From positions 1-64,000 of the forward strand of contig NZ_PKIZ01000013.1 in assembly GCF_002847825.1 (NCBI RefSeq): a stretch of DNA of 64,000 nt. The letters run 5' to 3'. Shown piece by piece: positions 1-64,000 of this stretch (position 1 is its first letter; each line of letters opens with the position of its first letter). The DNA comes from Kytococcus schroeteri. GTDB lineage: Bacteria > Actinomycetota > Actinomycetes > Actinomycetales > Dermatophilaceae. The position numbers and the translations under genes are program-made. Below the pieces are notes generated by a model. The model worked only from the letters and a program-made list of their open reading frames with translations, did no database searches and was not told where the DNA came from.

Positions 1-73
1 CGAGGCGTCCTTGGAGGCTCCTGCACCGGCTGGTCCCGTTCCGGGGGCGCCCGGTCACGCCTCGTCCGACTGA
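1..73 (+). CDS. C-terminal tail of an upstream gene (partial)
   Basis: An open frame enters from outside the window and ends at TGA 71-73. The 23 visible residues are Ala/Pro/Gly-rich (EASLEAPAPAG, then HASSD at the end) and carry no recognisable domain. In many actinobacteria the gene before tlyA encodes a HAD-type hydrolase, but nothing visible here tests that. The same tail occurs again at 145-217 because of the tandem duplication, so one of the two copies is extra. Confidence 0.5.
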   Translation, partial: EASLEAPAPAGPVPGAPGHASSD

Positions 74-82
74 CAAAAAAAG

Positions 83-217
83 ATGCGTCTCGACAAGGCC
101 CTCACGGACCGGGGACTGGCCCGCTCCCGCTCCCATGCCCAGCACGAGGCGTCCTTGGAGGCTCCTGCACCGGCTGGTCCCGTTCCGGGGGCGCCCGGTC
201 ACGCCTCGTCCGACTGA
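83..217 (+). pseudogene. Truncated tlyA 5' fragment fused to the upstream gene tail
   Basis: ATG at 83 starts an exact copy of the TlyA N-terminus (MRLDKALTDRGLARSRSHAQ). At the duplication joint it runs in frame into the second copy of the upstream tail and stops at TGA 215-217, giving 44 codons. It holds only part of an S4 RNA-binding domain and no methyltransferase domain, so it is unlikely to have a TlyA function. It is a by-product of the duplication, or an artefact if the duplication is not real. Confidence 0.6.
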
Positions 218-225
218 CCCCCCCG

Positions 226-1065
226 ATGCGTCTCGACAAGGCCCTCACGGACCGGGGACTGGCCCGCTCCCGCTCCCATGCCCAGCAGCTCGTCGCCGAG
301 GGCTCGGTTCTGGTGGACGGGCGTGCGGCGAGCCGTTCCTCCCAGCAGGTGGGGGAGACGAGTGTGCTCCGGGTGGCCGACGGTCGGCGACAGGGCGAGG
401 TGAGCCGGGCCCAGCGGAAGCTCGGTCGTGCGCGATCGTTGTGGCCCCGTGTGTTCGTCCCCGCTGGCACAGCGGTCGACCTCGGGGCATCGACGGGTGG
501 GTTCACCCAGGAGTTGCTCGACGCCGGGTGGGAGGACGTCTGGGCCATCGACGTCGGGCACGACCAGCTGGTCGACGCGCTGCGGAGCGACCCCCGGGTG
601 GTGGTCCGCGAGGGCGTCAACGCCCGGGACCTGTCGCAGATGACCGACGCCGGGTTGCGGCGTTGCATGGCACGGCTCGTGGTGTGTGACGTCAGCTTCA
701 TCTCGCTGCGGCTGGTGCTTCCCACCATCGCGTGGCTGCTCCAGGACGGGGGAACGGCGGTCGTGCTGGTGAAGCCCCAGTTCGAGGTGGGGCTCGCCCG
801 GGTCCGCCAGGGGATCGTGGAGCGGGGGACCGACCGGCACGAGGCGATGGCGGTGGTTCTCGACGCAGCCGCGCAGGCGGGTCTGCGTCCCCACGGTGTC
901 GCATCGAGTGGGACCCCGGGGACCCACGGGAACGTGGAGTTCGTGGTGCGTCTGGAGACCGGGGACGCCGCGCGCGAGGTTGTCGGGGCCGCGTGGCACA
1001 GTGGGCTCCCGGATGTCGAGGACCCCTTCTGGAACGGTGACGATGACAGCGCACTCGAGCTCTGA
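226..1065 (+). CDS. tlyA: 16S/23S rRNA (cytidine-2'-O)-methyltransferase TlyA
   Basis: The 279-residue product has the TlyA architecture: an N-terminal S4-like RNA-binding domain (about 1-60) and an FtsJ/RrmJ-type Rossmann methyltransferase. Visible motifs are SAM motif I DLGASTGGFT (85-94), CDVSFISL (154-161) and KPQFEVG (183-189). K65, D155, K183 and a Glu in the NVEF motif fit the K-D-K-E catalytic tetrad. The family methylates 2'-OH groups of one cytidine in 16S and one in 23S rRNA, and its loss gives capreomycin resistance in mycobacteria. ATG 226 follows TGA of the upstream tail by 8 nt with no Shine-Dalgarno, only a C7 run, which suggests translational coupling. The 3' end overlaps nadK by 23 nt. 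Confidence 0.95.
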   Translation: MRLDKALTDRGLARSRSHAQQLVAEGSVLVDGRAASRSSQQVGETSVLRVADGRRQGEVSRAQRKLGRARSLWPRVFVPAGTAVDLGASTGGFTQELLDAGWEDVWAIDVGHDQLVDALRSDPRVVVREGVNARDLSQMTDAGLRRCMARLVVCDVSFISLRLVLPTIAWLLQDGGTAVVLVKPQFEVGLARVRQGIVERGTDRHEAMAVVLDAAAQAGLRPHGVASSGTPGTHGNVEFVVRLETGDAAREVVGAAWHSGLPDVEDPFWNGDDDSALEL

Positions 1066-2013
1066 CGCCCTCGGGGCCGACCAGCCCCGTGTCGTGGTGC
1101 TCTGTGCGCACCCGGGACGTCGGGACGCCGTGGGTGTGGCCGTGCAGGTGGCGCGGCTCCTGGGTGAGCGTGGCCTGGTCGTGGCGGTTCCGCCCGACCA
1201 GGTGGAGGCGCTGCGTGCGCAGGCGGACTCGCCCATGGAGGAGCTTGGCGAGCAGCACCGCCCCGAGCTGGTGGTGGTGCTGGGCGGGGACGGGACGATC
1301 CTGCGGGGCGCCGCGGTGGCCAAGGAGTACGACGTGCCGCTGCTGGGGGTGAACCTGGGGCACGTGGGCTTCCTCGCCGAGGCGGAGCGCGAGGACGTGG
1401 AGCTCACGGTGGAGCACATCGTGGAGCGGAGCTACTCGGTCGAGCACCGCATGGCCCTCGACGTGGCGGTCTACGTTGAGGGTGAGCGCACGGCCACGGG
1501 GTGGGCACTCAACGAGGCCACCGTGGAGAAGGGCTCGCGCGAGCGAATGGTGGAGCTGGCCCTGGAGGTCGACGGGCGTCCGCTGGCCACGTGGGGGTGC
1601 GACGGCATCATCATGGCCACCCCGACCGGGAGCACCGCCTACGCCTTCAGCGCCGGGGGGCCGGTGGTGTGGCCGAACGTGGAGGCGATTCTCACGGTGC
1701 CGCTCAGCGCCCACGCCCTCTTCTCGCGCCCGCTGGTGCTGGGTCCGACGACCGAGCTCGCGGTCGAGGTGGTGACGGAGTCCCCCGGCATCGGGGTGCT
1801 GTGGTGCGACGGGCGCGCGGTCAGCGACCTGCCCCCGGGGGCGCGCGTCGAGGTCTCGCGCAGCGCGCACCCGGTCCGGTTGGCCCGGCCGGCCAGTTCA
1901 CCCTTCACCGACCGGCTCGTGCGCAAGTTCGGCCTGTCGGTCGAGGGATGGCGCGGCACCGCCCGGTCCCGCGCGCGGGGCCTGGACGTGGGGACCGAGG
2001 AAGGGACGCACCG

Positions 2014-2017
<4 letters not shown>
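1043..2017 (+). CDS. nadK: NAD kinase
   Basis: ATP- or polyphosphate-dependent NAD kinase, which makes NADP in the cytoplasm. The 324 residues include the diagnostic GGDGT motif (81-85) in VVVLGGDGTILRGA, the N-E pair in ALNEATVEKG, and the NAD-binding segment TPTGSTAYAFSAGGP. ATG 1043 is chosen because it gives the usual family N-terminus and overlaps the tlyA 3' end. The frame stays open further upstream inside tlyA, but that stretch looks like translated noncoding sequence. The stop overlaps the recN start as ATGA, so tlyA-nadK-recN form one coupled transcription unit, a common actinobacterial arrangement. Confidence 0.95.
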
Positions 2018-6304
<4,287 letters not shown>

Positions 6305-6320
6305 GGGCCCGCGGAATCGA

Positions 6321-6351
6321 TTGGCACACCAGCCGGCCCGACTGGCAGAAT
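6321..6351 (+). promoter_or_regulatory. Candidate aspS promoter
   Basis: TTGGCA (6321-6326) and CAGAAT (6346-6351) are separated by 19 bp. A start site 7 nt after the -10 falls at about 6358, exactly one base before the first paired base of the T-box Stem I. Spacing is longer than ideal and the -10 departs from TANNNT at its first base, so the position relative to the RNA fold is the best support. Confidence 0.4.
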
Positions 6352-6357
6352 CCGCCG

Positions 6358-6565
6358 CATCGGCGAGGGCGGAGTGACGACCCGCGGGATCCTGCCGGTC
6401 GCGCGTCCGGCGGACCGACGAGAGGCCGGGCGTCCTGCCCGGCGAAGGTGTGGTGGCACCGCGACCTGGCCCCCGCCCACACCTCCCGGGCTGCCGTTCC
6501 CCCTCACGGACGGCACCCCTCGGGGCGGCGTCCGTGACGGGAGACCCGACCCGAAAGGACGACCC
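6358..6565 (+). promoter_or_regulatory. T-box riboswitch, tRNA-Asp responsive, in the aspS leader
   Basis: The leader folds like a short-Stem-I T-box. Stem I: 6359-6364 pairs with 6394-6399, AGG 6366-6368 with CCU 6391-6393, GCGG 6369-6372 with CCGC 6382-6385, and the 9-nt loop AGUGACGAC holds the Asp codon GAC (6376-6378, or 6379-6381). Stem III: 6425-6431 with 6437-6443. The T-box domain pairs 6446-6453 with 6477-6484 and GCG 6461-6463 with CGC 6474-6476, leaving the canonical 7-nt bulge UGGCACC (6454-6460). UGGC complements GCCA, the 3' end of a G73 tRNA such as tRNA-Asp. The competing fold pairs CUCCCG 6483-6488 with CGGGAG 6538-6543 around a hairpin 6505-6512/6529-6536. No U-tract follows and the AAAGGA ribosome-binding site is close, so translational control is inferred. 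Confidence 0.8.
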
Positions 6566-8395
6566 ATGCTCCGCACCCACCAGGTCGGCACGCTCCGCGC
6601 CGAGCACGCCGGCCAGACCGTCACCCTCACCGGCTGGGTGGCCCGCCGCCGCGACCACGGCGGCGTGGCCTTCCTCGACCTGCGCGACGCCTCCGGCGTG
6701 GCCCAGGTGGTGGCCCGCGACGAGGTCCTCGAGTCCGGTGGCGCCCACGACCTGCGCAACGAGTACGTCGTGCGCATCACCGGCGACGTGCGCGTGCGCC
6801 CCGACGGCAACGTGAACCCCGACCTGCCCACCGGCGAGGTCGAGGTCGTGGCCGGCGAGCTCGAGGTGCTCAACCCCGCCGCGCCCTTGCCGTTCCAGAT
6901 CGACGAGCGCGTCGAGGTGGGCGAGGAGGCCCGCCTGAAGCACCGCTACCTGGACCTGCGCCGCCCGGGCGCCCGCTCCGCCGGTGCCGCCCTGCGCCTG
7001 CGCAGCAAGGCCAACGCCGCCGCCCGCCGCGTGCTGGAGGGCCACGACTTCGTGGAGGTCGAGACGCCCACCCTGACGCGCTCCACCCCCGAGGGCGCCC
7101 GCGACTTCCTCGTGCCGGCCCGCCTGGCCCCCGGCAGCTGGTACGCCCTGCCGCAGAGCCCGCAGCTGTTCAAGCAGCTGCTCATGGTCGGCGGCATGGA
7201 GCGCTACTACCAGATCGCCCGCTGCTATCGCGACGAGGACTTCCGCGCCGACCGCCAGCCGGAGTTCACCCAGCTCGACATCGAGATGTCCTTCGTCACC
7301 CAGGACGACGTCATGGCCCTCGGCGAGGAGATCGCCCAGGAGGTCTGGGCCCTCATCGGAGTGGACGTGCCCACCCCGATGCCGCGCATGACCTACCGCG
7401 AGGCGATGGAGAAGTACGGCTCGGACAAGCCCGACCTGCGCTTCGACCTCACCCTCACCGACTGCACCGAGTTCTTCGCCGACACGCCCTTCCGCGTGTT
7501 CCAGGCGCCGTACGTGGGCTCGGTCGTCATGCCCGGTGGTGCGAGCCAGCCGCGCAAGCAGCTCGACGCCTGGCAGGAGTGGGCCAAGCAGCGCGGCGCC
7601 AAGGGTCTGGCCTACGTGCTCGTCGGCGAGGACGGCGAGCTGTCCGGCCCGGTGAGCAAGAACATCTCCGAGGAGGAGAAGGCCGGCATTGCCGCCCACG
7701 TGGGCGCCAACCCCGGCGACTGCATCTTCTTCGCCGCCGGCCCGGCCAAGGAGGCCCGCGCCCTGCTGGGTGCGGCCCGCCTGGAGATCGGCCGCCGCTG
7801 CGGCCTCATCGACGAGGACGCCTGGTCGTTCCTGTGGGTGGTGGACGCACCACTGTTCGAGCCGGCCGCCGACGCCGTGGCCTCTGGTGACGTCGCCGTG
7901 GGCGAGGGCGCCTGGACCGCCGTGCACCACGCCTTCACCTCCCCGAAGCCCGAGTGCATGGACACCTTCGACACCGACCCGGGCGAGGCCCTGTCCTACG
8001 CCTACGACATGGTCTGCAACGGCAACGAGATCGGCGGTGGCTCCATCCGTGTGCACCGCCGCGACGTGCAGGAGCGCATCTTCAAGGTCATGGGCCTGTC
8101 GACCGAGGAGGCGCAGGAGAAGTTCGGCTTCCTCCTGGAGGCGTTCTCCTACGGCGCCCCGCCCCACGGCGGCATTGCGTTCGGCTGGGACCGCGTGGTG
8201 GCCCTGCTCTCGGGCAGCGACTCGATCCGCAACGTCATCGCCTTCCCGAAGTCCGGTGGCGGCTACGACCCGCTGACCGACGCCCCGGCGCCCATCTCCG
8301 CGCAGCAGCGCGAGGAGGCCGGCGTGGACTTCGAGCCCGAGGAGGACGAGGACGCCGCGCAGGACACCTCGGAGGTGGCCCCGGCTACGAGCTGA
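6566..8395 (+). CDS. aspS: Aspartyl-tRNA synthetase
   Basis: Class IIb synthetase that charges tRNA-Asp. The 609 residues match the bacterial-type enzyme with an N-terminal OB-fold anticodon-binding domain ([19 protein letters not shown]), class II motif 2 ([20 protein letters not shown]), the bacterial GAD insertion domain, and motif 3 ([12 protein letters not shown]). ATG 6566 has AAAGGA 7 nt upstream and gives the usual MLRTHQVG start. The frame runs open into the leader but that region is the T-box. Whether the enzyme also charges tRNA-Asn cannot be told from sequence alone. It is followed by a convergent GNAT gene. Confidence 0.97.
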
Positions 8396-8428
8396 GCGCC
8401 GGCCGCGCCCATGGTTGGCCCGGCGCCC

Positions 8429-9256
8429 TCAGCAGCAGCCGGCCGTGGCCCCGTGCCACGGCCGGCTGTCCCATGCCCAGGCGGTCTCGTAGCCGATCGA
8501 CCGGTAGAGCGCCCGGGCGGTGTCGTTGTCGCTGTACATGCCCAGGGTGCAGACGCCGGTGCGCCGGACCTCGGCGAGGGTGAGCGACTCCGTCACCAGG
8601 CGTCCGAGCCCCTGCCCGCGCACGTCCCCGCGGGTGACGATGCCGGCCAGGTGCGGCACCTCGTCGGTGAAGGGCTGGCTCGCCCCGAGGGCCAGCAGCG
8701 GCCCCTGGGTCGGCCGGCCCTCCAGCGCGCCCTCGCGCACGCCCTGCCACAGGGTGCTCAGGCCAGCGCCGGGTTCGCCCTCGGCGGTGGGGGACCACTG
8801 CTCGGAGAAGGCCACCATCTCCGCGGCGTCGGAGGCGTCGTCGAGGGTGACCACGGCGTCGAGGCCGAGGCGGCCACCGGAGGTCGGGGCGGACGAGGCG
8901 GCGGGGGAGCTGGTGCGTGGCGCGGTCACCCACATCCAGTCCCAGCGCCCGCCGGGCTCGATGCCGTGCGCGTCGAGCAGGTGCCCGTGCTCGGCCGGCA
9001 CGCTGATGCCCTCGGCGCCCCACTCGGCCAGCAGGTCGTCGAGGACCTCGTGCACCAGGGCCTCCATCCCGGCGCGCGCTCCGAACAGGAAGGCGCTGCG
9101 CCGCACCCGGCCGAGGCGGTGACGCACCCGGAGCGTGGCGACGGCACCCCGGTGCTCCAGGGCGGGGGCGGGGAGATCGGCGGGCACGCCCCAGCGCACG
9201 TAGGGGTCGTGGCCCGAGGCCTCGAGGAGTTCTGCACGGGTCCGGATCTGGCGCAC
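8429..9256 (-). CDS. GNAT-family N-acetyltransferase
   Basis: 275-residue protein with a C-terminal GNAT fold. The acetyl-CoA-binding segment [20 protein letters not shown] contains the Q/RxxGxG/A motif, and [19 protein letters not shown] is the typical final strand-helix of the family. The N-terminal half (about 1-120) is less conserved and may set the substrate, which I cannot name. It is convergent with aspS and divergent from rarA (53 bp between start codons). The two C-terminal cysteines are unusual but not informative. Confidence 0.82.
8436..8468. terminator. Perfect 13-bp inverted repeat, possible aspS terminator
   Basis: CAGCCGGCCGTGG (8436-8448) pairs perfectly with 8456-8468 across a 7-nt loop. 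It lies 40 bp after the aspS stop and inside the 3' end of the convergent acetyltransferase gene. No U-tract follows on either strand, as is usual for actinobacterial terminators. Its codon content serves both functions, so it could be chance in 72% GC DNA. Confidence 0.35.
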
Positions 9257-9297
9257 GGGCGCAGTGTGCCACCGGCGTCGCCCAGGTGTGCGCCACC

Positions 9298-9303
9298 TAC
9301 GCT
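9298..9303 (+). promoter_or_regulatory. -10 box of a leaderless rarA promoter
   Basis: TACGCT fits TANNNT and its last base is exactly 7 nt before the A of ATG 9310, so transcription would start on the start codon. The G run just before ATG could instead be read as a ribosome-binding site. No clear -35 is visible. Confidence 0.5.
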
Positions 9304-9309
9304 GGGGGC

Positions 9310-10710
9310 ATGACCGACACCCCCGACCTGTTCAGCACCGCCGGCGGGGGAGCCGGCACCGGGGGAGGGCAGGCCGTGCCCGGCGCGGACTGGAACCCCG
9401 ACGAGCCGCTCGCCGCCCGCCTGCGGCCCCGCTCCCTCGACGAGGTGGTCGGCCAGCGGGAGGCGCTGGCTCCGGGCAGCCCGCTGCGCCGCCTCATCGA
9501 GGGCCGGCAGGGGGTGGCCGGGTCGTCCTCGGCGATCCTCTGGGGCCCGGCGGGCACCGGCAAGACCACGCTCTCGCGCCTCGTGGCCGATGCCGCGGGC
9601 CGCACCTTCGTGCAGCTCTCGGCCGTCACCGCCGGGGTCAAGGACGTGCGTGCGGTGATGGACGCCGCCCGGCGGGAGAAGGCGATGTACGGCCGGCAGA
9701 CCGTGCTCTTCCTGGACGAGATCCACCGGTTCACCAAGGCCCAGCAGGACGCCCTGCTGCCGGGCGTGGAGGACCGCACCGTCATCCTCGTGGCCGCCAC
9801 CACGGAGAACCCCAGCTTCACAGTGGTGACCCCGCTGCTGAGCCGCTCGATCCTCGTGCGCCTCACGAGCCTGGCCGACGAGGACGTGCGCACCCTGCTG
9901 GAGCGAGCCGTGGCCGACGAAAGGGGCCTGGCCGCGCGGTTCGTGCTCACCGACGAGGCCCGCGACGGCATCGTGCGGCTGGCCGGGGGAGACGGGCGCC
10001 GTGCGCTCACCACGCTGGAGGCGGCCGCGGGCGCCGCGGAGTCCGCCGTGCCACCGGGCGCCGAGGGGGACGACCCGGTGGAGATCGCCGCAACGCACGT
10101 GGAGCAGGCGCTGGACACGGCGGTGGTGGGCTACGACCGGGACGGTGACGCGCACTACGACGTGACGAGCGCCTTCATCAAGTCGATGCGGGGCTCGGAC
10201 GTGGATGCCGCCCTGCACTACCTGGCCCGGCAGATCGAGGCGGGGGAGGACCCGCGTTTCATCGCGCGTCGCGTGGTCATCGCCGCCAGCGAGGACGTGG
10301 GCATGGCCGACCCCGCGGCCCTGCAGACCGCCGTGGCCGCGATGCACGCCGTGGCGCAGATCGGCATGCCCGAGGCGCGGATCGTGCTGGCCCAGGCCGT
10401 GGTGCACGTGGCGCTCGCGCCGCCCTCGAACGCCGTCTACACCGGGATCGACGCGGCGCTGGCCGACGTGCGGGCCGGCAAGGGACGTAGCGTGCCGCCC
10501 CACCTGCGTGACGCGCACTACTCCGGTGCGGCGTCGCTGGGCCACGGGGTCGGCTACCAGTACGCGCACGAGGCCGACGGCGGTGTGGCCACCCAGCAGT
10601 ACCTGCCCGAGGACCTTGCTGACGCCAGCTACTACCGGCCCACCGGGCGGGGTTTCGAGGCCACCCTGGCCGAGCGGTGGCAGCGCCTGCGGGCCCGTCT
10701 GCGCCGCTGA
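9310..10710 (+). CDS. rarA: Replication-associated recombination protein RarA (MgsA), AAA+ ATPase
   Basis: Clamp-loader-like AAA+ ATPase acting at stalled replication forks. The 466 residues show Walker [10 protein letters not shown], Walker [11 protein letters not shown], sensor 1 ATTENPSF and the C-terminal MgsA domain ([23 protein letters not shown], then [10 protein letters not shown]). ATG 9310 is preferred over an in-frame GTG at 9286, because it follows the -10 box at the leaderless distance and gives the expected start. The Ala/Gly-rich N-terminus before [10 protein letters not shown] is typical of actinobacterial homologues. In related genomes rarA usually lies close to alaS; here a peptide-transport cluster separates them. 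Confidence 0.95.
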
Positions 10711-10745
10711 GGGATCCCGCGGCGCCGGCCGCAAGGTGTAGGCCG

Positions 10746-10763
10746 CGTCACGGCTACGTCACG
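10746..10763 (+). promoter_or_regulatory. Direct repeats of CGTCACG upstream of the first opp cluster
   Basis: CGTCACG occurs at 10746-10752 and 10757-10763, an 11-bp repeat that would put both on the same face of the helix. They lie about 100 bp before the first transporter gene in the only intergenic stretch (10711-10860) available for its promoter. I could not place a convincing -10/-35 pair. A regulator-binding site is inferred. Confidence 0.3.
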
Positions 10764-10860
10764 AATCGGTTACAGCCTGACGCGTTCTCTGGCGGAGACA
10801 CCCTCGGGTCCACATGATGGGCGTGCCCAAGCGGGCACGACCATCACCGAGGAGACATCA

Positions 10861-11901
10861 GTGCAGAGCCTGGACGACTCGAAGCTCTCCCGCGACGCCG
10901 ACCCGGCCACCGCGACGCCGGCGACTCAGGACGGCGGAACGACCGCGGCCGCGACGGCCTCGACGCGCTTCGAGACCAAGACGCCGACCCAGATCGCCCT
11001 GCGGCGCCTGGCGTACGACAAGGTCGCGATGATGTCGCTCGGCTGTGCGCTGACCTTCGTGCTCCTCGGCCTGTTCGCGGGGACCATCAACAACCTGCGC
11101 GGTGTGGACCCCCTGGTGGGAGACACCAACCTCATCGACGTGGGCGGCTACCCCCTGTTCACCGCCAGCTGGGAGTACCCCTTCGGCGTCGACACCGGGA
11201 ACGGCCGTGACCTCCTCGGTCGGTGGCTCCTCGGCATCCGCCCGTCGCTGATCATCTCGGTGACGGCCGCTGTGGCCGTCACGGTGATCGGCACGACCTT
11301 GGGCCTGCTGGCCGGCTACCTCGGCGGCATCGTGGACAACATCGTGTCCTTCCTCATCGACGTGGTGCAGTCCCTGCCCTTCCTGCTCTTCGCCATCGCC
11401 CTGGTGCCGATCGCCGTGAACCGCGTCGCGGGGATCAAGGGCGGGTTCATCCCCGACGATCAGGTGGCCGACATCCGCTTCTGGGTGCTCACCGTGGTGC
11501 TCATCCTGTTCGGCTGGCCCGGTCTGGCCCGCCTGGTGCGTGGTGAGGTCATCTCGATGCGCGAGCGCGAGTACGTGCAGGCCGCCCGGGCTCTGGGCGT
11601 CCCCACGGGCCAGATCCTCCGCAAGGAGATCCTGCCCAACCTGCTCAGCCCGATCATCGTCTCGCTGACCACCGCGATCCCGGCGTTCATCGCCGCCGAA
11701 GCCGGTCTGTCCCTGCTCGGGGTCGGCCTGCGCGAGCCGGCCGTCTCCTGGGGTCTGACCATCCAGGGTGCGCAGCACTCGTTCATGCAGCACCCGCTCT
11801 ACCTGTGGATGCCGGTCATCGGACTCTCCCTCCTCGTGCTCTCGCTCAGCCTGCTGGGCGATGCCGTGAACGACGCGTTCAACCCCCACACCCGTCGCTG
11901 A
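10861..11901 (+). CDS. Peptide ABC transporter permease, DppC/OppC type (cluster 1)
   Basis: Inner-membrane subunit of a peptide importer, 346 aa. A 60-residue Thr/Ala-rich cytoplasmic N-terminus precedes the first membrane span (MMSLGCALTFVLLGLFAG). The inner-membrane BPD_transp_1 domain has the EAA loop (REYVQAARALGVPTGQILRKEILPN) that contacts the ATPases, and ends with DAVNDAFNPHTRR, typical of OppC. GTG 10861 has GAGGAG 7 nt upstream. Unusually, this C-type permease comes first in the cluster, ahead of the binding protein and the B-type permease. Substrate is unknown beyond the peptide/nickel family. Confidence 0.92.
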   Translation: MQSLDDSKLSRDADPATATPATQDGGTTAAATASTRFETKTPTQIALRRLAYDKVAMMSLGCALTFVLLGLFAGTINNLRGVDPLVGDTNLIDVGGYPLFTASWEYPFGVDTGNGRDLLGRWLLGIRPSLIISVTAAVAVTVIGTTLGLLAGYLGGIVDNIVSFLIDVVQSLPFLLFAIALVPIAVNRVAGIKGGFIPDDQVADIRFWVLTVVLILFGWPGLARLVRGEVISMREREYVQAARALGVPTGQILRKEILPNLLSPIIVSLTTAIPAFIAAEAGLSLLGVGLREPAVSWGLTIQGAQHSFMQHPLYLWMPVIGLSLLVLSLSLLGDAVNDAFNPHTRR

Positions 11902-11965
11902 CCGTCGGTCACGACCTCACACACGTCCCCGGACTCACCGGGGCGCCCAGAAGGAGATACCCACC

Positions 11966-13747
11966 ATGCGACTCACCCAGTTCGCAGCCGTCGCGGCCGT
12001 CGGCTCCCTGACCCTTGCGGCGTGCGGCGGCGGTAGCCCGTCGGACAACAACCAGAGCCAGACCGGTGGCGGTGACACGACCTCCGGTGGTGGCGAGACC
12101 ACCAGCGAGGCGCCCAAGGAGGCCTCCGCCGGCATGGTGCCGGACGCCAAGGGTCCGGCCAAGGAGGTGGAGGGTGCCAAGAAGGGCGGCACCCTGAAGA
12201 TCCTCTCCGCGGCCGCCCCGGCCACCTTCGACCCGTCCGCGCAGTTCTACCAGGACGTCAACGCGATCATGAACCTCACGACGCGTCGCCTGACCCAGTA
12301 CCGCACCAACGCCGACGGCACCTCCGAGCTGGTCCCGGACCTGGCCACCGACCTGGGCACCGAGTCCAAGGACGGCAAGACCTGGACCTTCACCCTCAAG
12401 GACGACCTGAAGTACGAGGACGGCTCGCCGATCACCGCCGAGGACGTGGCCTACGGCATCAAGCGCTCGTTCGCCCAGGAGGAGCTGCCCGGCGGCCCCA
12501 CCTACCAGAACGAGTACTTCAAGGACGGTGACAAGTACAAGGGTCCCTTCCAGGACGGTGAGGACTTCGCCGGCGTGACGGTCAAGGACGAGAAGACCAT
12601 CGAGATCCACCTCAAGCAGAAGTGGCCGACCTTCCCCTACTTCGCCGCCTTCACCCAGATGTCGCCGATCCCCAAGGACAAGGACACCAAGGAGAAGTAC
12701 GGCGACCACCCGCTGGCCACCGGCCCGTACAAGTTCAAGGAGTACCAGAAGGGCGCCCGCCTGGTCCTGGAGAAGAACGACCAGTGGACCGCCGACTCCG
12801 ACCCGGCCCGCCACCAGTACCCGGACACCATCGAGTTCACCTTCTCCGGTGACTACGACGCGTTCGGCCAGCAGATCGCGGCGAGCAACGGCCCCGACGC
12901 CACCTCGCTGATGTACGACGGCGTGCCCGGTGGTGTGGCCCAGCAGTTCCAGGGTGAGCTGAAGGACCGCTTGGCGAGCAACTCCAGCCCGTGCGTGTCC
13001 TACGTCTCCATGGACACCCGCAAGATCCCCCTGGAGGTCCGCAAGGCGGTCGCCGCCGCGTGGCCGTACGACCAGATCCGCAAGGCCGCCGGTGAGACCG
13101 AGCTGGACTTCGACCCGGCCACGTCGTACATGTCCACCTCGGTGCCGGGCTTCAAGCCGGAGCCCTCGGAGAACCTGCCCGGTCAGGGCCAGGGTGACCC
13201 GGAGAAGGCCAAGCAGATGCTCAAGGACGCCGGCAAGGAGGGCTTCGAGCTGTCCTACTACTACTCGGTGGACAACCCGGTGGCCCAGAAGACCAACACC
13301 GCCCGGAAGCAGGCTCTCGAGAAGGCCGGCTTCACGGTGAAGGACCAGGGTGTGCCGCGCGCCGAGATGCGCGAGCTCATCGCCAAGACCGACGCCGACA
13401 CCAACATGATGATGGGCCCGGCCGGCTGGTGCTACGACTGGCCGCAGGGTGACGCCGTGTACCCGGCCATCTTCCTGGGCTCCTCGCAGCTCTCCGGCCA
13501 CTCGGTCGGCTTCCTCAAGGAGGCCGGTCTGGACAAGGAGATGAACCGCATCAAGGCCCTCCCGGCCGAGAAGCAGGGTGCGGAGTGGTCGAAGTTCGAC
13601 AAGAAGGTGCGTGACGAGTTCCTGCCGGCCATCCCGACGGACGCCAGCAAGGCCAACGCCATCTTCGGCACCAAGGTGCACAACGTGAACATCGACCCGA
13701 ACCTGGGCATGCCGGACCTCGCCGGCGTCTGGGTCGACGGCGAGTGA
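11966..13747 (+). CDS. Peptide-binding lipoprotein, OppA/DppA family (cluster 1)
   Basis: Extracellular solute-binding protein, family 5, 593 aa. A signal peptide ends in the lipobox LTLAAC with C20 as the lipidated residue, followed by a Gly/Ser/Thr-rich linker to about residue 60. The body has typical family features (GGTLKILSAAAPATFDPS, LKDDLKYEDGSPITAEDV, GTGPYKF-like ATGPYKFKEY). Lysine and acidic codons are strongly biased to G/C third positions, which suggests high expression. AAGGAG lies upstream of ATG. It delivers peptides to the two permeases flanking it. Lipidation would need Lgt, whose gene starts at 63661. Confidence 0.93.
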   Translation: MRLTQFAAVAAVGSLTLAACGGGSPSDNNQSQTGGGDTTSGGGETTSEAPKEASAGMVPDAKGPAKEVEGAKKGGTLKILSAAAPATFDPSAQFYQDVNAIMNLTTRRLTQYRTNADGTSELVPDLATDLGTESKDGKTWTFTLKDDLKYEDGSPITAEDVAYGIKRSFAQEELPGGPTYQNEYFKDGDKYKGPFQDGEDFAGVTVKDEKTIEIHLKQKWPTFPYFAAFTQMSPIPKDKDTKEKYGDHPLATGPYKFKEYQKGARLVLEKNDQWTADSDPARHQYPDTIEFTFSGDYDAFGQQIAASNGPDATSLMYDGVPGGVAQQFQGELKDRLASNSSPCVSYVSMDTRKIPLEVRKAVAAAWPYDQIRKAAGETELDFDPATSYMSTSVPGFKPEPSENLPGQGQGDPEKAKQMLKDAGKEGFELSYYYSVDNPVAQKTNTARKQALEKAGFTVKDQGVPRAEMRELIAKTDADTNMMMGPAGWCYDWPQGDAVYPAIFLGSSQLSGHSVGFLKEAGLDKEMNRIKALPAEKQGAEWSKFDKKVRDEFLPAIPTDASKANAIFGTKVHNVNIDPNLGMPDLAGVWVDGE

Positions 13748-13804
13748 CCCGCCGGTCGGGGGAGGCTCCCTGAGCCGACCCCGACCACGCGGTCCGCCGC
13801 ACCT

Positions 13805-13836
13805 GCGGTGGCGGGGCCCACGCGCCCCGCCACCGC
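13805..13836 (+). terminator. Perfect 13-bp hairpin after the binding-protein gene (cluster 1)
   Basis: GCGGTGGCGGGGC (13805-13817) pairs perfectly with 13824-13836 across a 6-nt loop. A second hairpin, CCGGGCG/CGCCCGG, follows at about 13852-13870. There is no U-tract. Placed between the binding-protein gene and the rest of the operon, it could be a partial terminator or a 3'-end stabiliser that raises binding-protein mRNA above permease mRNA. Confidence 0.5.
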
Positions 13837-13905
13837 CCCCTCCGGGCGTGACCCGCCCGGTACCCACCCAGCAGCCCACACCCCACCACCACTCAGGAGT
13901 CCCGG

Positions 13906-14901
13906 GTGCTCGTCTACATCCTGCGCCGACTGGCCATCTCGGCGGCCGTGATCTTCACGGTCATCCTCATCACCTTCGTCGTGTTCTTCCTGGGTCCCAG
14001 CGACCCGGCCGGCGCCATCTGCGGTGAGTCGCCCTCGTGCACGCCCGAGCGCGTCGACCAGATCGCCGAGGCCCTCGGACTGAACGTGCCGCCGCAGCAG
14101 CAGTTCAAGGACTTCATCGGTGGCATCTTCATGGGTCGTGAGATCAGCAACGGTGGCTTCACCAAGGTGTGCGAGGCCCCCTGCCTGGGGTGGAGCTACT
14201 ACCGCAACGCCCCCGTGACCGACCTGGTGCTCGCCGCCTTCCCCGTGACCGCCTCCCTGGTCTTCGGCGGCATGGTGGTGTACGTGGTGATCGCTCTGGT
14301 GGCCGGAGTGGTGGCCGCCAAGTACCGCGGCACCTTCATCGACCGGATCATCGTCGGGTTCAGCCAGACCGTCAGCTCGATCCCGTACTACGTGTGCGCG
14401 CTGATCTTCTTCCTCTACGCGATGGTGTTCACCGGCATCGTGCCCCGCTCGGCGTGGGTGGAACCGTGGAAGGACCCGGTGGCGTGGTTCCTCGGCCTCA
14501 TCGGTGTGTGGCTGTTCTACGGCACCTGGGCGTCGGCGTCCTACATCCGCTACGTGCGCGCCTCGATGATCGACGTGCAGAACTCCGACTACGTGCGCAC
14601 CGCCCGGGCCAAGGGCCTGGGCGAGACCACCGTGAGCTACAAGCACGCCCTGCGCGCCGCCATCGCTCCGTTCGTGACGCTGGTGGGCCTCTCGGTCTCC
14701 GCCGAGCTCATGGGTGCGATCTTCACCGAGACGATCTTCGGCCTGCCCGGGATGGGCAAGCTGGCCATCGAGTCGTTCGGCCACGACGACCTGCCGGTCA
14801 TCGCCGGCACCGTCATCGTCGGAGCCGTGCTGGTGACGCTGGGCAACCTCATCGTCGACCTGCTCTACGGCGTCATCGACCCGCGCGTCCGCCTCCAGTG
14901 A
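13906..14901 (+). CDS. Peptide ABC transporter permease, DppB/OppB type (cluster 1)
   Basis: 331-residue membrane protein starting with the signature OppB N-terminus (LVYILRRLAISAAVIFTVIL). It has about six membrane spans, the EAA loop (SDYVRTARAKGLGETTVSYKHALR) and the family ending DLLYGVIDPRVRLQ. GTG 13906 is preceded by CAGGAG. An extracellular insert between spans 1 and 2 holds paired cysteines (AICGESPSC, KVCEAPC), which may form disulfides outside the cell. It pairs with the C-type permease encoded upstream. Confidence 0.93.
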   Translation: MLVYILRRLAISAAVIFTVILITFVVFFLGPSDPAGAICGESPSCTPERVDQIAEALGLNVPPQQQFKDFIGGIFMGREISNGGFTKVCEAPCLGWSYYRNAPVTDLVLAAFPVTASLVFGGMVVYVVIALVAGVVAAKYRGTFIDRIIVGFSQTVSSIPYYVCALIFFLYAMVFTGIVPRSAWVEPWKDPVAWFLGLIGVWLFYGTWASASYIRYVRASMIDVQNSDYVRTARAKGLGETTVSYKHALRAAIAPFVTLVGLSVSAELMGAIFTETIFGLPGMGKLAIESFGHDDLPVIAGTVIVGAVLVTLGNLIVDLLYGVIDPRVRLQ

Positions 14902-14939
14902 CCGCCCAGGCACACCGACCCGGAACCGAGGACCTCCCC

Positions 14940-16030
14940 ATGACCACCCTTCCCACCACCCCGGCCGACCCCGACGAGGTGTTCCACCGCCCTGAGCTGG
15001 GGCAGCCGCTGCTGTCCGTGCGCGACCTCAAGGTGGCCTTCCCCACCGAGGACGGCCTGGTGCGCGCCGTGAACGGCCTCAACTACGAGGTGTACCCGGG
15101 CCGCACGCTCGCCATCGTGGGCGAGTCCGGCTCCGGCAAGTCCGTCTCCACCATGGCCGTGATGGGCCTGCACGACCCCAAGCGCACGCGTATGTCCGGG
15201 TCGATCCAGCTCGACGGCCGCGAGATGGTGGGCGCCTCCCAGTCGCAGTTCCGCAAGGTGCGCGGCAGCGTCGCCTCGATGATCTTCCAGGACGCGCAGT
15301 CCTCGCTGCACCCCTACAAGCGGGTGGGGGACCAGATCATCGAGGCCTACCGGGTGCACCACAACGTCTCGCGGTCCAAGGCGATGGCGCGCGCGGTGGA
15401 GATGCTCGACCGCGTGGGCATCCCCAACCCGCAGAAGCGCGCCAAGCAGTACCCCTTCGAGTTCTCCGGCGGTATGCGCCAGCGCGCCATGATCGCCCTC
15501 GGTCTGGTGAACGACCCCAAGCTGCTCATCGCCGACGAGCCCACCACGGCCCTCGACGTGACGGTGCAGGCCGGCATTCTCGACCTGCTCAAGGACCTGC
15601 AGCAGGAGTTCGGCTCGGCGATCATCCTCATCACCCACGACCTGGCCGTCGTGGCCGAGGTGGCCCACGACACGCTGGTGATGTACGCCGGCCGCGGTGT
15701 GGAGCGCGGCGAGACCCACCAGGTGCTCTCCGACCCGCGCCACCCCTACACCCGCGGCCTGCTCGGCTCGGTGCCCAGCATCAGCGAGACGCTGGGCGAG
15801 GAGCTCAAGCCGATCAAGGGCGCGCCGCCCAGCCTGACCAAGCTGCCCAGCGGCTGCTCGTTCCACCCACGCTGCGAGTTCGCCGCGCAGGTGCCCGACG
15901 ACCTGTGCCGCACCGAGGTGCCCGGCCTCTCCGCGCCCCCCGGCACCGAGAACCGCCTCGTGCGCTGCCACCTCTCGGCCCTCGGCCTCGTGCCCGGTGA
16001 GCCGACCCCGACGAGCCAGGAGACCCTGCG

Positions 16031-16034
<4 letters not shown>
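14940..16034 (+). CDS. Peptide ABC transporter ATP-binding protein, DppD/OppD type (cluster 1)
   Basis: 364-residue ATPase of the importer. Walker A GESGSGKS, signature FSGGMRQR, Walker [16 protein letters not shown] and the switch His in [11 protein letters not shown] are intact. The C-terminal oligopeptide-transporter extension ([13 protein letters not shown], then [10 protein letters not shown] and further Cys) is the region that binds a 4Fe-4S cluster in this subfamily. ATG 14940 gives the usual N-terminus, and the stop overlaps the next ATPase gene as ATGA. Confidence 0.93.
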
Positions 16035-17095
<1,061 letters not shown>

Positions 17096-17106
17096 GCCCC
17101 ACGCGA

Positions 17107-17168
17107 TATCCTGCACCGTCGACCGTGCCGGTCGGCGGTGCAGGCGTGTGCCCGGGGCGACCGGGCAC
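17107..17168 (+). promoter_or_regulatory. alaS leader: candidate -10 box and two strong hairpins
   Basis: TATCCT (17107-17112) fits TANNNT. Overlapping it is a 15-bp hairpin (17110-17124 with 17130-17144, one G-U pair, loop GTGCC), followed by an 8-bp perfect hairpin (17148-17155 with 17161-17168). The first could terminate the preceding opp transcript. A transcript starting near 17119 would contain only the second hairpin intact. There is no UGGN-ACC T-box core here, so this is not a second T-box. Confidence 0.4.
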
Positions 17169-17229
17169 GGCGCCCGCGGCGCCCGGCGCCGCACCCGAAC
17201 CTGGATCGTCCACATCATCAGGAGTTGCG

Positions 17230-19911
<2,682 letters not shown>

Positions 19912-19919
19912 GCACCGCC

Positions 19920-20453
19920 GTGACCACCACCCACACCACGCCGGACGCGGGGGAGTCCCCCCTGCCCGGCGTGGTGTGGGGCGTCGACGTCGGCATGGCG
20001 CGGGTGGGCCTGGCCCGGGCCGACCGGGAGGGCCTGCTGGCCAGTCCGGTGCGGACCGTGCCCGTGGACGAGGGGGACACCGCACTGCAGGAGGTGGTCG
20101 ACCTCGTGCGCGAGGAGTCCGCCTCCACCGGCGTGGTCGTGGGCCTGCCCCGCCACCTCGACGGGCACGAGAGCACCTCGGCCGCCGAGGCACGCCGCTG
20201 GGCCGGCCACCTCGCCCGGGCCCTCGGGCCGGACGTGCGCGTCTGGCTCGTGGACGAACGGATGAGCACGGTGGCGGCCTCCCGCGCCATGCGGGAGTCC
20301 GGGGTGCGGCAGCGCGAGCAGCGCACCCGCATCGACCAGGCGGCGGCCGTGGAGATCCTGCAGGGGGCACTGGACGCATGGCGCCGGGGGAGCGCCGTCG
20401 GAGAGCCGGTGGCGGGCCGCAAGCCGCGCCGCCGCAGCAAGCAGAGCACGTGA
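19920..20453 (+). CDS. ruvX: Putative pre-16S rRNA nuclease / Holliday-junction resolvase-like RuvX (YqgF)
   Basis: RNase H-fold nuclease of 177 aa. The catalytic acidic residues sit in WGVDVGMARVGLA, the Glu of VDERMST and the Asp of IDQAAAVEIL. The family matures the 5' end of 16S rRNA in E. coli, and a DNA-junction role was proposed earlier. GTG 19920 lies 8 nt after the alaS stop with no clear ribosome-binding site, which suggests coupling. The C-terminus is a basic tail (RKPRRRSKQST), common in actinobacteria. Confidence 0.92.
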   Translation: MTTTHTTPDAGESPLPGVVWGVDVGMARVGLARADREGLLASPVRTVPVDEGDTALQEVVDLVREESASTGVVVGLPRHLDGHESTSAAEARRWAGHLARALGPDVRVWLVDERMSTVAASRAMRESGVRQREQRTRIDQAAAVEILQGALDAWRRGSAVGEPVAGRKPRRRSKQST

Positions 20454-20469
20454 GGACCAGGGAGACGCG

Positions 20470-21573
20470 ATGACCCCCACGAGTCGCAGCAGGATGCCCC
20501 GCACCGCCCCGCCGCGCCCGCCCCGTCGGCAGGTCGCGGCCGTGGTGGCCGGCGCCCTCGCGCTGACCGGCGTGGGTTCGGCCCTCACCTGGGACACGCT
20601 CTCCCCGGTGCTCTCCACGCTGGCCGTGCCCGACCTGGGCAGCTATCCCGACTACGAGGGGGAGGGCCACGGGGAGCGCACCGTCAAGGTGCCCGAGGGG
20701 TCCACCGGCTTCTCCGTGGGCCAGGTCCTCGAGGACGAAGGGGTCGTGGCCTCCGCGGAGTCGTTCAACGAGCTGGCCCGCCTGGAGCCGCGCATCGAGC
20801 GCCTGCAACCGGGCACCTACGTGCTCAAGGAGGAGATGAGCTCGGTGGCCGCCATCGAGGCACTGCTCGACGAGCGCAACCTGCGCGTCGACAAGGTGAC
20901 CGTGCCCGAGGGGCAGTGGAAGTCCGAGGTCTTCGACCGCCTGGCCAAGGGCACCGGTGTGCCGCGCGAGGACTACGACGCGCTGAAGCCCCAGGACGTC
21001 GGGCTGCCGCCGGAGGCCAAGGGCGAGCTGGAGGGCTGGCTCTTCCCGTCCACCTACAACTTCGACATCGACGACGACGCCCGCACCCAGGTGCGCAAGA
21101 TGGTGGAGCAGGCGCAGAAGGAGCTGGAGCGCGAGGAGGTGCCGCGCAAGGACTGGCAGCGGACGCTGACGATCGCCTCCATCGTGGAGGGCGAGAGCAG
21201 CGGCCAGGCCGACCGCGGCAAGGTGTCCTCGGTGGTGCAGAACCGCCTGGAGCAGCACATGAAGCTGGGCATGGACTCCACCGTGCACTTCGTCCACCAG
21301 CAGCGCGGCCGGGCCGGCACCACCACAGAACAGCGGAAGTCCGACAGCCCGTACAACACCTACGTGCACGAGGGCCTGCCGCCGGGCCCCATCAACAGCC
21401 CGGGGCGCGCGGCCATCCAGGCGGCGGTGGAGCCCGACAGCACCGACTACCTGTACTTCGCGACGGTCAACCCGATCACCGGGGAGACCAAGTTCTCGCG
21501 CACCTTCGCCGAGCACCAGCGGTACGTGGCGATGTTCAACCGCTGGTGCCAGCAGAACGAGGGCCGGTGCTGA
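20470..21573 (+). CDS. mltG: Endolytic murein transglycosylase MltG
   Basis: Membrane-anchored lytic transglycosylase that cuts nascent glycan strands, 367 aa. A short basic cytoplasmic N-terminus is followed by one membrane span (about 22-45), a LysM-like region and the YceG domain. Diagnostic pieces are EGWLFPSTYNFD and the catalytic Glu, expected at E240 in IASIVEGESS. GLPPGPINSPGRAAIQAA is the conserved C-terminal block. It lies 16 nt after ruvX and overlaps aroE by 7 nt, so peptidoglycan and shikimate genes share a transcript. Confidence 0.94.
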   Translation: MTPTSRSRMPRTAPPRPPRRQVAAVVAGALALTGVGSALTWDTLSPVLSTLAVPDLGSYPDYEGEGHGERTVKVPEGSTGFSVGQVLEDEGVVASAESFNELARLEPRIERLQPGTYVLKEEMSSVAAIEALLDERNLRVDKVTVPEGQWKSEVFDRLAKGTGVPREDYDALKPQDVGLPPEAKGELEGWLFPSTYNFDIDDDARTQVRKMVEQAQKELEREEVPRKDWQRTLTIASIVEGESSGQADRGKVSSVVQNRLEQHMKLGMDSTVHFVHQQRGRAGTTTEQRKSDSPYNTYVHEGLPPGPINSPGRAAIQAAVEPDSTDYLYFATVNPITGETKFSRTFAEHQRYVAMFNRWCQQNEGRC

Positions 21574-22475
21574 CCGCGGCCCAGTCGGCCGGCACCGCGC
21601 CGCACGCCGTGGTCGTCGGCTCGCCGGTGGCGCACTCGCTCTCCCCGGCGCTGCACCGGGGCGCCTGGCAGGGGCTGGGGCTCACCGGCGGCCGTTACGA
21701 CCGCGTGGAGGTCGCCGCCGGGGGACTCGCCGAGGCGCTGCCGGCCCTGGTTCGCGACGGTGTCACCGCGCTCTCGGTGACGATGCCGCTCAAGGAGGAG
21801 GCGCTGGAGGCCGGGCGCCGCGGGGCGGGCGCCAGCGAGACCGCCGAGCTGGCCGGTGGCGCGAACACGCTCGTCCTGGGCCCCGACGGCTGGGCGGCGG
21901 ACAACACCGACGTGCCGGCCCTGGAGCGCGTGCTCGCCCGGGCGGCCGGTGGGCATCCCGTGCGTGAGGCGGTGCTGCTCGGGTCCGGCGCCACGGCCCG
22001 GTCGGCGCTGCTGGCGCTCCACGGCGCCGGGGTGCGGAGCCTGCAGGTGGGCGTGCGCGCCACGGTCCGTCCCGAGCTCGGCGCCCTGGCCGAGCGGCTG
22101 GGCGTGGCCCTCGAGGCCGTCCCGCTGGACGGCGCCCTGGCGGAGATCGCCGCCGGGCGCCCGCCCCGGTTGGTGCTGAGCACGCTGCCGGCGGCCTCGT
22201 GGGGTGCGCTGCCCGCGGTCGGTGAGTGGGCTCCGGGGGAGCAGGCCCGCGGCACGGCCGACCCCGCCCTGGTGTGGGTGGACGCGCAGTACGCCGACTG
22301 GCCGCACCCGTGGGCGGGGGCCGCGGAGCGCGCGGGGGCGACGGTGGTGAGCGGCCTGCACATGCTCGTGGAGCAGGCCGTGGACCAGGTGGAGCTCATG
22401 ACCGGCCGGCGCCCTGGCCTGGCGGACACCGCGTCCCTGCTGCCGGAGGAGCTGCGGCGACTGCATAGGCTGTGA
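21567..22475 (+). CDS. aroE: Shikimate dehydrogenase
   Basis: NADPH-dependent reduction of 3-dehydroshikimate to shikimate, 302 aa. The N-terminal substrate domain has [13 protein letters not shown] (shikimate-binding Ser pair) and VTMPLKEEA with the catalytic Lys. NTDVPAL carries the partner Asp. The Rossmann motif is [15 protein letters not shown] 21567 overlaps the mltG stop and is the only start that keeps the family N-terminus without reading through mltG. The last codons contain the -10 box of aroC. Confidence 0.93.
22466..22471 (+). promoter_or_regulatory. -10 box of a leaderless aroC promoter
   Basis: TAGGCT lies inside the aroE 3' end, with its last base exactly 7 nt before the A of ATG 22478. 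The predicted start site is the start codon itself. No ribosome-binding site precedes ATG, which fits leaderless translation. Confidence 0.5.
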
Positions 22476-22477
22476 CC

Positions 22478-23716
22478 ATGCTGAGGTGGTTGACGGCCGG
22501 GGAGTCGCACGGTGAGGCGCTGACGGGCGTTCTGGAGGGTGTTCCCGCGGGTGTGGGGGTGACCACGCAGGACCTGGCCGGCGCCCTGGCCCGTCGCCGT
22601 CTGGGCTACGGGCGCGGCGCCCGCATGAGCTTCGAGGCCGACCGCGTCACCCTCATCGGCGGGGTGCGCCACGGGGTGACCATGGGCTCGCCGGTGGCCG
22701 TCCGCATCGACAACACCGAGTGGCCCAAGTGGGAGGCCGTCATGGCCGCCGACCCGGTGGACCCCGCCGCCCTGCAGGTAGACGCCGGCAAGGGTGACGA
22801 GCGCGAGGTGGCCCGCAACCGGCCCCTGACACGCCCGCGCCCGGGCCACGCCGACCTGGCCGGCATGCAGAAGTACGGGCTCGACGAGGCCCGTCCCGTC
22901 CTGGAGCGCGCCAGCGCGCGCGAGACGGCGGCCCGGGTGGCGCTCGGCGAGGTGGCGCGGCAGGCCCTGGAGTCGCTGGGCATCCGCGTGGGCAGCCACG
23001 TGGTGGCCCTGGGTGGCGTCCACGTGCCGGAGGGGGCCACGGACCGCGCGGCCCTGACCGCGCTCACCACCGACGAGGGGCGCGAGCGCATCGACGCCGA
23101 CCCGGTGCGCTGCGCCGACCCGGACACCTCCGCAGCGATGGTGGCGCGGGTGGACGAGGCGAAGAAGGCCGGCGACACGCTCGGCGGTGTGGTCGAGGTG
23201 GTCGTGGACGGCCTGCCGTCGGGCCTGGGCTCCCACGTGCACGGCGACCGTCGCCTGGACGCCCAGCTGGCGGGTGCGCTCGTCTCCATCCAGGCCATCA
23301 AGGGGGTGGAGTTCGGGGACGGCTTCGACGTGGCCGACCGCCCGGGCAGCAAGGCCCACGACGAGATGGTCTGGGAGGGCGACCGCGTGCGGCGCGTGAC
23401 CGACCGCTCCGGCGGTCTGGAGGGCGGCATGACCACCGGCGAGCTGCTGCGGGTCCGCGCCGCGATGAAGCCCATCAGCACCGTGCCGCGCGCCCTGCGC
23501 ACCGTGGACGTGGCCACCGGCGAGGCCGCGACGGCCCACCACCAGCGCTCCGACGTGTGCGCGGTGCCTGCCGCCGGCATCGTGGCCGAGGCCGAGGTGG
23601 CCCTGGTGCTGCTGCGGGCCGTGCTGGAGAAGTTCGGCGGCGACCACCTGGACGACACCCGCGCGGCCCTCGCGCACTACCGGGCGCGCACCGCCTCCAC
23701 CGGCGGGGCGGCGTGA
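22478..23716 (+). CDS. aroC: Chorismate synthase
   Basis: FMNH2-dependent conversion of EPSP to chorismate, the branch point for Trp, Phe and Tyr, 412 aa. [21 protein letters not shown] and the family blocks [25 protein letters not shown], and [12 protein letters not shown] are intact. An in-frame GTG at 22472 is possible, but ATG 22478 matches the family start and the leaderless -10 spacing. The stop overlaps the aroKB start as GTGA. It sits between aroE and aroKB, so three more shikimate activities are encoded side by side. Confidence 0.96.
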
Positions 23717-25422
23717 CCCCGGCGCTGCCCGGGCGCCGCGTCCCCACGCCGGCCGACGTGGTGCTCGTGGGCCCACCCGGCAGCGGGAAGACGACCGTGG
23801 CGGCCTTGCTCTGCGAGGACGGCTCCTCCGAGGTGGTCGACACCGACGCCCTCGTGGAGCAGCGGGCAGGGTGCACGGTGGCCGAGCTCTTCGCGACCCG
23901 GGGTGAGACCCACTTCCGCGAGCTCGAGGCGCAGGCGGTCCAGGAGGCCGTGCGTGGCACCGGGTTCTCCGCCGCACCGGGGCGGGTCGTGGCCCTCGGG
24001 GGAGGGGCGGTCATGACGCCCCGCGTGGCCGAGGAGCTGCGCCGGTTCGCCGCCGACGGCGGGCACGTGGTCTGGCTCCAGGTCGGTGCCGAGGCCGTGG
24101 CCGAGCGCCTCGCCGGCGGCGACCGGCCGCTCCTGGCCGGGGACGACGCCCTCGCCCGGTGGCAGCAGCTCGCGGCGCAGCGGGAGTCCACCTGGGCGGA
24201 GCTCGCAACGCAGGTGGTCGACACCACGGGGCGGCCGCCGCACGAGGTGGCCCGCATCGTGGCCGAGCGCACGCGGGACGAGGACGTTGCCGACCGGTGG
24301 CCCCTCGGCCCCCGCAGCGGGCTGCGCGTGGCCGTGAGCACCTCCGAGGGCGGTGACGCCTACCCGGTGACCATCGGCCACGGGGTGCTGGACGACCTCG
24401 CGTTGCTCCTGCCGGCCACCGGGGCGGTGCCGCCCGCGGCGCTCGTGGTGCACCAGCCGGGTCTGGAGCCGGTCGTGGAGCGGGTGCGCGCGGTGCTGGA
24501 GGCCGCGGGCACGCCGGTGCACGTGCACGGCATCGAGGCGGCCGAGGCGGGCAAGCGACTCGAGGGTGTGGCCGGTATCTGGGAGGCGTGCGCGGCGGCC
24601 GGGCTGGACCGTGGCGGGCTCCTCGTGGCCGTGGGCGGGGGAGCGTGCACGGACGTCACCGGGTTCGCCGCCGCCACGTGGATGCGGGGCGTGGACGTGG
24701 TGCACGTGCCCACCACGCTCCTGGCCATGGTGGACGCCTCGGTGGGCGGCAAGACCGGCATCAACACCTCCGCGGGCAAGAACCTCGTCGGCGCCTTCCA
24801 CCAGCCGCGGGCCGTGGTGTGCGACCTGGACCTGCTGGCCGGCCTGCCCGTCCAGGACGTCCGCGCCGGATTGGCCGAGGTGGTCAAGTGCGGGTACATC
24901 GACCTCGACGAGGTGGACGGCTGGCAGATCCTGGACCGGGTCCGTGCAGGCGCCGAGCACTCGGCCGACCCGCGCGAGTGGCCCTTCCTCGCCGAGCTCG
25001 TCCACCGGGCACTGCGCGTCAAGGCCCGAGCCGTGGCCGCCGACACCCGCGAGGCCGGGGTGCGCGAGTTCCTGAACTTCGGCCACACCCTCGGCCACGC
25101 GCTGGAGAAGGTGGAGGGCTTCGCCCTGCGCCACGGCGACGCGGTGGCCATCGGCATGGTCTTCGCCGCCGCGCTGGGCCAGGAGCACGACCTGTGGCCC
25201 GGCACCGACGAGGTGCGCGGCCTGCTGACATCGGTCGGCCTGCCCACGCGCTACGAGGGGAGCGCCACGTGGGAGGAGGTGCGCGTGGCGATGGCGGGCG
25301 ACAAGAAGGCCCGCGCCGGCGCCCTGCGCTTCGTGGTGCTCGAGGAGGTCTGCCGTCCGGCCACCCTCGACGCCCCCGACGAGGCGCTGCTGCGCCGCGC
25401 GTGGGAGGCCGTGCGGGCCTGA
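23713..25422 (+). CDS. Bifunctional shikimate kinase / 3-dehydroquinate synthase (AroK-AroB fusion)
   Basis: A single 569-residue frame with no internal stop joins two pathway enzymes. Residues about 15-190 are shikimate kinase: Walker A GPPGSGKT (20-27), [20 protein letters not shown] and GDRPLL carry the expected Asp, Arg and Gly residues. From about 213 it is 3-dehydroquinate synthase: [20 protein letters not shown] for NAD binding, and metal ligands in GLAEVVKCG and [13 protein letters not shown]. AroB makes dehydroquinate and AroK phosphorylates shikimate, so the fused steps are not consecutive. GTG 23713 overlaps the aroC stop. The gene ends at a strong hairpin. Confidence 0.95.
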
Positions 25423-25461
25423 CGGGGGTGCACGCCCTCGTACCGAGGGGGGAGACGCAGG

Positions 25462-25505
25462 ACCGCCGAGGGCGGGCCCGGGAGACCGGGCCCGCCCTCG
25501 GCGGT
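25462..25505. terminator. Perfect 19-bp hairpin between convergent aroKB and opp cluster 2
   Basis: Bases 25462-25480 pair without mismatch with 25487-25505 across the loop GGAGAC. It lies 40 bp after the aroKB stop and 17 bp after the stop of the convergent ATPase gene, so it can act on both strands. On the plus strand only TTCT follows, not a long U-tract. Confidence 0.8.
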
Positions 25506-25522
25506 TCTGGGGGAGCGGCGCC

Positions 25523-26740
25523 TCAGCGGACCGCGTCCACCACCTGGCGCTGCTCGGCGAACAGGCAGCGGCTCGGGTGGTCCGTGCCCTCGCGGAGCTC
25601 GAGATCCGGCTCCGTGGTGGCGCACAGGTCCACGGCCTTCCAGCAGCGGGTGCGGAAGCGGCAGCCCGACGGCGGGTTGGCGGGGGAGGGCACGTCGCCC
25701 TCGAGGCGGATCTGGTCGCGCTTGCCGCGCATCTCCGGGTCCGGCACCGGCACTGCCGAGAGCAGCGCCTGCGTGTACGGGTGCACCGGGCGGGAGTAGA
25801 TCTGGTCCTCGTCGCCCAGCTCCACCATGCGGCCTAGGTACATCACGGCCACGCGGTCGGAGATGTGGCGCACCACCGAGAGGTCGTGGGCCACGAAGAT
25901 GTAGGCCAGACCGAGCTCGCTCTGGAGCTCCTCCATGAGGTTGACGACCTGCGCCTGCACCGAGACGTCGAGCGCGGAGACCGGCTCGTCGCAGACCAGC
26001 ACCTCGGGGTTGAGGGCCAGGCCGCGGGCGATGCCGATGCGCTGCCGCTGACCACCGGAGAACTGGTGGGGGTAGCGGTTGATGTGCTCGGGGTTCAGCC
26101 CCACCAGCTCGATGAGCTCCTTGACGCGCGCGGTCCGCTTGCCGCGGTCCAGCACGTCGGGGTGGATCTTGAACGGCTCGGCGATGATGTCGCCGACCGT
26201 CATGCGCGGGTCGAGCGAGGTGTACGGGTCCTGCAGCACCATCTGCACGTTGCGGCGCATCTCGCGGAACTCGCGGGAGTTCATCTGCGCCACGTCGCGG
26301 CCCTTGAAGAACAGCTGGCCCTCGGTGGGCTTCTCCAGGGACATGATGAGGCGGCCCAGAGTGGACTTGCCGCAGCCGGACTCGCCCACCACGCCGAGGG
26401 TCTCGCCCCGGTACAGGTCGAAGTCCACGCCGTCGACGGCGCGCACGTGGCCGTACGTGCGCTTGAACACGCCCTTGGTGAGCGGGTAGTGGCGCTTGAG
26501 GCCACGGCCGCTGATGACGGGCGTCTCACCCGCGCGGTCGGGGCGCACGCCGGCGGCAACGACCTCGTCCACACCGGCCTCCAGGGACCGGGTCACCGGG
26601 TGGCCGTTCTGGTCCACCAGGCCCTCGCCGGTCACCGGGGTGCGGTCCTCGGTCAGGGCGTGGCTGCCGGTCGCGTGGGCGTCGGCGCGCTCCACGTCCT
26701 CGCGGCGCCTGTCGTCAGATGCCAGCACGCTGGCTCCCAT
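25523..26740 (-). CDS. Peptide ABC transporter ATP-binding protein, DppF/OppF type (cluster 2)
   Basis: 405-residue ATPase with Walker A GESGCGKS, signature [15 protein letters not shown], Walker [15 protein letters not shown] and switch FVAHDLSVV. The C-terminal Cys region ([14 protein letters not shown], then CLFAEQ) fits the Fe-S-binding tail. An N-terminal extension of about 75 residues with no recognisable domain precedes [16 protein letters not shown] and is absent from its cluster 1 paralogue. ATG 26740 has AAGGAGA upstream and overlaps the D gene by 26 nt. It is the last gene of the minus-strand operon. Confidence 0.92.
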
Positions 26741-27776
26741 CGAGCGTCTCCTTCCAGAAGTGGCACGCCGAGGCGCGCTCCGGGGCGAAGCGCTCCAGCG
26801 GCGGGCGCTCGGTACGGCAGACGTCCTGCGCGTACGGGCACCGCGGGTTGAAGGCGCAGCCCGGGGGGATGTTCGTGAGCATCGGGGGCAGGCCCTCGAT
26901 GGCGGTGAGCTTCTGGCCCTTCTGGTCCACGCGCGGGATCGAGGCCAGCAGGCGCTCGGTGTACGGGTGGGCCGGGGCCTTGTACAGGTCGCGCGCGGGC
27001 GCCTGCTCCACGATGCGGCCGGCGTACATCACGGCGATCTGGTCGGCGACGTCGGCCACCACGCCCAGGTCGTGCGTGATGAGGATCAGGCCCATGTTCA
27101 TCTCGCGCTGCAGCTCCTCGAGGAGCTCCATCACCTGGGCCTGCACCGTCACATCGAGCGCGGTGGTCGGCTCGTCGGCGATGAGCACCTCCGGGTCCAG
27201 CGCGATCGCCATCGCGATCATGATGCGCTGGCGCATGCCGCCGGAGAACTCGTGCGGGTAGTTGTTCACCCGCTCGCGGGCGGCCGGGATGCGCACGCGG
27301 TCCATCAGCTCGATGGCGCGCTCCGTGGCCTCCTTCTTGCCCATCTTGCGGTGCACGCGGAACATCTCCGCGATCTGCGCACCCACCGGGAACACCGGGT
27401 TCAGGGCCGAGAGGGAGTCCTGGAAGATCATGGAGATCTTGTCGCCGCGGTAGGTGCGGCGCTCGGACTCCTTCATGGCCAACAGGTCCTTGCCGCGGAA
27501 GCGGACCTGGCCGCCGGTGATCCTGCCGGGGGGCGTGTCGAGGATGCCCATGATCGCCTGAGCGGTCACGGACTTGCCCGATCCGGACTCGCCCAGGACG
27601 GCCAGGGTCTCACCGGCGCGCAGGCTGTAGTTCACGCCGTTGACGGCCTTGGCCACGCCGGCCTTGGTGTGGAACTCGACCTGGAGGTCCTCGACCTCCA
27701 GGAGCAGCTCGCCCTGCCGGGCACGGTCGGTGCCGGCGGCGCGAGTGGGCTGCGTGGGGGGATTCGTGTCGGTCAT
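26715..27776 (-). CDS. Peptide ABC transporter ATP-binding protein, DppD/OppD type (cluster 2)
   Basis: 353-residue ATPase with Walker A GESGSGKS, signature [14 protein letters not shown], Walker [15 protein letters not shown] and switch [11 protein letters not shown]. The tail [14 protein letters not shown] and a further Cys match the Fe-S region. Two starts are possible: ATG 27791, which overlaps the preceding stop as ATGA, and ATG 27776, which has GAGGAG at good spacing. I prefer 27776 (MTDTNPPTQ). The protein works with the F-type ATPase encoded next. Confidence 0.92.
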
Positions 27777-27787
27777 GTCGGTGCTCC

Positions 27788-28837
27788 TCATCGCAGCTTC
27801 GGGTCGAGGGCGTCACGCACCGCGTCGCCGAGGAGCATGAAGCTCAGCACGCAGAGCGAGAGGGCCAGGGACGGCCAGACCATGATCTCCGGGTTGGTCC
27901 GCAGCACGCGCTGGGCCTCGGAGATGTCACCGCCCCACGAGACGACCTTCTCGGTGTCCAGCCCGATGCCCAGGTAGCTCAGCGTGGCCTCGGCCACGAT
28001 GAACATGCCCAGCGAGATCGTCGCGATGACGATCACCGGCGCGATGGCGTTGGGGATGATGTGGTTCACGATGATGCGGCCCGTGCTCGCGCCCATCGAG
28101 CGGGCGGCGGTCACGTAGTCGGCCTGCTTGGCCTGCAGCACCGAACCGCGCATGATGCGGGCCACGGAGGTCCAGCCGAAGATCGTGAGCATCAGGGCCA
28201 CGGTGGGGATGTTGCGGCCGAGCCAGCCGAAGCCGGGCAGGTCGATGTGCTCCACCATCGACATCACGACGATGCCGGCGAGCAGCAGGGGGATGGCCAG
28301 GAAGGTGTCGAGGATGCGGGAGAGGACCGCGTCCACCCAACCGCCGAAGTAGCCGGCGATTGCGCCGATGGCCCCGCCGAGCAGCACCACGCCGGCGGTG
28401 GTGAGCAGGCCCACGAGGATCGAGGCCCGGGCGCCGTGGACGACGCGGGCCCAGATGTCGTGGCCCTGCTGGTCGAAGCCCAGCGGGTGACCGGGCTCGG
28501 CCGGCTCGAGCGAGTTCATGATGCTCTGCGCCTGCGGGTCCACCGACGTGAACAGGGTGGGGAACAGGGACATCGCAGCCATGACGAGGATCAGGAGCGC
28601 ACTCACCACGAACATCGGGTTGCGGATGAGGTCCGCCCAGGCGTCCTGCGCGAGCGACCGGGGCTTGCCGACGACCGCGTTCGCGTCGCCCATCGCCTGC
28701 GCCTGCTCGGCGGCTGCGGTCGGGTTCTGGTCCGGGTCGGCCGAGAGGCGGTCGCCGTCGGCGCGACTGGCCGGCTCATGCTCGAGGTCGTACTGCGACT
28801 CGGTGAGCTCTGCTGGGTGCTGGGTGTGGTCAGTCAA
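27788..28837 (-). CDS. Peptide ABC transporter permease, DppC/OppC type (cluster 2)
   Basis: 349-residue inner-membrane protein. The first 75 residues are acidic and cytoplasmic, then comes the first span (MFVVSALLILVMAAMSLF). The BPD domain includes the periplasm-facing HPLGFDQQGHDIWARVVHGAR block, the EAA loop (QADYVTAARSMGASTGRIIVNH) and the ending DAVRDALDPKLR. The start codon is TTG at 28837, unusual in this window, and overlaps the B-type permease stop by 8 nt, implying translational coupling. Confidence 0.92.
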   Translation of the reverse strand: MTDHTQHPAELTESQYDLEHEPASRADGDRLSADPDQNPTAAAEQAQAMGDANAVVGKPRSLAQDAWADLIRNPMFVVSALLILVMAAMSLFPTLFTSVDPQAQSIMNSLEPAEPGHPLGFDQQGHDIWARVVHGARASILVGLLTTAGVVLLGGAIGAIAGYFGGWVDAVLSRILDTFLAIPLLLAGIVVMSMVEHIDLPGFGWLGRNIPTVALMLTIFGWTSVARIMRGSVLQAKQADYVTAARSMGASTGRIIVNHIIPNAIAPVIVIATISLGMFIVAEATLSYLGIGLDTEKVVSWGGDISEAQRVLRTNPEIMVWPSLALSLCVLSFMLLGDAVRDALDPKLR

Positions 28838-29756
28838 GGCGGATCCTCGGGTCGAGAACGGCGTAGAGCAGGTCCACGATCAGGTTGGCGACCAGGTAGA
28901 CGAAGATCAGCACCGTCACGAAGGAGACGACGGTGGCGTTCTCGCCGGCGATGATCGCGCGGTAGATCTGGTTGCCCACGCCCGGGACGTTGAAGATGCC
29001 CTCGGTGACGATGGCGCCGCCCATGAGCGCGCCGAGGTCGGTGCCGAGGAAGGTCACCACGGGGATGAGCGAGTTGCGCAGCAGGTGCACGCCGATGATG
29101 CGGTGCTTCGGCAGCCCCTTGGCCAGTGCGGTCTTCACGTAGTCGGCGGACTTGTTCTCCACGATGGAGGTGCGCATGAGGCGTGCGATGTACGCCACGG
29201 ACATGGCGGCCAGCACCAGGCCCGGCAGCAGCAGGTTCGACCAGGAGGCCTCGCCGCCCACGGTGGGTTCGAACACGCCCCAGCGCAGGCCCAGGTAGAA
29301 CTGGGCCAGGAAGCCGAGCACGAACACCGGGATGGAGATCACCAGCAGGGTGAGCAGCAGGGCGGCGGTGTCGAGGAAGGTACCGCGCTTGAGGCCCGCG
29401 ACGAGACCGATCGGGACACCGATGAGGATCTCCAGCACCCACGCGATGAGGGCCAGTCGGATGGTCACGGGGAAGGTCTCACCCATGACGTCCAGGACCG
29501 GGCGGCCGGTGAAGGTCTCACCGAAGTCGAGGGTCAGCACGCCCTGGAGGTAGTAGCCGTACTGGACGAGCAGCGGCTCGTCGAGGTGGTGTTCCTCGTT
29601 GAACTTCTTGACGAAGGTCGGGTCGCAGCCGCGGTCGCCGCACATCGCGGCGGCGGCGTCTCCGGGCAGGCCGTAGACCATGGCGTACAGCAACAGCGTT
29701 GCCAGGATGAACACGGGGATCATCTGGAGCAATCGCCGGAGCACATAGGTACCCAC
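28830..29756 (-). CDS. Peptide ABC transporter permease, DppB/OppB type (cluster 2)
   Basis: 308-residue membrane protein with the OppB start GTYVLRRLLQMIPVFILATLL, about six spans, EAA loop (SADYVKTALAKGLPKHRIIGVH) and ending DLLYAVLDPRIRLD. GTG 29756 is chosen because GAGGAG precedes it by 6 nt and the family N-terminus begins here. The frame remains open for 24 more codons upstream but these look like untranslated leader. A Cys pair in the first extracellular loop (AMCGDRGCD) resembles the cluster 1 protein. Confidence 0.92.
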   Translation of the reverse strand: MGTYVLRRLLQMIPVFILATLLLYAMVYGLPGDAAAAMCGDRGCDPTFVKKFNEEHHLDEPLLVQYGYYLQGVLTLDFGETFTGRPVLDVMGETFPVTIRLALIAWVLEILIGVPIGLVAGLKRGTFLDTAALLLTLLVISIPVFVLGFLAQFYLGLRWGVFEPTVGGEASWSNLLLPGLVLAAMSVAYIARLMRTSIVENKSADYVKTALAKGLPKHRIIGVHLLRNSLIPVVTFLGTDLGALMGGAIVTEGIFNVPGVGNQIYRAIIAGENATVVSFVTVLIFVYLVANLIVDLLYAVLDPRIRLD

Positions 29757-29856
29757 AACTTTCTCCTCAAGTTGTCGAGTGCACGGGGCAGGGGTGGCGC
29801 CGGACCGTGGGGTCCGACGATCGTGCAACGTCGGAACAGTACAGGGCCAGTGAGGC

Positions 29857-29922
29857 GTGGATCACAGGACACGCCTGCGGCGCACGACTGTGGGGGACCC
29901 GGTCGGGTCCCCCACAGTCGTG
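29857..29922 (-). terminator. Perfect 18-bp hairpin after the binding-protein gene (cluster 2)
   Basis: Bases 29883-29900 pair perfectly with 29905-29922 over the tetraloop GGTC. A 7-bp hairpin AGGCGTG/CACGCCT (29857-29880) follows in the direction of transcription. Both lie between the oppA stop (29957) and the B-type permease start. As in cluster 1, no U-tract is present and the operon continues, so partial termination or 3'-end protection of the binding-protein message is inferred. Confidence 0.65.
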
Positions 29923-29956
29923 TCATGTGGTGCCGGGAGGGGCTCCCGACGTGGCG

Positions 29957-31639
29957 TCAGTTCTTGACGATGTTGTGGTACTCAGCCACGCCGAAGACGT
30001 CGAAGCGGACGTTGCTGACGGCGTCGGAGCGGCCGCCGGTCACGTTGGAGTACCACAGCGGGATGACCGGGGCGTCCTCGACGAGGATCTTCTCGGCCTC
30101 CTTGTACTTCTTGAGCGACTCCTCCTCGCTCTTGGCGGCGTCACCCTCCTCCAGGAGCTTGTCGAACTCCTTGTTGGAGTAGTCGCCGTCGTTGGAGGAG
30201 GCGCCCGTCTTGTACAGCGGGGTGAGGAAGTTCTCCAGGGCCGGGTAGTCCATCTGCCAGCCGGTGCGGAAGGCGCCCTTCATCTTCTTCTCGGTCACGT
30301 CGTCGCGCAGGGCCTTGAAGGCCGGGTAGGCCTTGCCCTTGCACTCGATGCCGAGCGCGTTGGAGATCTCACCGCAGACCGCGTCGACCCAGCCCTTGTG
30401 CGGGCCGTCGGAGTTGTAGGCGATGGTCAGGGGGCCACCGGACCAGCCGCCGGCCTCCTCGAGCAGCTGCTTGGCCTTCTCGTCGTCGTGGGCGCACAGG
30501 TCGCCGCACACGGTGTCGTCGTAGCCCTTGACGACGGGGGAGGAGAAGTCCTTGGCCGGGATGCGGGACCCGGAGAACAGCTTCTGCGTGATGCCCTCGC
30601 GGTCGATGGACATCGAGATGGCCTTGCGGATCTTCTTGGCCTTGTCGCTGTCGCCGGCGTAGGGGGCGTCGGCGTACATCGGGAAGGAGAAGGACTGGAA
30701 GACACCGGACGGCTGGTTGATGGCGCGGTCGCCCAGGTCGGTCTGGAAGGTCGAGAGGGCGGTGTCCGGCACGGAGTCGAGGATGTCGAGCTTGCCGGCC
30801 TGCAGGTCGGTGTAGGCGGGGTCCGGGGTCTGGTAGAACTTCAGCTCCACGCCGCCGTTCTTCGGCTTCTTCTCACCCACGTACTCGGGGTTCTTCACGA
30901 GCTTGGCGCCCTGGTTGTGGGTCCACTTCTCGACCATGTACGGACCGTTGCCGATCGGCTTCTCGCCGAAGGCCTTGGGGTCCTCGAAGAACTTCTCCGG
31001 TAGCGGCGCGAAGGCGGTGTAGCCGAGGCGCTGCGGGAAGGCGGCGTAGGGCTGCTCGAGGGTCACCTGGAAGGTCGTGTCGTCGATGACCTTCAGACCC
31101 TTCATGGTCTTGGCCTTGGCCTTGGCGCCCTCCTCGGAGGGGTACACGTCGGTGTAGCCGGCGATGGGCTCGAAGAAGTAGGAGGCCAGGTTGTTGTTGT
31201 CGATGTGGGCGCCCCAGTTCCAGGCGTCGACGAACGACTTGGCGGTCACCTTGGTGCCGTCGGAGAACTTGCGGTCGCCCTTGATCTTGATGGTCCAGGT
31301 CTTCTTGTCCTTGGACTCGATCGACTCGGCGACGTCGTTGACGAGGTTGCCCTCGTTGTCGTAGTCGACGAGCTTGGCGAAGGCCATGTCGAGGATCTTG
31401 CCGCCACCCGTCTCGACGGTCGCGGCAGGGATCAGCGGCTTCTGCGGCTCGGAGCCGTTCGCCGTGATGATCTTGTCGTTGCCCTTGGCGTTCTCGTCGA
31501 TCGGGGGCTGCGAGGCGGTCTGGCTTCCCTTCCCCTCGTCTGAGCCGCCGGACTCCCCGCCGCCGCATGCGGTCAGGGTGAGGGACAGGGCTGCCGCGCC
31601 CGCCGCGCCGGCCAGCCACTTGTTGCGCTTGATCGCCAT
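29957..31639 (-). CDS. Peptide-binding lipoprotein, OppA/DppA family (cluster 2)
   Basis: 560-residue family 5 solute-binding protein. The signal peptide (AIKRNKWLAGAAGAAALSL) ends in lipobox LTAC with C25 lipidated, then a Gly/Ser-rich linker. Family landmarks include GDRKFSDGTKVTAKSFVDAW, IGNGPYMVEKW and GWQMDYPALENFLTPLY. A cysteine pair CGDLCAHD and a second pair CGEISNALGIEC may form disulfides. It heads the second cluster (A-B-C-D-F) and lies downstream of an operator-like palindrome. It is only distantly like the cluster 1 protein, so the two systems probably take different peptides. Confidence 0.93.
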   Translation of the reverse strand: MAIKRNKWLAGAAGAAALSLTLTACGGGESGGSDEGKGSQTASQPPIDENAKGNDKIITANGSEPQKPLIPAATVETGGGKILDMAFAKLVDYDNEGNLVNDVAESIESKDKKTWTIKIKGDRKFSDGTKVTAKSFVDAWNWGAHIDNNNLASYFFEPIAGYTDVYPSEEGAKAKAKTMKGLKVIDDTTFQVTLEQPYAAFPQRLGYTAFAPLPEKFFEDPKAFGEKPIGNGPYMVEKWTHNQGAKLVKNPEYVGEKKPKNGGVELKFYQTPDPAYTDLQAGKLDILDSVPDTALSTFQTDLGDRAINQPSGVFQSFSFPMYADAPYAGDSDKAKKIRKAISMSIDREGITQKLFSGSRIPAKDFSSPVVKGYDDTVCGDLCAHDDEKAKQLLEEAGGWSGGPLTIAYNSDGPHKGWVDAVCGEISNALGIECKGKAYPAFKALRDDVTEKKMKGAFRTGWQMDYPALENFLTPLYKTGASSNDGDYSNKEFDKLLEEGDAAKSEEESLKKYKEAEKILVEDAPVIPLWYSNVTGGRSDAVSNVRFDVFGVAEYHNIVKN

Positions 31640-31691
31640 GGAATCTCCTGTAGCAGTAGGGACACCGCGGCCGGGACCGCAGCGACGCCCA

Positions 31692-31717
31692 CCCTAAGCA
31701 CCTGTGAGGCCCCTCAC
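31692..31717 (-). promoter_or_regulatory. Candidate promoter and operator of opp cluster 2
   Basis: On the minus strand TAGGGT (complement of 31692-31697) fits TANNNT, about 50 nt before the oppA start. Directly upstream, where the -35 spacer would be, is the palindrome GTGAGGCCCCTCAC (31704-31717). A repressor bound there would block RNA polymerase. Both the promoter and the operator are inferred from pattern only. Confidence 0.4.
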
Positions 31718-31771
31718 CTGCCGATCTGCCGGGTCGTTACCCAACTGAGACCAAAAGGCAGGTGAGGGGCC
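31708..31771. repeat. 15-nt perfect inverted repeat between oppA and the glutamate-synthase-like gene
   Basis: GGCCCCTCACCTGCC (31708-31722) and its exact reverse complement (31757-31771) flank 34 nt, which can itself fold as GGGT/ACCC. It begins 20 bp after the stop of the minus-strand FMN/Fe-S gene, so in RNA it would be a terminator-like hairpin. The inner arm also overlaps the oppA promoter palindrome, so it may serve as terminator, operator, or both. Confidence 0.55.
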
Positions 31772-31790
31772 CGGCAGGAGCGGTGCCGGC

Positions 31791-33380
31791 TCAGTGCCCG
31801 GGGGAGACCGACTCCCGGTCGGCGGCGACGTTGTCCGTCTCGTCGGGCTGCGTGAGCGCGTGCATGAGGTCCATGACCTCCCGGCGGTTGGCCTCCGGCA
31901 CGCCGCCCCAGCCGAGCTCGTAGCCGTAGATCTCGCGCAGGGTCCGGCCCTCGCGGGTTCCCCACATGAGCTCGAGGTCGTCACAGGTGACGAAGCCCGG
32001 GTGGGGCACGCCGACGGCCTCGGACAGCTTGAGCAGCTGGGCGCGCAGGGCGCGGATGTAGTTGGCCGCGCGCAGCGACTTGGACGGGACGTCCAGGCCG
32101 CGCTCCAGCCACTTGTTCTGGGTGGCCACGCCGGTGGGGCAGCCACCGGTGTGGCACTTCTGCGCCTGGATGCAGCCGACCGACATCATCGCCTCGCGGG
32201 CCACGTAGAGCATGTCGGCGCCCATCGCCATCGCGACGATGGCGTTGGAGGGCAGGCCCAGCTTGCCGGCACCGATGAAGGTGACGTCGTCGGTGATGCC
32301 GGCGCGGGCGAAGGTGGAGTACACGCGGGCGAAGCCGAGGCGGAAGGGCAGGGCCACGTGGTCGCTGAACAGCAGCGGGGCGGCGCCGGTGCCGCCCTCG
32401 CCGCCGTCGACGGTGATGAAGTCGACGCCGCGGGTGCGGTCGATCATGCGGTCGGCGAGCTCCTCCCACATGCCCATCTCGCCGATGGCCGCCTTGATGC
32501 CCACCGGCAGGCCGGTGGCCTCGGCGATCTCCTCGACGACGTCCAGCATCGAGTCGACGTCGCGGAAGGCGCTGTGGCGCGAGGGGGAGGCGACGTCCTC
32601 ACCCACCGGCACACCGCGGATGGCGGCGATCTCCGGGGTGACCTTCTCGCCGGGGAGCATTCCGCCCAGGCCCGGCTTGGCGCCCTGCGAGAGCTTGATC
32701 TCGATGGCGCGCACCGGGTTGGCCTGGGTGAGCTCCACCAGGCGGGGGATGGACAGGCGCCCCTTCTCGTCGCGGCAGCCGAAGTAGCCGGTGCCCACCT
32801 GGTAGATGAGGTCACCGCCCTGCTTGTGGTGCTCGGACAGGCCGCCCTCGCCGGTGTTCTGCATTGCACCGGCCATGCGCACGCCGTTGTTCAGCGCCTG
32901 GACGGCGTGGCCCGAGAGGGAGCCGTAGCTCATGGCCGAGACGTTCACGATGGAGTCGGGACGGAAGGCGTGACGGCGCCCACGGGGGCCGCCGAGCACC
33001 TTGGCCGAGGGGAGGCGCGCCGGGTCGCCCTTGTGGCCGTGCGAGGTGGGCGGGGCCTCGGTGCTGAAGGTGCGGTGCTTGACCACCAGCCAGCCCTCGT
33101 CGAACTCGACGTTGTTGTCGGTGCCGAATCCCTTGTAGGTGTTCTGCTCCTTGGCGGCGGCGTAGATCCACGAGCGCTCGTCGCGGTCGAAGGGTCGCTC
33201 CTCGTTGTTCATCGCCACGATGTACTGCCGCAGCTCGGGGCCGATGGTCTCCAGGGCGAAGCGGGCGTTGCCGAGCACCGGGAAGGTGCGCAGGATGGCG
33301 TGCTTCTTCTGGAACGCGTTCTGGGCCGCCCAGCCGGCGAGGCCGAGGGCAGGGATGGCCAGTGCCTTGATGGGGTGCAT
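31791..33380 (-). CDS. FMN/Fe-S glutamate synthase-like protein (GltB-like synthase domain only)
   Basis: 529-residue protein related to the synthase domain of glutamate synthase. The FMN-barrel landmarks NVSAMSYGSLSGHAVQALN, EIKLSQGAKPGLGGMLPG and FITVDGGEGGTGAAP are clear. The 3Fe-4S cysteines are C403, C409 and C414 in CIQAQKCHTGGC. There is no glutamine amidotransferase domain and no C-terminal beta-helix, so it cannot by itself be a full glutamate synthase. An N-terminal hydrophobic stretch (about 5-22) may anchor it to the membrane. Its true substrate is unknown. It is divergent from efp, and no partner small subunit is nearby. Confidence 0.85.
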   Translation of the reverse strand: MHPIKALAIPALGLAGWAAQNAFQKKHAILRTFPVLGNARFALETIGPELRQYIVAMNNEERPFDRDERSWIYAAAKEQNTYKGFGTDNNVEFDEGWLVVKHRTFSTEAPPTSHGHKGDPARLPSAKVLGGPRGRRHAFRPDSIVNVSAMSYGSLSGHAVQALNNGVRMAGAMQNTGEGGLSEHHKQGGDLIYQVGTGYFGCRDEKGRLSIPRLVELTQANPVRAIEIKLSQGAKPGLGGMLPGEKVTPEIAAIRGVPVGEDVASPSRHSAFRDVDSMLDVVEEIAEATGLPVGIKAAIGEMGMWEELADRMIDRTRGVDFITVDGGEGGTGAAPLLFSDHVALPFRLGFARVYSTFARAGITDDVTFIGAGKLGLPSNAIVAMAMGADMLYVAREAMMSVGCIQAQKCHTGGCPTGVATQNKWLERGLDVPSKSLRAANYIRALRAQLLKLSEAVGVPHPGFVTCDDLELMWGTREGRTLREIYGYELGWGGVPEANRREVMDLMHALTQPDETDNVAADRESVSPGH

Positions 33381-33456
33381 GCGCCCGTTCTACCAGTCCG
33401 GGCGCGAGGCGCCACCCGGGCCGTCCGGTGTGGTGGGGCACTGCGCCGGGAGTGCG

Positions 33457-33462
33457 TAAAAT
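33457..33462 (+). promoter_or_regulatory. -10 box of the efp promoter
   Basis: TAAAAT is an AT-rich TANNNT box, conspicuous in this GC-rich region. A start near 33469 would give a 77-nt leader before GTG 33546. The 165-bp gap to the divergent gene start (33380) holds no other feature that I can support. Confidence 0.55.
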
Positions 33463-33545
33463 GACCCACTGCCCACCTCGACCGCGCCGCTGCGGCCCGC
33501 GGGTGGCCGACGGACATCCCCGACGACACGCAAAGGACGCGCCTC

Positions 33546-34106
33546 GTGGCAACGACGAACGACCTGAAGAACGGCATGGTGCTCAACCTGGAGGGCCAGC
33601 TCTGGCAGGTCCAGGAGTTCCAGCACGTCAAGCCCGGCAAGGGCCCGGCCTTCGTGCGCACCAAGATCAAGAACGTGCTCTCGGGCAAGATCGTCGACAA
33701 GACCTTCAACGCCGGCACCAAGGTCGAGACCGCCAACGTGGACCGCCGCGACATGCAGTACCTGTACAACGACGGCGACTCCTACATCTTCATGGACACC
33801 CGCGACTACGAGCAGCTCCCGGTGTCGGCCGAGATCGTGGGCGACGCCTCCCGGTTCATGCTCGAGAACCAGGAGGTGCTCGTGGCCACGCACGAGGGCA
33901 CCCCGCTCTACATCGAGCTGCCGCCGAGCGTGGAGCTGCGCATCACCCACACCGATCCGGGCCTGCAGGGCGACCGCTCCACCGGTGGCACCAAGCCCGC
34001 CACCCTGGAGACCGGCGCCGAGATCCAGGTGCCGCTCTTCCTGGAGTCCGACACGGTCGTCAAGGTCGACACCCGCGACGGCTCGTACATCAGCCGCGTC
34101 TCCTGA
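33546..34106 (+). CDS. efp: Translation elongation factor P
   Basis: Relieves ribosome stalling at polyproline stretches, 186 aa. Three beta-barrel domains are recognisable: KOW-like N-terminus ([20 protein letters not shown]), OB domain and C-terminal OB domain ([22 protein letters not shown]). The loop that reaches the P-site tRNA is [11 protein letters not shown] with K32 at the tip. No modification enzyme gene is seen in the window. GTG 33546 gives the standard N-terminus. The stop overlaps nusB (TGATG). The pair efp-nusB is a conserved actinobacterial neighbourhood. Confidence 0.96.
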
Positions 34107-34519
34107 TGGCAGCCCGCTCCAAGGCCCGCAAGCGGGCCGTCGACCTGCTCTTCGAGGCCGAGCAGCGCGGCCTCAACGTGGAGGCCCTCATGGGCACCCG
34201 CCGTGCCGAGGCCGACCCGCAGGTGCCGGTGCCGCAGTTCACCGTGGACCTCGTGGAGGGCGTGGTGGCGCACTGGGCGTCCATCAACGACGCCCTCTCG
34301 GCCTGGTCCCAGGGCTGGTCGCTGGAGCGCATGCCGGCCGTCGACCGCGCGATCCTCCGCCTGGGCGTCTACGAGATCGTCTGGGTGGAGGACGTGCCGG
34401 ACGCGGTGGCCATCAGCGAGGCCGTGAACCTCGCCTCCCACCTGTCCACCGACGACTCGCCGAACTTCGTCTCCGGCCTGCTCACCCGCATCAGCCAGAT
34501 GAAGGCCACCGTCGTCTGA
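34106..34519 (+). CDS. nusB: Transcription antitermination protein NusB
   Basis: 137-residue all-helical protein of the rRNA antitermination complex, which binds boxA RNA with NusE (S10). AARSKARKRAVDLLFEAEQRG is the signature N-terminus and LGVYEIVWVEDVPDAVAISEAV, SPNFVSGLL are conserved later blocks. ATG 34106 shares its A with the efp stop TGA, so the two genes are coupled. The following 93 bp contain the promoter and leader of pyrR. Confidence 0.95.
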   Translation: MAARSKARKRAVDLLFEAEQRGLNVEALMGTRRAEADPQVPVPQFTVDLVEGVVAHWASINDALSAWSQGWSLERMPAVDRAILRLGVYEIVWVEDVPDAVAISEAVNLASHLSTDDSPNFVSGLLTRISQMKATVV

Positions 34520-34549
34520 CCCGACAGTGGCACCCCGCCGCCCGTGGCC

Positions 34550-34612
34550 TAGGCTGGGCGGCGTCCGACATCCTTTAAGCGACTGTCCCGTGAGGCAGGC
34601 AAGGAGGTCACG
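34550..34612 (+). promoter_or_regulatory. pyr operon promoter and PyrR-binding translational attenuator
   Basis: TAGGCT (34550-34555) is a TANNNT -10 box; transcription would start near 34562. The leader then holds CUGUCCCGUGAGGCAG (34583-34598), matching the PyrR-binding loop consensus UCCNGNGAGG on a bulged stem. UCCUU (34571-34575) upstream can pair with AAGGA (34601-34605) of the strong ribosome-binding site AAGGAGGU. PyrR with UMP would stabilise the hairpin and hide that site. This arrangement resembles the mycobacterial pyrR leader, which acts on translation. Confidence 0.75.
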
Positions 34613-35182
34613 ATGGGGCACACCCCCACTGTGCGTACGGTCCTGGACGACCAGGACATCACCCGCGCCATCCGCCGGATGGCCCACGAGGTGCTGGAGC
34701 GCAACGACGGCGCCGGTGACCTCGTCCTGCTCGGCATCCCCACCCGCGGTCTGCCGCTGGCCCGTCGCCTGGCTGATGCCGTCCGCGCCATCGAGGGCGT
34801 CGACGTGTCGTGCGGCGCGGTCGACCCCGCCGGCCACCGCGACGACCGCGAGCCGGGCGGTCCCACCCCGGCCGCGCCCGCCGAGCCCCCCACCGCGCTG
34901 CCGGTCGACGTGACCGACCGCGTCGTGGTGCTCGTGGACGACGTGCTCCACACCGGCCGCACCGTCCGCGCCGCCATGGACGCCGTCTCCGCCGCCGGGC
35001 GCCCCCGCGCCATCCGGCTGGCCGTGCTGGTGGACCGGGGCCACCGCGAGCTGCCCATCCGTGCCGACCACGTGGGCAAGAACCTGCCCAGCGCGGCCGA
35101 CGAACGCGTCCAGGTCCGCCTGGCCGACCCGGACGGCCTCGATGCCGTCGAGATCATCCGTCTGGCCAGGGAGGCCCGATGA
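34613..35182 (+). CDS. pyrR: Pyrimidine operon regulator / uracil phosphoribosyltransferase PyrR
   Basis: 189-residue RNA-binding regulator with phosphoribosyltransferase fold. The PRPP-binding motif is [20 protein letters not shown], and [17 protein letters not shown] and [19 protein letters not shown] are family blocks. An insertion rich in Pro/Ala (about 78-97) is longer than in Bacillus PyrR. It senses UMP and binds its own leader at 34583-34598. ATG 34613 lies behind AAGGAGGU. The stop overlaps pyrB as ATGA, so repression of pyrR translation would affect the whole operon. Confidence 0.94.
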
Positions 35183-36129
35183 AGCACCTGCTGAGCACCG
35201 ACGACCTGACCCTGGAGCAGACCACCGCGCTGCTCGACGCGGCCGAGGGCCACATGGCCCTGCAGTCCGCCCCGGTCAAGAAGCGGGACGACCTGCGCGG
35301 TCGCACCGTCATCAACCTCTTCTTCGAGGACTCCACCCGCACCCGCTCGTCCTTCGAGATCGCCGGCAAGTGGCTGGGCGCCGACACGATCAACATCGCG
35401 GCCAAGGGCTCCTCGGTGAGCAAGGGGGAGTCGCTGCGCGACACCGTGAGCACCATCGCCGCGATGGGGGTGGACGCCCTCGTGGTGCGCCACCCGGCCT
35501 CAGGGGCGCCGGCGCAGATCGCCGGCTGGCTCGACGAGCGCGGCCGTCGCACCGCGGTGGTGAACGCCGGTGACGGCACCCACCAGCACCCCACACAGGC
35601 GCTCCTGGACGCGTTCACCCTGCGCCGTGCGCTGGGTGACCTGGAGGGCCGCCACGTGGCGATCGTCGGCGACATCACGCACTCCCGCGTGGCGCGCTCC
35701 AACCTTGCCACGCTCCGCACCCTGGGGGCGCGCGTCACCGTCGTCTCGCCGCCCACCCTGCTGCCCAGCGGCATCCACGCCCGGGCGCAGGCCGAGGGAT
35801 TCACCGTGAGCCACGACATCGACGCGGTGCTGCCCACGGTGGACGCGGTGATGATGTTGCGCGTGCAGTCCGAGCGCATGGCCGGCGGGTTCTTCCCCAC
35901 GCCGCGCGAGTACACGGTGGTCAACGGCCTCACCCGCGACCGCCTGGCCGCCCTGCCGGCCCACGCGGTGATCTGCCACCCCGGCCCGCTCAACCGCGGC
36001 CTGGAGATCAGCCCCGAGGCCGCCGACGACGCGCGCTCCCGCGTGCTCGACCAGGTGAGCGCCGGCGTGGCCGTGCGCATGGCGGTGCTCGACCACCTGC
36101 TCAACGGAACGGACGGAGAGAACGCATGA
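35179..36129 (+). CDS. pyrB: Aspartate carbamoyltransferase catalytic subunit
   Basis: Condenses carbamoyl phosphate and aspartate, the committed step of pyrimidine synthesis, 316 aa. The carbamoyl-phosphate site is [17 protein letters not shown], and the second conserved block is [32 protein letters not shown] lies near the C-terminus. No regulatory subunit (pyrI) gene is present, as expected in actinobacteria, so control falls to PyrR. It overlaps pyrR and pyrC by 4 nt each. Confidence 0.96.
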
Positions 36130-37472
36130 CCACCGCTCGACTCATCCAGGGCGCGGACCTGGCCGGCGCGGGCGTCGGCGACCTCCTGCTGGTGGACGGC
36201 GTGCTCGCCGCCGCGGGGGCCGGCGCCGCCGAGCAGGCGCCCGCTGGGACCCAGCGCGTGGACGCCTCCGGCCTGGTGGCGCTGCCCGGGCTGGTTGACC
36301 TGCACGTGCACCTGCGCGAGCCCGGTCGCGAGGACGCCGAGACGGTGGAGACCGGCTCGCGCGCCGCGGCCGCCGGCGGGTTCACGGCCGTGCTGGCCAT
36401 GGCCAACACCAACCCCGTCACCGACACCGCCGAGAAGGCCGAGCACGTGGCCGACCTGGGCCGCCGTGCCGGGCTGGTGGACGTGCACCCGGTGGGCGCC
36501 GTGAGCAAGCGGCTCGCCGGCGAGGAGCTCGCCGAGCTGGGGCTCATGGCCCGCTCCGTGGCCCGCGTCCGTGTCTTCAGCGACGACGGCAAGTGCGTGC
36601 ACGACGCGCGCCTGATGCGCCGCGCGCTGGAGTACCTGCGCGGGGTGGACGGCGTCATCAGCCAGCACAGCCAGGACCCGCGCCTGGCCGACGGCACGGC
36701 CTGCTGCCACGAGGGTGAGGTCTCCGGGCGCCTCGGGCTGCCCGGCTGGCCGCAGGTGGCCGAGGAGACCGTCATCGCCCGTGACGCGATGCTGGCCAAG
36801 CACACCGGCGGCCGCGTGCACGTCGCCCACGTGACGACGGCCGGCGGGGTGGACGTGGTCCGCTGGGCCAAGTCCCAGGGCATCCGCATGACCGCCGAGG
36901 TGACCCCCCACCACCTGGCGCTGACCACCGACCTGCTCACCGGCTTCGACCCGGTCTTCAAGGTGAACCCTCCGCTGCGCCCCGACGAGCACGTGCAGGC
37001 GCTGCGCGAGGCCCTGGCCGACGGGACCATCGACGCCGTGGCCACTGACCACGCCCCGCACGCCACGCACGACAAGGAGCACGCCTTCGTCGACGCCGCC
37101 TTCGGCATGCTCGGCCTGGAGACCGCCCTGCCGGTGGTGCACGAGGTGATGGTGCGCAGCGGCCTGCTGGACTGGGCCGACGTGGCCCGCGTGATGTCCA
37201 GTGCGCCGGCCCGCATCGCGCGGCTGGACGAGCTGGAGGGGGAGCGCCGGCAGGGCCAGGGGCTCGTCGTGGGCGCCCCGGCGCACCTCACGCTGTTCGA
37301 CCCCTCGGCCGTGTGGACCGTGGACCGCGACGCGTCGCTGTCCCGCTCCCGGAACAACCCGTGGCACGGCCGCCAGCTGCACGGCGTGGTGCAGGCCACC
37401 CTGCGCGCCGGTCGCCTCACCCACTCCCTGCTGCCCGACCTGCCCGCCCACACCCAGGAGGACCGCGCATGA
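36126..37472 (+). CDS. pyrC: Dihydroorotase (type I)
   Basis: Zinc amidohydrolase that cyclises carbamoyl aspartate, 448 aa. Metal-binding [10 protein letters not shown] at about 57-66, conserved [10 protein letters not shown] and the late metal Asp in [10 protein letters not shown] identify the long class I form. The end ([19 protein letters not shown]) corresponds to the closing beta-sandwich. It overlaps pyrB and carA by 4 nt. In several relatives a small membrane or PH-like gene sits between pyrC and carA; none is present here. Confidence 0.95.
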
Positions 37473-38721
37473 GCGCCGCACCCACGGACCGTTTCACCCC
37501 CGAACCCGGCCTGCTCGTCCTGGAGGACGGCGAGACCTTCGCCGGCCACGCCTGGGGCACCCGCGGTACCACGCTGGGCGAGATCGTCTTCACCACCGGC
37601 ATGACCGGCTACCAGGAGACCCTCACCGACCCGAGCTTCGCCGGGCAGATCGTGGCCCTCACGGCGCCGCACGTGGGCAACACCGGCTGGAACGACGAGG
37701 ACGACGAGTCCCGCCGTATCTTCGTGGAGGGCCTCGTGGTGCGCGACCCGGCCCTGCGCCCGAGCAACTGGCGCAGCCAGCGCACCTTGGAGGACGAGCT
37801 CGAGCGCCAGGGCGTGGTCGGCCTGGCCGGGGTCGACACCCGCGCCCTGACCCGCCACCTGCGTACCCGCGGCGCGATGCGGGCCGGCGTGTTCACCGGG
37901 GAGGCCGCCGGCCGCCCGGTCCAGGACCTCGTGGCCGAGGTGCGCTCCGCCCCGGCGATGGCCGGCCGCGAGCTGGCCAGCACCGTCTCCACGCCCACCC
38001 CCGTGGTGGTGCCGGCCGTGGGGGAGCACCGGTTCACCGTGGCCGCCGTGGACCTCGGCATCAAGAGCAACACCCCGCGGCTGCTGGCCGCCCGCGGCAT
38101 CGAGGTGCACGTGCTGCCGGCCAGCTCCACGCTCTCGGACGTGCTCGCCGTGCCGGGCGTCACCGCGCAGTCCGGCCCCGACGGGGTGTTCTTCTCCAAC
38201 GGGCCGGGCGACCCGGCCACCGCCGACACCGCCGTGGAGCTGCTGCGCGGCGTCCTGGAGGCCGAGGTGCCCTTCTTCGGCATCTGCTTCGGCAACCAGC
38301 TGCTCGGCCGGGCCCTGGGCTTCGGCACCTACAAGCTGGACTTCGGCCACCGCGGCATCAACCAGCCGGTGATGGACCGCACCACCGGCAAGGTGGAGAT
38401 CACCGCCCAGAACCACGGGTTCGCCGTGGACGCCCCGCTGGACGCCGCGGTCACCGTGCCGCACCGCGAGGACTGGGGCCGGGTGTGGGTCTCCCACGTG
38501 GGGCTCAACGACCAGGTGGTGGAGGGGCTGGAGATGCTCGACCGCCCGGCCTTCTCCGTGCAGTACCACCCCGAGGCCGCCGCCGGCCCCCACGACAGCG
38601 AGTACCTGTTCGACCGCTTCGTGGAGCTCATGACCACCCGCCGCCCCGCCGACCGCAGCGCGCAGACCGCGCGGCTCGGCGCCGCGGCCGTCCCGTCCAC
38701 CCCCGCAGGAGAGGTGCGCTG

Positions 38722-38722
<1 letters not shown>
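37469..38722 (+). CDS. carA: Carbamoyl-phosphate synthase small subunit
   Basis: Glutaminase subunit supplying ammonia to CarB, 417 aa. The N-terminal domain holds [15 protein letters not shown] and [16 protein letters not shown]. The C-terminal class I amidotransferase has nucleophile Cys in [14 protein letters not shown] and the HPE motif in [13 protein letters not shown]. The Asn in GICFGNQ is usual for actinobacterial CarA. A Pro/Ala-rich tail of about 25 residues follows. It shares one base with carB, so the two subunits are made in a coupled way. Confidence 0.96.
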
Positions 38723-42053
<3,331 letters not shown>

Positions 42054-42057
<4 letters not shown>

Positions 42058-42902
42058 GCGCGGGCGCGCCCGCCGGGCCGGGCCTCGGGGCCCGGCTGCG
42101 GCAGGCCGTGGCCGCGCACGGGAGACTGTGCGCCGGCATCGACCCGCACCCGAGCCTGCTGCGCGACCTCGGCCTCGGGGTGGACCCGGCGGGCCTGGCC
42201 ACCTTCGCCGAGCGGTGCGTCGCGGCGTTCGCGGGCCGGGTGGCCGTGGTGAAGCCCCAGGTCTCCTTCTTCGAGGCCTTCGGCTCCCGCGGCATCGCGG
42301 TGCTCGAGGACACGATGGCGGCGCTGCGGGAGGCCGGCGCGCTGGTGCTGCTCGACGCCAAGCGCGGCGACATCGGCAGCACCAACGCCGCCTACGCCCG
42401 GGCCTGGTTCGGCGAGGGCGCCCCGCTGCGCTGCGACGCGGTGACCCTCAGCCCCTACCTGGGCGAGGACGCCCTGCGCGGCGTGGTCGAGGCCGCCCGG
42501 GCCGACGGCGCCGGGGCGTTCGTGCTCTGCCGCACCTCCAACCCGGAGGCCGGCCCGCTCCAGGGCGCGCGTCGCGACGACGGCCTGACGGTGGCCGCCG
42601 GGGTGGCCCGGTGGGCCGAGCAGTTCGAGGGCGACGTGGGCCTCGTGGTGGGCATCACCGTGCGCGACGCGCTGGAGACCCTGCCGCTGGCCGGCGGCGC
42701 GGCGCCCCTGCTGGCCCCGGGCTTCGGCGCGCAGGGCGGCTCGGCCGCCGACCTGCGTGGCGTGTTCGGTGATGAGTCCGACCGCGTGCTGGCCTCGGTG
42801 AGCCGTGACCTGCTCCGTCACGCCGGCTCGGTCGAGACGCTCGTGCAGGCCGTCGAGGGCTGGCAGCGGGAGCTCACAGCGGGGGAGGGGCCGGGGCGTT
42901 GA
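42054..42902 (+). CDS. pyrF: Orotidine 5'-phosphate decarboxylase (type 2)
   Basis: Final step of UMP synthesis, 282 aa. The type 2 catalytic block is [18 protein letters not shown], with [12 protein letters not shown] and [11 protein letters not shown] later. GTG 42054 overlaps the carB stop. With it the operon encodes PyrR, PyrB, PyrC, CarA, CarB and PyrF. Genes for dihydroorotate dehydrogenase (pyrD) and orotate phosphoribosyltransferase (pyrE) are not in this window and must lie elsewhere. Confidence 0.94.
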
Positions 42903-42922
42903 GGGCCACCGTGCACCACCGG

Positions 42923-42952
42923 TACCCTGCGGTGTCCCCCGCAGAGCAGGAG
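42923..42952 (+). promoter_or_regulatory. Candidate mihF promoter and ribosome-binding site
   Basis: TACCCT (42923-42928) fits TANNNT with a predicted start near 42935. AGGAG (42948-42952) lies 6 nt before GTG 42959 and decides the start: an earlier in-frame TTG at 42899 would put 20 atypical residues in front. Confidence 0.45.
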
Positions 42953-42958
42953 CAGCAC

Positions 42959-43282
42959 GTGACCCTTCCCGACCTCACGGCCGACCAGCGTCGGGCCGCT
43001 CTGGACGCCGCCGTCGCCGCCCGCCACCGGCGGGCCGAGGTCAAGGCGGCCGTCGCCCGGGGTGCCCTGAGCATCGGGGAGGTGCTGCAGGCCGCCGAGC
43101 ACGACGAGGCCGTGGCCAAGATCCGGGTGTCGGTGCTGCTGGAGTGCCTGCCCGGCATCGGCCCGGTGCGTGCCGGTCAGGTGCTGGCCGAGCTGGGCAT
43201 CGCCCCCTCGCGCCGGCTGCGCGGCCTGGGCGTGCACCAGGTGGCCCGGCTCAGCGACCGCTTCGCGGCGGTGGCGCGGTGA
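42959..43282 (+). CDS. mihF: Integration host factor, actinobacterial type (mIHF)
   Basis: 107-residue nucleoid-associated protein, unrelated to the IHF alpha/beta of proteobacteria. It has the mIHF pattern: a long N-terminal helix (LTADQRRAALDAAVAARHRRAEVKAAV) followed by a helix-two-turns-helix DNA-binding region with LLECLPGIGPVRAGQVLAELGI. Length matches the roughly 105-residue core of mycobacterial mIHF. Position directly before gmk is conserved in actinobacteria. The stop overlaps gmk as GTGA. Confidence 0.93.
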   Translation: MTLPDLTADQRRAALDAAVAARHRRAEVKAAVARGALSIGEVLQAAEHDEAVAKIRVSVLLECLPGIGPVRAGQVLAELGIAPSRRLRGLGVHQVARLSDRFAAVAR

Positions 43283-43878
43283 CCGCCGACGCGCCCCAGC
43301 GGCGCCTCGTGGTGCTGGCCGGCCCCACGGCGGTGGGCAAGGGGACCGTCTGCCAGTGGGTCCGTGAGCACCACCCCGAGGTGTGGGTGTCGGTGTCCGC
43401 GACCACCCGCGCCCCCCGGCCCGGCGAGGTGGACGGCTCCACCTACCACTTCGTGACCCCACAGGAGTTCTCGCGGATGGTCGAGGACGGGCGGATGCTC
43501 GAGCACGCCGTCGTGCACGGGGTGCACTCCTACGGCACCCCGCGCGACCCGGTGGAGAGCGCGTTGGAGCAGGGCCGTCCCGCGCTGCTGGAGATCGACC
43601 TCCAGGGGGCCCGCCAGGTGCGTGAGGCGATGCCGGACGCTCTCTTCGTCTTCCTCGCCCCGCCGAGCTGGGACGAGCTGGTGCGCCGCCTCGTGGGCCG
43701 GGGCACCGAGGACGCCGAGGAGCGGGAGCGCCGCCTGGCCACCGCCGAGCGCGAGCTGGCCGCCCGGGACTGGTTCGACGTCAGCATCGTCAACGAGTCC
43801 GTCGAGCGTGCCGGTGCCGACCTCGTAGACTTGCTCCTCGACCCGCCGCCGGTCCCCGCCGACCGCCGGGTTCCCTGA
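43279..43878 (+). CDS. gmk: Guanylate kinase
   Basis: GMP to GDP phosphorylation, 199 aa. P-loop [12 protein letters not shown] (Ala-Val in place of the commoner Ser-Gly), GMP-binding block [20 protein letters not shown] with the expected Arg and Tyr, and lid [20 protein letters not shown] 43279 overlaps mihF. The 3' end contains a TANNNT box that may drive rpoZ. Gmk supports GTP supply and, through ppGpp precursor pools, stringent control, but nothing in the sequence shows its own regulation. Confidence 0.95.
43826..43831 (+). promoter_or_regulatory. Candidate -10 box for rpoZ inside gmk
   Basis: TAGACT, with predicted start near 43838 and a 124-nt leader before ATG 43962. The surrounding 17 bases CGTAGACTTGCTCCTCG (43824-43840) are identical to the fmt promoter region at 49019-49035. 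Confidence 0.35.
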
Positions 43879-43961
43879 CCACCCGCCGACCCGCCTCCCG
43901 CCCGCCGGGAGGCCCGTGCGACGACGCCGTCGCCACCACCGCCCCGATCCAAGGAGGATCC

Positions 43962-44366
43962 ATGTCCGGCACCAAGGCCGCCCCCATCGGCGTGACCAAC
44001 CCGCCCATCGACGACCTGCTCAAGCACGTCGACTCCAAGTACGCACTGGTCATCTACTCGGCCAAGCGAGCCCGCCAGATCAACGCCTACTACGCGCAGC
44101 TCAAGGAGGGCCTGCTGGAGTACGTGGGCCCGCTGGTGGAGGCCGAGGCCTCCGACAAGCCGCTCTCGGTGGCGCTCAAGGAGATCAACGCCGACAAGCT
44201 GGTCCGCACCGTGCGCACCGACGTGCCCGAGCTGGGCGAGGACGGCGTGTCCGAGGAGCCCGAGGAGATCACCGCGGTCGCCGACTCCACCGACGAGGTG
44301 GCCCCGGCCGAGTCCGTCGACGTGGTCGAGGACACGCAGGACGCGGACGGCACCGACGAGGCCTGA
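43962..44366 (+). CDS. rpoZ: DNA-directed RNA polymerase omega subunit
   Basis: 134-residue subunit that aids RNA polymerase assembly. The core [35 protein letters not shown] and [12 protein letters not shown] are typical of actinobacterial omega. The C-terminal 55 residues are strongly acidic ([20 protein letters not shown]) and longer than in most relatives, probably disordered. AAGGAGG precedes ATG 43962. The stop overlaps coaBC (TGATG). Confidence 0.95.
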
Positions 44367-45610
44367 TGCGCGTCGTCCTGGGGGTCGCCGGCGGCATCGC
44401 CGCCTACAAGGCCGCGAGCCTGTGCCGCCTGTTCACCGAGGGCGGGCACGACGTGCGCGTACTGCCCACGGCGGCGGCGCTGCGCTTCGTGGGCGCCCCC
44501 ACCTGGGAGGCCCTCTCCGGGCACCCCGTGGCCACCGACGTGTTCACCGACGTGCCGTCGGTGCAGCACGTGCGCGTGGGCAAGGAGGCCGAGCTCGTGG
44601 TGGTGGCCCCCGCGACCGCCGACCTGCTGGCCCGGATGGCCGCCGGCATGGCCGACGACCTGCTGACCACCACGCTGGTCACGGCCACCTGCCCGGTGGT
44701 GGTGGCCCCGGCCATGCACACCGAGATGTGGCAGCACCCGGCCACGCAGGCGAACGTGGCCACGCTGCGCTCCCGGGGCGTGCACGTCATCGAGCCCGCG
44801 AGCGGGCGCCTGACCGGCAGCGACACCGGCCCCGGCCGCCTGCCGGACCCCGAGGTGATCCACGCCGAGGCGCTGGCGCAGGTGGGGGCCGCGGCCGCGG
44901 GCTCCGGTGAGCTGCCGTGGGCCGGTCGCCGCGTGGTGGTGAGCGCCGGCGGGACCCGGGAGGCCCTGGACCCGGTGCGCTTCCTGGGCAACGCCTCCTC
45001 GGGGCGCATGGGGATGGCCGTGGCCCGCGCCGCACGCGACCTGGGCGCCGAGGTGACCGTGCTGCAGGCGGCGGTCGAGGTGCCCGCGCCGGAGGGGGTA
45101 CGGGTCGTGGAGACGCCGAGCGCCGCCGACCTCGAGGCCGCCGTGGGACGGGAGTTCCACGAGGCCGGGGCGGACCTGCTGGTCATGGCCGCCGCCGTGG
45201 CCGACTACCGGCCCGCGCAGGTGGCGACCACCAAGATCAAGAAGCAGGACGACGGTGCCGGGCTCACCCTGGAGCTCGAGCGGACGCCCGACGTGCTCGC
45301 CGGGGCCGTGCGCCGCCGCGACGCCGAGGCCGCGCAGCACCCGCAGGAGCGACGGCAGGTGGTGGTCGGCTTCGCCGCGGAGACCGGCGACGAGCACGGC
45401 TCGGTGCTCGACCACGCGCGCGCCAAGCTGGCCCGCAAGGGCGTGGACCTCCTCGTGGCCAACGAGGTGGGCGTGGGCGTGGTCTTCGGGCAGGAGGACA
45501 CCACGGTGCACCTGCTCACCCCCGACGGCCCGGTGCGCACGGTGGGCCCCGTGTCCAAGGACGAGGCCGCCCGGGCGGTGTGCGAGGCCGTGACGCCCCT
45601 GCTGGGCTGA
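44366..45610 (+). CDS. coaBC: Bifunctional phosphopantothenoylcysteine decarboxylase / phosphopantothenate-cysteine ligase
   Basis: Two consecutive steps of coenzyme A synthesis, 414 aa. The CoaC half (1-185) is a flavoprotein with GVAGGIAAYKAA, the catalytic His in QHVRVGK, and the substrate clamp APAMHTEMW. The CoaB half (from about 190) has VVSAGGTREALDPVRFLGN and the CTP-binding region around MAAAVADYRPAQVATTKIKK. ATG 44366 shares its A with the rpoZ stop. Placement with rpoZ and metK is conserved. Confidence 0.95.
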   Translation: MRVVLGVAGGIAAYKAASLCRLFTEGGHDVRVLPTAAALRFVGAPTWEALSGHPVATDVFTDVPSVQHVRVGKEAELVVVAPATADLLARMAAGMADDLLTTTLVTATCPVVVAPAMHTEMWQHPATQANVATLRSRGVHVIEPASGRLTGSDTGPGRLPDPEVIHAEALAQVGAAAAGSGELPWAGRRVVVSAGGTREALDPVRFLGNASSGRMGMAVARAARDLGAEVTVLQAAVEVPAPEGVRVVETPSAADLEAAVGREFHEAGADLLVMAAAVADYRPAQVATTKIKKQDDGAGLTLELERTPDVLAGAVRRRDAEAAQHPQERRQVVVGFAAETGDEHGSVLDHARAKLARKGVDLLVANEVGVGVVFGQEDTTVHLLTPDGPVRTVGPVSKDEAARAVCEAVTPLLG

Positions 45611-45644
45611 GCTGCAGCCGGGCCGAGGTCGTCGGTGGAGGGGT

Positions 45645-45650
45645 CTAGGC
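45645..45650 (+). promoter_or_regulatory. -10 box of the metK promoter
   Basis: TAGGCT fits TANNNT; a start near 45657 gives a 53-nt leader with AAGGAG before ATG 45710. The leader is too short for a known SAM riboswitch, and none of the SAM-binding cores is recognisable. Confidence 0.5.
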
Positions 45651-45709
45651 TGTCGCCCGCGTCAACCCGGCGCACCCGTCAGACAGCAGCCGCTGCACAA
45701 GGAGCACCC

Positions 45710-46927
45710 ATGGCACGTCTCTTCTCGTCCGAGTCCGTCACCGAGGGACACCCCGACAAGATCTGCGACCAGATCAGCGATGCGATCCTGGACGAGATGC
45801 TGCGGCAGGACCCGGACGCGCGGGTGGCCGTGGAGACCATGGTCACCACCGGGCTGGTGCACGTGGCCGGCGAGGTGCGCACCTCGGGGTACGTGGACAT
45901 CCCGCGGGTGGTGCGCGACACCATCATCAAGATCGGCTACGACAGCTCCGAGAAGGGCTTCGACGGACGCACCTGCGGCGTCGAGGTGAGCATCGGCGAC
46001 CAGAGCGTTGACATCGCCGCCGGCGTGGACGACTCCTTCGAGGCCCGGGAGGGCGCCTCGGAGAAGTACGACCGGCAGGGCGCCGGTGACCAGGGCCTGA
46101 TGTTCGGGTACGCCAGCGACGACACCCCCGAGCTGCTGCCGCTGCCCATCTCGTTGGCCCACCGGCTGAGCAAGCGCCTGGCCCAGGTGCGGCAGGACGG
46201 CACGCTGGACTACCTGCGCCCCGACGGCAAGACCCAGGTGACCGTCGAGTACGACGGTGACCGCCCGGCGCGGCTCGACACCATCGTGCTCTCCACGCAG
46301 CACGCCCCGGGGGTGCCGCTGGAGGCGCTGCTCACCCCCGACCTGCGGGAGCACGTCATCGGGCCGGTGCTGGAGAACCTCGCCGAGTCGGGTGTGGAGC
46401 TCGACACGAGCAGCACCCGCCAGCTCATCAACCCGACGGGCATCTTCACCATCGGTGGGCCCATGGGCGATGCCGGGCTCACCGGGCGCAAGATCATCGT
46501 GGACACCTACGGCGGCATGGCCCGCCACGGCGGTGGCGCCTTCTCCGGCAAGGACCCGTCGAAGGTGGACCGCTCCGCCGCCTACGCGATGCGGTGGGTG
46601 GCCAAGAACGTGGTGGCCGCGGGGCTGGCCGCGCGCTGCGAGATCCAGGTGGCCTACGCCATCGGTGCCGCGCGCCCGGTCGGCCTCTACGTGGAGACCT
46701 TCGGCACCCACACCGTGCCGGTGGAGCGCATCGAGCACGCCATCGACGAGGTCTTCGACCTGCGCCCGGCGGCCATCGTGGACGCGCTGGGCCTCAAGCG
46801 CCCGATCTACCTGCCCACCTCGGCCTACGGGCACTTCGGCCGGACCACCGCCAGCGGCGTGGCCCGCGCCTTCCCGTGGGAGCGCACCGACCGGGTGGAG
46901 GCGCTGCAGCGCCTGGCGCACGCCTGA
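45710..46927 (+). CDS. metK: S-adenosylmethionine synthetase
   Basis: Makes SAM from methionine and ATP, 405 aa. The signature [20 protein letters not shown], the loop residues [12 protein letters not shown] and the P-loop-like [18 protein letters not shown] are intact. ATG 45710 has AAGGAG upstream and gives the family start MARLFSSES. Its product serves the methyltransferases TlyA and RsmB encoded in this window, among others. The frame is followed by priA after 8 nt. Confidence 0.97.
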
Positions 46928-46935
46928 GTGGCGCC

Positions 46936-49023
46936 GTGGAGGAGGGCCTGCTCCCGGTCCCCGGCCTGGCCGTGCAGCGCACGGCCCCGCCGGGGGTGGG
47001 GGAGCTGGCCGCCTCGCACCCGGTGGCCCGGGTGCTGGTCTCCGGCGGCCTGCCGCACCTGGACCGGCCGTTCGACTACGTGGTGCCGGCCGACCTCGAC
47101 GACGACGCGGTGCCCGGCGCGCGAGTGACCGTCACCCTGGCAGGGCGGACCGAGGACGGGTGGATCACCGAGCGCCTGACCGCCAGCGACCACCCCGGCC
47201 AGCTCTCGCCGCTGCGCTCGGTGGTCTCGCCGCTGCCCGTGCTCACGCCCGCCCTGCACGCCACCTGTGCGGCCGTCGCGGCCCACTACGGCGGCACCGT
47301 GGCCGACGTGGTGCGCCTGGCCGTCCCGGCGCGCCACGCCACCGAGGAGAGGGCAGCCCTCGCCCTGGGGGAGCCGGGGCCCGTCGAGCGGCCCGTCGCC
47401 CCGACCCCGGGACCCGCGTGGACCGGCGTGCCGGCCGCCGGGGCGCTGCTGGCCCGCATCGCGGCAGGGGAGCACCCGGCCGCCGCCTGGGTGGCCACGC
47501 CCGACGGGGGCGACCCCGCGCGCCACTGGGCGCACGGGCTGCTGGACCTCGCGGTGGCCGCGGCGGCCTCCGGGCGGGGCGCGCTCCTGCTGGTGCCCGA
47601 CGACGCCGACGTGCAGACCGTGCTCGACCTCGCCGGCACCCGCTCCGAGGCCGTGCTGGGAGGGCTGGTGGGACTCACCGCCTCGCAGGGTCCGCGGGCG
47701 CGCTACGCCGCCTGGGTGCGGGTGCTGCTGGGGCACGCACGCCTGGTGGTGGGTACGCGGTCGGCGGCCTTCGCCCCGGTGGCCGACCTCGGGGTGGTGG
47801 CCTGGTGGGACGACGGCGACGGGTCCTGGTCCGAGCCGCGCACGCCCCGCCCGCACGTGCGGGAGGTGGCCGCCGCGCGCGCCCGCATCGAGGGCGCCGC
47901 GCTGGTCTCGGCCGGGCCAACGCGCACCGCCCGCGTGCAGTCCTGGGTGGAGTCCGGGCGGATGGCCGACCTCGCGCCGGCTGCGCGGGCCGCCCGGGCC
48001 GCGGCGCGGGTCCACGTGGCCGGCGAGGGGGTGGACCAGGAGCGCGACGCCGCGGCCCGGCGGGCGCGGATCCCCTCGGTGGCCTGGCAGGCCGCCCAGC
48101 GTGCCCTGCAGCACGGGCCGGTGCTCGTGCAGGTGCCACGCACCGGGTGGTCGGGGGCGGTCCGCTGCCGGGAGTGCGGCACCGCGGCCGCCTGCCACCT
48201 GTGCCCCGGGCACCTGGTGCAGCCGGGCGCGGGGCAGCCACCGCAGTGCGGCACCTGCGGCGAGGCGCCCCGTCACTGGGCCTGCACCCGGTGCGGGGGC
48301 CAGCGGTGGCGTCCTGCCGCGCCGGGCACGGAGCGCACCGCCCACGAGCTGGGCCGCGCCTTCCCCGGGGTGCGGGTGGTGACGAGCACCGCCGCCTCCC
48401 GCGTGGCCACGGTGGGGCCCGAGCCGGCGCTGGTCATCGCCACGCCGGGCGTGGAGCCCCGCCCCGAGGCCGGGTGGGCGGCGGCCCTGGTGCTGGACGG
48501 TGCGGTGACCCTGGAGCTGCCGGTGGCCGATGCCGAGGCGCAGGCCCTGCGGCGGTGGGTCTCCGGCACGGCCTCGGTGCGCCCGGACGGGCCCGGCATC
48601 GTGCTGTGCGGCGTGCCCGCCCACGCCGGCATCGACGCCGTGGAGGCCATGGTGCGGCGCGACCCGGTCTGGTACGCCCGCCGCCTGCTGGCCGAACGGA
48701 CCCAGGCGCACCTGCCGCCCGCGGTCTCGCTGGTGCACCTGGTGGGGCACCGGCAGGACGTCGAGGGGTCCCTGCAGGAGTTCACCGCCGCTCTGGACGC
48801 CGCCGAGGTGGTGGGGCCGGTGCCGGTGGGTGCCGCGGCCCTGCCCAGCCGGTGGGACGACCTCGACCCCGAGCAGGCCGCCCAGGCCTGGGTGCGCGTG
48901 CCGTGGGCGCACCACGCCGAGCTGGCCCGCACGGCCCACGACCTGCGCGCCCACCGGTCCGCGCGCCGCGCCACGGGACAGCTGGTGATGACCGTCGACC
49001 CGGAGGACTGGGTGGCTCCGTAG
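46936..49023 (+). CDS. priA: PriA-like primosomal protein lacking helicase motifs
   Basis: 695-residue actinobacterial PriA homologue. The N-terminal DNA-binding domain ([22 protein letters not shown]) is clear. Eight cysteines between C411 and about C453 ([13 protein letters not shown] and [16 protein letters not shown]) form the two zinc sites. The ATPase part lacks a GxGKT-type Walker A and a DEAH-type Walker B, so helicase activity is probably lost, as noted for other actinobacterial PriA. A structural role in replication restart is inferred. GTG 46936 is the best start. The gene sits between metK and fmt as in relatives. Confidence 0.9.
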
Positions 49024-49026
49024 ACT
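49021..49026 (+). promoter_or_regulatory. -10 box of a near-leaderless fmt promoter
   Basis: TAGACT begins on the priA stop codon (TAG 49021-49023). Predicted start is near 49033, leaving about 2 nt before GTG 49035. The 17-bp match to the region in gmk (43824-43840) spans the box and downstream bases. Confidence 0.4.
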
Positions 49027-49034
49027 TGCTCCTC

Positions 49035-49988
49035 GTGCGCATCCTCTTCGCCGGAACCCCGGACGTCGCCCTGCCCGCCCTGGACCACCTCGTGGCCGCC
49101 GGCCGGGCAGCGGACGGACCCGACCGACCCGAGGTGGTGGGGGTGCTGACCCGGCCCGACGCCCGCGTGGGGCGCGGCCGCAAGGTGCGCCCCAGCCCGG
49201 TCAAGGAGCGGGCCACCGAGCTCGGCCTGCCGGTGCTGGAGAGCGACCGGCCGTGGGAGGACGACACCCTGGCGGCCCTGCGCGAGCTGGCGCCGGACGT
49301 GGCCGGGGTGGTGGCCTACGGCGCGCTGCTCCCGGCATCGGTGCTGCAGGTGCCCGCGCACGGCTGGGTGAACCTGCACTTCAGCCTGCTGCCCGCCTGG
49401 CGGGGGGCGGCGCCGGTGCAGCGCGCGCTCATGGCCGGGGACGAGATCACCGGGGCCACCACCTTCGTGCTCGACGAGGGCATGGACACCGGCCCCGTGC
49501 TGGGCACGCTCACCGAGGCCGTGCGCCCCACCGACACCGCCGGCGACCTGCTGGACCGTCTGGCCCACGCCGGGGCGCCGCTGCTCACGCAGAGCCTCCT
49601 GGGCCTCGTGGACGGCTCGCTGCAGCCGATCGCCCAGCCGGCCGAGGGGGTCTCGCGTGCGCCCAAGCTGACCGTGCCGGAGGCGGAGCTCGACTTCGCG
49701 CTCCCGGCGTTCGCCGTGGCGCGGACCGTGGCCGGGTGCTCCCCGGCGCCGGGGGCGTGGACGACCTTCCGGGGCAACCGCCTCAAGGTGCTGCGTGCCG
49801 CAGCCGGCCCGGCCGTGACCGACCTGGCGCCCGGCCGCATCACCGTGCGCGAGGGGGCGGTGCTGGTCGGCACCGCGGCCGGCGCGCTGCGCCTCGTCAG
49901 CGTGCAACCGCCGGGCAAGCAGGAGATGGATGCCGACGCCTGGGCACGCGGTGCCCGTTTCGACGATGAGGAGGTCCTCGGTGGCTGA
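49035..49988 (+). CDS. fmt: Methionyl-tRNA formyltransferase
   Basis: Formylates initiator Met-tRNA, 317 aa. The N-terminal Rossmann domain begins [19 protein letters not shown]. The catalytic block is [19 protein letters not shown] with the Asn-His pair, and [17 protein letters not shown] carries the Asp. The C-terminal OB-like domain contacts tRNA. GTG 49035 gives the family start. It overlaps rsmB by 8 nt, so translation is coupled. Confidence 0.96.
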
Positions 49989-51558
49989 GCAGGAGATCAC
50001 CCGGTCCCGGGGCGGGCCCCGCCGGGACGACCGCCGGGGCGAGCGGCGAGGTGGCCCGCAGGGCCAGCGCCGCGAGGGCGGCCCCCGCGGCGAGCACGGG
50101 CGCAGCGCCCACGCCCCCCGGCAGCGCTCCCGCAAGGCCGACGCCCCGCGCACCGCCGCCTGGCACCTGCTGGGGGGCGTCGACGAGGGGGCCTACGCCA
50201 ACCTCGAGCTGCCCCACGTGATGCGCCGCTTCCGCCTCTCGGGCCGCGACGCCGCGTTCGCCACCGAGCTGGCCTTCGGCACGGTGCGCAGGCAGGGCTT
50301 CTACGACCTGGTCATCGCCAGGGCCACGGGCCGCGAGGTCGAGGGCCTGGACCCCGAGTTGCTGCGCACCCTGCGGCTGGGCGCCCACCAGGCCCTCTCG
50401 ATGCGGGTGCCTCCCCACGCGGCGGCCGACCAGACCGTGGCCCTGGCCCGGTGGGTCAACGGCTCCGGCCCGGCCCGCCTGGTGAACGCTGCCATGCACC
50501 GCATGACCGAGAAGGACGCCGAGGCGTGGATGGACGAGGTCACCGAGGGCCTGTCCGGTCCCGACCTGCTCGCCGCCCGCCACTCCCACCCCACGTGGAT
50601 GGTGCGTGCCCTCATGGCCGGCCTGCTCGACCGCGGCCGCCCCGCCGAGGAGGTGGAGGCGCTGCTGGAGAGCCACAACACCCCGGCGCTGGTCTCCCTG
50701 GTGGCCCGACCCGGCTGGGTGGAGGTCGACGAGCTCCTCGAGCAGCCCACGGTGGAGGACGGCCGCTGGGCGCCCACCGCGGTGACCCTCACCGAGGGCG
50801 CTCCCGGCGGGATCCGTGCCGTGGAGGAGGGCCGCGCCGGTGTGCAGGACGAGGGCTCCCAGCTCGCCGCCCTCGCGCTGGCCGGCGCCCCCACCCTCGG
50901 TGAGGACACCGGCGCCTGGCTCGACCTGTGCGCCGGCCCCGGCGGCAAGGCTGCCCTGCTGGCCACCACCGCGCACCGCCGTGGTGCACGCCTCGTGGCC
51001 AACGAGGTGCACCAGCACCGCGCCGACCTCGTGGAGCGTGCCCTGCACCCGGTGAACGTGCCCGAGGCCGACCAGCCCGAGGTGGAGGTGGTGGTCGGCG
51101 ACGGCGCCGAGTACGCCACCGCCCACCGGGACGCCTTCGACCGTGTCCTGGTGGACGTGCCGTGCACCGGGCTGGGGGCGCTGCGCCGCCGCCCGGAGGC
51201 CCGGTGGCGCCGCCAACCGGCCGACCTGGCCCAGCTGGCCCCCACGCAGCGTGCGCTCCTCGGCGGAGCCCTCGACGCGGTGCGCCCCGGCGGAGTGGTG
51301 GCCTACGTGACCTGCTCACCCCACCCGGCCGAGACCTCGGTGGTGGTGGACGACGTGGTGGCCCGCAGGGGCGACGCGGAGCTGCTGGAGGTGGCGCCCG
51401 TGCTGCGCGAGGTGGCCCCCGCCCTGGCGGACGCCGAGCTCGAGGTGGCGGCCGGCGCCAAGGGTGCCCGTGCCACCTCGGTGCAGCTGTGGCCGCACGT
51501 CCACGGCACCGACGCCATGTACATCGCCCTGCTGCGCCGCACCCCGGAGGCCTCATGA
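49981..51558 (+). CDS. rsmB: 16S rRNA (cytosine-967-C5)-methyltransferase RsmB (Sun/Fmu)
   Basis: 525 aa. A 50-residue Arg/Gly-rich tail comes first, followed by a NusB-like RNA-binding domain ([26 protein letters not shown]) and a SAM methyltransferase domain. Visible motifs are [15 protein letters not shown] (SAM), [19 protein letters not shown] (first Cys) and [11 protein letters not shown] (catalytic Cys). GTG 49981 lies behind GAGGAGG, which decides the start over ATG 49966. The NusB-like domain matches actinobacterial RsmB. It overlaps rpe as ATGA. Confidence 0.94.
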
Positions 51559-52256
51559 CCCGCCCCCTGCACGTCCACCCCAGCATCCTGGCCAGCGACT
51601 TCACGCGGCTGGGGGCCGAGCTGCAGCGCATCGTGAGCGCCGACGCCGCCCACGTGGACGTCATGGACAACCACTTCGTGCCCAACCTCACCATCGGCCT
51701 GCCGGTGGTGGAGGCCCTGCAGAAGGTGACCCCGGTGCCGCTGGACCTGCACCTCATGATCGAGGAGGTGGACCAGTGGGGACCGCGCTACGCCGAGACC
51801 GGCGCGCACTCGGTGACCTTCCACGTGGAGGCCAGCCGCGACCCCCGCCAGCTGGCGCGCGACCTGCGCTCGGCCGGCTCCCGCGCCGCGATGGCGCTCA
51901 AGCCGGGCACCCCCTTCGCGGACTACGCCGACCTGCTGCCCGAGCTGGACATGGTGCTGGTGATGACCGTGGAGCCCGGCTTCGGCGGGCAGTCGTTCAT
52001 GCACGACCAGCTCGAGGTGGTGCGCGAGGTGCGCCGGGCGGTGGGGGAGTCCGGGCTCGACCTGGCGATCCAGGTGGACGGCGGCGTGGACGCCGACACT
52101 GTGGTCGACGCCGCCGCGGCCGGGGCCGACGTGTTCGTGGCCGGGTCGGCCGTGTTCCGCGGTGACGACGTGGCCGGCGCCATCGCCGACCTGCGGGTGG
52201 GTGCCCTGCGAGGGGCGCGCAGCCAGGGCGACGGCGAGCCGGGGAGCGGCCGATGA
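51555..52256 (+). CDS. rpe: Ribulose-phosphate 3-epimerase
   Basis: TIM-barrel enzyme of the pentose phosphate pathway, 233 aa. Landmarks are VHPSILASDFTRLGAEL, HVDVMDNHFVPNLTIGLPVV with metal ligands His and Asp, LDLHLMIEE, MTVEPGFGGQSFM and QVDGGVDADTV. A Gly/Arg-rich tail of about 20 residues extends past the barrel. It overlaps rsmB and the PH-domain gene by 4 nt each. Riboflavin genes often follow rpe in relatives but are not here. Confidence 0.96.
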   Translation: MTRPLHVHPSILASDFTRLGAELQRIVSADAAHVDVMDNHFVPNLTIGLPVVEALQKVTPVPLDLHLMIEEVDQWGPRYAETGAHSVTFHVEASRDPRQLARDLRSAGSRAAMALKPGTPFADYADLLPELDMVLVMTVEPGFGGQSFMHDQLEVVREVRRAVGESGLDLAIQVDGGVDADTVVDAAAAGADVFVAGSAVFRGDDVAGAIADLRVGALRGARSQGDGEPGSGR

Positions 52257-52723
52257 GCCGCCGGTCCGCGCCCGACGCCGCGCCCGACGCCGCGCCCACC
52301 CCGGACGCCCTGCGCCCCTTCGTGCCCCGGCGCGGCCGGTGGGTGGCCATGGGCTCGGCGGTGGTACTCGTGGTGATGTTCACCGCCATCGCCGTGCTCG
52401 CGCCCGGGTTCACCCCGGTGGACCGCACGATGACCGTGCTGGCCGGCCTGGGCATCGCGGCCTTCCTGTGGCGCTACGCGATGATCCGCGCGGTGCCGGA
52501 CCGGCAGGGCATGACCGTGCGCAACCTCTTCACCACGCAGCGCGTCGAGTGGTCCGAGGTGCGCGGTGTGGTCTTCACCCCCGGCGACCCGTGGGTGCGC
52601 CTGCAGCGCACCGGTGGGCAGGAGGACCTCGCCGTCATGGCCGTGCAGGCCGCTGACGGGGAGGCCGTCTCGCAGGCCGAGGCGAGCCGCCTGGCCGGCA
52701 TCGTCCAGGCGCTGCGCGGCTGA
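52253..52723 (+). CDS. Small membrane protein with a bacterial PH domain
   Basis: 156 residues. An Ala/Pro-rich start is followed by two membrane spans (about 33-52 and 60-78) and a C-terminal domain with the pattern of actinobacterial PH-like proteins (DRQGMTVRNLFTTQRVEWSEVRGVVFTPGDPWVRLQ). Function is unknown; PH-like domains of this type are widespread membrane-associated modules. It overlaps rpe and is the last gene of the long plus-strand block. The 32-bp gap to the convergent exporter gene holds no clear terminator. Confidence 0.75.
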   Translation: MSRRSAPDAAPDAAPTPDALRPFVPRRGRWVAMGSAVVLVVMFTAIAVLAPGFTPVDRTMTVLAGLGIAAFLWRYAMIRAVPDRQGMTVRNLFTTQRVEWSEVRGVVFTPGDPWVRLQRTGGQEDLAVMAVQAADGEAVSQAEASRLAGIVQALRG

Positions 52724-52755
52724 GGCGCGGAGGCCCGCGCTGCGGACGGAGCGGC

Positions 52756-53946
52756 TCAGTCCTCGTCGCGGGCGGCGTGGCGGTCCCGGTAGCGGGAGGG
52801 CACGCGGACCCGTGCCTCGCCGTAGGACAGCCCGGTGACCATGTACATGTCCACGATGATGGAGCGCACCTGGGCGCGGATCACCTCGGCGCTCAGCGAG
52901 GGGTCGTCGGCCTGGTGGTTGCTCAGCTCGGCGAGCTCGCCGAGTTCGAGGCGCACCGACCCCATCGAGTCCGGGTCGTCCAGGGCGTCGACGAGCAGGG
53001 CGGCCACGTCGGCGGCCTCGGCCACGAGCTCCACGTAGGCGTGCGGGACGGGTTCCCCCTCGAGGATGGCCACGTCGGCGCGGCGTACCAGCACGCGGGC
53101 GTTGCGCACCAGCCGGTCCAGTGCCGTGACCTGCCGGTCCATGCCGCGCAGGTCGCGGCGACGGCGCCACTGCCAGGGCACGGTGTGGGCGATGGCCGAG
53201 CCCTCCTCCACCTGACTGCGCATCTCGCTGATGAGCCGGTCGGTGTAGCGGGCGTCGCGCAACGCCTCGCCGACGATCTTCTCGTCGCGCTCGCTCAGGC
53301 CGTGCGCGGTGCGGTCGAGCAGGCGGGAGACCTCCCGGGTGAGGCGGCGCGCCACGCGGCGCGGCTTGTGCAGCGGCGACATCGGGTTGAGGGCCGCGAT
53401 GGCCACGGCCACCAGCCCGCCGATGACGGCGTCGACCCAGCGGGAGAACGCCCCACCGGGCAGCACGGTGGCCGTGGCCACCACCACGCCCTGCACGCCG
53501 GCCTGGATGGTGAGCAGGCTGCCGGCTCCCCAGACCGAGGCGGCCACCATCGCGAGCATGGCGATGAGGGCGGTCTGCCACGCCCCCGCGCCCAGGAAGT
53601 GGAGGATGAGCTCGCCGGTGAAGATGCCGGTGGCGGCGCCGGCGGTGATCTCCAGGGCCCGGGTGATGCGCTGCCCGAAGTTCATGCCCAGGCAGACCAC
53701 GGCCACCACGCCGGCGAAGATCGGGGCCTCGTGACCGAACACGTGGTGGGCCACCCACCACGCGATGCCGGCACCCGCCGAGGCCTGGAGGATGGGCAGT
53801 ATCCGCTCCTGGAGGTGGTCACGGCGGCGACGGGCGGCGGAGGCCGACCAGCGCCGGGCGCGTTCGAAGGCCCGGAGCTGCCGGGCGGCCTCGCCCTGCA
53901 CCCTGATGCTGCCGGTGGTCGTCCGCCGGACCGGCGTTCCGCTCAC
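52756..53946 (-). CDS. Aromatic acid exporter family (ArAE/FUSC-like) membrane protein
   Basis: 396 residues. A basic N-terminus is followed by about six membrane spans in two hydrophobic blocks (ILPILQASAGAGIAWWVAHH to ALIAMLAMVAASVWG and onward), then a long cytoplasmic helical domain (about 210-396) with a basic Arg-rich start. This matches the ArAE_1 family, members of which are thought to export aromatic acids; substrate here is not known. GTG 53946 overlaps the kinase stop as GTGA and fixes the start, as an upstream extension would be very Pro/Arg-rich. Confidence 0.8.
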   Translation of the reverse strand: MSGTPVRRTTTGSIRVQGEAARQLRAFERARRWSASAARRRRDHLQERILPILQASAGAGIAWWVAHHVFGHEAPIFAGVVAVVCLGMNFGQRITRALEITAGAATGIFTGELILHFLGAGAWQTALIAMLAMVAASVWGAGSLLTIQAGVQGVVVATATVLPGGAFSRWVDAVIGGLVAVAIAALNPMSPLHKPRRVARRLTREVSRLLDRTAHGLSERDEKIVGEALRDARYTDRLISEMRSQVEEGSAIAHTVPWQWRRRRDLRGMDRQVTALDRLVRNARVLVRRADVAILEGEPVPHAYVELVAEAADVAALLVDALDDPDSMGSVRLELGELAELSNHQADDPSLSAEVIRAQVRSIIVDMYMVTGLSYGEARVRVPSRYRDRHAARDED

Positions 53947-54572
53947 GCCCTGCTCCTCTCCTCGTCGACGCCTGACCGCTCCACGAGCTGGTCGTGGTGC
54001 GGGGGGTGGGCGGCCAGCAGCCGGTCCTCGGCCCGGGCCCAGCCGTGCCACCATGGTGGGGTGCCGGGCGCGGTGCTGGTGGCGTCCTCGCGCCGTGCCA
54101 CCGCGGTGCGCCGCAGATCGGCGGGGGCCTGCAGCCAGACCACGTGGTCGTAGGCCCCACGGGCCGGTGGGGCCGAGCAGCCCACACCCTCCACCACCAC
54201 AACACCGGTGGGCGGCAGATCCATCCGGCCCAGGGCGGTGTACCGCTCGACCGCCCAGTCCCAGCGGGGCCAGGTCACCGCGGTGGCGCCCTCCCGCAGG
54301 GGGCGCAGCACGTGCCAGTCGAGCAGCGCGGGGGCCGCCGTGAGCCCCTCCCAGCCGGGGTAGAGCTCCTCCACGGCCACCAGCCCCACGTGGTCGGTGG
54401 GCACGCCCAACCGCTCGGCGGCGTGGGCGCGGAGGTGGGCCGCGTAGGTGGTCTTGCCGGAGCCGGAGCGTCCGTCGACGGCCACGAGCACCGGACGCCC
54501 CCGACCCACCCGGTGCGCCACGGCCGCCCAGGTCTCCCGGACGGCCGCGGCGGTCACCGGGTCGGCACCCAC
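53943..54572 (-). CDS. P-loop nucleoside kinase-like protein (uridine kinase type)
   Basis: 209 residues. Walker A is VAVDGRSGSGKTT near residue 30. The middle part resembles uridine kinase-like proteins (VEELYPGWEGLTAAPALLDWHVLRPL, VVVVEGVGCSA). No close family function is certain, so the substrate is left open. The start codon is GTG. It sits 1 bp after the TIGR03085 gene and overlaps the exporter gene, so the three form a minus-strand operon. Confidence 0.75.
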   Translation of the reverse strand: MGADPVTAAAVRETWAAVAHRVGRGRPVLVAVDGRSGSGKTTYAAHLRAHAAERLGVPTDHVGLVAVEELYPGWEGLTAAPALLDWHVLRPLREGATAVTWPRWDWAVERYTALGRMDLPPTGVVVVEGVGCSAPPARGAYDHVVWLQAPADLRRTAVARREDATSTAPGTPPWWHGWARAEDRLLAAHPPHHDQLVERSGVDEERSRA

Positions 54573-54573
54573 C

Positions 54574-55263
54574 TCAGAGGGCCCGCCGGTGGGCGCGCAG
54601 GGCCGCCACGTCGGCCGGGTCGCCCTCGAGGGTCACGCGGGCGGCGTCCTCGCGGCCGAAGGAGAAGAGCAGCAGCTCCACCGGCTCCCCGGTCACCACC
54701 ACGGTGTTCCGCCCCGCCGGGGGACGGCGCACGGCGGCCCGCCCGGTGCCGGGGGCCACGAGCACCACGCCCACCGGCGCCTTGCGGTGGGTCAGGCGCG
54801 CGGCCCGGGAGACCGCGGCCCAGGCGGCCTGCTGGAGATCGGCGTCCTCCCGGGGCTCCCAGCCCGGGGTGGCGCGGCGCGCGTCCTCGTGGTGCACCAC
54901 GTACTCGGCGATGTTGATGGCCGGTCCCACGCCGGGCAGGGCGAAGGGCATCCACGGTGCGGGCCCACGGGAGAAGGTGGCCAGCAGGGTTCCCCAGTCC
55001 CGGGCGGCGAACTCGTCCTGCACCGCGGCGGTGTGGGAGCGGGCCGGGCCGGGCAGCCCGATGCCGGGCAGCACGTCGGGACGGCGCTCTCGCACCACCA
55101 TGTGGGCGAGCATGTCGCGGGTGGTCCACCCCTCGCAGAGCGTGGGGGCGTCGGGGCCCAGCGAGCGCAGCGTGGCCACGAGGGCGGCACGCTCGCGCTC
55201 CACCAGGGCGGCGGTGCTCGGGCGGGTGTCGGAGGACGGGTTCGCGGACGCGGTGGGAGCCAT
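54574..55263 (-). CDS. TIGR03085 family protein (DinB/maleylpyruvate-isomerase-like fold)
   Basis: 229 residues matching the actinobacterial TIGR03085 family: RAALVATLRSLGPDAPTLCEGWTTRDMLAHMVVRERRPDVLPG, with AEYVVHHEDARRA. Conserved His residues (in AHMVVRERR and VVHHEDARR) resemble the metal site of mycothiol-dependent enzymes of the DinB fold. Function is not established. It is first in the operon and divergent from the ABC exporter, with 137 bp between start codons, in which I see no firm promoter. Confidence 0.85.
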   Translation of the reverse strand: MAPTASANPSSDTRPSTAALVERERAALVATLRSLGPDAPTLCEGWTTRDMLAHMVVRERRPDVLPGIGLPGPARSHTAAVQDEFAARDWGTLLATFSRGPAPWMPFALPGVGPAINIAEYVVHHEDARRATPGWEPREDADLQQAAWAAVSRAARLTHRKAPVGVVLVAPGTGRAAVRRPPAGRNTVVVTGEPVELLLFSFGREDAARVTLEGDPADVAALRAHRRAL

Positions 55264-55400
55264 GCGGCCATCCTGTCACCGCCGACCGACAACCTGCTGG
55301 ACGGTGCCCGGGCGCCGGCTGGGAGGGCTCCCGCAGGAGGTCGTCGGTGCTGCGTGAGAGTGTGAGGTCCACGTCACCCACCTGTCCACGGAGGTCCCTC

Positions 55401-57230
55401 GTGCGCGTCGCCACCGGCCGGTCGTCCACCGACCTGCTCACGGAGCAGGTCTCCGGCGTGGAGGCCCTCGCGGTGGTGTGGCGCGGCATCCGCCGGGAGC
55501 CCGGCTGGTTCACCCTGGCCGTGCTCGGCTCCGTGGTCTGGGCGGGGTCCATCGTCGGGGTTTCCCGCGCCGTCGGCTGGGCGGTGGAGCACGTCGTCGA
55601 GCCGGCCGCCGGGCAGGGTTCGGTCACCTGGCGGGCGGCCCTCACCGGCTTCGCCGTCGTCCTGGGCGCCTACCTCCTCCAGGCGGCCTCGATGCTGGTG
55701 CGGCGCCTCTCGGCGGGCCTCGTGACCTTCCGGCTGGGTGCCACCTACCGGCGGCTCGTCACGGACGCCTACCTGCGCCTGCCGCTCTCGTGGCACCGGC
55801 GGCACCCGGGCGGGCAGCTGCTGAGCAACGCCAACGCCGACGTCGACACCACCTGGCGCATCTTCATGCCCCTGCCCATGTTCGTCGGAGTGCTCTTCCT
55901 GCTGGTCTTCGCGGGGGTCTCGATGAACCTGGTGGACCCCCTGCTGGCCGCGGTGGGGGCCGTCGTCTTCCCCGTGCTGGCGGCGCTGAACATCTGGTAC
56001 CAGCGGGTGATGTCGCCCCGGGCGCAGACCACCCAGGAGCTGCGCGGCGAGGTCTCGCGGGTGGCGCACGAGAGCTTCGAGGCCGGGCTGCTCGTGAAGT
56101 CGATGGGGCGGGAGGACGCCGAGGCCGGGCGCTTCGGTGCCAGCGCCACCGACCTGCGCGACGCGGCGGTCTCCATGGGCCGGGTCCGTGGCCTGTTCGA
56201 CCCCCTCATCGAGGCCCTGCCGCAGGTGGGCACCCTGGCCGTGCTCGTGGTGGGCACCTGGCGGGCGTCCCACGGGCACGTGAGCACCGGCGAGGTGGTG
56301 CAGGTGGCCTATTTGTTCACCATGATGGCCATGCCGGTGCGGGCCCTGGGCTGGACGCTCTCGGAGGCCCCGGCATCGGCGGTGGGCTGGCGACGGGTGC
56401 AGGCCGTGCTCACGGCCCCGACCGGTCCGGCGGCCGGGACCCGCCGGCTGCCGGGGACGGGCGGGCTCGCGGTGCGCGTGCGCGGACTCGTCCACGCCCA
56501 CGAGGACGCCTCGGACGACCCGGCGCTGCGGGGCGTGGACCTCGACCTGCCGGCGGGCTCCACGGTGGCGCTCGTGGGGGCCACCGGGGCGGGGAAGTCG
56601 ACGCTCGCCTCGGCGGCGCTCGGACTCGTGCGGCCGACCGCGGGCACCATCGAGTACGACGGGGTGCCGCTGGAGGAGGTGGCGCCCGAGGCCCTCGTGG
56701 GGGCGGCCTCCCTGGTGGAGCAGACGGCCTTCCTCTTCGACGACACCGTCCGCTTCAACGTGGCCCTGGGCGCCGACCTCGGCGACGAGGAGCTCTGGGC
56801 CGCCCTGGAGCTCGCACAGGCGGCCGACTTCGTGCGCGCCCTGCCCGACGGGCTCGACCAGCAGGTGGGGGAGCGGGGCGGCTCGCTCTCCGGCGGTCAG
56901 CGCCAGCGCATCGCCCTGGCCCGCGCCGTGGTCCGCCGCCCGCGGTTCCTCGTCCTCGACGACGCCACGAGCGCCCTCGACCCGGCGGTGGAGCAGGCCG
57001 TGCTCTCCCGGCTGCGGGAGGCCCGGGCGGGCATGACGGTGCTCGTAGTGGCCTACCGCATGGCCACCATTGCGCTGGCGGACACGGTCGCCTACCTCGA
57101 GGACGGCCGGGTGGTGGCCACCGGCTCTCACGCCGAGCTCATGGCCAGCCAGCCCGGCTACGCCCGCGTGGTGGGGGCCTACGCCGTCGACCACGCCCAG
57201 CGGCAGGAGCAGGACGGGGGCCGGGCATGA
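55401..57230 (+). CDS. ABC exporter subunit with degenerate ATP site (heterodimer partner 1)
   Basis: 609-residue half-transporter: about six membrane spans (to about 330) then an ATPase domain. Walker A GATGAGKS (393-400) and signature [15 protein letters not shown] are normal. The catalytic Glu after Walker B is Asp (D521 in LVLDDATSALD) and the switch His is Tyr (Y552 in VAYRMAT). Such changes mark the degenerate half of heterodimeric exporters. GTG 55401 has GGAGGT 5 nt upstream. It overlaps the next subunit as ATGA. Cargo is unknown. It occupies the place where trpE is often found in relatives. Confidence 0.9.
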   Translation: MRVATGRSSTDLLTEQVSGVEALAVVWRGIRREPGWFTLAVLGSVVWAGSIVGVSRAVGWAVEHVVEPAAGQGSVTWRAALTGFAVVLGAYLLQAASMLVRRLSAGLVTFRLGATYRRLVTDAYLRLPLSWHRRHPGGQLLSNANADVDTTWRIFMPLPMFVGVLFLLVFAGVSMNLVDPLLAAVGAVVFPVLAALNIWYQRVMSPRAQTTQELRGEVSRVAHESFEAGLLVKSMGREDAEAGRFGASATDLRDAAVSMGRVRGLFDPLIEALPQVGTLAVLVVGTWRASHGHVSTGEVVQVAYLFTMMAMPVRALGWTLSEAPASAVGWRRVQAVLTAPTGPAAGTRRLPGTGGLAVRVRGLVHAHEDASDDPALRGVDLDLPAGSTVALVGATGAGKSTLASAALGLVRPTAGTIEYDGVPLEEVAPEALVGAASLVEQTAFLFDDTVRFNVALGADLGDEELWAALELAQAADFVRALPDGLDQQVGERGGSLSGGQRQRIALARAVVRRPRFLVLDDATSALDPAVEQAVLSRLREARAGMTVLVVAYRMATIALADTVAYLEDGRVVATGSHAELMASQPGYARVVGAYAVDHAQRQEQDGGRA

Positions 57231-59044
57231 GCACGCGGACGCAGGAACCTCTCGAGCAGGGCCGTGGGTCGCGGATCGGTGTCTCCGAGGCGGGGACGCT
57301 CGCCACGGTCCGACGTGGCCTCGCGCTCTCCCCGGAGCTCACGCGCGGGTTCGGGCTCACGCTCTTCCTCGCGGGGCTGGCCACCCTCGGTCGCCTCGCG
57401 GTGCCCGTGGCCGTGCAGCAGGGCACCGACCACGGGCTGCTCGCCGAGGGCGGCCCCGATGTCCGGTACACCCTGCTCATGGCCGGCGCCACGGCCCTGG
57501 TGGTGGTGCTGCTCTCGGCGGCCACCTACGCCGTCAACGTGCGGCTGTTCACGGCGGCCGAGAGCGGGCTGGCCACCTTGCGCACCCGCGCCTTCCGCCA
57601 CATCCACGACCTCTCGGTGCTCACCCAGAGCACGGAGCGGCGCGGCGCGTTGGTCTCCCGTGTGACCAGTGACGTCGACACCATCAGCCAGTTCGTGCAG
57701 TTCGGCGGCATCATGCTCATCCTGTCCGTGGGGCAGGTGCTGGCCGTGACCGTGCTCATGGTGCTCTACAGCCCGTGGCTCGCCCTGACCGTGTGGCTGA
57801 CCTTCCTCCCGATGCTGCTGGGCATCCGCCGCCTGCAGCCGTTCGTGGGACGCGGGTACACCCGGGTGCGCGAGCGGGTCGGCACCATGCTGGGCGCCAT
57901 CACCGAGTCGATCGCCGGCGCCTCCACCATCCGGGCCTACGGCATCCAGCAGGTCACGCGGGAGCGCACCACCGAGGCGGTGCTCGCCCACCGGGCCGCG
58001 GCCGTCCGCGCCCAGACCCGCACCGTGACCGTCTTCACCCTGGGCATGCTCTCCTCCGGCGTCGCGGTGGCCGCGGTGGTGGGCGTGGGCGCCCTGCTCG
58101 TGGGGCGCGGCTGGATCAGCCTCGGCGAGATGGTGGCCTTCGTCTTCCTGGTGCAGCTGTTCACCGCCCCGGTCAACCAGGCCACGGAGATCCTCAACGA
58201 GCTGCAGAACGCCGTGGCCTGCTGGCGGCGCGTCATCGGCATCATCGACACCCCGGCCGACGTGGCCGGCCCCGCGGACGGCGTCGAGAGCCCCCGCGGC
58301 CCGGCCACCGTGACCTTCGAGGGGGTGTCCTTCGCCTACCCCCGCAGCGGGCGGGTGCTCCACGAGGTCGACCTGGCCTTCGAGGCCGGGCGGCGGCACG
58401 CCATCGTGGGGGAGACGGGGTCGGGCAAGACGACCGTGGCCAAGCTCATGACCCGGCTGCAGGACCCGGCCCAGGGCGCGGTGCGCCTCGACGGCGTGGA
58501 CCTGCGGCAGATCACCTTCGCCTCGCTGCGGCGGCGCATCGTGCTCGTGCCCCAGGAGGGCTTCCTCTTCGACACCACGCTCGCGGAGAACCTGCGCTTC
58601 GCCGCGCCTGAGGCCACCGACGCCGAGCTGCTGGCGGCGGCCGACGAGCTGGACCTGCGGGACTGGGTGGACACCCTGCCGGCGGGCCTGGGGACCCCCG
58701 TGGGGCAGGCCGGGGAGTCGCTCTCGGCGGGGGAGCGTCAGCTCGTCGCCCTGCTGCGGGCCCGGCTGGCCGACCCGGACCTGCTCGTGCTCGACGAGGC
58801 GACCTCCGCGGTCGACCCCGGCACGGAGGTGCGCGTGCAGCGGGCGCTCGAGCAGCTCACGCAGGGGCGCACGTCCGTGGCCATCGCGCACCGTCTGTCG
58901 ACCGCCGAGAACGCCGACGTGGTGGTCGTGATGGACTCGGGCCACGTCGAGGCGGTGGGGCACCACCGCGAGGTGCTCGCCGCGAGCCCGACCTACCAAC
59001 GCCTGCACGCCTCCTGGGCGGCGCAGCGAGAGGACGTGAGATGA
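57227..59044 (+). CDS. ABC exporter subunit with complete Walker motifs (heterodimer partner 2)
   Basis: 605-residue half-transporter with six spans and an ATPase domain. Walker A GETGSGKT, Walker B LLVLDEATSAVD and switch His in IAHRLST are intact, but the signature is LSAGE (499-503) instead of LSGGQ. In the heterodimer this altered signature faces the degenerate Walker site of partner 1, leaving one complete site made of this subunit's Walker motifs and partner 1's LSGGQ. It overlaps the next gene by 4 nt. Confidence 0.92.
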   Translation: MSTRTQEPLEQGRGSRIGVSEAGTLATVRRGLALSPELTRGFGLTLFLAGLATLGRLAVPVAVQQGTDHGLLAEGGPDVRYTLLMAGATALVVVLLSAATYAVNVRLFTAAESGLATLRTRAFRHIHDLSVLTQSTERRGALVSRVTSDVDTISQFVQFGGIMLILSVGQVLAVTVLMVLYSPWLALTVWLTFLPMLLGIRRLQPFVGRGYTRVRERVGTMLGAITESIAGASTIRAYGIQQVTRERTTEAVLAHRAAAVRAQTRTVTVFTLGMLSSGVAVAAVVGVGALLVGRGWISLGEMVAFVFLVQLFTAPVNQATEILNELQNAVACWRRVIGIIDTPADVAGPADGVESPRGPATVTFEGVSFAYPRSGRVLHEVDLAFEAGRRHAIVGETGSGKTTVAKLMTRLQDPAQGAVRLDGVDLRQITFASLRRRIVLVPQEGFLFDTTLAENLRFAAPEATDAELLAAADELDLRDWVDTLPAGLGTPVGQAGESLSAGERQLVALLRARLADPDLLVLDEATSAVDPGTEVRVQRALEQLTQGRTSVAIAHRLSTAENADVVVVMDSGHVEAVGHHREVLAASPTYQRLHASWAAQREDVR

Positions 59045-59586
59045 CCAAGTCCCGTGTCGTGCTGACCGGCCTGGCCCTGTGCGGCCTGCTGGGCGTGCTG
59101 CTGACGACCACCTGGGTGTCCGGGACGCCCAGCGGGGGTCTCGGGGGCGGTGCTCCGGTGGAGCTCACGGGCTCCGAGGCCAGCAGCCTGGTGCGCCCCG
59201 CTCTGTTCACCGCCGTGGCGGGCCTGCTCGTCGCCGCCTTCCTGGGGCCGGTGGCGCGCCGGGTGGCCGGGGTGGTGGTGACGCTCTCGGGGCTGGCCGT
59301 GGCCTGGGCGGCGGCCGCCCTGCTGCTGGACCCCGAGGGGCCGGTCACCGCCCGCGCGGCCGAGGACTGGGGCCTGGCCGGCGGCGCTGCGGTGCACGCC
59401 GACGCGACCGCCTCCTGGGCGCCCTGGGTGGCGGCCCTGCTCGGTGTCCTGCTCGCCCTGGTGGGCGTGGCCGTCCTGGTGGCCCGCTGGCAGGGACTCG
59501 GCGCCCGGTACGAGCGCCGGGGGCAGGCGACCCGGACGGAGGAGCCCCTGTGGGACAGCCTCAGCCGCGGCGAGGACCCGACCTGA
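59041..59586 (+). CDS. Trp biosynthesis-associated membrane protein (TIGR02234 family)
   Basis: 181 residues with four predicted membrane spans ([79 protein letters not shown]). The pattern and position fit the actinobacterial family usually found between trpE and trpC. Its function is unknown. It overlaps the ABC exporter gene, which stands where trpE is expected. Confidence 0.8.
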
Positions 59587-59592
59587 GATACT
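59587..59592 (+). promoter_or_regulatory. Candidate -10 box before the HGxxPAAW gene
   Basis: GATACT preceded by TGA; predicted start near 59599 would give a 32-nt leader with GAGAGGAA before ATG 59631. It could start a transcript for the HGxxPAAW-trpCBA genes. No -35 is clear. Confidence 0.35.
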
Positions 59593-59630
59593 GACCCGAG
59601 CGCAACCCGCACGTCCCGAGAGGAACACCC

Positions 59631-59885
59631 ATGACCCAGGCCCCGCACGCCCCGCAGCACCCCACCCGTCTGCCCGAGCCGCCGGAGGTCCACGAGGACC
59701 ACGGCCACAGCACCGCGGCGTGGACCGGCACGATCCTCATGATCGTGGGCTCCGTCGTCATCGCGCTGGGCATCGTGCTGCCGAACGACGTGATGACCTA
59801 CGCCGGTGTGGCCCTCACCGTCGTCGGTGCGCTCGCCTGGCCGATCATGGCCAAGATGGGGTTCGGCAGCAAGCACGGCCAGTGA
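59631..59885 (+). CDS. HGxxPAAW-motif membrane protein
   Basis: 84 residues. The motif here is [14 protein letters not shown], with Thr where the family name has Pro, followed by two membrane spans (about 31-50 and 55-72). Small proteins of this family sit next to trpC in many actinobacteria and have no known function. GAGAGGAA precedes ATG. The stop overlaps trpC as GTGA, so it is translated in step with the tryptophan genes. Confidence 0.8.
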
Positions 59886-60708
59886 GCGGCACGGTGCTGG
59901 ACGCCATCGTCGACGGCGTCCGCGAGGACGTCGCCGCACGAGAGCGTGCAGTGCCCCTGAACGCCCTGGGCGAGGCCGCGGTGGCCCCGCCCCGCCCCGT
60001 CCTGGAGGCTCTCCGCACGCCGGGCGCCTCGCTCATCGCGGAGATCAAGCGCCGCAGCCCGAGCAAGGGCGACCTGGCGCCGATCGGGGAGCCGGCCGAC
60101 CTGGCCCGCACCTACGCCGGCGCCGGGGCCGCGGCCATCTCCGTGCTCACCGAGGAGCGCCGCTTCGGCGGGTCCCTGCAGGACCTCGTGGCCGTCCGCG
60201 CCGCGGTGGACACGCCGCTGCTGCGCAAGGACTTCCTCGTCGGGGAGTACCAGGTCCGTGAGGCCCGCGCCGCCGGGGCCGACCTCGTGCTGCTCATCGT
60301 GGCCGCCCTGGACCAGCCCCTCCTGGCCGACCTGCTGGCCCTGACGCACGAGCTCGGCATGGAGGCCCTCGTGGAGGTGCACGACGAGGAGGAGCTCGAG
60401 CGCGCCATCACGGTGGGCAGCCGCATCATCGGCGTGAACAGCCGCAACCTGAAGACCCTCGAGGTGGACCCTGCCACCCCCGCCCGCCTCGTGCCGCAGG
60501 TGCCCGGTGGCGTGGTGGCCGTGAGCGAGTCCGGCATCCGCACCCCGCAGGACGTGCGCACCGCCGTGTCCGCCGGTGCCCGCGCCGTGCTCGTGGGCGA
60601 GGCGCTGGTCACCGCCGCCGACCCGGCCGCGGCCGCCGCGGGGCTCGTCGCGGCGGGTGCCGCCCCGGCCGACCCCACCCCCTCCGACCCGATGGGAGGA
60701 ACCAGCCG

Positions 60709-60712
<4 letters not shown>
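59882..60712 (+). CDS. trpC: Indole-3-glycerol phosphate synthase
   Basis: TIM-barrel enzyme that closes the indole ring, 276 aa. Conserved catalytic blocks are [45 protein letters not shown] and [25 protein letters not shown] lies near the end. GTG 59882 overlaps the preceding stop. A Pro/Ala-rich tail of about 25 residues follows the barrel. It overlaps trpB by 4 nt. No phosphoribosylanthranilate isomerase domain is fused. Confidence 0.95.
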
Positions 60713-61961
<1,249 letters not shown>

Positions 61962-61965
<4 letters not shown>

Positions 61966-62846
61966 GCAACCTGCTGGACGAGCGCTTCGCCGCCTGCCGC
62001 GAGGCGGGCCGGGCGGCCCTGGTGGTCTACCTGCCGGTGGGCTTCCCCGACGTGGAGACCTCCCGGGCCGCGATGGTGGCCGCCGTGGAGGCCGGCGCCG
62101 ACGTCATCGAGATCGGCATCCCGTACACCGACCCGGTCATGGACGGCCCCGTCATCCAGGACGCCGCCGACCGCGCCCTCGAGCAGGGGGCCAGCGTGGA
62201 CGACGCCCTGGAGTGCGCCCGCGCCGTCGTGGACGCCGGGGGCGTGCCGGTGGTCATGAGCTACTGGAACCCGCTGCTGGCCCGGGGCGTGGAGCGCCTC
62301 GCCGGCGAGCTGGCCGGGGCCGGGGTGGCAGGTGTGATCCTGCCGGACCTGCCGCCCGAGGCCGCCGGTGCCTGGCACGCCGCGGCCGCGGAGCACGTTC
62401 TGGCCACCACCCACCTCGTGGCGCCGAGCACCACCCCGGAGCGGGCGGCCACCATCACGGCGGCGTGCAGCGGCTTCGTCTACGCCGCGAGCACCATGGG
62501 CGTCACCGGCGCCCGGGCCACGGTCTCCCACGCCGCCGAGCAGGTGGTGGAGCGGATCCGTGCCGTGAGCGACCTGCCCATCGGGCTGGGTCTGGGCGTG
62601 TCGTCCGGCGAGCAGGCCCGTGAGGTCGCGCGCTACGCCGATGGCGTGATCGTCGGGTCGGCGGTCGTTGCCGCGCTCGGGGCCGACAGCGGCCTGGACG
62701 GCAACGCGGCGCGCGAGGCGGACCCCGCCGCTCCGGACACCGCCTCCGTGGGAGCATCGGCTCCCAGCGGGCAGTCAGGTTCCGTTCCTACCTTCCCCCG
62801 CATGACGGCGCTGGTGCGTGAGTTGGCCGGCGCCCTGGACCACTGA
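61962..62846 (+). CDS. trpA: Tryptophan synthase alpha chain
   Basis: Releases indole from indole-glycerol phosphate, 294 aa. Catalytic Glu and Asp lie in [38 protein letters not shown] and [12 protein letters not shown] are conserved. Between the barrel strand [10 protein letters not shown] and the final helix ([12 protein letters not shown]) is an Ala/Ser/Pro-rich insert of about 38 residues (243-280) that usual TrpA lacks. It is probably a flexible loop. ATG 61962 overlaps trpB. Confidence 0.95.
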
Positions 62847-62860
62847 TCAGGAGAACTCGC

Positions 62861-63664
62861 ATGCCCGTGGACACCTCGCCCCGCCCCAGCAGCGCCCACC
62901 GACCGAAGAACTCCTCCGGCGGGGGCGTGAGCAAGGCGCTCATCGCCCTCATCGCCGCCCTGCTCGTCGCCGCCCTCGTGGTGGTGGGCATCTGGGCCTT
63001 CGGCAAGAAGGACGACAAGCCCTCCTCCGACGAGAGCAGCACCTCCACCTCGTCGGGCGATGGGTCGGCCGCCCCGGCCAAGACGCCCAAGGGAATGAAG
63101 GCCGACAAGACCGGTGTGGTCGTGGGTAAGGCAGGCCGCCCGGAACTCGCCATCTTCGAGGACTTCCAGTGCCCGATTTGCAAGGATTACGAGGATGCCT
63201 TGGGCGATGAGATCAGCAAGCGTGTCGACGAGGGCAAGCTCCAGGTGACCTACCACCCCAAGACCTTCCTCGACGGTGGCATCCCCGGTGAGAACTCCGA
63301 GCGAGCCACGTCGGCCGCCTACTGCGCGCAGGACGCCGGCAAGTTCCGCGAGTACCACGACGCCATCTTCGCCAATCAGCCCCCGGAGGGTGAGGGATAC
63401 ACAGACGATGACCTCAAGAAGTTTGGCAAGGATGCCGGCATCCAGGGGGACGCGCTGAAGACCTTCGAGAAGTGTGTCGACGACGGGACCTACCGTGAGT
63501 TCGCCCTGAAGGCCGAGGCGTACTCCAATGAGGTTGGCGTGAAGGGCACCCCGACCTACTACCTCAACGGTGAGCTCTTCGAATTCGGCGACAAGGAGGA
63601 GTTCATCGCCAAGCTCGACGAGGCCGGTGCTCCCAAGAAGTCCGACGCCTCGGCCACGAAGTGA
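62861..63664 (+). CDS. Membrane-anchored DsbA-like thiol oxidoreductase
   Basis: 267 residues. A basic cytoplasmic N-terminus, one membrane span (about 25-47) and a Ser/Asp-rich linker lead to an extracytoplasmic thioredoxin-fold domain with the active site CPIC in FEDFQCPICKDY, and cis-Pro loop GVKGTPTYYLNG. It probably forms or reshuffles disulfides in exported proteins, such as the Cys-bearing loops of the peptide transporters. AGGAGA precedes ATG 62861. From about 63160 codons with A/T third positions (such as ATT, TTG, GAT) are more frequent than in neighbours. Confidence 0.88.
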   Translation: MPVDTSPRPSSAHRPKNSSGGGVSKALIALIAALLVAALVVVGIWAFGKKDDKPSSDESSTSTSSGDGSAAPAKTPKGMKADKTGVVVGKAGRPELAIFEDFQCPICKDYEDALGDEISKRVDEGKLQVTYHPKTFLDGGIPGENSERATSAAYCAQDAGKFREYHDAIFANQPPEGEGYTDDDLKKFGKDAGIQGDALKTFEKCVDDGTYREFALKAEAYSNEVGVKGTPTYYLNGELFEFGDKEEFIAKLDEAGAPKKSDASATK

Positions 63665-64000
63665 CCCCACCGGCATCCATCCCCAGCCCCACCCAGTCCG
63701 TGTGGTGGCTGGGGCCCCTCCCGGTCCGCGCCTACGCCCTGTGCATCCTGCTGGGCGTGGGCGCGGCCCTGTGGTTGACCACCCGTCGCTGGGTGGCCCG
63801 GGGCGGTGCGGCCGACGACGTCCTCGACGTGGCCATGTGGGCGCTGCCCCTGGGGCTCGTCGGCGGGCGGCTGTACCACGTCATCACCTCGCCGGAGGCG
63901 TACTTCGGCGAGGGGGGCGAGCCGCTCAAGGCCTTCGCCGTCTGGGAGGGCGGCCTGGGCATCTGGGGCGCCGTGGCCCTCGGTGCCGTGGGGGCGTGGC
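63661..64000 (+). CDS. lgt: Prolipoprotein diacylglyceryl transferase (partial, N-terminus)
   Basis: GTG 63661 overlaps the DsbA-like stop as GTGA and opens a frame that runs off the window (113 codons visible). It encodes LGPLPVRAYALCILLGVGAALWL (quoted in part: PVRAYALCILLG), GLVGGRLYHVITSPEAYFG and VWEGGLGIWGA, the characteristic Lgt blocks in the first spans and the conserved Arg/His region. Lgt transfers diacylglycerol to the lipobox cysteine, so it acts on both OppA-like lipoproteins in this window. The position after the trp genes is usual for actinobacteria. Confidence 0.93.
   Translation, partial: MTPPASIPSPTQSVWWLGPLPVRAYALCILLGVGAALWLTTRRWVARGGAADDVLDVAMWALPLGLVGGRLYHVITSPEAYFGEGGEPLKAFAVWEGGLGIWGAVALGAVGAW

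Follow-up and report, generated by a model that had tools for sequence, protein, structure and literature searches.

A compact, conserved T-box riboswitch ahead of aspS in Kytococcus schroeteri, very probably sensing tRNA-Asp

Results

A conserved T-box riboswitch lies ahead of aspS at positions 6351-6491 of the window (the whole stretch of 64,000 nucleotides of Kytococcus schroeteri DNA that was analysed). Judged from its sequence, this leader is very probably a very compact T-box sensing uncharged tRNA-Asp, and we are confident that a T-box riboswitch of reduced design controlling aspS is the best explanation of the data. Comparison of related leaders establishes the predicted fold, codon and bulge as well as their fit to tRNA-Asp; the RNA presumably binds the tRNA, senses its charging and acts on translation. 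What is new is the reduced architecture, the fact that Rfam's model does not see these leaders, and their exclusive association with one of the two AspRS types in a family of genomes. The parts of the leader and its gene are as follows.

6321-6326, plus strand: -35-like sequence TTGGCA, found by eye, at a spacing of 19 to the -10-like box
6346-6351, plus strand: -10-like box CAGAAT
6359-6364 with 6394-6399, plus strand: P1, the outer helix closing Stem I
6369-6372 with 6382-6385, plus strand: Stem I hairpin, with loop 6373-6381 reading AGUGACGAC
6376-6378, plus strand: specifier codon GAC (Asp)
6400-6402 with 6410-6412, and 6404-6406 plus 6408-6409 with 6416-6420, plus strand: conserved candidate H-type pseudoknot
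6425-6431 with 6437-6443, plus strand: Stem III, 7 bp
6446-6453 with 6477-6484 (A1, 8 bp) and 6461-6463 with 6474-6476 (A2), plus strand: antisequestrator
6454-6460, plus strand: T-box bulge UGGCACC
6504-6512 with 6529-6537, plus strand: core of hairpin C
6482-6484 (CCU) with 6556-6558 (Shine-Dalgarno AGG), and 6487-6490 (CGGG) with 6550-6553 (CCCG), plus strand: proposed sequestrator, spanning 6482-6558
6566-8395, plus strand: aspS, starting at ATG 6566 and encoding a bacterial-type AspRS of 609 aa (NF001750 and TIGR00459 above cut-off)

The Stem I with GAC in its loop, the 7-bp Stem III and the 7-nt bulge UGGCACC that had been described in the first-pass annotation are all present in the sequence, and the reading of the leader as an Asp T-box before aspS is supported by sequence comparison. 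As in other T-boxes, Stem III precedes the antisequestrator, the A1 and A2 helices flank the 7-nt bulge, and the gene 3' of the leader fits the amino acid of the specifier. The upper part of Stem I comprises only 4 bp in the window, where 6368/6386 is a G.G.

Conservation and covariation

The leader was compared across 50 loci, consisting of the window, seven leaders found among AspRS relatives and the loci L089-L130. In 49 of them the AspRS start, extrapolated from the match, lies 94-131 nt beyond the point where the core begins; the contig of the 50th, L124, breaks off directly behind an ATG that reads like an AspRS start. The seven leaders (L010, L011, L013, L014, L015, L017 and L023) carry the core among 80 AspRS relatives kept and come from Ornithinimicrobium, Serinicoccus and a Propionibacteriaceae MAG, and the remaining 73 loci gave no leader-model match above 22.1 bits. 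Within the family of the L010 genome, the core pattern occurred in 46 of 186 genomes and the reversed pattern in none. We aligned 47 of the 50 loci: L099 and L100 were set aside as long-Stem-I aspS2 leaders, and L107 duplicates the locus L010.

Both the specifier GAC and the bulge UGGCACC were invariant in the 47 aligned leaders. The specifier stood as UGAC throughout (47/47), always followed by a purine (G in 45 leaders, A in two); hence GAC was kept upon alignment, as the first reading demanded. The compensatory changes in relatives that were called for were also found, in P1, Stem I and Stem III. In P1, all six pairs had changed on both sides, with 89.7% of alignment cells paired. In the Stem I hairpin, C-G was replaced by U-A in 6 of 47 leaders and 97.4% of cells paired, and Stem III showed compensatory changes as well (177/216, 178/196, 179/195, 180/194, 171/218). 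The antisequestrator was paired in 47/47 leaders; since A1 and A2 are almost invariant, covariation carries no information there. RNAalifold alone draws P1, Stem I, Stem III and A1, with double changes in 15 of 40 pairs, and its pairing of part of the bulge and A2 differs from our structure.

Over the 47 leaders, 94.3% of cells paired in the named structure versus 87.2% after shuffling, and cells with double changes numbered 136 versus 54 in shuffles (reached in 0 of 500), which are shuffles that ignore kinship. When partners were slid along, only 36-50% of cells paired, a comparison in which the structure has the advantage of having been drawn from the same 47 sequences. Single-leader folding was discarded as a test: its z was -1.37 and the lowest-energy fold lacked the antisequestrator, so that single-sequence energy is no test here.

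A search with covariance models, proposed together with the first reading, gave a split answer. At E up to 10, the Rfam T-box model RF00230 had no match in 6290-6600, although matching this model is a matter of library threshold and not a structural feature. The Rfam scan at gathering found no match in the window. In contrast, a leader-family model built from 41 of the 47 leaders, leaving out the window, its two closest relatives and others (six in all: the window, L097, L098, L109, L110 and L123), recovered the window with a score of 109.2 bits (E roughly 4.5e-21), with 16.8 bits as its best match outside aspS T-boxes. Likewise, Rfam at gathering had no match in 11 loci that carry Asp T-boxes of various types. 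The public T-box model thus misses such leaders. A weak partial leader-model match was seen elsewhere in the window (46932-46986, minus strand; 19.8 bits, E 0.03); as a further T-box it was rejected, being probably due to chance.

Transcript start

A pattern TANNNT was present 27-31 nt upstream of the specifier in 44 of 47 leaders, compared with a single leader of the 47 for a stretch lying 100 nt farther upstream. Its position suggests a transcription start at the 5' end of P1 or immediately beside it. The pattern was missed by the window, where CAGAAT lies at equal distance, by L098 (CAGAAT) and by L097 (TAATCT). A strict sigma-70 scan returned no promoter. The earlier claim that a predicted promoter puts the start beside Stem I is thus supported in part.

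Expression platform

We consider translational control likely. The proposal is based on the lack of a terminator, on the strand that would be common to A1 and the pairing of the Shine-Dalgarno (SD) sequence, and on the precedent of ileS T-boxes as described in the accessible part of PMC1262725. In the proposed mechanism, the transcript would start at or beside P1, the tRNA-Asp anticodon GUC would base-pair with the GAC that the loop of Stem I presents, and UGGC in the bulge with the free tRNA 3' end GCCA. Uncharged tRNA would hold the antisequestrator, keeping CCU 6482-6484 off the SD AGG, and AspRS would be made. Charged tRNA could not engage the bulge; A1 would then open, its 3' strand would pair with the SD region and translation would fall.

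Folds downstream of the T-box were computed for 46 of the 47 leaders, without L124, where the contig ends. With the A1 5' strand omitted, the SD AGG was paired in some way in 46/46 leaders, and the proposed sequestrator appeared in the lowest-energy fold of 22/46, including the window. It paired in 94.4% of cells in a set of 18 leaders picked by like length and not at random, with too little variation and no covariation. Partition functions gave an SD exposure of 0.31 in the forced ON state versus 0.25 in the OFF state, with the ON value higher in 24/46 leaders (p 0.064). An SD hairpin D that looked good by eye was rejected: the SD was paired in 80% of leaders versus 53% after shuffling, the mean z was only -0.8, and covariation in the 18 leaders did not exceed that in shuffles.

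The same T-box and tRNA might instead act on transcription, if hairpin C, alone or with the sequestrator, terminated transcription without a U-run or through Rho. Among the structures downstream of the T-box, hairpin C, located between GGGCUGCC and the SD region, has the best support, with z < -1 in 45/46 leaders (mean -2.7). In the 18 leaders of like length it covaried, with 16 double-change cells versus 7.8 in shuffles (0/500) and 7 pairs with a double change versus 4.7 (38/500). The SD switch, moreover, is energetically weak. Against termination, neither a terminator-like site nor an intrinsic terminator with a U-run was found in 6250-6600, no U-run followed hairpin C in the leaders inspected, and in aspS2 leaders, the T-box leaders of a second AspRS described below, the start codon lies 15-23 nt past the T-box match (17 loci), which leaves little room for a terminator there. 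We therefore regard transcriptional control as unlikely and translational control as the preferred mode.

Match to tRNA-Asp

The probable identity of the tRNA follows from two parts of the leader. Genes for tRNA-Asp(GUC) were found by pattern in 22 of 25 genomes, all of them genomes other than that of the window, and each of the 22 had G73; hence, the UGGC bulge fits the 3' end GCCA. The variable base of the bulge thereby matches base 73 of the tRNA indicated by the specifier (UGGC in 47/47 leaders, G73 in 22/22 tRNAs). In 4 of 8 kin genomes, RF00230 weakly detected ileS T-boxes (L081-L084; none above cut-off), which have UGGU at the bulge position and IleRS-like frames downstream (protein names assigned by eye). 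With GAC and UGGC/G73 here and UGGU in the ileS kin, codon and discriminator base agree independently, as had been claimed from the window alone.

Two other interpretations of the signal were considered, and both appear very improbable. One is that the leader RNA is bound by AspRS itself, as autoregulation through tRNA mimicry. It draws on the A2 loop, in which UGGCCCC resembles the tRNA-Asp 5' end GGCCCC. However, the same domain is found on two types of AspRS with ~30-40% identity, the other T-box parts are all present, and in two genomes (G090 and G091, with leaders L097 and L098) tRNA-Asp starts with GGCCUCG and the A2 loop is unchanged. The same two genomes led us to reject the idea that the A2 loop pairs directly with the acceptor strand of tRNA-Asp. 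The loop (A-Y-C/U-U-G/A-GCCCC; 6464-6473 in the window) is near-invariant in the 47 leaders and differs in some aspS2 leaders.

The other interpretation, no more credible, is that another tRNA is sensed, either tRNA-Thr, through ACR if the loop is read in the next frame, or tRNA-Asn. Within the invariant UGACR, ACG or ACA overlaps GAC; tRNA-Asn has G73 too, and the AspRS type of the window is often non-discriminating in bacteria without AsnRS. However, a tRNA-Asn would require AAC as specifier, the base following GAC is not fixed (G or A), and GAC fits both the gene and the bulge, with G73 of tRNA-Asp verified. tRNA-Asp hence remains the preferred ligand of the aspS leader.

Reduced architecture

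Neither a long (distal) Stem I among the 47 aligned leaders nor a Stem II hairpin with S-turn, in the consensus or in those 47 leaders, was found. In the window, the gap between P1 and Stem III amounts to ~25 nt. At the place of Stem IIA/B, the conserved stretch CGCGCGUNCGGCG-N-ACCGACG may form a compact pseudoknot. Its helix 1 was paired in 141/141 cells, with one double change (C-G to U-A, in L105) and four wobbles, and a nested hairpin fits this element almost as well. In L014, L110 and L111, an extra hairpin occurs inside the pseudoknot-like element, ahead of CGACGAGAG. Relatives, but not the window, also carry an insert that differs in length, located after Stem I and ahead of the 3' strand of P1; a hairpin in this insert shows double changes, but only 70.8% of its cells paired.

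These natural RNAs, ~130 nt in length, seem to dispense with Stem II and could be used as a minimal system.

Second AspRS and distribution

The leader model also matched leaders of a second, archaeal-type AspRS (aspS2). In 17 of 18 further loci, the match is followed by a frame related to the AspRS of the window, mostly of 427-464 aa, with ~30-36% identity to the latter in the best stretch and 36-40% in a second comparison. All three aspS2 frames tested (L162, L166 and L100) were assigned to aspartate--tRNA(Asn) ligase (NCBIfam NF003483, above cut-off). L176 (30.8 bits) was excluded from the count of Asp T-boxes, as the frame taken downstream was no AspRS.

At E up to 1e-3, 24 genomes out of 396 in an order sample and 13 out of 296 in a class sample had matches; the two samples overlap, and both were run with stricter filters, so that weak matches may have escaped. 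One match each was present in 70 genomes of the 186-genome family. NF003483 was above cut-off in 26 of these, and in all 26 the match lay 26-145 nt upstream of the profile match. The other 44 carried the Asp T-box before the housekeeping aspS, and aspS2 was found in none of them. The remaining 116 genomes had neither a T-box match nor aspS2. Hence, with kinship ignored, the T-box on the housekeeping aspS was found only where aspS2 was absent (26/26 versus 0/44). With its close tie to one AspRS type out of two, the T-box clearly exemplifies a riboswitch attached to a function rather than to a particular gene. Among 18 genomes with an aspS2 T-box that were tested, 17 also matched housekeeping AspRS strongly (a fragment in G093); in G340 the aspS2 match alone passed.

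Taken together with the reduced architecture, a tentative and rather doubtful scenario is that of a near-minimal aptamer without elbow-binding distal Stem I or Stem II S-turn, in which the invariant A2 loop and the pseudoknot-like element would add contacts to tRNA-Asp, and which would have moved between two AspRS genes in such a way that a genome using it keeps one AspRS under tRNA-Asp control.

Comparison with known T-boxes

With the actinobacterial ileS T-boxes of the translational kind, in the description given by the accessible parts of PMC1262725 and PMC10651847, the aspS leader shares the short Stem I with the specifier in its apical loop, Stem III, an antisequestrator with UGGN bulge, the lack of a U-run terminator and an aminoacyl-tRNA synthetase gene downstream. 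It differs from them in its specifier (GAC instead of AUC) and bulge (UGGC instead of UGGU), in having no detected Stem II S-turn and its own kind of pseudoknot-like element, and in the long stretch, containing hairpin C, that separates it from the SD. The available text of PMC7583486 and PMC10651847 assigns a part to the S-turn of Stem II in ileS T-boxes, and describes Stem II and IIA/B as key to holding the tRNA in this type without elbow-binding Stem I. With the T-boxes of RF00230, which are transcriptional and mostly from Firmicutes, the leader has in common a specifier followed by a purine, Stem III and UGGN between A1 and A2, but it lacks their distal Stem I and terminator, and RF00230 does not match it.

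In the accessible text of PMC1262725 (2005), ileS is the only gene for which actinobacterial T-boxes are reported. PMC2494555 (2008), in the part available, lists 32 T-boxes in 19 actinobacterial genomes and 18 in Symbiobacterium, which is placed nearer to Firmicutes. Translational T-boxes are mostly actinobacterial according to the portion seen of a review (PMC7583486), and the his operon of C. glutamicum is cited in the available text of PMC9413887. TBDB scanned Actinobacteria with a class II model (PMC7778990, accessible part), and its entries may include actinobacterial aspS leaders. An actinobacterial aspS T-box was not mentioned in the titles and abstract openings among the matches listed from open-licence literature. 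As far as the accessible literature goes, Asp is thus added to the T-box range of Actinobacteria.

The Asp T-boxes of aspS2 share the UGGC bulge and GAC in Stem I with the aspS leader, and several (e.g. L159, L161 and L163) have a 3' domain nearly letter-for-letter that of the aspS leader. In contrast to the latter, they serve the other AspRS type (NF003483), reach the start codon within 15-23 nt of the match and have a Stem I that ranges from ultrashort to long. Six leaders with a long Stem I (L099, L100, L212, L221, L227 and L228) share (G/C)AAGACA, that is, GAC followed by A, in which we read GAC as the putative specifier. These six also display AGAGA-like and GAGUA-like motifs and a UGGC bulge. 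One genome (G300) has two aspS2 copies (L171 and L177), each with an Asp T-box; the L171 frame ends after 192 aa, and one TAG falls within the match. Finally, a T-box-like leader with UGGCACC precedes a 430-aa frame at L215 whose start looks, by eye, like a seryl-tRNA synthetase, and this leader is perhaps a serS T-box in an actinobacterium.
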